DNA of 32,160 bases from Desulfosporosinus sp. Sb-LF (GTDB taxonomy: Bacteria; Bacillota; Desulfitobacteriia; Desulfitobacteriales; Desulfitobacteriaceae). Location of the stretch: the NCBI RefSeq assembly GCF_004766055.1, contig NZ_SPQR01000022.1, positions 1-32,160 of the forward strand, given 5' to 3'. The position numbers were made by a program, and so were the translations under genes. The notes under the pieces are model-generated. The model was given only the letters and a program-made list of their open reading frames with translations. It had not been told where the DNA came from and searched no databases. Shown here in pieces: positions 1-32,160 of this stretch. The number at the start of each line of letters is the position of its first letter. The first letter of the stretch is position 1.

Positions 1-44
1 TACTTGGGGCGCAGGCCCCTGGGAACGTAGGTCATCGCCAGGTA
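1..44 (+). rRNA. rrf: 5S ribosomal RNA, 3' end only
   Basis: The first ~44 bases match the 3' part of a bacterial 5S rRNA: helix IV/loop E sequence (GGGGCGCAGGCCCC), then CTGGGAACGTAGG and the closing CGCCAGGT that pairs with the missing 5' end. A terminator follows within 10 bases, as expected for the last gene of an rRNA operon. The 5' two thirds lie outside the window. The exact 3' end is uncertain by a few bases. Confidence 0.88.
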
Positions 45-51
45 AACCAGC

Positions 52-83
52 AAAAGGACTATCTCTAACGAGGTAGTCTTTTT
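52..83 (+). terminator. Intrinsic terminator of the upstream rRNA operon
   Basis: AAAAGGACTATCTC and GAGGTAGTCTTTT pair around a TAAC loop (one bulged G), running into five T. It lies directly behind the 5S gene. Confidence 0.85.
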
Positions 84-333
84 GTGTTAGAACGAACGAT
101 TTTCAAGCATTAAAACGTCTATGGGGTCGGGGTTCCACCCCTTCGGGTCCACACTGCCGGAGAGTGCGTCATAAGTCGCAATGTGGCGAAAGTCTCATCC
201 GACTTTCGTCACACAGCTGGAGTTTTCGTTATGGGTTGCCGTATTCGGTATACTAAAGTCTCACCTTCGCCACGAAGTGTTTCTCTTTGTACTTGTGGCA
301 AAATAGAAATACAACGAATGACAAAAGTTAACA
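84..333. other. Gene-free stretch with one strong hairpin
   Basis: I see no credible ORF with a ribosome binding site on either strand. The clearest structure is a 13-bp hairpin: TGTGGCGAAAGTC (182-194), a 6-base loop and GACTTTCGTCACA (201-213), with one G-T pair. No T-run follows, so it is not an ordinary terminator. A partial echo (AAAGTCTCACC) occurs near 256-266. The stretch may be decayed sequence left by rRNA operon rearrangement, which is an inference. Confidence 0.4.
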
Positions 334-484
334 TTGTGTAGGTGGCAAAAACCTATTGCAGCACCCCATAATTCAACAACCTTTAATTGTTTAAGTAAAG
401 GGGCTAAAGAAAGAGTGCCAGCAATGGGCCAAGAATGCTTTGGGCGCTGGCCCCTGGGAACGTATAGACTATCGTGGGTAAACA
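334..484 (+). pseudogene. Degenerate 5S rRNA copy
   Basis: From about 436 to 488 the sequence repeats the real 5S 3' end at 1-54 almost base for base: CTTTGGGCGCTGG, then CCCCTGGGAACGTA, then a drifted TATCGTGGGTAAACATGCAAA. It also carries its own copy of the terminator hairpin. The upstream part (334-435) starts with GTGTAGGTGGCA, like a 5S 5' end, but the middle is diverged and the whole is ~30 bases too long, so it cannot fold as functional 5S RNA. The 3' half is certain; the 5' boundary is an inference. Confidence 0.7.
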
Positions 485-485
485 T

Positions 486-524
486 GCAAAGAGACTACCT
501 TTTATAATCAGGTAATCTCTTTGC
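486..524 (+). terminator. Duplicated 5S terminator hairpin
   Basis: GCAAAGAGACTACCT (486-500) pairs with AGGTAATCTCTTTGC (510-524) with one mismatch. It corresponds to the hairpin after the intact 5S at 52-83 and lies at the same distance from the 5S-like sequence. There is no long T-run after it, so termination strength is uncertain. Confidence 0.6.
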
Positions 525-571
525 GTTGTGAATACTATGTACCACATTCAATCCACAGGGTTAATGTAGTC

Positions 572-702
572 GTAATGAGCCGCTATGTAGCCTCACTAGG
601 AGTGCCGGCGCTTCACGTAGGCTGTATGTATACCGAAGACGGAGGTTAAGGCTCTCCAGGTCAATATTCTGGGCCGTGGCCTACGAAAAGGTACCAGAGT
701 AG
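572..702 (+). pseudogene. Second degenerate 5S-like copy
   Basis: Around 631-702 the order of 5S landmarks is kept: ACCGAAGACGGAGGTTAAG (like CCGAACACGGAAGTTAAG), then GCTCTCCAGG, GGGCCGTGGCC and a final ACGAAAAGGTACCAGAG. The sequence is more decayed than the copy at 334-484 and has no clear terminator. The 5' limit (~572) is a guess from the expected length. Confidence 0.5.
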
Positions 703-765
703 CTAACAAACGATATCCATTGGATTACCTACTGTGTTACCTGATTAAAGTAACAAAATGGAGTA

Positions 766-897
766 CTACAAGCTAGATGATTCTAACTGATCGGCGTGGT
801 TCTCTTTTTCGTGTTTATTAGCTTCATAACCAAAGAGGAATTTTTGGTTACAATAGGAACAATGTATAAACTTCCCATCTGCTGCTGGTACTGGCAT
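766..897 (-). CDS. 43-residue C2H2 zinc-finger mini-protein
   Basis: Minus-strand ORF of 43 codons with ATG at 897 and TAG at 766-768. A near-perfect ribosome binding site AAAGGAGGTGG (914-904) lies six bases before the ATG, which is the main evidence that it is expressed. The protein carries a classical finger: C13-x2-C16-x12-H29-x4-H34, with F20 at the conserved aromatic position three residues after the second cysteine. This spacing fits C-x2-4-C-x12-H-x3-5-H. The N-terminus is short and uncharged, the tail acidic and serine-rich. It could bind DNA, RNA or protein; no function can be assigned. It is divergent from the membrane-protein gene at 1016. The finger and the RBS are seen; zinc binding is inferred. 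Confidence 0.72.
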   Translation of the reverse strand: MPVPAADGKFIHCSYCNQKFLFGYEANKHEKENHADQLESSSL

Positions 898-1015
898 ATT
901 AAGCCACCTCCTTTGATCACGATTATAACCATTTCACCATTTTTTATACCATTCTATATTAATAGGTGTGTGATCTATACCAACTCATTCATATGTTAGA
1001 TATGAGGTGAGAAAG

Positions 1016-1333
1016 ATGTTGAAAAAGTGGACCAGAGATATGAGCGTAGAGTTACATTGGATGAAACGTGATTTAGTACGTCGATGGCGGCTGGATACTC
1101 CAACAGGTATTATGGGCATACTAATATTAATCTCGGGTTTTTTTCTTTTCATGGTAATTGGAGGCGGTGTTGCACATATCTTTCGCTCATTTGTCCCGTT
1201 GGTTTCCGGCTCGCGTGTCGGAGAAGTCTATTGGCAGTCAGTCAGCTTTGGAATTAAAACAAGCTTTATATTTGTAATCTTTAGTGGATCGATTATTATG
1301 TATTTTCTGCTTAAGCTATCGAACCGGAGATAA
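1016..1333 (+). CDS. Small two-helix membrane protein, unrecognised
   Basis: The 105-residue product begins with a basic, amphipathic stretch (many K/R up to ~residue 27), followed by a membrane segment (~31-53), a short external loop and a second segment (~80-98), ending in a basic tail. This suggests both termini are cytoplasmic by the positive-inside rule. I chose ATG 1016 because GAGGTGA (1004-1010) is five bases before it; a GTG at 1007 in frame lies inside that RBS. I do not recognise the family. The GT2 gene follows 142 bases later, with an imperfect 6-bp inverted repeat (CATAGG/CCTATG, 1424-1442) between them, so an operon is possible but not shown. Confidence 0.6.
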   Translation: MLKKWTRDMSVELHWMKRDLVRRWRLDTPTGIMGILILISGFFLFMVIGGGVAHIFRSFVPLVSGSRVGEVYWQSVSFGIKTSFIFVIFSGSIIMYFLLKLSNRR

Positions 1334-1475
1334 TTTAAATATTTTATTGTTCTAAGTACATAGCTTACTAAATACAACTAAATTATGGACAATCTGTTTA
1401 TATTTATTGAATTGCCATTCTTGCATAGGCGTTATTCCTATGTTAAGATTTATGGGTTAGAAGGAGGATGAATCC

Positions 1476-2756
1476 GTGGATTTTTTATCTGGGATTACGG
1501 GTACACAACTATTTAATTTTATCATGCTTCCCATTCAAGTTATTATCATCTTTTTGACCTTTTACTACTTTGTTCTATCAATGTTTGGATTGTATCGTAA
1601 AAAGGAAACTAAAATACTTAAGCCTGATAAGAATTTTGCTATAGTAGTCGCTGCACATAATGAGGAAACTGTCATTGGACCGTTACTGGAAAATCTATTT
1701 CAACTTGATTATCCCAAAAAATTATATGACGTTTTTGTTGTGGCCGATAACTGTACTGATAAAACTGCATTGATTGCACGAAATGCCGGTGCAATTGTGC
1801 ATCGACGTTTTAATACCGAAAAACGTGGTAAGGGTTATGCGTTGGAGTGGATGTTTCATCGTTTATTTAAGCTGGAGCGCCAGTACGATGCTATAGTAAT
1901 TTTTGATGCGGATAATCTCGTGAAGGATAACTTTCTATTTGAGATGAACAGTAAGCTTTGCCAAGGTCATAAAATAGTGCAGTGCTACTTAGATTCAAAG
2001 AATCCATTTGATACGTGGGTAACAAATACGTTCTCTATCGCATTTTGGGTAACGAATCGAATGCTTCAACTTGCAAGGTTTAATACGGGTCGTCTCTCGA
2101 ACGTTCTGGGTGGTACGGGTATGTGTATTTCGATTGACGTTTTAAAAGAATTCGGATGGGGTGCTACATCCTTAACCGAAGACCTTGAATTCAGCATGAA
2201 GGCATTATCACATGGTATTAAAACAACGTGGGCTCACGATGCTGTGGTCTATGATGAAAAGCCTTTGACCTTTATCCAAGCTTGGTATCAACGGAAACGT
2301 TGGGCACAAGGACAGGTAGATGTAGCGGGGCGATATTTCTTTCCCCTAATTATCAAAGGAATAAGGGAAAGAAAAATTATGTATTTTGATGCCGCTATCC
2401 ATCTTTTTCAACCCGCTCTCGTTATGATCGCTACTTTTTTCATGTTGACAAATTTTATCACTGCGTTTCAACCTCATTACACCCATGTATTCACTTTGGT
2501 TATGCCTTGGACGGGGTGGCAGATTCTATCCGCTTTTCAGTATCTCTACCCAGTAGCGGCATTGGCACTTGACCGCATACCTTGGCGTGCCTATGTGGGG
2601 CTTATTCTATATCCCATTTTCATTTATAGTTGGATTCCGATTGTGTTTTTGGGTTTTATAAATCGTAAAGACAAACAGTGGTCACATACCAAACATACTC
2701 GTTCACTCAGTATTGAAGAAGTTATCGTTAAACAAAAGAAAGTATCGACAAACTAA
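1476..2756 (+). CDS. Membrane-bound family 2 glycosyltransferase
   Basis: The 426-residue protein has an N-terminal membrane segment (~12-38), a cytoplasmic GT-A domain and four or so C-terminal membrane segments (~310-410). The D,D,D,QxxRW pattern of processive GT2 enzymes is present: DAD at 144-146, TED at 234-236 and QRKRW at 272-276. Enzymes with this layout (cellulose, hyaluronan and poly-GlcNAc synthase types) polymerise a sugar nucleotide and export the chain. The sugar here is unknown. The start is a GTG with AAGGAGGATG just upstream. No partner gene (deacetylase, PilZ or secretion protein) is adjacent, and the gene ends at a terminator, so it probably works alone or with unlinked genes. 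Confidence 0.88.
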   Translation: MDFLSGITGTQLFNFIMLPIQVIIIFLTFYYFVLSMFGLYRKKETKILKPDKNFAIVVAAHNEETVIGPLLENLFQLDYPKKLYDVFVVADNCTDKTALIARNAGAIVHRRFNTEKRGKGYALEWMFHRLFKLERQYDAIVIFDADNLVKDNFLFEMNSKLCQGHKIVQCYLDSKNPFDTWVTNTFSIAFWVTNRMLQLARFNTGRLSNVLGGTGMCISIDVLKEFGWGATSLTEDLEFSMKALSHGIKTTWAHDAVVYDEKPLTFIQAWYQRKRWAQGQVDVAGRYFFPLIIKGIRERKIMYFDAAIHLFQPALVMIATFFMLTNFITAFQPHYTHVFTLVMPWTGWQILSAFQYLYPVAALALDRIPWRAYVGLILYPIFIYSWIPIVFLGFINRKDKQWSHTKHTRSLSIEEVIVKQKKVSTN

Positions 2757-2773
2757 GGAAAATTAGGCACATG

Positions 2774-2827
2774 AAAAACAAAGCACTATCAATAAACAGG
2801 CTGTTTATCTGATAGTGTTTTGTTTTT
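2774..2827 (+). terminator. Terminator after the glycosyltransferase gene
   Basis: A long interrupted stem: AAAACAAAGCACTATCA and ATAAACAG pair with CTGTTTAT and TGATAGTGTTTTGTTTT. It ends in a T-rich tract. The A-rich 5' arm means it could also stop transcription from the other strand. Confidence 0.8.
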
Positions 2828-2944
2828 ACATACTTGGATTTATATAGAATGACTAAAGCCGCTCTGATTTTGAGCATAAAATAAAAAATTTTCGAAAGAA
2901 AACTACAGAATATGGATTAATTTAAGTTTCCAATTTAAAATAAT

Positions 2945-2991
2945 GTATACACAAAAAAAGGCTTTGACACAACGCACTTTTTTGTGTATAC
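2945..2991. repeat. Inverted repeat enclosing the tRNA promoter
   Basis: GTATACACAAAAAAAG (2945-2960) and CTTTTTTGTGTATAC (2977-2991) are inverted copies differing by one extra A. The 16-base centre holds the -35 box TTGACA, and the right arm supplies most of the -10 box TATACT. The arms could be binding half-sites or form a cruciform; the sequence does not say which. Confidence 0.75.
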
Positions 2992-2992
2992 T
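2964..2992 (+). promoter_or_regulatory. Strong sigma-A promoter of the tRNA cluster
   Basis: Consensus -35 TTGACA (2964-2969), 17-base spacer, -10 TATACT (2987-2992). The predicted start is near 2999, about a dozen bases before the first tRNA. Confidence 0.88.
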
Positions 2993-3010
2993 AATAATCG
3001 TCAGTCAGAT

Positions 3011-3086
<76 letters not shown>

Positions 3087-3092
3087 AACCCC

Positions 3093-3168
3093 GGCCCCGT
3101 GGTGTAGTGGTCAACATGCCTGCCTGTCACGCAGGAGATCGTCGGTTCAAGTCCGATCGGGGTCGCCA
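3093..3168 (+). tRNA. tRNA-Asp (GTC)
   Basis: Acceptor arms GGCCCCG/CGGGGTC, encoded CCA, anticodon loop CTGTCAC within CCTGC/GCAGG, anticodon GTC. Six bases after tRNA-Val. Confidence 0.95.
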
Positions 3169-3176
3169 TAATATTT

Positions 3177-3252
<76 letters not shown>

Positions 3253-3253
3253 T

Positions 3254-3328
3254 GCGGGTGTAACTCAGTGGTAGAGTGTCACCTTGCCAAGGTGAAAGTC
3301 GCGAGTCCGAATCTCGTCACCCGCTCCA
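3254..3328 (+). tRNA. tRNA-Gly (GCC)
   Basis: Acceptor arms GCGGGTG/CACCCGC, discriminator T, encoded CCA, loop TTGCCAA, anticodon GCC. Only one base separates it from tRNA-Phe, so they must be cut from one transcript. Confidence 0.95.
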
Positions 3329-3341
3329 CTATTATTTCTCT

Positions 3342-3416
<75 letters not shown>

Positions 3417-3427
3417 ATCAATTCATT

Positions 3428-3516
3428 GCCGATGTGGCGGAACTGGCAGACGCACGGGACTTAAAATCCCGCGGGCTTAACAGCCCGTACCGGTTCGATT
3501 CCGGTCATCGGCACCA
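3428..3516 (+). tRNA. tRNA-Leu (TAA)
   Basis: Class II tRNA of 89 bases with a long variable arm (CGGGCTTAACAGCCCG). Acceptor arms GCCGATG/CATCGGC, encoded CCA, loop CTTAAAA, anticodon TAA. Confidence 0.95.
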
Positions 3517-3519
3517 TAT

Positions 3520-3596
3520 GGGTTTGTAGCTCAGCTGGTTAGAGTACCGCGTTGACATCGCGGGGGTCGGAGGTTCGAGTCCTCTCAAACCCACCA
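3520..3596 (+). tRNA. tRNA-Val (GAC)
   Basis: Acceptor arms GGGTTTG/CAAACCC, encoded CCA, loop TTGACAT in CCGCG/CGCGG, anticodon GAC. It is the second valine isoacceptor of the cluster and its last gene. Confidence 0.94.
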
Positions 3597-3649
3597 TATG
3601 AAACTAATGTTAGAATTCTACATGATACTTGTCTGTAGATAAAGGCTTT

Positions 3650-3685
3650 ATTACCCATTGATTAGTCAATGGGTAATTTTATTTT
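3650..3685 (+). terminator. Terminator of the tRNA cluster
   Basis: Perfect 12-bp stem ATTACCCATTGA (3650-3661)/TCAATGGGTAAT (3666-3677) with a TTAG loop, followed by a T-rich tract. Confidence 0.88.
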
Positions 3686-3716
3686 AGCAACATGTCCCGA
3701 CTGATAAATCCGTGTT

Positions 3717-3763
3717 AATAGTTCTTGTTTGTATGTAGTTAATAAACAAGAACTATTTTTTTG
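3717..3763 (+). terminator. Second terminator-like hairpin before speA
   Basis: AATAGTTCTTGTTT (3717-3730) pairs with AAACAAGAACTATT (3744-3757), 14 bp, 13-base loop, then a run of T. It stands only ~40 bases after the tRNA terminator with no gene between them. It is either a backup terminator or the end of a short unannotated RNA. No other gene is visible between 3597 and 3915. Confidence 0.75.
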
Positions 3764-3789
3764 CAGTTGTTGGGGTGAAAGCTATTCCA

Positions 3790-3818
3790 TTGATATTTCT
3801 GCCATTGTCTAATATACT
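3790..3818 (+). promoter_or_regulatory. Probable promoter of speA-speE
   Basis: TTGATA (3790-3795), 17-base spacer, TATACT (3813-3818), about 98 bases before the chosen speA start. The 5' UTR shows no obvious riboswitch. Confidence 0.7.
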
Positions 3819-3915
3819 TATCATATTGTTTTTGGATTGATCTTTACTAGGAGATGCTTAAAATATAGAGTGACATGAATCTCAAATGATTATGGTAAGA
3901 AAGGTGGTGCTTTTC

Positions 3916-5370
3916 ATGCATTCACTATGGCAAGGCAAGGCACCCATTTATGAAGCTCTGCTAAAATACAAATCTATGAGGGTTGTACCATTTGACGTTC
4001 CCGGACATAAGCAAGGTAGAGGAAACCTAGAACTCACCGAATTTTTAGGTGAGAAATGCCTTTCGGTAGATGTTAATTCCATGAAGCCGCTTGATAATCT
4101 AGTCCATCCCGTCTCAGTAATTAAGGAGGCGGAGGAGCTAGCAGCAGATGCCTTTGGTGCACAACACGCGTTCTTCATGGTCAACGGCACCACAGCAGCT
4201 GTGCAGGCGATGATTATGAGCGTGTGCAAACAGGGCGACAAAATTATCATGCCTCGCAATGTCCACCGAAGTGCTATTAACGCGCTTATTATCAGTGGAG
4301 CGATCCCTGTTTATGTTAATCCCGGCGTTAATAAACTGTTGGGGATACCCTTAGGCATGTCCCTTGCCGAGGTGAAGAAAGCCATTGAAGAAAATCCGGA
4401 TGCTAAAGCGATTTTTATCAATAACCCTACGTACTATGGTATATGTTCTGACTTAAGGTCCATTACGGATCTGGCCCATCGCCATAATATGTTTGTACTT
4501 GTGGATGAGGCGCATGGTACACACTTCTACTTCGGTGATAATCTTCCTGTCAGTGCAATGGCAGTGGGAGCCGATATGTCGGCTGTCAGCATGCATAAAA
4601 CTGGCGGATCGCTGACACAAAGTTCGTTTTTGCTAATAGGTAGTCGTCTTACCAAAGGGCATGTACGACAAACTATCAACCTGACCCAGACCACCAGCGG
4701 GTCTTATTTGCTGTTGTCTTCTCTCGATATTTCTAGACGTAACCTTGCTATAGACGGCAAAAGCATCTTTAAAAAGGTTTCTTCTCTTGCCCACTATGCG
4801 AGAGAAGAAATTAACAAAATTGGCGGATACTACGCTTTTTCAACAGAACTCATTAATGGGGATTCTGTGTTCGATTTTGACCATACCAAGCTTTCTATTT
4901 ATACTAGAGAAATAGGGCTGGCAGGAATTGAAGTTTATGACATTCTCAGAGATGATTACGGTATCCAGATCGAGCTGGGTGATATAGGCAATATCTTGGC
5001 CATCATCTCCGTTGGGGACCGCGAACTGGCGTTGGAACGTCTTGTGTCTTCTCTATCTGAAATAAAAAGACTTTATTTTAGGGATAAAGCGGGTATGCTT
5101 GATCATGAGTACATTAATCCGGATGTTGTGATGACGCCTCAGAAAGCGTTCTATTCCGATCAGCACTCTGTTGCCATTACGGATAGTACAGGGTATATAA
5201 GCGGAGAATTTGTTATGTGTTATCCGCCGGGTATTCCCATTTTGGCGCCGGGGGAACGTATAACCGAAGAAATCATTGATTATATAGCCTATGCAAAGGT
5301 CAAGGGCTGTTTCCTTACTGGCACAGAAGATATGGCCATTGAAAACGTCAGAATAGTGGAGGAATCATAA
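3916..5370 (+). CDS. speA: Orn/Lys/Arg decarboxylase, SpeA family
   Basis: PLP-dependent fold-type I basic amino acid decarboxylase of the short Bacillus SpeA type (484 residues). N-terminal VPFDVPGHKQG and SVDVNSMKPLDNL, the DEAHG motif before the cofactor site and SMHKTGGSLTQSS with the Schiff-base lysine K228 are all visible; the C-terminal domain carries EFVMCYPPGIPI. It makes agmatine, cadaverine or putrescine; the sequence alone does not fix the substrate, though the family prototype is arginine decarboxylase. I chose ATG 3916 because AAAGGTGGTG lies seven bases before it and the protein then aligns with the usual N-terminus; ATGs at 3886 and 3892 lack an RBS. It is followed after one base by speE, so the two are co-translated. 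Confidence 0.92.
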   Translation: MHSLWQGKAPIYEALLKYKSMRVVPFDVPGHKQGRGNLELTEFLGEKCLSVDVNSMKPLDNLVHPVSVIKEAEELAADAFGAQHAFFMVNGTTAAVQAMIMSVCKQGDKIIMPRNVHRSAINALIISGAIPVYVNPGVNKLLGIPLGMSLAEVKKAIEENPDAKAIFINNPTYYGICSDLRSITDLAHRHNMFVLVDEAHGTHFYFGDNLPVSAMAVGADMSAVSMHKTGGSLTQSSFLLIGSRLTKGHVRQTINLTQTTSGSYLLLSSLDISRRNLAIDGKSIFKKVSSLAHYAREEINKIGGYYAFSTELINGDSVFDFDHTKLSIYTREIGLAGIEVYDILRDDYGIQIELGDIGNILAIISVGDRELALERLVSSLSEIKRLYFRDKAGMLDHEYINPDVVMTPQKAFYSDQHSVAITDSTGYISGEFVMCYPPGIPILAPGERITEEIIDYIAYAKVKGCFLTGTEDMAIENVRIVEES

Positions 5371-5371
5371 C

Positions 5372-6226
5372 ATGGAATTATGGTATACAGAACAGCATAC
5401 AGATAACGTTCGTTTTTCTATAAAGGTGGATAAGCCACTTTATTCAGGTCAAAGCGAATTCCAAAGAATTGACGTTTTTAACTCTAAGGAATTTGGAAAC
5501 TTTTTCACACTAGACGGTTTGATGATGGTCACTGAAAAGGATGAATTTATTTATCATGACATGATTGTTCATGTACCTATGGCAACAAACCCAAAGATTA
5601 AGAACGTTCTGGTCATCGGAGCAGGAGACGGCGGCACAGTAAGAGAGTTGACGCGCTACAACACCCTTGAACATATTGACATGGTGGAAATTGATAAAAT
5701 GGTTGTGGATGTGTGCAGAGAATATTTGCCCCAGACTTCCAGCAATTTGGATGACCCCAGAGTACAGCTATATTTTGAAGACGGACTAAAATTTATCCGC
5801 TCCAAGGAAAACGCCTATGATCTTATTATTGTTGATTCCACTGATCCCTTTGGACCAGGGGAGGGGCTGTTTACAAAAGAGTTTTACGGGAACTGTTCTA
5901 AGGCATTGAAAGAAGATGGCATTCTCGTTAACCAGCATGAAAGCCCCTATTACCAGGAGTATGCTAAGTCCATGCAGAGAGCTCATAAGCGTATTCGGGA
6001 ATTTTTCCCAGTTTGCAGGGTTTATCAGGCTCATATTCCAACCTATCCGTCGGGTCACTGGCTGTTTGGGTTTGCCTCTAAAACGTACGATCCACTGACA
6101 GACATAGACGAGCAGGCTTGGAATAGCCTTGGGTTGAAAACAAAGTATTATAATACTGAAATTCATAAAGGGAGTTTTGCTCTACCTAACTACGTAAAGG
6201 AGCTTTTAGTAAGTGCAGGGGAATAA
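5372..6226 (+). CDS. speE: Spermidine synthase (polyamine aminopropyltransferase)
   Basis: A 284-residue Rossmann-fold enzyme that transfers the aminopropyl group of decarboxylated S-adenosylmethionine to putrescine or a related diamine. The N-terminal beta domain is followed by the nucleotide-binding loop GAGDGG (83-88), the acidic MVEID strand end and the catalytic-region motif DSTDPFGPGEGLFTKEFY. Length and motifs are typical of bacterial SpeE. The ATG is one base after the speA stop, with GGAGGAATC as RBS inside the speA end, which shows tight coupling. No speD (source of decarboxylated SAM) or speB (agmatinase) lies in the window, so these must be elsewhere if the pathway is complete. 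Confidence 0.95.
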   Translation: MELWYTEQHTDNVRFSIKVDKPLYSGQSEFQRIDVFNSKEFGNFFTLDGLMMVTEKDEFIYHDMIVHVPMATNPKIKNVLVIGAGDGGTVRELTRYNTLEHIDMVEIDKMVVDVCREYLPQTSSNLDDPRVQLYFEDGLKFIRSKENAYDLIIVDSTDPFGPGEGLFTKEFYGNCSKALKEDGILVNQHESPYYQEYAKSMQRAHKRIREFFPVCRVYQAHIPTYPSGHWLFGFASKTYDPLTDIDEQAWNSLGLKTKYYNTEIHKGSFALPNYVKELLVSAGE

Positions 6227-6270
6227 ATACTCAATTATAGTTGGTATACATTCGACCTAAGGAATTATAA

Positions 6271-6310
6271 GAATCCACTGATGTTAAAAGTCAGTGGATT
6301 CATTGTTTTG
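6271..6310 (+). terminator. Terminator of speA-speE
   Basis: Perfect 11-bp stem GAATCCACTGA (6271-6281)/TCAGTGGATTC (6291-6301) followed by ATTGTTTTG. Confidence 0.82.
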
Positions 6311-6615
6311 CTTGGAGTCAGAAAGTCACAGATGCTTACTGAGCAGTTCACAGAAGCTCCCATACCTAAGATTATTATCATATGTTACTACATGCTCTTA
6401 AGATCGAATCTAGTGCCATACACAGCATATTAATAACTTAATGATTACCACAGTGTTTGAATTGGATTTACATACTTGTAAAACTATAGATGATGTAGTA
6501 TTCTGATCCTGATTTTATTATTTCCAGGACTTCCCTGTCGAGGTCTCAATGTTCAGCTTTAGCTGGACAAGTTACATCTTTTAATCTTAGAAGCAGATGA
6601 TTGGGGGAATATTAA
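6311..6615. other. Intergenic stretch without a recognisable gene
   Basis: No ORF with an RBS is visible on either strand. Weak structures only: TCCTG/CAGGA around an AT-rich loop (~6508-6530) and CAGC/GCTG (~6554-6565). A poor promoter-like pair (TTGGAT, 17 bases, TATAGA) lies near 6462-6490 and could serve the gene at 6616. Confidence 0.35.
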
Positions 6616-6906
6616 ATGTTAACCTTAACGTCAAAAATCAAATTTGTAAAATATTTTCGGGATAAATTTCTCGGAAAGAATTTGGGTATAGATGTTTGTG
6701 GTGTCGTAGAATGTACTGTTGATTTTGGTGTCGTAGAAACTATTGATGTGGCAGATGATAAAGTTTCAGTGTGGGGGACGGAAGCGGGAGTATTCTGGAT
6801 TAATTTGAACGATATTTTGGTCGCTAATTATAAACCTCGTGAAGAAGATGTGTGCTTGCTGATCGAAGCTAAGAATAATGTCGAAGTGCGATTTAAAATA
6901 GTATAG
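6616..6906 (+). CDS. Hypothetical 96-residue soluble protein
   Basis: I do not recognise this family. The product has a basic N-terminal helix-like stretch (1-22), then a region rich in alternating hydrophobic residues (about 24-75) that looks like a small beta barrel, and a short hydrophobic C-terminus. The pattern VVETIDVADDKVSVWG followed by FWINLNDI recalls SH3/Sm-like folds, but this is only an impression. No signal peptide or membrane segment. The ATG follows GGGGGAATATTAA, a usable RBS. The micro-ORF at 6926 follows 19 bases later and both precede one terminator. Confidence 0.6.
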   Translation: MLTLTSKIKFVKYFRDKFLGKNLGIDVCGVVECTVDFGVVETIDVADDKVSVWGTEAGVFWINLNDILVANYKPREEDVCLLIEAKNNVEVRFKIV

Positions 6907-6925
6907 ACAAATTAGGAGGGGAGGT

Positions 6926-6970
6926 ATGGATAAAGAGAAATCAAATCAAAAGAACCTTTTTAAGGATTAA
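6926..6970 (+). CDS. 14-codon micro-ORF with very strong RBS
   Basis: The ORF has 14 sense codons, hydrophilic and lysine/asparagine-rich, ending in TAA. What makes it notable is the double Shine-Dalgarno tract AGGAGGGGAGGT right before the ATG, much better than that of the 96-residue gene upstream. A terminator begins 18 bases after the stop. It may be a real small peptide, or the SD tract may serve another purpose such as holding a ribosome at the transcript end. Confidence 0.3.
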   Translation: MDKEKSNQKNLFKD

Positions 6971-6988
6971 AGGAAAGCTGACTAAATG

Positions 6989-7016
6989 AAGCTGTCAATA
7001 AGGACGGCTTTTTTTA
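6989..7016 (+). terminator. Terminator after the 6616 gene and micro-ORF
   Basis: AAGCTGTC, loop AATAA, GGACGGCTT (one G-T pair), followed by seven T. Confidence 0.8.
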
Positions 7017-7231
7017 ATTGCCATTTTTAGAGTTCTCGAGGGTTTGGATTATATTTTAGCCTCCTGAGTAAATAAATTAGATATGTAATACCAGAAGTTT
7101 AATTGCCCTAAGAAAGTGACTTGAAAATTGAAAGAGAATAAAATCTTGTGTTTATGGAAATATTAAGGAATGTCTTGGCATTTGAAAAAATATATTTCGC
7201 AGAAAAGTGCTTAGAGATTGGCCCAACCGAA

Positions 7232-7254
7232 ATATGACTTCAACTAAGTCATAT
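7232..7254. promoter_or_regulatory. Inverted repeat just before ytxC
   Basis: ATATGACTT (7232-7240) and AAGTCATAT (7246-7254) form a perfect 9-bp inverted repeat with a 5-base centre, ending ten bases before the ytxC RBS. It could be an operator or an RNA hairpin limiting ytxC translation. The rest of 7017-7277 is AT-rich with no gene and no convincing promoter. Confidence 0.45.
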
Positions 7255-7277
7255 ACTCTAGTATGGGAGGGGTGCCA

Positions 7278-8150
7278 GTGGAACATTCCGTGCAATTAGG
7301 AACGCAAAATTATCGGGAAAGTATATGTGATTGCTTACGCGAATTGCGTGATCAAGAACAACTTCCTTTGCAAATCGTTGAACAGCGGCAGGGAAAACGC
7401 TGGCTCATTCAATGTCAATTTCAAGACTCTTCGGCAGAGATGACAGAAAACGAAGATGTAGTTCAAAAAATTCATCGTTATTATTTGGCGAATGCTCTGG
7501 CGGAGACGATTTTAATTCATTGGGAGAAAGATTACGTAGCAGAGATACTTAAAAAGAATAATCAACTAAAGCGAGATAATAGGCAGAGGGTACTAAAAAA
7601 GGCTTTGGATTACTTGAATAGCGGCTTAGGGCAAGTTAAAGGATATCGAGTAAATAGAAAAACAAGCCTTGTTACGCAAATCTTAGGTTGCCTAGATCAT
7701 AGCTCGGTTTTCGATATTGAGGGATTTTTGCGTTTTCGTGCCCAGGATTATAAAGGAGAAGTGAAAAACGCTGTAGAATTTGCCATTGATGAGGACGTTA
7801 TCGAAAAGGAATACTTAGAGTTTATTCAATTATTGAAACGCTTTGTGGATAGTCAATCCCCTAATTTAGAAAGCTTACACGTCGGAATAACGTCAAAGGG
7901 TAAGTTCTATCTCTATAACAATGAGGGGGACAATGTAACCCATAAGTTTTTAGAGGACTACCAACTCGATAATGTTCATGAATTAGGGTATGAAGATCTA
8001 TTGATCAGCGCATTGATTGCGGTTGCACCTCGTCAAATTACACTACATATACGATACGACGGTTACGAAGACACGTTGCAAACTATTCAGAGTGTTTTCG
8101 GGGACCGTGTACGAAACTGTCCAGGTTGTTCTCTATGTGAAAAGTTTTGA
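7278..8150 (+). CDS. ytxC: YtxC-like sporulation-associated protein
   Basis: A 290-residue soluble protein matching in size, character and position the YtxC family, which lies immediately upstream of thrS in Bacillus and many spore formers. Its biochemical role is unknown; the family name comes from occurrence in sporulating bacteria. The sequence shows a charged helical middle (~85-135) and a C-terminal CPGCSLC motif that could bind metal. I chose GTG 7278 because GGGAGGGG lies five bases before it; the in-frame ATG at 7263 overlaps that RBS. Its stop codon lies inside the -35 box of the thrS promoter. The assignment rests on neighbourhood plus overall resemblance. Confidence 0.75.
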   Translation: MEHSVQLGTQNYRESICDCLRELRDQEQLPLQIVEQRQGKRWLIQCQFQDSSAEMTENEDVVQKIHRYYLANALAETILIHWEKDYVAEILKKNNQLKRDNRQRVLKKALDYLNSGLGQVKGYRVNRKTSLVTQILGCLDHSSVFDIEGFLRFRAQDYKGEVKNAVEFAIDEDVIEKEYLEFIQLLKRFVDSQSPNLESLHVGITSKGKFYLYNNEGDNVTHKFLEDYQLDNVHELGYEDLLISALIAVAPRQITLHIRYDGYEDTLQTIQSVFGDRVRNCPGCSLCEKF

Positions 8151-8176
8151 CAAATAAGTGAGTTCCTTGTTATACT
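8147..8176 (+). promoter_or_regulatory. Promoter of the thrS T-box transcript
   Basis: TTGACA (8147-8152), 18-base spacer, TATACT (8171-8176). The -35 box includes the TGA stop of ytxC. Confidence 0.82.
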
Positions 8177-8182
8177 ATGGAC

Positions 8183-8478
8183 AGGAATTGTGCCAATCTG
8201 CCAAGCAGATAGTTTGAGATAATATGTCAATATGATAAGAAAATCGTTGAAAGGGAGAGTACTCTGTTTTTTTGTGTAAGAGAGGGAATGCCTTGGCTGC
8301 AAGCATTTCTCACGAACGTACAGGAGAAAACCACCCTTGAGTGCTGGGCTGAAATAAGTAAGCTTTGCCGTACCCCGCGTTAAGGGAAATCGAGTGAAAG
8401 GCCTTTATTAGATGACCTTTTAATTGGGTGGAACCACGGGAGTAAACTCTCGTCCCTTGCAGGGACGAGAGTTTTATA
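8183..8478 (+). promoter_or_regulatory. T-box riboswitch, threonine-specific
   Basis: Stem I region with GGGAGAGTACTCTG and the AGAGAGGGAATG element, a specifier region AAACCACC (probable threonine codon ACC at 8330-8332), the T-box GGGTGGAACCACGGG (8426-8440) and a terminator CTCTCGTCCC/GGGACGAGAG (8448-8472) ending in T. Known mechanism: uncharged tRNA-Thr pairs with the specifier and with the T-box bulge, stabilising the antiterminator and allowing thrS transcription. Confidence 0.93.
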
Positions 8479-8547
8479 TTTTCCATTTATAAAGTAAACT
8501 TTTCAAGTGCCTCTTTTGCTTGTCAAATTTAGTAAGGAGTGATAATT

Positions 8548-10482
8548 ATGATTCAAGTTACCTTAAAAGATGGATCAATTCGCGAGGTAGAGCAAGGAAC
8601 AACCATCGGAGAATTAGCAGCTTCTATTTCTCGAGGATTGGCGAAGGTAGCTGTAGCAGGAAAGGTTAATGATAAGCTGAAGGACCTAGCCTATGGGCTT
8701 AGGGAAAATGCGGCTGTAGAGATTGTTACGATAGATAGTGAGGAAGGCTTAGATATACTGCGACATTCCACGTCACACTTGATGGCTCAAGCCGTAGGAA
8801 ATCTATTTCCAGGGACAAAGCTTGGTTTTGGACCGACGATTGCTAAAGGATTTTATTACGACTTTGATTCCGAACATGTCTTTACTCCAGAGGATTTGGC
8901 GCTTATTGAGAAGGAAATGAGTCGCCTGGTAAAGGAGAAGTATTCTTACGAACGCCGAGAAGTGTCTCGAGAAGAGGCGTTAACGTACTTTGGTGACCTA
9001 GGGGAAAAATACAAGGTGGAACTTATTGAGGGTCTCCCAGACGATGTTGCAATTTCACTATATACTCAAGGAAATTTCACAGACCTTTGCGCAGGACCTC
9101 ATCTGCCTTCAACGGCTAGTATTAAGGCCTTCAAGCTCATGAGCCTAGCGGGTGCATATTGGCGGGGGAACGAGAAGAATAAAATGCTTCAACGTATCTA
9201 TGGAACTGCCTTTTCTAAGCCTTCCGAACTTGAAGATCATCTGTTTAAGCTGGAAGAAGCCAAACGACGTGACCATCGTAAACTCGGCTTAGAGCTGGAT
9301 CTTTTTAGTTTACACGAAGAAGGACCTGGTTTTCCGTTCTTCCATCCAAAAGGCATGATCTTACGTAATGCGCTGGAGGATTTCTGGCGACAGGAACACC
9401 GTAGACGCGGCTATCAGGAGATTAAGACTCCAATCATCCTCAATCGCTCGATGTGGGAACAATCTGGGCACTGGGATCATTACAAAGAAAACATGTATTT
9501 CACTGAAATTGATGACCAGGATTATGCTGTGAAGCCCATGAATTGTCCAGGCGGTATGATCATGTATAAAACAAAAATGCGCAGTTATCGAGATCTTCCA
9601 CTTCGTGTAGGGGAACTGGGACTTGTACATCGCCATGAACTTTCGGGTGCACTCCATGGTTTACTACGGGTTCGAAACTTTACCCAAGATGATGCGCACC
9701 TCTTTATGCTTCCATCCCAAATCAAGGAAGAATTAATCGGGGTTATTGAACTGGTGGACTATTTCTACAAAGTATTTGGGTTTGAGTATAAGGTGGAATT
9801 ATCGACCCGTCCTGAGGATTCCATGGGTTCGGATGAAGACTGGGAAACGGCAACCAAGGCTCTCCAGGGAGCATTAGAGGACAAAGGGATTGATTACAAC
9901 ATTAATCCAGGTGATGGAGCGTTCTATGGACCTAAGATTGATTTTCATGTGAAGGATTGTCTCGATCGAACATGGCAATGCGGAACGATCCAACTGGATT
10001 TCCAAATGCCGGAAAAATTCGACTTAAATTATATTGGAGAAGACGGCCAAAAACATCGGCCTGTGATGATTCACCGGGTCGTCTATGGAAGTATCGAACG
10101 ATTCATCGCACTACTGACAGAACACTATGCAGGGGCTTTTCCTGTCTGGCTGGCGCCCATTCAAGTCCGTATCCTTCCGGTCAGTGAACGGCATCATGAG
10201 TATGCAAAAACCCTGGCCTCCCGTCTGAATGACCTGGATATAAGGGTAGAAGCGGATGAACGCAAAGAAAAGATTGGCTATAAGATCAGGGAAGCTCAAA
10301 CTGAAAAAATCCCATATACGTTAGTTGTCGGGGATCAGGAAGCTGAATCCAATAGTGTGGCAGTCCGAAGGTACGGGCAAGGTGATGTTGGAGAAAGGGT
10401 GACCGTTGAGGAGTTTATTGCCCTCGTCCAAGAAGAGGTTAAGAGCAAAAGAATTCTAAAAATTAGTCCCAAGGAAGCCTAA
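8548..10482 (+). CDS. thrS: Threonyl-tRNA synthetase
   Basis: Full-length class II ThrRS of 644 residues. Order: TGS domain (1-62), editing domain (63-225) with the HSTSH pair and the LCAGPH motif, catalytic core (~240-535) and anticodon-binding domain (~540-640). Zinc ligands are in the expected places: C333 in MNCPGGM, H384 in DDAHLF and H509 in MIHR. The editing residues imply removal of mischarged serine. I chose ATG 8548, preceded by AAGGAGTGAT; a GTG at 8539 would lie inside this RBS. Expression depends on the T-box leader upstream. No terminator is visible directly after the gene, so some read-through toward infC is possible. Confidence 0.98.
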   Translation: MIQVTLKDGSIREVEQGTTIGELAASISRGLAKVAVAGKVNDKLKDLAYGLRENAAVEIVTIDSEEGLDILRHSTSHLMAQAVGNLFPGTKLGFGPTIAKGFYYDFDSEHVFTPEDLALIEKEMSRLVKEKYSYERREVSREEALTYFGDLGEKYKVELIEGLPDDVAISLYTQGNFTDLCAGPHLPSTASIKAFKLMSLAGAYWRGNEKNKMLQRIYGTAFSKPSELEDHLFKLEEAKRRDHRKLGLELDLFSLHEEGPGFPFFHPKGMILRNALEDFWRQEHRRRGYQEIKTPIILNRSMWEQSGHWDHYKENMYFTEIDDQDYAVKPMNCPGGMIMYKTKMRSYRDLPLRVGELGLVHRHELSGALHGLLRVRNFTQDDAHLFMLPSQIKEELIGVIELVDYFYKVFGFEYKVELSTRPEDSMGSDEDWETATKALQGALEDKGIDYNINPGDGAFYGPKIDFHVKDCLDRTWQCGTIQLDFQMPEKFDLNYIGEDGQKHRPVMIHRVVYGSIERFIALLTEHYAGAFPVWLAPIQVRILPVSERHHEYAKTLASRLNDLDIRVEADERKEKIGYKIREAQTEKIPYTLVVGDQEAESNSVAVRRYGQGDVGERVTVEEFIALVQEEVKSKRILKISPKEA

Positions 10483-10559
10483 GACAGAATAGGATGGGAA
10501 AACCTCAAGTATTGTTAATAGTAGCTGGCAAACTGTTTTAGGGGAATGGGAACAGGGGA

Positions 10560-10575
10560 TTGTGATAATATCACA
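10560..10575. promoter_or_regulatory. Palindromic operator-like site upstream of infC
   Basis: TGTGATAATATCACA is a perfect odd palindrome (10561-10575), preceded by T. The TGTGA/TCACA half-sites resemble those of CRP/FNR or Rex proteins, but the spacer is 5 bases and not 6. It lies ~40 bases upstream of the infC -35 box, where an activator or a repressor could act. Confidence 0.45.
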
Positions 10576-10615
10576 GAACAACAACAGGCATGTTAAGAAC
10601 GAATGTTGATAGTTG

Positions 10616-10644
10616 TTGACATGAGGGAATTTTTGAGGTAAGAT
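10616..10644 (+). promoter_or_regulatory. Promoter of infC-rpmI-rplT
   Basis: TTGACA (10616-10621), 17-base spacer, TAAGAT (10639-10644). The predicted start (~10651) lies at the beginning of the L20 leader. Confidence 0.75.
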
Positions 10645-10650
10645 ATTCGT

Positions 10651-10775
10651 TGTCAAGTAGAAGCCATCCGCTTCTCACCTTACGGCATTTGTCGGTATGG
10701 TATCTTCTGGTCCTGAGCTTAGTGTGTGCTCTTGATTGTTTAGAAGACGGGTGGTGATTCACCCGTCTTTTTTCT
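10651..10775 (+). promoter_or_regulatory. L20 leader (ribosomal protein autoregulation)
   Basis: The leader holds the hairpin GAAGC/GCTTC followed by TCACCTTACGGC, characteristic of L20 leaders, and ends in a terminator AGACGGGTG/CACCCGTCT (10744-10767) with six T. In Bacillus, excess L20 binds such a leader, which mimics its 23S site, and promotes premature termination. The operon order infC-rpmI-rplT fits this. The assignment is by motif and position, not by covariance search. Confidence 0.8.
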
Positions 10776-10808
10776 ATTACGTTGAAATTTTAATGGGGGT
10801 GGTTTCTT

Positions 10809-11324
10809 ATTAGCAAGGACTTAAGACTAAATGACGAAATCCGGGTGCGGGATGTTCGTCTCGTCGGTGAAGAGGGAGAACAACTCGGGATTATGACGGC
10901 TCGAGATGCCTTGAGCCTCGCTGTCGAGAAGTCTTTAGATCTCGTCGAGATTGCGCCGACGGCCAAACCGCCGGTCTGCAAACTTATGGACTATGGAAAG
11001 TATAAGTATGAGCAGGCTAAGCGAGATAAAGAGGCTCGCAAGAAACAAAAGAACATGGAAATCAAAGAAGTCAAATTGCGTCCGAACATTGAGGATCATG
11101 ACTTCGAAACAAAAGCCCGTAATGCCCAACGCTTTTTGATTGATGGGGATAAGGTTAAGGTAACCATCATGTTCCGGGGGCGGGAGGTTACCCACCCTGA
11201 GTTGGGAAAAGCACTATGTGTAAGACTCGCTGAATTCTGCAAAGCAGAGTCTACTGTAGAGCGCGAACCAAAACTCGAGGGGCGCAATATGATTATGATT
11301 CTAGCTACGATCAAGCACGACTAA
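10809..11324 (+). CDS. infC: Translation initiation factor IF-3, rare ATT start
   Basis: IF-3 (171 residues) binds the 30S subunit, checks start-codon pairing and keeps subunits apart. The usual N-terminus [19 protein letters not shown] is encoded from an ATT codon at 10809, preceded by GGGGGTGG; the first in-frame ATG (10845) would cut off twelve conserved residues. Non-standard ATT/AUU starts are known for infC and allow IF-3 to lower its own synthesis. The N-domain (~1-75), the lysine-rich linker (~65-90, [12 protein letters not shown]) and the C-domain with [12 protein letters not shown] are all present. First gene of the operon with rpmI and rplT. Confidence 0.96.
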
Positions 11325-11346
11325 TACCGAGAGGGGGATTACTCAA

Positions 11347-11544
11347 ATGCCAAAAATGAAAACCCACCGTGGCGCAGCAAAGCGCTTTAAGAAAACAGGA
11401 ACCGGTAAAATTGTCCGTATGCATGGATATACAAGCCACATGCTAGAGAAAAAATCGCCGAAGGCGAAACGGAATTTGCGCCAATCAGTAGTTATGCACA
11501 AATCTGATGCAAAACGGATTGCTAATCTAATCGCCTATCTATAA
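11347..11544 (+). CDS. rpmI: Ribosomal protein L35
   Basis: The 65-residue, strongly basic product has the L35 signature [22 protein letters not shown] and full family length. It binds 23S rRNA late in 50S assembly. RBS GAGAGGGGG precedes the ATG. It lies 22 bases after infC and 27 before rplT, as in most bacteria. Confidence 0.98.
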
Positions 11545-11571
11545 TATTTGAGCTAAAAGGAGGTCTTCGGG

Positions 11572-11931
11572 ATGTCCCGTGTAAAAAAAGGCGTAACGAA
11601 ACATCAACGCCATAAGAAAATATTAAAATTAGCAAAAGGATATCGTGGGTCAAAAAGTAAGCTTTTCCGCCCAGCGAATGAGCAAGTTCTGAAATCGTTA
11701 GCTTATTCTTATGCTCACAGAAAAGATAATAAATCGAACTTCCGTAAGCTTTGGATCGCTAGAATTAACGCCGCTGCTCGCATGAATGGCATGTCTTATA
11801 GCCGCATGATGAATGGCCTTAAGAAAGCGGGAGTTTCTGTTAATCGTAAGATATTAGCAGAACTCGCAATTAGCGACGCTGCAGCGTTTACAGAATTCGT
11901 TAATGTTGCTAAAGTACAAATCAACGGATAA
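11572..11931 (+). CDS. rplT: Ribosomal protein L20
   Basis: The 119-residue, basic L20 protein has a long N-terminal helix region ([20 protein letters not shown]) and the globular C-domain with [18 protein letters not shown]. It nucleates 50S assembly on 23S rRNA and, in Firmicutes, represses its own operon through the leader at 10651-10775. RBS AAAGGAGGTC is excellent. A terminator follows at once, closing the operon. Confidence 0.98.
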
Positions 11932-11935
11932 GTAG

Positions 11936-11961
11936 AGAGGGTGCGTTAGCACCCTCTTTTT
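11936..11961 (+). terminator. Terminator of infC-rpmI-rplT
   Basis: AGAGGGTGC (11936-11944), GTTA loop, GCACCCTCT (11949-11957), then a T-run. Perfect 9-bp stem. Confidence 0.92.
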
Positions 11962-12019
11962 ATAATACTAGTTCCTTAGAGTTATCACGATACCTGGCCA
12001 TCCCGACGCCTAGCCATCC

Positions 12020-12093
12020 ATGGCGGTGTTCTAATCTCGAACATCTTTGCTCGAGTTATGGCTGTGTTAACCCCGAACATCCTTGTCTGGGTC
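12020..12093 (+). repeat. Two tandem hairpin-forming repeats before the methyltransferase gene
   Basis: Unit 1 (12020-12057) and unit 2 (12058-12093) start with ATGGCGGTGTT and ATGGCTGTGTT and share CGAACATC and TTG; about 27 of 36 aligned positions agree. Unit 1 can form CTCGA/TCGAG (12036-12040 with 12051-12055). At the homologous positions in unit 2 the pairs are C-G, C-G (replacing U-A), C-G and G-U, so pairing is kept despite change. A shorter echo (CTGGCCATCC, CTAGCCATCC) lies just upstream. Confidence 0.6.
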
Positions 12094-12150
12094 ATGACCT
12101 GGGAACAAGTGCAGCGAGCGAGTATTCACGCTCTCATGGAGGTAGCATGG

Positions 12151-12945
12151 ATGATCGAATCTTTACAGAATGAGCAGGTAAAATATGTAGCTTCTCTGCA
12201 GCGGCGTAAAGCGCGTGAGGAGGCACAACTGTTTGTAGTTGAAGGCTGGCGGTTTGTCGAAGAAGCGTTGAGCAGAAATGCTCCGATAAAGAAGATCTAT
12301 GTTTGCCCAGAACGCAGTCCTCTTGACTGGCAGTTAATTCTCAATAGGTTGCATGAACGAAGCATCCCTTTTGAAGAAGTCGATGAACGTGTTCTGCGTA
12401 AGATGAGTGCAACAGAAGAACCGCAAGGAATATTAGCGGTTGTTCGGCAAACGGGTTATTCATGGTTAGACATACATATTGACAGGCATTCAGTGTTACT
12501 TATAGTAGACGGTGTTCAGGATCCAGGAAATTTAGGGACTATTCTACGCACAGCGTTGGCTGCAGGAGTTCGTAATGTTTGTTTGACACCGGGGACTGTT
12601 GATTTATATAATCCTAAGGTGTTACGAAGTACAATGGGTGCTCTCTTTTCCTTAATCCTCCTGCCCGATAAGCAACCAGAAGATATTTTAAACTTTTGTC
12701 GTGACAGAGGCTTGCGCGTCTTAGTGGGAGATATTGAGGGAAGTTCTCTTTATCGCACAAGATTAACAGCTGGTCCGCTTGCCCTTGTCGTCGGAAACGA
12801 AGGAAAGGGCCCGTCTCTATCCTTTCGGAGTGCAGATATTCAGCGCGTGACTATTCCAATGGCTCAAGATGTGGAATCTCTTAATGTCGCGATGGCTACA
12901 GGCATTTTGCTTTACGAAATAGTTCGTCAGAGGGATTTCTTGTAA
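12151..12945 (+). CDS. TrmH/SpoU-family RNA 2'-O-methyltransferase (YsgA-like)
   Basis: The 264-residue protein has the SpoU substrate-binding N-domain (~1-95; VVEGWRFVEEAL) and a knotted SPOUT catalytic domain. All three motifs are visible: DGVQDPGNLGTILRTA (motif 1), LVVGNEGKGPS (motif 2) and IPMAQDVESLNVAMATGILLYE (motif 3). It methylates a ribose 2'-OH in rRNA or tRNA using SAM; the exact site is unknown. It occupies the place of ysgA between rplT and pheS in Bacillus. ATG 12151 is preceded by GGAGGT with seven bases between; the longer reading frame from 12058 starts inside the tandem repeats and lacks an RBS. Its stop lies in the -35 box of the pheS promoter. Confidence 0.9.
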   Translation: MIESLQNEQVKYVASLQRRKAREEAQLFVVEGWRFVEEALSRNAPIKKIYVCPERSPLDWQLILNRLHERSIPFEEVDERVLRKMSATEEPQGILAVVRQTGYSWLDIHIDRHSVLLIVDGVQDPGNLGTILRTALAAGVRNVCLTPGTVDLYNPKVLRSTMGALFSLILLPDKQPEDILNFCRDRGLRVLVGDIEGSSLYRTRLTAGPLALVVGNEGKGPSLSFRSADIQRVTIPMAQDVESLNVAMATGILLYEIVRQRDFL

Positions 12946-12968
12946 AACGCTGTAGAGAATGCTATAAT
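12940..12968 (+). promoter_or_regulatory. Promoter of the pheST T-box transcript
   Basis: TTGTAA (12940-12945), 17-base spacer, TATAAT (12963-12968). The -35 box contains the TAA stop of the methyltransferase gene. Confidence 0.82.
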
Positions 12969-12974
12969 TTTCTG

Positions 12975-13258
12975 TGAACATGCAATAGGTTAAAGTTAAA
13001 ATCAATAGTAATGCGATGATCGGGTTAAAAGAGTGTTTTCTTTTCAGGGAGGCCTGGCCAAAGACTGTGAGCCGGCTAAGAAAGTACCCACCTCGTTTAA
13101 TTAGGAGGTTCAATTTCGCCTGGGAGTGGTCTGCTGATCTGTAGGTAGGCCCGGTTTCCACCGTTACATGGAGCTTGAGTGTGGCTAATGTAGTCAAACT
13201 AGGGTGGTACCACGAGATAATAGACTCTCGTCCCTTTCCAGGGGCGGGTGTCTTTTTT
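12975..13258 (+). promoter_or_regulatory. T-box riboswitch, phenylalanine-specific
   Basis: Stem I with AGGGAGGCCTGGCC and AAGAAAGTACCC, specifier region CAATTTCGCC (probable Phe codon TTC at 13115-13117), T-box AGGGTGGTACCACGAG (13201-13216) and a terminator GACTCTCGTCCC/GGGGCGGGTGTC (13223-13252, one mismatch) with seven T. Uncharged tRNA-Phe, one gene for which lies at 3177 in this window, should open it. Confidence 0.93.
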
Positions 13259-13306
13259 TATCGGCTTGGCCAGAGTGACATATGGATTTGGAAAGGATGG
13301 TTGACC

Positions 13307-14329
13307 TTGAAGAACGAAATACAACGCATCGGTGAAGAGACATTACGAGTTCTGAAGGAGCTGGATAGGCCTGAAGCGCTCCAAGAACTCAAAGTGAAGG
13401 TCCTTGGAAAAAAGGGAACCTTAACAGCAATGCTCCGCAAAATGGGTAGCTTGAGTATTGAGGAACGGCCAATTATGGGACAAGTTGTCAATGAAGTACG
13501 TAGCCGTCTAGAACAAGCGTGGGAAGAGCGTAGTGCGGAACTGGATACGATGGCATTACAGAAACGTTTGGACACGGAACGCATTGATATTACGTTACCG
13601 GGCCTTCGTATCCCGCGTGGACATTATCATCCTCTCACACAGGTCATGGAAGAGATTGAAGACATCTTTTTGGGTATGGGATTTCAAATTGCTGAAGGAC
13701 CGGAAATCGAGTCAGATTACTACAACTTTGAAGCGCTTAATCTTCCCAAGGAACATCCGGCCCGCGAAATGCAAGATTCCTTTTATATTACAGAGGAAAT
13801 TCTACTTCGAACCCAAACTTCTCCTGTTCAAATTCGAACGATGGAGAAGCTTCATCCTAACCTTCCAGTGAAAATTATTGCTCCAGGGAAGGTCTATCGG
13901 AATGATGACGATGCGACGCATTCTCCGATGTTCCACCAGGTGGAGGGTCTAGTTGTAGACCATGGGATTCGCATGTCAGACCTCAAGGGGATTCTGTTAA
14001 ACTTCTCTCGCGAAATGTTTGGCGAATCGAGAGAAATTCGTTTAAGGCCAAGCTTTTTCCCGTTCACTGAGCCAAGCGCTGAAGTTGATGTTTCCTGCAT
14101 GCTTTGTGGAGGAGCGGGATGTCGGCTCTGCAAAGGAAGCGGTTGGATCGAAATATTGGGATCGGGTATGGTTCATCCTAAGGTTTTAGAAATGGGTGGA
14201 TATAATCCGAAGGAAGTCACCGGATTTGCTTTCGGTATGGGGGTGGAGCGTATTGCTATGCTGAAATTCGGAATTGAAGATATGAGACTCTTATTCGATA
14301 ACGATTTGCGCTTTTTGCAGCAGTTTTAA
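13307..14329 (+). CDS. pheS: Phenylalanyl-tRNA synthetase alpha subunit
   Basis: Catalytic alpha subunit (340 residues) of the alpha2-beta2 PheRS. N-terminal coiled coil (~1-85) with [18 protein letters not shown], then the class II core: motif 2 [20 protein letters not shown], the cysteine-rich insert [22 protein letters not shown] and motif 3 [23 protein letters not shown] chose TTG 13307: it gives a product whose first residues line up with Bacillus PheS and has AAAGGA ten bases upstream. TTG 13301 is an alternative with short spacing. Any earlier start would fall within the T-box terminator. pheT follows after 12 bases. Confidence 0.97.
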
Positions 14330-14341
14330 GGGGGGGAAATC

Positions 14342-16747
14342 ATGAAAGTCAGTTTGGAATGGTTGCGCGAGCTGGTTGATGTCGATCAGAGTGCAGAAGA
14401 TTTAGCGGAAACGTTAACCCGTGGCGGGATTGAAGTAGAGGGCGTAGAGAATCTGAATAAGGGATTCGAAAAAGTAGTGATTGGGGAAATAGTCAGTCTA
14501 ACAAAGCATCCCGATGCAGATCGGCTATGGGTTTGCGTTGTAAACGTGGGGCAAGAAGAAGTGACGATTGTCACGGGTGCCCAAAACTTATTGGTGGGGG
14601 ATCGGATTCCTGTGGCTATGGTAGGGGCGACGCTTCCCAATGACCTTTCTATCCGGAAGTCCAAACTTAGGGGGGTTGTCTCACTTGGCATGTTGTGTTC
14701 GCGTGAGGAGCTTCTACTTGATGCATCAGTAGGATCAGATCGCAGTGAAAATGGGATTCTTATTTTGACACCAGGTGCTCCTATCGGCGAGAACTTTGGC
14801 AACTATTTAGGTCGCGAAGACAGTGTTTTAGACCTAGAACTATACCCGAATCGGCCAGATTGCTTGGCCATGGTAAATGTCGCTCGCGAAGTTGCGTGTC
14901 TCACCAGGAAGAAGCCCCATCTGACAAAATGGGCGGAAAAGGATCAAGTGCTATCCCTACCAACGGACCCGGATCTTCGGATTATTATCGAGGATGACGA
15001 GTTATGTCATCGTTATGCTGGTTTAGTCGTTGAGGATGTTCATATTGCTCCTTCTCCAGAATGGATGCAGAGACGACTGAAAGCTGCAGGAGTGCGCCCC
15101 ATTAATAATATTGTCGATATTACAAACTACTGTATGTTGGAAATGGGACAACCACTACATGCCTTTGACCGAGATAAAATACGGGGAGATATCCACGTTC
15201 GAGCTGCTCACCCCGAAGAGAAAATCAACACTTTAGATGGAGTGGAACGGAAACTTCAAACAGATACCTTACTCATCGCGGATGACCACCAGGCTTTAGC
15301 AGTAGCTGGCGTAATGGGTGGGTTAGACAGTGAAGTGACACAGGATACGACTCGGCTTATGATTGAATCCGCACATTTTTCCGGAGTGAGTATCCGTCGG
15401 ACAAGTCGTCGCTTAGGGCTTAGGTCGGAGGCTTCTAATCGATTTGAAAAGGGTATAGATGTACAAGGAATCGTAGCCACACTAGGGCGAGTTTGTGATC
15501 TACTTCTAGACTTAGGGGCGGGACGCCCTGTTGCCCTGGTGGATGAAGTAAAGAAAATTCCTCCTCATCGGCAAGTAAGTCTCTCAGCAGAACATACGTC
15601 AACGGTTCTTGGGATTGAGCTCAAAACAGCCGAGATTCGTGAAGTGCTAGAGAATTTGAACTTTAGGTATGAGGAACAAGCAGGACTTTTCCAGGTTGAG
15701 ATTCCAACTTACCGCTCAGATATTGAAATCGAAGAAGACCTAATGGAAGAAGTGGCTCGCTTAATTGGGTATGACCGAATTCCAACAACTCTACCTCAAG
15801 GGGATTTGACGCAAGGTAGGAGGACTCCTGAACAGGAGTTTCGCCGGAGGTTACGCAAGACCCTGGCCCAATCCGGAATGGATGAGGTGATGACCTATAC
15901 ATTCACACGCGCGGACACTGATGCCCAGTGGGGTAGCGCAAAGCATTCGATTCCGTTGCTTAATCCTTTACGAGAAGAACTTAGTGTGATGCGTACCACT
16001 CTACTGCCAGGGCTCCTCGATGTTGCAGCTCGGAATATTTCTCGGCGTAACACGGATGTAAGCATTTTCGAGATTGGGAATACTTATTGGGGAGAGGAAC
16101 AGCCTTTACGGAATCTTCCTCGAGAAGAACTTCGTGTTGCGGGGGTCGCAGTGGGTAAGGGTGGAAGGCATTGGCTAAACCAATCGGTGGAGTATGATTT
16201 CTATTATCTTAAGGGAATTATGGAAGAAGTGGCTCTGGAATTTGGACTTAAATTGGACTATCGTAGGGCTAAAAACGAATTGCTATTACACCCGGGCCGT
16301 TCTGCTGATATTTATCTTCAGAATCAACGCATTGGATTTCTTGGTGAAATGCACCCATCCCTGGAGAAGGAGTGGGGCCTTGAACGGGTGGTCGTTTTCG
16401 AATTAGAGTTAGCGGGATTATTTGCTCGGATGCGACAAACTGTTCGTGCACACTCTATTCCTCGTTTCCCTGCGATCCAAAGGGATCTGGCTATCGTTGT
16501 GTCCGTTGAAACTTCGGCTGATGCTGTTATGGCTAAGATGCGAAAGCTCGGCGGGGATTTGTTGCAACAAGTAGAGATATTTGATGTTTATACGGGAAAA
16601 CCTATACCAGATGATCGCAAAAGCCTGGCATTCTCGTTACGCTACCAGTCCTTAGAGCGGACGCTGACGGATGATGAAGTAAATATACTGAATTCAAGAG
16701 TTTCAGAGGGAATTCAGCAGGAGTTTGACGCAGAATGGCGAAAATAG
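14342..16747 (+). CDS. pheT: Phenylalanyl-tRNA synthetase beta subunit
   Basis: Full-length beta subunit (801 residues). N-terminal tRNA-binding EMAP/OB domain (~40-150; KHPDADRLWVCVVNVG, VTGAQN), B3/B4 editing domain (~215-390; RPINNIVDITNYCMLEMGQPLHAFD), B5 domain (~405-475), inactive class II core (~490-700; EEVARLIGYDRIPTTLP) and C-terminal ferredoxin-like anticodon-binding domain (~705-800; SIPRFPAIQRDLAIVV, DDEVN). The editing domain hydrolyses Tyr-tRNA-Phe. RBS AAGGGGGGG precedes the ATG. zapA follows 29 bases after the stop and no terminator intervenes, so it is probably in the same transcript. Confidence 0.98.
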   Translation: MKVSLEWLRELVDVDQSAEDLAETLTRGGIEVEGVENLNKGFEKVVIGEIVSLTKHPDADRLWVCVVNVGQEEVTIVTGAQNLLVGDRIPVAMVGATLPNDLSIRKSKLRGVVSLGMLCSREELLLDASVGSDRSENGILILTPGAPIGENFGNYLGREDSVLDLELYPNRPDCLAMVNVAREVACLTRKKPHLTKWAEKDQVLSLPTDPDLRIIIEDDELCHRYAGLVVEDVHIAPSPEWMQRRLKAAGVRPINNIVDITNYCMLEMGQPLHAFDRDKIRGDIHVRAAHPEEKINTLDGVERKLQTDTLLIADDHQALAVAGVMGGLDSEVTQDTTRLMIESAHFSGVSIRRTSRRLGLRSEASNRFEKGIDVQGIVATLGRVCDLLLDLGAGRPVALVDEVKKIPPHRQVSLSAEHTSTVLGIELKTAEIREVLENLNFRYEEQAGLFQVEIPTYRSDIEIEEDLMEEVARLIGYDRIPTTLPQGDLTQGRRTPEQEFRRRLRKTLAQSGMDEVMTYTFTRADTDAQWGSAKHSIPLLNPLREELSVMRTTLLPGLLDVAARNISRRNTDVSIFEIGNTYWGEEQPLRNLPREELRVAGVAVGKGGRHWLNQSVEYDFYYLKGIMEEVALEFGLKLDYRRAKNELLLHPGRSADIYLQNQRIGFLGEMHPSLEKEWGLERVVVFELELAGLFARMRQTVRAHSIPRFPAIQRDLAIVVSVETSADAVMAKMRKLGGDLLQQVEIFDVYTGKPIPDDRKSLAFSLRYQSLERTLTDDEVNILNSRVSEGIQQEFDAEWRK

Positions 16748-16776
16748 AGTAGGAGAAAGAGAGCGAGGGAAGAATT

Positions 16777-17034
16777 GTGTCGCATGAACCAGTTAAAATC
16801 ACCGTTGAGATTTTTGGGGAAAAGCATGTGCTCCGCGGTGAAGGGACAGCACCGTATATTCTAGGGTTGGCGCATGAAGTGGATAATAAGATGCGTCAGA
16901 TCGCTCAACGGCTACCTCGCTTGGGTATTCACCAAATTGCCATTTTGACCGCCCTTAATTTAGCAGATGAACTCGCAAAGTTGCGAGAAGAACAAGAGAC
17001 ATTGATGCAGCTGCTCGGAGAGAAGACAGAGTAA
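16777..17034 (+). CDS. zapA: Cell division protein ZapA
   Basis: The 85-residue protein begins with the ZapA-type beta strand (VKITVEIFGEKHVLRGEG) and continues with helices (IAILTALNLADELAKLREEQE) that form the coiled-coil dimer. ZapA binds FtsZ, bundles protofilaments and stabilises the Z ring. The start is GTG with GAGGGAAG upstream. A position after pheT is common in Firmicutes. A terminator follows. Confidence 0.92.
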   Translation: MSHEPVKITVEIFGEKHVLRGEGTAPYILGLAHEVDNKMRQIAQRLPRLGIHQIAILTALNLADELAKLREEQETLMQLLGEKTE

Positions 17035-17053
17035 TTGAGTACTAATATGGTTT

Positions 17054-17085
17054 AAGGCACCTGGATTCTCCAGGTGCCTTTTTTG
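17054..17085 (+). terminator. Terminator of pheS-pheT-zapA
   Basis: AAGGCACCTGGA, TTC loop, TCCAGGTGCCTT, then T. Perfect 12-bp stem. Confidence 0.92.
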
Positions 17086-17161
17086 AGCCCCATTCCGTCA
17101 TCTTAGAGGTGATTATACACCAACTGCGTGTTATAATCCTTTGAATCATATGAAATTATCC

Positions 17162-17211
17162 AATAAAAAGGGGTTGCAACAAACTGAAATTAAGTTTGTT
17201 GCAACCCCTTT
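17162..17211 (-). terminator. Terminator of the ABC transporter operon
   Basis: A perfect 19-bp stem AAAGGGGTTGCAACAAACT (17167-17185)/its complement (17193-17211). On the minus strand it is followed by TTATTG after the T-rich arm, so it ends the leftward ABC operon 12 bases past its last stop. Confidence 0.88.
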
Positions 17212-17222
17212 GAAGAAAAGTT

Positions 17223-18017
17223 CTAGGCTAAAATCATGCGATCCGTATTCATATGGGACCCACTAGCTTTCTCAAACATTTCGAGCAAACGACTAATCGT
17301 CATATTGCTTCGTTCCGTCCCTTTAATGTCGAGAATCACACGGCCCTCGTGCATCATAATCGTTCGATTTCCAAAGGCAAGTGCGTGGTCAAGATTGTGG
17401 GTGATCATCAAGGTAGTCAGGTGCTGCCGTTCGGTCACGTCAACAGTCAATTCTAAGACCTTGGCAGCTGTTTTGGGATCGAGGGCAGCTGTGTGTTCGT
17501 CAAGAAGCAAAAGCTTCGGCTTTTGTAATGTTGCCATAAGAAGGGTCAGGGCTTGACGCTGCCCTCCGGATAAAAGGTTGACGCGGTGAGTTAAACGATT
17601 TTCAAGTCCTAAGCCCAGAGACTCTAGTTTTACACGAAATAAATCTCGCTCTTCGGGTCCGATGGCTCGTCGTAAGCGCCTAGTCTTTCCTCGGCGAAAG
17701 GCCATAATTAGATTTTCTTCGATCGTCATTGAGCCTGCAGTACCGGATAAGGGGTCTTGGAACACCCGGCTAATTAAGGCTGCACGTTTATGCGCCGGAA
17801 GGCGTGTGATCTCTTTGCCGTCTATGAAGATTTCTCCTGAATCTACCAGGAAGTTACCTGCGACGGCGTTTAAAAACGTTGATTTGCCAGCGCCATTGCT
17901 TCCGATTACGGTAACGAAATCATTGGGCACAAGTTCTAAGAGTACCCGATCTAATGCCTTTTTCTCGTTAATGGTTCCTCGGTTAAAGACCTTCACCAAA
18001 TTACGAACGGTTAGCAT
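17223..18017 (-). CDS. ABC transporter ATPase, TrpZ/COG1101 type
   Basis: Nucleotide-binding subunit of 264 residues. Walker A GSNGAGKST, Q-loop FQDP, signature LLSGGQRQ, Walker B LLLLDEHTAALDP and switch histidine in ITHN are all intact. It belongs with the permease and lipoprotein upstream to an importer of the uncharacterised COG1101/COG4120/COG2984 type, some members of which (TrpXYZ) are linked to tryptophan. The permease stop TAA and this ATG (18017) are one base apart; GTG 18026 would overlap the permease but sits too close to the RBS GGGAGAG. Translational coupling is likely. Confidence 0.9.
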   Translation of the reverse strand: MLTVRNLVKVFNRGTINEKKALDRVLLELVPNDFVTVIGSNGAGKSTFLNAVAGNFLVDSGEIFIDGKEITRLPAHKRAALISRVFQDPLSGTAGSMTIEENLIMAFRRGKTRRLRRAIGPEERDLFRVKLESLGLGLENRLTHRVNLLSGGQRQALTLLMATLQKPKLLLLDEHTAALDPKTAAKVLELTVDVTERQHLTTLMITHNLDHALAFGNRTIMMHEGRVILDIKGTERSNMTISRLLEMFEKASGSHMNTDRMILA

Positions 18018-18018
18018 A

Positions 18019-18918
18019 TTATGCACTCTCTCCCTTCACACCGGCAGTCCAAGCAGCAATCTTTTTTCTGAAGCTGGGCGAAATCAAAGCGGTAATAACA
18101 ATAATAGAGGTCACTAACTTCAAATCGGTCGGTGCTAAACCCAACTGTAAGACGAGAGCAATAATCACGCGATAAATAACGCCCCCGCAGATTACAGCTA
18201 TAATAGTTCGGCCAATCGAAGAGGTTCCAACTAACACTTCTCCAATAATGACGGAAGCTAACCCAGCGATAATCATCCCAATCCCCATACTGGCATCCGC
18301 AAATTGTTGATTTTGAGCCACGTAACTACCTGCAAGAGCTACTAATCCATTAGATATACTGAGACCAAGGATTTTCATGAGATCCGTGTTTACACCAAGA
18401 CTTCGAATCATCAGTTCATTATCTCCCGTAGATCGCAAGGCAAGTCCCAATTCGGTTTGCAAGAAAACGTAAATGATCGTTCCGAGGAAGACTACGGATA
18501 TTAAACTGAGTATAAAGACACCGTATTCTTCCATCACAGGGAGCTGGGCAAAATCGGTAAAGATGGTACGCGAACCAAGGAGTGAGATATTGGCCCTCCC
18601 CATGATTCGTAGATTGATAGAATAGAGCGCTGTCATGGTTAAAATCCCTGAGAGTAGAGGCGTAATCTTAAACTTGGTGTGAAGTATCCCCGTAAATAAG
18701 CCTGCGAGGTTCCCAACAATAAACGCCATTCCTGTAGCAAACCATGGATTAGCACCTCCGACGATCAGCGACGTCGCGGTCGCTGCACCGAGTGTAAAAC
18801 TTCCGTCCACAGACAAGTCCGCGTAGTCGAGAATTCGGAAGGTCAGGTAGACCCCTAAAACCATGATGGCATACATTAAACCCTGTTCTGTTGTACCAAG
18901 CGCTATTTGTGAGAACAT
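18019..18918 (-). CDS. ABC transporter permease, TrpY/COG4120 type
   Basis: A 299-residue polytopic membrane protein with about eight to nine hydrophobic segments and the family-typical N-terminus GLMYAIMVLGVYLTFRILDYADLSVDGSFTLGAA. This motif relates it to branched-chain amino acid/sugar-type permeases (LivH-like fold). It forms the channel, probably as a homodimer, with the downstream ATPase. GGAGTG lies about ten bases before the ATG. A 90-base gap separates it from the lipoprotein gene, with no clear terminator, consistent with lower expression of the membrane and ATPase subunits than of the binding protein. Confidence 0.9.
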   Translation of the reverse strand: MFSQIALGTTEQGLMYAIMVLGVYLTFRILDYADLSVDGSFTLGAATATSLIVGGANPWFATGMAFIVGNLAGLFTGILHTKFKITPLLSGILTMTALYSINLRIMGRANISLLGSRTIFTDFAQLPVMEEYGVFILSLISVVFLGTIIYVFLQTELGLALRSTGDNELMIRSLGVNTDLMKILGLSISNGLVALAGSYVAQNQQFADASMGIGMIIAGLASVIIGEVLVGTSSIGRTIIAVICGGVIYRVIIALVLQLGLAPTDLKLVTSIIVITALISPSFRKKIAAWTAGVKGESA

Positions 18919-19008
18919 CTTCTTAACACTCCAATTTAATTTGCTTCTACTAGTTAGACACTATGACACCCTTAATTAGTCGTTAGACGAGACGCCGTTC
19001 TTCGAATG

Positions 19009-20010
19009 CTACTTGGAAAAAGTGGCGTTCTTCAAGATATCCTCTGGAACCGTTAAACCCAGTAAATTAATGGTTGCCTTATTGAATACAGTATCGAATT
19101 CTTTCTGACTCTCAATGGGCATATCTTGTGGCTTCTCTCCTTTAAAGACTCTAAGGGCCATGTCGCCAGTTTGTTTACCTAACTTTTGATAGTTAATCCC
19201 GATTGTGGCCAAGGCACCTTTGTCAACAACGCTGCTCTCGCCCGAAATAACGGGGATTTTGTTCTTGTTGGCAACTTGCACAACGGATTGTGCAGCAGAA
19301 ACAACCATGTTATCTGTGGGTACATAGATTGTATCAACTTTTCCTATTAGTGATTGGGCTGCTTGTAAAACATCCGCGCTTGTAGTGACGGTCGCTTCCA
19401 CAACAGTTAAGCCAAGGTCCGCGGCCACTTTCTTCGCCATAGCCACTTGTACTTGAGAATTAACTTCTCCAGCATTATAGATAACTCCGACTTTTTTTGC
19501 GGTAGGAACCAATTTCTTCATAAGTTCAAATTGTTCTTTAAGAGGGTTCATATCAGTGGTCCCAGTTACATTTTTTCCTGGTTTATCCATGCTATTCACA
19601 AGTTTCGCTGCTACCGGATCCGTAACGGCTGTGATTAAAATAGGAATATCTTTGCTTGCACTTGCCATAGCTTGTGCGGAAGGGGTAGCGATGGCTAAAA
19701 CAAGATCCAGTTTGGCTGAGGAAAATTTTTGGGCAATAGATTGTAGTACGGATTGATCCCCTTGTGCATTTTGATAGTCAACCGTGAGGTTTTTTCCTTC
19801 TTCATAACCGCCTGCCTTGAGTGCCTCTAGAAATCCTTTTCGTGCGCCATCTAAAGCAGGATGTTCAACGATTTGAACGATCCCAATCTTTAATGCCTTT
19901 TTCTCTCCGTTCGCGTCCCCGCTTGTGCTCGCTCCGGATTTCGTTGCCCCGCATCCTACTAAACCGAGTAACAACACTAAACTTAGACCAAATGCCAATA
20001 ACTTTTTCAC
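19009..20010 (-). CDS. ABC substrate-binding lipoprotein, TrpX/COG2984 type
   Basis: A 333-residue lipoprotein: basic N-terminus, hydrophobic core and lipobox LVGC (cleavage before Cys ~19), then a serine-rich tether. The mature part (KIGIVQIVEHPALDGARKGFLEAL ... ITAVTDPVAAKLV ... GVIYNAGEVNSQVQ) is the periplasmic-binding-like fold of COG2984. Relatives bind aromatic amino acids, but the ligand here is unknown. I chose GTG 20010, six bases after GGAGGT; the ATG at 20016 touches the RBS directly. The family link to tryptophan is knowledge; the substrate is not shown by the sequence. A leader with a terminator hairpin precedes it. Confidence 0.9.
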   Translation of the reverse strand: MKKLLAFGLSLVLLLGLVGCGATKSGASTSGDANGEKKALKIGIVQIVEHPALDGARKGFLEALKAGGYEEGKNLTVDYQNAQGDQSVLQSIAQKFSSAKLDLVLAIATPSAQAMASASKDIPILITAVTDPVAAKLVNSMDKPGKNVTGTTDMNPLKEQFELMKKLVPTAKKVGVIYNAGEVNSQVQVAMAKKVAADLGLTVVEATVTTSADVLQAAQSLIGKVDTIYVPTDNMVVSAAQSVVQVANKNKIPVISGESSVVDKGALATIGINYQKLGKQTGDMALRVFKGEKPQDMPIESQKEFDTVFNKATINLLGLTVPEDILKNATFSK

Positions 20011-20035
20011 CGTCATACCTCCTCAAAATTCTGGG

Positions 20036-20111
20036 CATAAAAAATACACCTCCGCAGGAAGTGCTTCGTTGCCCAACCCCTACTGTACTACCATACTACC
20101 ATTATTTAATT
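20036..20111 (-). promoter_or_regulatory. Attenuator-like leader of the ABC operon
   Basis: Reading leftward, GCACTTCC (20064-20057), loop TGC, GGAGGTGT (20053-20046) then A and six T form an intrinsic terminator before the lipoprotein gene. An upstream segment GTAGGGG (20083-20077) can instead pair with TTCCTGC (20060-20054), which covers the terminator's 5' arm and loop. A further pairing TGGGCA/TGCCCA (around 20076-20071 and 20037-20032) would enclose the whole. No T-box element or known riboswitch core is recognisable. Confidence 0.6.
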
Positions 20112-20117
20112 AATTTT

Positions 20118-20146
20118 ATATTAAAGTATATGACAAAGGGTGTCAA
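20118..20146 (-). promoter_or_regulatory. Promoter of the ABC transporter operon
   Basis: Minus strand TTGACA (20146-20141), 17-base spacer, TAATAT (20123-20118). Predicted start near 20111, giving a ~100-base leader. Confidence 0.75.
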
Positions 20147-20256
20147 TAAAAATTTTTGAATAATTCAAGAAGGCTTTTAATAAACAGTGTCTATGCATAT
20201 CTAGCATTTTTTAGAGATGTTGGATACTCTATAGGAAGGGAAAGGAGAGAAATCAA

Positions 20257-21162
20257 ATGCACATGGTTATGATTTTCCTTGATGGTTTTGGCCTGGGAAC
20301 GAAAGACGATAACCCCATTGTGGCAGCGAAAACTCCTGTACTCGATGAACTGTTGGGAGGGCATTTACTTTGGGGGAAACGCTGTATTACTCATAATAAA
20401 ACAGTGCTAAGACCGTTAGACCCCACCTTGGGATTACCAGGAACTCCCCAGAGCGCCACAGGTCAGACAACACTTTGGACGGGTCTAAATGCTGCTAAAG
20501 CGCTAGGATATCATCTTCGTGCATATCCTAATGGGCCTTTGGCTGAGATGATTGCCGAAAAGAGCATCTTTAGGCAATTAGCCGAAGTAGGGAAGAGAGG
20601 CATGTTCGCGAATACATTTACAGATGCCTATGATCAAGCGGTTGCAAAAGGAAAAAGAACTCATACAGCTTCAACCCTGTCAGCCAAAGCGGGAGGCGTA
20701 CGTCTTAGACGCGTTGCTGATTTAGCCAAGGGGTTAGCGGTATATCATGATATGACGAATGAACTGCTCGTTCAACTGGGAGAGAGAGTTTCTGTGATTT
20801 CACCGTTTGAAGCCGGACGGAATTTAGGAAACCTTGCTTTAAACTATGATTTCACATTGTATGAATTCTTCCAGACGGATGTTAAAGGACACAAGCAGCT
20901 CTGGGAGGAAGCGATCAGTTTAGTTGAACAAATTGATAGCTTTATCGGAGGCTTTCTATCGGTGGCCAGAGAAGGTGTTGATCTGGCCTTGGTTTTGACC
21001 AGCGACCATGGCAATATCGAAGATTTTTCTGTGCAAGGGCATACGACCAACTCAGTGCCTGCGCTGTGTTGGTCTGATAAACTAGTGGATTGGCCGGAAT
21101 GGAATACTTTAGAGGAAGTAACCCCAGGCATAATAAAATTACTTACCCAAAAAGAGTCATAG
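20257..21162 (+). CDS. Phosphoglyceromutase-like metalloenzyme (alkaline phosphatase superfamily)
   Basis: A 301-residue protein with the superfamily metal sites: FLDGFG (D9) at the N-terminus, SATGQTTLWTG (66-76) at the position of the nucleophile, SDHGNIED (D250, H251) and GHTTN (H262) near the C-terminus. These match cofactor-independent phosphoglycerate mutase and phosphopentomutase relatives, but the protein is much shorter than iPGM (~510) and lacks its inserted transferase domain. It is therefore a predicted phosphohydrolase or phosphomutase of unknown substrate. RBS AAGGAGAG precedes the ATG. It is divergent from the ABC operon, from which a ~240-base gap separates it. Confidence 0.8.
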   Translation: MHMVMIFLDGFGLGTKDDNPIVAAKTPVLDELLGGHLLWGKRCITHNKTVLRPLDPTLGLPGTPQSATGQTTLWTGLNAAKALGYHLRAYPNGPLAEMIAEKSIFRQLAEVGKRGMFANTFTDAYDQAVAKGKRTHTASTLSAKAGGVRLRRVADLAKGLAVYHDMTNELLVQLGERVSVISPFEAGRNLGNLALNYDFTLYEFFQTDVKGHKQLWEEAISLVEQIDSFIGGFLSVAREGVDLALVLTSDHGNIEDFSVQGHTTNSVPALCWSDKLVDWPEWNTLEEVTPGIIKLLTQKES

Positions 21163-21357
21163 ATTCGACATGGATATTTGACTTAAGTTATTATATTATT
21201 TTAGGGATAGGTATTGAATGTATCTTTAATTTATGAGAATAATAAAAATGATGAAAGTGAACCTCGATGAATAGTGGGTAAAGCCCAACTGCATGTTCGC
21301 AATAGTGCTTTAGCATTAAAATCCTTTTTATAATAACAATAAGAATAGGGTGATATA

Positions 21358-22041
21358 ATGCCGCTACCAGAAAACAACTTGCTATATGGATTTGCACCAA
21401 AATTGACCGTCGAACAACGTGATTATGTGGATGCTATCTTTGATTATCAATTGGTAATGGTTAACGCTAAAGCTGGCACTGGAAAAACAACTCTTGCAGT
21501 CGCCTGCGCTAAAATTCTTAATAAACCTTTAACCTATATTTTTAACCCTGTCCAAGAATCCGCAATGGGTTTTAGGCCTGGCACACAAAGCGAGAAGGAA
21601 AGTATCTATCACCAACCACTTGTTGATGCTCTCTTAGAGATTAATGAGAACCCATCTCAGTGTGTATTTAATGAAGAAGTGTTGGCAAATGAAGCAATTC
21701 GAAGAAAAGTCAGTATCAAACGATTGATGGATACTATTTGGTGTTACCCCAAGACTCCATTATTCCTTAGAGGAACAAATCTAAAGGACATGACTATTAT
21801 TATCGATGAATGCCAAAATTTCACGGTAATGGAATTGCGTAAAATATTTACTCGCGTACATGATTCATGTAAGGTGATTTGTATTGGGCATTCAGGGCAA
21901 GTTGACATCCCCGTTGCGAAAAGTGGCTTCGTGCCGTATATGGAGCACTTTAAGGATCAACCTTATTGCAGGATTTTTTCATTAACTAAGAACTTCCGCG
22001 GAGAACTCGCGAATTGGGCAGACGCATTACCTATGAAATAG
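21358..22041 (+). CDS. Short PhoH-like P-loop ATPase
   Basis: A 227-residue single-domain ATPase. Walker A AKAGTGKT lies at residues 37-44 and Walker B IIIDECQN with D150-E151; TKNFRGELANWAD at the end recalls the sensor region of PhoH and helicase-like proteins. It is shorter than housekeeping PhoH (~320) and lacks the usual GLRG-rich C-terminal part, so it resembles the stand-alone PhoH-like proteins found in clostridia and phages. The function is unknown; an RNA-related role is often suggested for the family. The coding sequence is more AT-rich than neighbouring genes, which may indicate transfer. No terminator is evident and the next gene has its own promoter. Confidence 0.78.
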   Translation: MPLPENNLLYGFAPKLTVEQRDYVDAIFDYQLVMVNAKAGTGKTTLAVACAKILNKPLTYIFNPVQESAMGFRPGTQSEKESIYHQPLVDALLEINENPSQCVFNEEVLANEAIRRKVSIKRLMDTIWCYPKTPLFLRGTNLKDMTIIIDECQNFTVMELRKIFTRVHDSCKVICIGHSGQVDIPVAKSGFVPYMEHFKDQPYCRIFSLTKNFRGELANWADALPMK

Positions 22042-22069
22042 AATACGTGGGGTTACGCCCGTGCCTTAA

Positions 22070-22098
22070 TTGTAAAAACATAATTAAACAATTATAAT
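22070..22098 (+). promoter_or_regulatory. Promoter before the U32-mutS2 pair
   Basis: TTGTAA (22070-22075), 17-base spacer, TATAAT (22093-22098), about 50 bases before the ATG at 22149. Confidence 0.72.
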
Positions 22099-22148
22099 AG
22101 AGTGATTGTCCATTTATGCCACAATGTAGAAACAAGGGAAGTAATTAA

Positions 22149-24698
22149 ATGAATGAACTTATTACCAAGCAATCCCAACCGCTCGAACTCTTGGCTCCAG
22201 CCGGAAGTTTTGAGGCTTTTAAAGCTGCGGTGGAGAACGGAGCCGATGCGGTCTACCTTGGAGGGAGAAGCTTTAATGCTAGGGCAAGCGCTGCAAATTT
22301 CGATTTGGAAGAGCTGTCCAAGGCTATTCGTTATGCCCATGAACGCAATGTTAGAGTGTATGTGACGGTCAATATTCTTATTGCTGACCAAGAATTCCAG
22401 GAACTATTGGATTATCTCTATACCTTACATGAAATCGGCGTCGATGCCGTGATCGTGCAAGATGTGGGGGTCGCGGAGTTAATTCATTCAATTCTTCCGG
22501 AATTGGAAACCCATGCGAGCACACAAATGACAGTTAACACAAGTTGGGGAGTTCAACATTTGGAAACGCTGGGCTTTTGTAGAGTTGTGTTAGCCAGGGA
22601 GACCTCCGCGAATGAAATGAAAGTGATTGCGGAAAAGACACCGCTCGATATAGAGGTGTTTGTACACGGAGCACTTTGTGTGGGCTATTCCGGGCAATGC
22701 CTAATGTCAAGCTTTATAGGAGGGCGGAGCGGAAACCGCGGCACATGTGCTCAGCCTTGCCGAATGACATATCAGCTCGTGAATGAAGAAAAAGAGAATC
22801 TTCTAGTGCAGAAAAACTCCGGTGAACACTTGTTAAGTCCCCGAGATTTAAATTTAGCAGAAGAACTGGCTGAGTTAAAACGAATCGGCATTCATTCCCT
22901 TAAAGTCGAGGGAAGAATGAAGCGGCCAGAGTACGTAGCAACCGTAATTCGTCTTTACAGGCAAGCAATAAACCGGATTGAAGATCAGGCGGAAGAGGGC
23001 CCTTTGCTTACTCCGGAAGAACATCAGGAATTATTGCAGGTGTTTAATCGAGATTTTACAAGCGGGTATTTACGAGAAAATCTCGGGGCAGAGCTAATGA
23101 GCTATAGCCGTCCGAACAATCGAGGGACACGTCTCGGTCGAGTGGCTCGTTTAGAATCAGGACGATTATTCATCAAGCTTGAGGCTACTTTGCATCCGGG
23201 CGATGGGATCGAACTTTGGACAGGACGTGGTCGAGAAGGGGTCACGGTTGGATCAATTTGGAGAGATAAGGCAGAGGTTGAAGAAGGACTTCACGGGGAA
23301 ACCGTCCAGATTGAGTTTTCGGGCATAGCACAGCCTGGGGATCGAGTCTTTAAGACCAATGATGCAGTGTTGATGGAAAAGGCTCGAGAAAGTTTCCAAG
23401 AGGGACGTGAGCAACGCAAAGGTCCACTGATCATGCGCCTTTCAGGGCATGTGGGAGATAAATTGTGTTTAGAGGTTATGGAAAGCGAGCGTAGGGTCAC
23501 CGTTTATTCGGCGAACGAAGCTCAAAAGGCTTTAAAAAGGCCGTTGACCCGAGAGTATGCCTTCCAACAATTAAGTAGATTGGGTACAACGCCTTTTTGG
23601 CTCGACAAGTTGGAATTAGAGATTGACGAGGGTATCATGTTGCCGGTGAGTGACATTAATGAAATGCGGCGTTTAGCAGTGGAAGAATTGCTGCGAGAAA
23701 AACCTCGGCAAAGGGTGGAGCGGCAAACCTACAGACAGAGAGTCGCACATTGGAAGAACCGTCAGACGGAGGGGCGAGCAAGCGTACGTAAGAGCGACGT
23801 TCCCCGGATTTCTGTGGCTGTGAGTGATGCGGAAGCGCTTCAAGCTGCCCTTAAGGCGGGAGCTAAGCGGGTGCTCATTGGCGGGGAACATTGGCGTTCT
23901 CGACGTAGTTTTTCGTTGGAAGAGATTCGAACTAGTTTTGGAAGTTGCAAGAAGCAGGGAATCGATTGTGTTTGGCGGTTACCTCGGGTCTTGAATCAGG
24001 CTCAAAGCGTAAGTCTTCTAGGGGATTTAAAAAAGGCTGCTGAGTGGTCTGAAAAACCCAAGCTGATGATTTCAAACCTTGGCGAGTTAGAGTTAATGCG
24101 AGCTGTTGATGTGGACTGGCCGTTTGAAGTGGATTATTCTTTGAATGTTTTTAATGAAGCTAGCCTCGCTTATTTTTTGCGTCTTGGGGCTAACAGGGTG
24201 ACCCTTTCTCCAGAACTGCACCACGAACAACTCAACCACTTAGCGAAATGGCCAGGAGTGGAGCTTCTGGCGTTTGGGGATCTTGAGATGATGGTGAGTG
24301 AATACTGTCCAGTTGGGGCAACGTTGGGTGGGAAAAAAGGGGAACATTGTGCCAAAACGTGTTTGAAAGAACCCCATTATCTGCGAGACCGTATGCGCTA
24401 TGATTTTCCAGTGGAAACAGACCAGGAATGCAGGATGCATCTTTTTAATGTTAAGATCCTTAACCTTTACGAAGAACTTGCACAAATTCGGCGCATGGGA
24501 ATTTCGACGGTTCGCTTGCAATTGACTCGGCAAACCCCGGGACAAGTTCGGCAGATTGTTCGTTTGTTTTCTGAGGCTTGGGAAACAATAAATTTAGGCA
24601 AGAAAACCTCATGGATGTCGGATGAGGGGATGACAGAGTTAGCAACTCTTTTCCCAGAGGGATTTACCAAAGGGCATTTCTTCCGTGGCGTTCTATAG
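22149..24698 (+). CDS. U32-family protein, RlhA/TrhP-related, with extended C-terminus
   Basis: An 849-residue protein. Residues ~10-290 form the U32 TIM-barrel-like domain (LELLAPAGSFEAFKAAVENGADAVYLGG; KVEGRMKRPEYV) with four cysteines C177, C184, C200 and C204 that in RlhA/TrhP relatives hold an iron-sulfur cluster. A middle domain of the DUF3656 type (~380-550) follows, and the C-terminal ~250 residues look like a second, diverged U32 half with cysteines C720, C734, C738 and C761. Known E. coli relatives hydroxylate 23S rRNA C2501 (RlhA) or tRNA U34 (TrhP) rather than cut protein, so the old peptidase label is doubtful. mutS2 follows 35 bases after the stop. Confidence 0.88.
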   Translation: MNELITKQSQPLELLAPAGSFEAFKAAVENGADAVYLGGRSFNARASAANFDLEELSKAIRYAHERNVRVYVTVNILIADQEFQELLDYLYTLHEIGVDAVIVQDVGVAELIHSILPELETHASTQMTVNTSWGVQHLETLGFCRVVLARETSANEMKVIAEKTPLDIEVFVHGALCVGYSGQCLMSSFIGGRSGNRGTCAQPCRMTYQLVNEEKENLLVQKNSGEHLLSPRDLNLAEELAELKRIGIHSLKVEGRMKRPEYVATVIRLYRQAINRIEDQAEEGPLLTPEEHQELLQVFNRDFTSGYLRENLGAELMSYSRPNNRGTRLGRVARLESGRLFIKLEATLHPGDGIELWTGRGREGVTVGSIWRDKAEVEEGLHGETVQIEFSGIAQPGDRVFKTNDAVLMEKARESFQEGREQRKGPLIMRLSGHVGDKLCLEVMESERRVTVYSANEAQKALKRPLTREYAFQQLSRLGTTPFWLDKLELEIDEGIMLPVSDINEMRRLAVEELLREKPRQRVERQTYRQRVAHWKNRQTEGRASVRKSDVPRISVAVSDAEALQAALKAGAKRVLIGGEHWRSRRSFSLEEIRTSFGSCKKQGIDCVWRLPRVLNQAQSVSLLGDLKKAAEWSEKPKLMISNLGELELMRAVDVDWPFEVDYSLNVFNEASLAYFLRLGANRVTLSPELHHEQLNHLAKWPGVELLAFGDLEMMVSEYCPVGATLGGKKGEHCAKTCLKEPHYLRDRMRYDFPVETDQECRMHLFNVKILNLYEELAQIRRMGISTVRLQLTRQTPGQVRQIVRLFSEAWETINLGKKTSWMSDEGMTELATLFPEGFTKGHFFRGVL

Positions 24699-24733
24699 GT
24701 TCGACTTGCGTTTGAATGGACAGAGGAGGACGT

Positions 24734-27097
24734 ATGGGAATTGAAGATAAAGTCCTAAATAAACTAGATTTTCCAAAGGTGTTATTACGTTTAGGAGAGT
24801 ATTGTATCCTTCCGCGCGCAAAAGAATTGGCGGTGGGATTAACGCCTTATGTTGATTATGAATCAGTACGTTTGGCCTTGCAAGAAACGGAAGAGGGAAA
24901 AAATCTTCTGAGAGGAAACCCTCTCTTTTCTGTTCGTGGGGCCAAAGAAATTCGTCCTTTTATCGAGCGCTGTTTGCGCGGAGGGGTTATTCATGGAGAG
25001 GAACTACTGGAGATCCGCGATACGCTGCGAGTAGGACGAAAGATAAAACAGCTTCTGCTGGAATCCATCGATGTGTTTCCAGGGTTATGGGAGATAGTGT
25101 TACCGATCGAACCCCAGAAAGATTTAGAGGACGAAATATCTCGTTGCATCGCGGAGGATGGTAAGGTCGCAGACAATGCCTCCCCAGAACTGGCGGAATT
25201 CAGGCGCGCCATTTATCGGTTGCAGAATAGGATTCGGGAAAGTCTAGAAGGAACCCTGCGAAATTCTGCCTTTCAAAAGATGCTTCAGGACCCTATTATT
25301 ACGCAACGTTCAGATCGCTATGTGATACCGATTAAACAGGAATATCGCACGGCTTTTCCCGGCATCGTCCATGATCAATCAGCGAGTGGAGCAACTCTCT
25401 TTATTGAACCCATGCCCGTTGTCCATTTGGGTAATGAACTGCGAGAAGTGGTTTTGAAAGAACAACGTGAAGTCCAACGAATTCTCCAAATGCTTTCAGC
25501 CCAAATTGAGGGACGCGCAGATGCGGTTGCCGACCTTCATGAAGCCTTGGCCAAGTTAGATCTTGTGGTTGCCAAGGCTCATTTAAGTGTGGCAATGAAT
25601 GCAGGTGCACCGGAATTGATGTCTGGGCAGCAAATAAAGCTCGTCCAGGCTCGGCATCCGTTGATCGGTGGGACGGTTGTTCCACTTTCTTTAGAGTTAG
25701 GGATTGATTTCGATACGTTAGTGATTACCGGCCCAAATACCGGAGGAAAAACAGTGGCTCTCAAAGTGGTCGGACTAATGGCAGCTATGACTCAGTCAGG
25801 CCTGCACATTCCGGCGGAAAGCGATTCTCGTATGGGAGTATTTACCCAGATCTTTGCAGATATTGGGGATGAGCAAAGTGTTGAGCAATCCTTAAGTACC
25901 TTCTCAGGACATATGAAAAATATCGTAGAGATTATTAACCGCTCAGATGGGCGTTCATTGGTCTTGCTTGATGAAGTTGGGGCGGGGACAGACCCGACAG
26001 AAGGGGCAGCACTTGCCATGGGTATTTTGGCAGATCTCCATGAACGGGGGTGCCGTACAGTCTCGACCACTCACTATGGAGCCTTAAAGACGTTTGCTTA
26101 TGATACACCACGTGTTAAGAACGCCTCTGTGGAATTTGATACGGAGACCTTGCGCCCAACGTACCGGTTGTTAGTCGGGATTCCTGGTAAAAGTAATGCG
26201 TTTACGATCGCTGGACGGCTGGGTTTAAGCGAGCGGGTCCTTGATCGAGCTAATACCTTTGTGACGGAACGGGAAATGCAAGTGGCTGATCTCATCGAGA
26301 ACTTGGGAGAAACCCATCGGGAGATTGAATTAGAAAAGCAGAAAGCCAAAACGGGCCGACAAGCAGTGGAAAAGCAAAGTAAGGCTCTAGAAGAAAAAAC
26401 GATACGCTTAGACGAGGAATTCGAGATATTATTGGCCTTGGCCAAAGATGAAGCCAGCGAATTGATTCGAGAGGCTAAACGGGAAGCGGATGCCTTAATC
26501 GAGGAGTTAAAGGCGGCTCTTAAAAAAGAAAACAAACAACAACAAGATATTGAGAAGGCCCGCCAGGGATTTCGTCGTATTTCAGCGAAGCTGGATCATG
26601 GCAGGCAAGTAAAACGTTCAGGAAGCGGATTGTCAGCAGATCAGATTATGCTAGGTCAGACGGTTTATATGACGAAACTCAGGCAGAAGGGGCAAGTGGT
26701 AAAGCTCCCAAATTCTAATGGCGAAGTCTTAGTTCAAGCGGGTATCATGAAGGTTATGGTGCCGCTGATAGAATTAAAATTGGCTCAGGAGGAGAAGAAG
26801 GTCTCGCCAAAATATTCCCGTGATATGGGTATTGGAATGCGTAAAGCGGAGGAAATCCGCAGTGAGATTGACCTGAGAGGGATGCTCGTCGAAGAGGGAA
26901 CGGAGGCTCTAGACAAATATATGGATGACGCCGTTCTTGGCGGAATTGGCTTGATCTACGTTATTCACGGCAAAGGAACAGGGGCCATGCGAGCTGGCAT
27001 ACAGGATTTTCTGAAGGGGCACCCGCATGTTAAGAGCTTCAGGATCGGGGAATATGGCGAAGGGGACTCTGGAGTCACGGTTGTGGAGCTTAGGTGA
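24734..27097 (+). CDS. mutS2: MutS2 ATPase/endonuclease
   Basis: Full-length MutS2 (787 residues): N-terminal core and clamp (~1-290), ABC-type ATPase domain with Walker A GPNTGGKT (333-340) and Walker B LLDEVGAGTDP (D413, E414), a long charged coiled coil (~515-620), a KOW-like segment (~635-680) and a C-terminal Smr nuclease domain with DLRG (713-716) and HGKGTG (745-750). The mismatch-recognition domain of MutS is absent, as in all MutS2. Family roles: limiting recombination and, in Bacillus, rescuing collided ribosomes. I chose ATG 24734, preceded by AGAGGAGGACGT; the ATG at 24716 lies before that RBS. Confidence 0.96.
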   Translation: MGIEDKVLNKLDFPKVLLRLGEYCILPRAKELAVGLTPYVDYESVRLALQETEEGKNLLRGNPLFSVRGAKEIRPFIERCLRGGVIHGEELLEIRDTLRVGRKIKQLLLESIDVFPGLWEIVLPIEPQKDLEDEISRCIAEDGKVADNASPELAEFRRAIYRLQNRIRESLEGTLRNSAFQKMLQDPIITQRSDRYVIPIKQEYRTAFPGIVHDQSASGATLFIEPMPVVHLGNELREVVLKEQREVQRILQMLSAQIEGRADAVADLHEALAKLDLVVAKAHLSVAMNAGAPELMSGQQIKLVQARHPLIGGTVVPLSLELGIDFDTLVITGPNTGGKTVALKVVGLMAAMTQSGLHIPAESDSRMGVFTQIFADIGDEQSVEQSLSTFSGHMKNIVEIINRSDGRSLVLLDEVGAGTDPTEGAALAMGILADLHERGCRTVSTTHYGALKTFAYDTPRVKNASVEFDTETLRPTYRLLVGIPGKSNAFTIAGRLGLSERVLDRANTFVTEREMQVADLIENLGETHREIELEKQKAKTGRQAVEKQSKALEEKTIRLDEEFEILLALAKDEASELIREAKREADALIEELKAALKKENKQQQDIEKARQGFRRISAKLDHGRQVKRSGSGLSADQIMLGQTVYMTKLRQKGQVVKLPNSNGEVLVQAGIMKVMVPLIELKLAQEEKKVSPKYSRDMGIGMRKAEEIRSEIDLRGMLVEEGTEALDKYMDDAVLGGIGLIYVIHGKGTGAMRAGIQDFLKGHPHVKSFRIGEYGEGDSGVTVVELR

Positions 27098-27141
27098 GTG
27101 AGAAACCTAGTGAAACGAAGCGTGTGGACTCGAGAATAATA

Positions 27142-27190
27142 AAACAGCATTGAAACCTTTAAGGGCTTCAATGCTGTTTCTTATTTTTTA
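27142..27190 (+). terminator. Terminator after mutS2
   Basis: AAACAGCATTGAA (27142-27154) pairs with TTCAATGCTGTTT (27167-27179), followed by CTTATTTTTT. The A-rich upstream flank may let it also stop leftward transcription of the penicillin-binding protein gene. Confidence 0.85.
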
Positions 27191-27295
27191 TGGATAAATA
27201 AATAGACTGTTTGATGCAAGTCCTGAAGATTCAGGATATCTTCATTCGATGATTCTAATAAAAAGAAGTTTCTTTTGGTAAAGGACAAATTGATT

Positions 27296-29941
27296 TTAGT
27301 CGGTTATTGTTAATTTTACACTTCCAGAAGGTGGCCCGACTCCGGAACCATTTCGATTTTTAAAAGCGGCCCAGAAGAGATATTCACCTGGAATGGGAGG
27401 TTTACCATTTTCAGCGAGTGAAATGGTAATGGTAGTCGATCTCGCGTTCGAAGCATTAATAGCAAAGTTTTCTATAGCAGTCTGACCTGACCGTTGTAGG
27501 TAGAAAATAGTAGGATCTTTCTCGTTTCCTGAAGGGACAGTCATGGAGATAAGTGCCTTAAACGTTTGGGGATTATAGGTGACTTTGAGAAGTGTAGGCG
27601 AGGGCAGCGTGGGATCCCCTTGGGGAGGTTCTACCACGGGAGGCTCATTAATAGGAGTGTGAATTGTCGGATCCAAATTGGTAATAGGATCGGGGGCCGA
27701 CTCAGTAGGCGGTCTGTAAGGCGCCTCATTAGATGGCCATTGCCATGACGGATCACGACTAGGTAAATGTAAAAATGTTTTAGTTAAAGTATTTTTGGAA
27801 CCTGGAGCTGCTAAAATGTTAGGTCGGTCGGCGTCGACATCCTTTTGCATCCATACATCACTGACCCGAGTTGGAAAATCTCCTTGGGCGGCGATCTCCG
27901 TCTCGATAAATGCAGAGGGGGTTAAACTGCCTGGGAGTAACCCGGATTTCGTATCAAAGGAACCACTGATAATCCCTGAAGGCATTGTGAACTTTGATTG
28001 CACAGGGAGATCCTGAAGAGCGACTGTCATAACTTTCTTCCATATTTGAGCGGGATAACTTCCCCCATAAACATTTCGTAAGTAATGTTGTCCGTCAGGG
28101 TCAGAATCATAGCCCATCCAGACAATCCCTGCGTAATTTGGAGTATATCCAGCAAACCAGGCGTCTGGATTGCCAGACTTATTGCCATATTTGTTGGGGT
28201 CTAATGACGTGGTACCAGTCTTTCCGGCTACGGCCCAGTTGCCAATTTGCGCGCTGACACCTGTTCCGTCGGTTACTACACTACGCAACATATCGTTGAT
28301 AATATAGGCAGTTGTTTCTTTCATGACACGGTTTTTGGTAATCTTCGGGGTGATCAGGGTATTTCCCTTGGCATCTAAGACTTTAACGATGGTATGATCG
28401 GTAACGCTAACACCATTGTTGGCATAAACTCCGTAAGCAGAAGCCATGTCTAGTGTGGATACAAGCGGTGTACCTAGGGCCAATGTTAAATTACGATCGC
28501 CCTGTTCTAAAGGGAGACCGAGATTATCCTTACCAAACTTCCAACCGTAATCTACACCAATAAGGTTCAGTAGTTTGACGGCATAGACATTGACAGAGTC
28601 TTCAAGAGCATAGCGCATGGTAATAAGACCCTTCCAGCCCTTGTCTATGGTATCAAAGTCCGTAGGGGTGTAGGTTCCGTAACGAACTGGCATATCGTCA
28701 AGTACCGTACCCGGGAAATAGCCGCCCTTCTCAATGGCTGGCCCGTAGACGACCAATGGCTTAATCGTTGACCCAGGTTGCCGTTTGGATTGCCAAGCCC
28801 GGTTCCATCCACCAGCTGTATACTCCCGACCGCCGACCATAGCCTGAACTGCTCCAGTCGAAGGTTCAATGATCGTCATTGCGCCTTCGACTTTTGTGTT
28901 ATTGATTCCTTTAGGGAAATTGGCAGGGTCAGCAAATGCGGCTTCCGCAGCACTTTGGATCTTTGAATCAACGGTCGTATAAATTCGCAAACCACCGCTG
29001 TAGATTTGCTGATCCGTTAAGTTATAGGTAGTTTCGAGTTCATCAACAACCTTATTAACAAAATAGGGAAATTTGTTATTGGTTTCTGTAATGGTTATTT
29101 TTTGAGCACCACTGCGATTTTTTTTCATGGTTTCAACATAGCTGAAAGGGGTATCTTTTTTCTGAGTATACTCATTTGCCGAGATAATCCCAGCATCTCG
29201 CATAACACCGAGAACAATGTTACGTCTGTTGTTGGCGGCCTCGGGATGGACATAAGGATTATATTGACTCGGGGCCTGCGGTAAACCTGCTAACAAAGCA
29301 ACCTCTTCAGGTTTTAAATCCCCCAGATCTTTGCCAAAGTAAGTTTGGGCTGCCGCTTGGATTCCAAAGGATGACTCACCAAGGAAAATTTTATTGAGAT
29401 AAAACGTTAGAATTTCATCTTTTGTGTACTCGTGTTCAAGTTGAATGGCAAGAATTGCTTCTTGAATCTTACGAGTCAGTGTTTTGGCAGTGGGATCTTC
29501 GATAAAAGCATTCCTGGCAAGTTGAATGGTAATGGTACTTGCCCCTTCTTTAGCACTTCCCGAGCGAATGTCGTTCAGCGCAGAGCCAACAATACGAATG
29601 GGATCAACCCCAAAATGTTGATAAAAGCGTTTGTCCTCCACCGCTACAAACGTTTTCTTAATAAGGTCTGGGATTTTGGAGGCCTGGACAACCTGACGGT
29701 TTACGAGTCCATGTAATTGAGTAATTTGGATGTTGTCTTTGTCGTATACATAGGATGTCTGTTTTTGGTCATCAAGTGCAGCAGGGTCCCATTTAGGAGT
29801 CGTGGCTGCAGCAATTCCAACAAAAATTGCTACGCTAATCAGCACAAGTGTCATCGCGCTGACCATGGATAAGAGAACGATCCGACGTTTAGATGAGCGT
29901 TTTTGGCGCTGAGGACCCGATGGCTTCCGGGATGTCGGCAT
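27296..29941 (-). CDS. mrcA: Class A penicillin-binding protein (PBP1A type)
   Basis: A bifunctional peptidoglycan synthase of 881 residues. Basic cytoplasmic tail (1-20), one membrane anchor (~21-47), GT51 glycosyltransferase (~75-250) with catalytic E102 in EDKRFYQHFG and GASTITIQLARN, then the transpeptidase with active serine S391 in PGSTIKP, SVN near 450 and KTGT at 574-577. Beyond ~700 is a proline-rich linker (PPVVEPPQGDP) and an ~100-residue C-terminal beta domain that looks like fibronectin type III. The linker and domain suggest reach through, or binding to, the cell wall. RBS TAGGAGGTAAC precedes the ATG. Divergent from tyrS; it is a single-gene unit. Confidence 0.96.
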   Translation of the reverse strand: MPTSRKPSGPQRQKRSSKRRIVLLSMVSAMTLVLISVAIFVGIAAATTPKWDPAALDDQKQTSYVYDKDNIQITQLHGLVNRQVVQASKIPDLIKKTFVAVEDKRFYQHFGVDPIRIVGSALNDIRSGSAKEGASTITIQLARNAFIEDPTAKTLTRKIQEAILAIQLEHEYTKDEILTFYLNKIFLGESSFGIQAAAQTYFGKDLGDLKPEEVALLAGLPQAPSQYNPYVHPEAANNRRNIVLGVMRDAGIISANEYTQKKDTPFSYVETMKKNRSGAQKITITETNNKFPYFVNKVVDELETTYNLTDQQIYSGGLRIYTTVDSKIQSAAEAAFADPANFPKGINNTKVEGAMTIIEPSTGAVQAMVGGREYTAGGWNRAWQSKRQPGSTIKPLVVYGPAIEKGGYFPGTVLDDMPVRYGTYTPTDFDTIDKGWKGLITMRYALEDSVNVYAVKLLNLIGVDYGWKFGKDNLGLPLEQGDRNLTLALGTPLVSTLDMASAYGVYANNGVSVTDHTIVKVLDAKGNTLITPKITKNRVMKETTAYIINDMLRSVVTDGTGVSAQIGNWAVAGKTGTTSLDPNKYGNKSGNPDAWFAGYTPNYAGIVWMGYDSDPDGQHYLRNVYGGSYPAQIWKKVMTVALQDLPVQSKFTMPSGIISGSFDTKSGLLPGSLTPSAFIETEIAAQGDFPTRVSDVWMQKDVDADRPNILAAPGSKNTLTKTFLHLPSRDPSWQWPSNEAPYRPPTESAPDPITNLDPTIHTPINEPPVVEPPQGDPTLPSPTLLKVTYNPQTFKALISMTVPSGNEKDPTIFYLQRSGQTAIENFAINASNARSTTITISLAENGKPPIPGEYLFWAAFKNRNGSGVGPPSGSVKLTITD

Positions 29942-29999
29942 AATTGTTACCTCCTATAAAGTAAAAAAAATGAGGCAAACGCTGATTTTAATATCCTGA

Positions 30000-30030
30000 A
30001 TTATATCATACTTCTACAAGAGGAGGTAAA
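30000..30030 (-). promoter_or_regulatory. Possible promoter of the PBP gene
   Basis: Minus strand -10 TATAAT (30005-30000) with a weak -35 TTTACC (30030-30025) at a long 19-base spacing. The -10 is convincing; the -35 is not. Confidence 0.4.
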
Positions 30031-30062
30031 TCATAAAAGAAGGGCAAGTAAAATTAGATTAG

Positions 30063-30091
30063 TTGCGAGTGCGAGTTAGAAAAGGTATAAT
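30063..30091 (+). promoter_or_regulatory. Promoter of the tyrS T-box transcript
   Basis: TTGCGA (30063-30068), 17-base spacer, TATAAT (30086-30091). Confidence 0.72.
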
Positions 30092-30097
30092 GCTTTA

Positions 30098-30340
30098 ATA
30101 GCTTATGTACATAAAGTCAATGGTATGATTGAGAAGAAACTTGGTGGAAGGTAGCAGAGAGTCGGTGTGAGGTGCAAACCGACCTGGAAACCAAGAGTTA
30201 CGCCTCATGACTAGAGTTTAAAACTCTCGGATCAGCTCGTTAACGCTGATGAAGCTGGATGCCTGTTTTATATCGGCATCAATGTGGGTGGTACCGCGGA
30301 ACTATTTTCGTCCCTCAACCTTGAGTTGAGGGATTTATTC
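30098..30340 (+). promoter_or_regulatory. T-box riboswitch, tyrosine-specific
   Basis: Stem I (AGCAGAGAGTCGGTGTGAGG ... ACCGACCTGG), specifier region AAGAGTTACGCC with a tyrosine codon TAC, T-box GTGGGTGGTACCGCGG (30284-30299) and a terminator TCCCTCAAC/GTTGAGGGA (30311-30333) followed by a T-rich tract. It couples tyrS transcription to uncharged tRNA-Tyr. About 95 bases without other features separate it from the tyrS start. Confidence 0.93.
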
Positions 30341-30436
30341 ATTTTGCGCTGCTTTTAGAAGTTAGCGATTTGTAATGAGCATACGAGAATAGGGGCTGCA
30401 CTGGACTGGATTTTAAATAGTAAGGGGGATCATTAA

Positions 30437-31702
30437 ATGGACATCTTTAGTGAATTGAAAGGCAGAGGACTCATTTACCAACATACGGATGAGGAGGCTT
30501 TACGCAAACGATTAGCTGCCGGTCCGATGACGCTATATTGCGGATTTGACCCGACTGCGGACAGCTTGCACATTGGGAGTTTATTGCCTATATTGGTCTT
30601 GAAGCGGTTTCAACTGGCGGGCCACATACCGATTGCCTTGGTAGGTGGAGGAACAGGGTTGATTGGTGATCCAAGCGGTAAAGCTTCGGAGCGTGTACTT
30701 AACCCCAAAGAAGTGGTGGAACAGTGGGCTGATAAGATTAAAGATCAGCTAGGACATTTCTTGGATTTTGAAACTAAAGAAAGTCCAGCAATCGTAGCAA
30801 ATAATTATGATTGGCTTGGCTCTCTGCAAGTTATTGAGTTTTTGCGGGACATCGGAAAGAACTTTCCTCTGGGAACCATGTTAGCTAAAGATTCGGTAGA
30901 AGCACGAATGAGTAAAGGAATATCATATACCGAATTTAGTTATATGATATTACAATCTTACGATTACCTGAAGCTCAATGAAGTGTACGGTTGCGAGATG
31001 CAGGTGGGTGGAAGTGATCAGTGGGGTAATATCACAGGGGGTATTGATTTAATTCGTCGGACTTCGGTCAATCAGGTGAAGGAAATACATGGGCTGACAA
31101 TGCCACTTGTCACTAAAAGTGATGGGGTCAAATTCGGGAAAACTGAAGGAGGAGCCGTTTGGTTAGATGCGAAAAAGACGTCTCCATATAAATTCTATCA
31201 ATTTTGGCTGAACACAGATGATCGAGATGTTATCAAATTTCTTAAATATTTTACATTCTTGTCTCTCAACGAGATTGAGGCTTTGACAGAGGGAGTAGAA
31301 AAGGAACCTGAAAAGAGAAGGGCGCAGCGGTCATTAGCTGATGAAGTAACAAAGTTAGTTCATGGACAGAATGCTCTTGATCGAGCAGAGAAAATATCAA
31401 AAGCACTTTTCGGGGGAGGCCTAAAGGATCTGTCTGCTGCAGAGGTTGAAGAAGGGTTCAGTGATGTGCCTTCCGCAACCATCGACAATCCTGAAATCGG
31501 GTTCGTGGATTTGTTGATTCAAGCAGGAGTCGTTTCTTCAAAGCGTCAAGCCAGGGAAGCAATTGAGAACGGTTCAATTTATATCAACGATATTCGCCAT
31601 TCAGATTTAGAAACGAACGTTTCCCAACTGGATCGGCTAGGTGGAAAGTACCTGGTTATACGTCGCGGAAAGAAAAGCTATTATCTCGTGAAGTTTAATT
31701 AG
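30437..31702 (+). CDS. tyrS: Tyrosyl-tRNA synthetase
   Basis: Class I TyrRS of 421 residues. The HIGH-type motif is HIGS at H45 (in GFDPTADSLHIGSL) and the KMSKS-type motif is KFGKT (232-236), which places it in the TyrS group with the short KFGKT version found in Bacillus TyrS. QVGGSDQWGNITGG binds tyrosine and ATP. The C-terminal ~70 residues form an S4 RNA-binding domain (VSSKRQAREAIENGSIYIND) that grips the tRNA. RBS AAGGGGGATC precedes the ATG. The gene ends ~150 bases before the rRNA promoter, with no clear intrinsic terminator seen between. Confidence 0.98.
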   Translation: MDIFSELKGRGLIYQHTDEEALRKRLAAGPMTLYCGFDPTADSLHIGSLLPILVLKRFQLAGHIPIALVGGGTGLIGDPSGKASERVLNPKEVVEQWADKIKDQLGHFLDFETKESPAIVANNYDWLGSLQVIEFLRDIGKNFPLGTMLAKDSVEARMSKGISYTEFSYMILQSYDYLKLNEVYGCEMQVGGSDQWGNITGGIDLIRRTSVNQVKEIHGLTMPLVTKSDGVKFGKTEGGAVWLDAKKTSPYKFYQFWLNTDDRDVIKFLKYFTFLSLNEIEALTEGVEKEPEKRRAQRSLADEVTKLVHGQNALDRAEKISKALFGGGLKDLSAAEVEEGFSDVPSATIDNPEIGFVDLLIQAGVVSSKRQAREAIENGSIYINDIRHSDLETNVSQLDRLGGKYLVIRRGKKSYYLVKFN

Positions 31703-31835
31703 ACCATAGGGACGCGGGTGCTGGGCTGTGTTAATTATCAAAGTTCGGCACTCTGCCCGCTGATACTACCAAGGCGTCTACTTGAATTATGTCTTGACTC
31801 ATTAACTTGTTGTATGAAAATATTGGAGGATCAAA

Positions 31836-31907
31836 ATGTCTAAAGAGAAGTTGACAGGTCGACAATCAAGTGTTATTATATCTAAGTGCCTCAAAACAAA
31901 CTACTAA
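31836..31907 (+). CDS. Possible 23-codon ORF overlapping the rRNA promoter
   Basis: ATG 31836 follows TTGGAGGATCAAA, a good RBS, and opens a 23-codon frame to TAA at 31905-31907. The product would be basic. The frame runs straight through the -35 and -10 boxes of the rRNA promoter, so it could only be read from a transcript that starts upstream, such as tyrS read-through. Chance is quite possible. Confidence 0.2.
   Translation: MSKEKLTGRQSSVIISKCLKTNY
31851..31879 (+). promoter_or_regulatory. rRNA operon promoter
   Basis: TTGACA (31851-31856), 17-base spacer, TATTAT (31874-31879), predicted start ~31886, some 225 bases before mature 16S. A second TTGACA (31951-31956) has only a poor -10 (TAAGGT at 31974), so a second promoter is uncertain. 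The stretch 31703-31835 holds no other recognisable gene. Confidence 0.75.
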
Positions 31908-32001
31908 AGTAAAAGCAGTTAGTAGTAGTAAAGGGGAAGCAAATTAGCCATTGACATCGTCAGTTGTAAATGGTAAGGTGCGAATCCAGCCAAAACGGCC
32001 A

Positions 32002-32015
32002 TGGTCTTTGAAAAC
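32002..32015 (+). promoter_or_regulatory. boxA-type antitermination site in the rRNA leader
   Basis: TGGTCTTTGAAAAC closely matches the Firmicute rRNA leader boxA, which loads the NusB-NusE complex. A 7-bp hairpin GAAACTC-GCAA-GAGTTTC (32041-32058) with a GNRA loop follows and is probably part of pre-16S processing structure. Confidence 0.75.
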
Positions 32016-32111
32016 TAAACAACAAGGACAGCCAATGAGAGAAACTCGCAAGAGTTTCAAAGAAACAATGAGCAAGTCATCATCTTCTTCAATAAGAAGT
32101 TGAAATAACTT

Positions 32112-32160
32112 TTTTGGAGAGTTTGATCCTGGCTCAGGACGAACGCTGGCGGCGTGCCTA
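32112..32160 (+). rRNA. rrs: 16S ribosomal RNA, 5' end only
   Basis: Contains the universal 16S 5' sequence AGAGTTTGATCCTGGCTCAG followed by GACGAACGCTGGCGGCGTGC. The mature 5' end is estimated from the usual TTTTGGAGAG start. The rest lies outside the window. Confidence 0.97.

Follow-up and report, generated by a model that had tools for sequence, protein, structure and literature searches.

The leader of an ABC importer gene in Desulfosporosinus sp. Sb-LF (genome of 4.27 Mb) is a real element, in which a tandem repeat array, an intrinsic terminator and a competing antiterminator pairing are conserved. We propose, at a probability of roughly 0.7, that this leader is a transcription attenuator run by HutP2, a paralogue of HutP, the histidine antiterminator of Bacillus; HutP2, probably loaded with phenylalanine or tyrosine, would bind the array and thereby bring about termination. 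The leader lies in a window of 32,160 nucleotides (the whole stretch of DNA analysed, positions 1 to 32,160 of contig NZ_SPQR01000022.1), where it is read on the minus strand, 5′ of the gene at 19009-20016. L-numbers denote loci or leaders, and G-numbers genomes.

Architecture of the importer leader

Twelve leaders of the Desulfosporosinus group (the window leader and L001-L011) were aligned, and the features below are all on the minus strand. The promoter, TTGACA-17-TAATAT (20146-20118; 10/12 as a motif), is a weak match by itself, since one was found and 1.3 are expected in shuffled sequences; its TTGACA is invariant in 12/12 leaders, unlike its -10 box. An intrinsic terminator, supported by both motif search and alignment, consists of an 8-pair stem-loop, GCACTTCCTGCGGAGGTGT (20064-20046), and a tail of one A and six T (20045-20039), with one terminator found against 0.3 expected in shuffles. 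Terminator, T run and most of the array upstream are invariant or nearly so across the alignment. A further helix, overlooked in the sequence-only reading, encloses the terminator: its 5′ strand, TTGGGCA (20076-20070), includes a TGGGC that is invariant in the 12 leaders, and its 3′ strand, TGCCCAG (20037-20031), reads TGTCC in L004, L006, L007 and L008. A Shine-Dalgarno sequence, GAGGAGG, follows at 20024-20018.

Two structures compete within this leader. The segment GTAGGGG (20083-20077), inside the last array unit, can pair with TTCCTGC (20060-20054), which is made up of terminator 5′ arm and loop, and this pairing is kept in 12/12 aligned leaders. When the RNA was folded from 20100, the best structure at 50 nt contained the antiterminator (-10.4), with three bases of the terminator 3′ arm out, and from 56 nt on the terminator replaced the antiterminator (-12.0). 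A conserved terminator with a conserved, competing antiterminator is the arrangement expected of a protein-controlled attenuator. The sequence-only reading had put forward a dedicated promoter, an 8-bp terminator and an attenuation layout based on this very pairing, and all three held up.

The complementarity between array and terminator arm was also assessed by swapping arrays among 25 leaders, comprising 24 picked from 34 so that near copies were avoided, plus the second array of L032. Pairings of each array with its own terminator arm summed to -262.1, compared with -229.6 ± 9.4 for permuted combinations, a sum matched in 5/10,000 permutations, and the base pairs involved differ widely among L157, L122, L145, L032 and L041. 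We consider this test better evidence than mononucleotide shuffles, in which 7/34 leaders beat shuffled arrays at the 5% level. The duplex of the window leader (-9.0) is weaker than those that the other arrays form on average with its terminator arm (-10.4).

Distribution of the GYAGNAYG array

The array spans 24 nt and is built of three 8-nt units of the form GYAGNAYG, GGTAGTAT GGTAGTAC AGTAGGGG (20100-20077), a putative HutP2 binding site. Its UAG triplets (20098-20096, 20090-20088 and 20082-20080) are spaced 5 nt apart, and within each triplet A and G are conserved in 22-26 of 26 chosen arrays. An 8-base direct repeat had been noted before; ATGGTAGT does occur twice, at 20102-20095 and 20094-20087, but belongs to this longer array. 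Leaders of distant homologues have little else in common, yet many of them carry GYAGNAYG repeats, and arrays scoring at least 21 without T-box-like sequence were found at 29/80 importer loci (one of the 29, L042, being of low complexity). Of the two NAG-triplet clusters expected at a HutP site, the window leader shows one, whereas L032 and L033 have two. At L166, L194, L197 and L206, arrays sit hard against start codons, too near for an intervening terminator; they therefore fit a bound protein, and would act on translation. Segments seemingly complementary to the Shine-Dalgarno were seen by eye in the distant importer leaders L016, L017, L024, L032, L038 and L039, in which translational control may be added.

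Genomes were searched with a model, R2, trained on 18 arrays from distant genomes only, none from Desulfosporosinus; a second model, R1, includes own-genome sites and so obtains its ranks by construction, which R2 was made to avoid. Within the Sb-LF genome, the R2 ranking is led by the window leader (E 0.08), followed by the DAHP synthase leader (E 0.40) and then by that of hutP2 (E 2.8), both genes belonging to one aromatic cluster. The fourth site (E 3.2) lies ahead of an AMP-binding ligase with a PF14535 end, which we take to be PaaK-like, followed by a lactate-permease-family gene. A simple pattern search returned the DAHP synthase array as its only other match, with two mismatches, a result that is meaningless alone because the reversed-pattern control gave four. 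Among 40 genomes (own and relatives), 34 had a site at E ≤ 1; G058, G059, G087 and G089 contain HutP2, yet had no site at this threshold.

A class set of 82 genomes was taken as held out, since no training-genome HutP2 coordinate occurs among its HutP2 coordinates. At E ≤ 0.1 it yielded 46 sites in 37 genomes, where chance would give about eight if the rough E-values are right, and all 46 were inspected by locus or coordinates. Thirty stand before hutP2, aromatic or importer genes, namely hutP2 (9), importer (9), DAHP synthase (7), aroD (2), aroH (1), an aroE-like gene (1) and an aminotransferase with DAHP synthase downstream (1); the aroE-like gene was named by eye, as was the L170 ligase. 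The two aroD leaders (L194 from G105, L193 from G108) come from genomes placed in different genera, yet agree letter for letter through leader and gene start (190 bases), and may therefore represent one event or a mis-binned contig. Another 14 sites lie ahead of genes of organic-acid type, namely DctP-type binding protein (5), lactate-permease family (4), acyl-CoA ligase (2), LarA-type racemase (1), sodium-symporter type (1) and branched-chain-type binding protein (1); that these genes are linked to aromatics is a guess, and the sites may be those of another paralogue. The last two, L203 and L159, were left unclassed, and the L159 site, at a contig end, is probably that of hutP2 because it lies downstream of yhiN. 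At L186 (6198-7505; site C3:210599-210614) an array and terminator stand before a PaaK-like AMP-binding ligase and a lactate-permease-family gene, and relatives carry arrays ahead of LctP, LarA-type racemase, DctP and acyl-CoA ligase genes, a hint at aryl-acid metabolism in the regulon.

HutP2 and its gene neighbourhood

The Sb-LF genome contains three genes of the HutP family PF09021 (166, 117 and 100 bits). HutP2, the best match (C1:195648-196028), is part of a gene series that runs yhiN-like (named by eye), hypothetical, hutP2, the chorismate mutase gene aroH (TIGR01796, 149.6 bits), DAHP synthase (NF006421, 378), prephenate-dehydrogenase-like (199 bits, below the model cut-off of 414) and the EPSP synthase gene aroA (TIGR01356, 422), with one array 5′ of hutP2 and another, accompanied by a terminator, 5′ of DAHP synthase. 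Across 35 hutP2 regions, aroH adjoins hutP2 in 26, 20 include DAHP synthase within the fetched stretch, and at least one of aroH, DAHP synthase and importer is present in 31. In L029 and L062, the gene immediately before the importer's arrayed leader is hutP2. A check of an open-licence library of papers turned up no link of HutP with aromatic genes.

The 34 HutP2 rows group as one clade (100/100) when 55 HutP proteins are placed in a tree. Where B. subtilis HutP has H73, H77 and H138, which we take to hold metal and histidine, all 34 have G, G and E/D, although another HutP alignment places L at the third position, and 18 of the other 21 proteins have three histidines (exceptions L218, L227 and L228). 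No NCBIfam model matched HutP2 at 0.001, and the protein falls short of the histidine-utilization equivalog NF002838. A predicted model of the L062 HutP2 (pLDDT 83.8) matched six HutP entries at Z 14.9-16.7, the best being 1vea (Z 16.7), with the next entry at 7.8. This structural match and the missing histidines point to a retained HutP fold with a ligand site that is probably not that of HutP. Thr56, Thr99 and Glu137, presumably the HutP contacts with NAG, are not kept in the HutP alignment that places L at the third position. A further clade, HutP3, was seen in many genomes of the genus; its L084 member (1462-1905; C6:21457-21852) lies beside PII-like genes (by eye) and has all three histidines.

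The importer and its substrate

The leader precedes a substrate-binding lipoprotein (ABC_sub_bind, PF04392; 19009-20016), and profile matches identify an ABC permease (PF02653; 18019-18918) and an ABC ATPase (PF00005; 17223-18026), all on the minus strand. The importer had been called TrpXYZ-type, which now appears doubtful: the lipoprotein reached 342.5 bits against the TrpX equivalog NF041285, under its cut-off of 390, and its nearest solved structure is 6HNI, that of CD0873. As described in PMC6816091, CD0873 binds tyrosine with Glu263/Tyr279 as selectivity pair, which is Ala/Tyr in a Phe binder and Ala/Gln in a Trp binder. The window lipoprotein, a predicted Tyr/Phe binder, has Glu260 and Tyr276 at these positions. 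This Glu/Tyr pair occurs in 72/80 homologues, including all 29 with an array and all 9 flagged as T-box-led, and therefore cannot separate the two types of control.

The T-box leaders of seven Glu/Tyr homologues have UUC, which codes for Phe, following the specifier-region GAA, at what we take to be the specifier position (L028, L030, L046, L052, L059, L063 and L077, the model register being off by one in L046 and L052). These readings count against a pure tyrosine substrate; the same procedure gives ACC for the thrS leader of the window and UGG for L072. Two leaders flagged by pattern, L020 and L064, were below the T-box threshold. Because of the TrpX score shortfall, the Glu/Tyr pair, the likeness to CD0873 and the UUC specifiers, the substrate is, on sequence grounds, likelier Phe or Tyr than Trp.

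Alternative explanations

Another protein might read the array, either one of the two further HutP paralogues or an RNA-binding protein of another family. The presence of three HutP genes in the Sb-LF genome and the 14/46 sites before organic-acid-type genes would suit such a reader, as would sites in six class genomes that have no intact HutP2. Genome-level co-occurrence lends HutP2 no support: in the class set, an E ≤ 0.1 site was found in 31/68 genomes with intact HutP2 and 6/14 without, i.e. no association. Among genomes at least 90% complete and devoid of any HutP, 0/4 had a site at this threshold. Importer leaders with an array scoring at least 22 came from 18 genomes with HutP2 and 3 without, and those with no array from 17 with (one of them, L022, not scorable) and 12 without, a weak association. 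Against another reader, HutP2 is the single HutP of G010, G015, G019 and G032, each of which has an arrayed importer leader (L016, L021, L025 and L038, respectively), and hutP2 itself is flanked by arrays. We thus regard a different reader as unlikely, and HutP2 as the preferred candidate.

The leader could instead be an unclassified metabolite-binding riboswitch, with array and hairpins as the sensor. It is compact, combines a terminator with a competing pairing and belongs to no known Rfam family: none of 4227 models, the T-box RF00230 included, scored above threshold at the leader, where the sole sub-threshold match was a chance-like SodC_thermometer (22.4 of 125 bits). This agrees with the sequence-only reading, which had seen neither a T-box nor a known riboswitch there. 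However, what the genomes have in common is the tandem array and not a fold, since terminators differ or the array abuts a start codon, and folding of the whole leader is no better than that of shuffles (z -1.18). The window leader is probably not a riboswitch, and a sensor of this kind has only a slim chance of being right. Of the "ligand sensor or binding protein" suggested earlier, the binding protein is the part that gains support, with HutP2 as candidate. In the rest of the window, three other T-box leaders had been named, of which only that at 8238-8460 reaches the Rfam gathering score (112 bits); it precedes thrS (8539-10482) and has the Thr specifier ACC. The window further contains a Ribosomal protein L20 leader (10649-10780, 62 bits) and a cluster of seven tRNA genes (Val, Asp, Phe, Gly, Cys, Leu and Val; 3011-3596).

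A repressor bound to the array as a DNA operator is very improbable. The array does sit near the promoter, 18-41 bp downstream of the -10 box, but arrays are placed just before terminators or start codons, show leader-specific pairing with terminator arms, and are strand-biased. In 35 hutP2 regions (407 kb), 17 arrays scoring at least 23 were found on the hutP2 strand and 0 on the opposite strand, with a score hand-made after the importer leaders had been seen; at the same score, reversed sequence gave 3 and five Markov simulations 1 in total.

Even less credible is leader-peptide attenuation through the micro-ORF ATG GTA GTA TGG TAG (M-V-V-W-stop, 20102-20088), a frame that the window has and that some relatives have with TTG. 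This micro-ORF lies within the array and is probably a by-product of the repeat; no Shine-Dalgarno stands ahead of it, L003 and L005 have lost its Trp codon, and distant arrays have lost both frame and start.

Recognition by TRAP (MtrB), suggested by UAG triplets repeated in an aromatic-importer leader and by a TRAP gene in 29/50 related genomes, has next to no chance, with three triplets 5 nt apart here versus 11 spaced 2-3 in the account of PMC7430163, and with 0 matches to PF02081 in the Sb-LF genome (B. subtilis, the control, was matched) and none in G001-G004, which hold L001, L003, L005 and L008. CsrA-type GGA sites were dropped because the window array has no GGA.

Proposed mechanism and significance

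Under control by HutP2, the protein, probably with phenylalanine or tyrosine bound, would bind the three GUAG units of period 8, the last of which would double as the antiterminator 5′ strand. Bound HutP2 would block the antiterminator from pairing with the terminator 5′ arm, and because array-arm pairing is stopped the terminator would form and the importer would be off; when HutP2 is without ligand, the array would pair with the arm and allow read-through. Several considerations bear on the sign of this switch. An array that precedes the terminator and can pair with its 5′ arm predicts an OFF switch, an array doubling as antiterminator strand implies repression if a protein binds it, and the use of one array on both biosynthesis and import genes calls for end-product repression. 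Bacillus HutP acts in the opposite sense, so that TRAP-like OFF control, rather than the ON control of canonical HutP, is inferred here. TRAP and HutP2 occur together in many genomes, and a HutP2 ligand other than tryptophan is therefore likely.

More broadly, we incline slightly towards the view that HutP paralogues of one large clade in Clostridia act as Phe/Tyr-sensing RNA-binding regulators, TRAP analogues with the HutP fold and a new ligand site. Via period-8 GUAG arrays at terminators or start codons, they would control the shikimate pathway, aromatic import, their own synthesis and aryl-acid turnover. If true, one hexameric fold would have been put to use with a second kind of amino acid, and a site moved from terminator to antiterminator would have turned an activator into a repressor. 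How anaerobes that lack TRAP control the shikimate pathway would then be explained, orphan importers would gain substrates, and a pair would be at hand in which to test how ligand and RNA specificity change within one family.

Comparison with known systems

The hut operon of B. subtilis is related through the protein, since HutP2 belongs to PF09021 and shares the predicted fold, and through a cluster of three NAG triplets in the leader. NAG spacing in hut is 4 nt, versus 5 nt here. HutP2 differs from B. subtilis HutP in having G, G and E/D for H73, H77 and H138, and its presumed system differs from hut in its 8-nt unit, in its aromatic biosynthesis and import targets, and in an array that lies 5′ of the terminator and is complementary to its 5′ arm, with an OFF outcome predicted. 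A canonical hutP-hutH spacer, at about 1347-1491 of L085, combines UAG-N4-UAG with a terminator-like hairpin; its period is 7, where that of the arrays is 8. In PMC7430163, the RNA target of HutP is likewise described as clusters of three NAG triplets.

T-box leaders stand before homologous importers in other genomes; they are tRNA-sensing, unlike the window leader, which has no T-box. The Guanidine-IV riboswitch and the Gd4v motif resemble the window leader in being small leaders in which an upstream segment pairs with the terminator hairpin, and it is a resemblance only: by their published descriptions (PMC7736828, PMC9788692), these elements have two hairpins joined by a pseudoknot and precede different genes.

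The predicted logic of the array is shared with TRAP in the B. subtilis trp operon, where, as PMC7430163 describes, repeats overlap the antiterminator and binding favours the terminator, and some sites lie at start codons in both systems. TRAP is nevertheless an unrelated protein, absent from the Sb-LF genome; according to the same source it reads 11 (G/U)AG repeats spaced 2-3 nt, compared with three GYAG of period 8 here, and the ligand predicted for HutP2 is Phe/Tyr rather than Trp.
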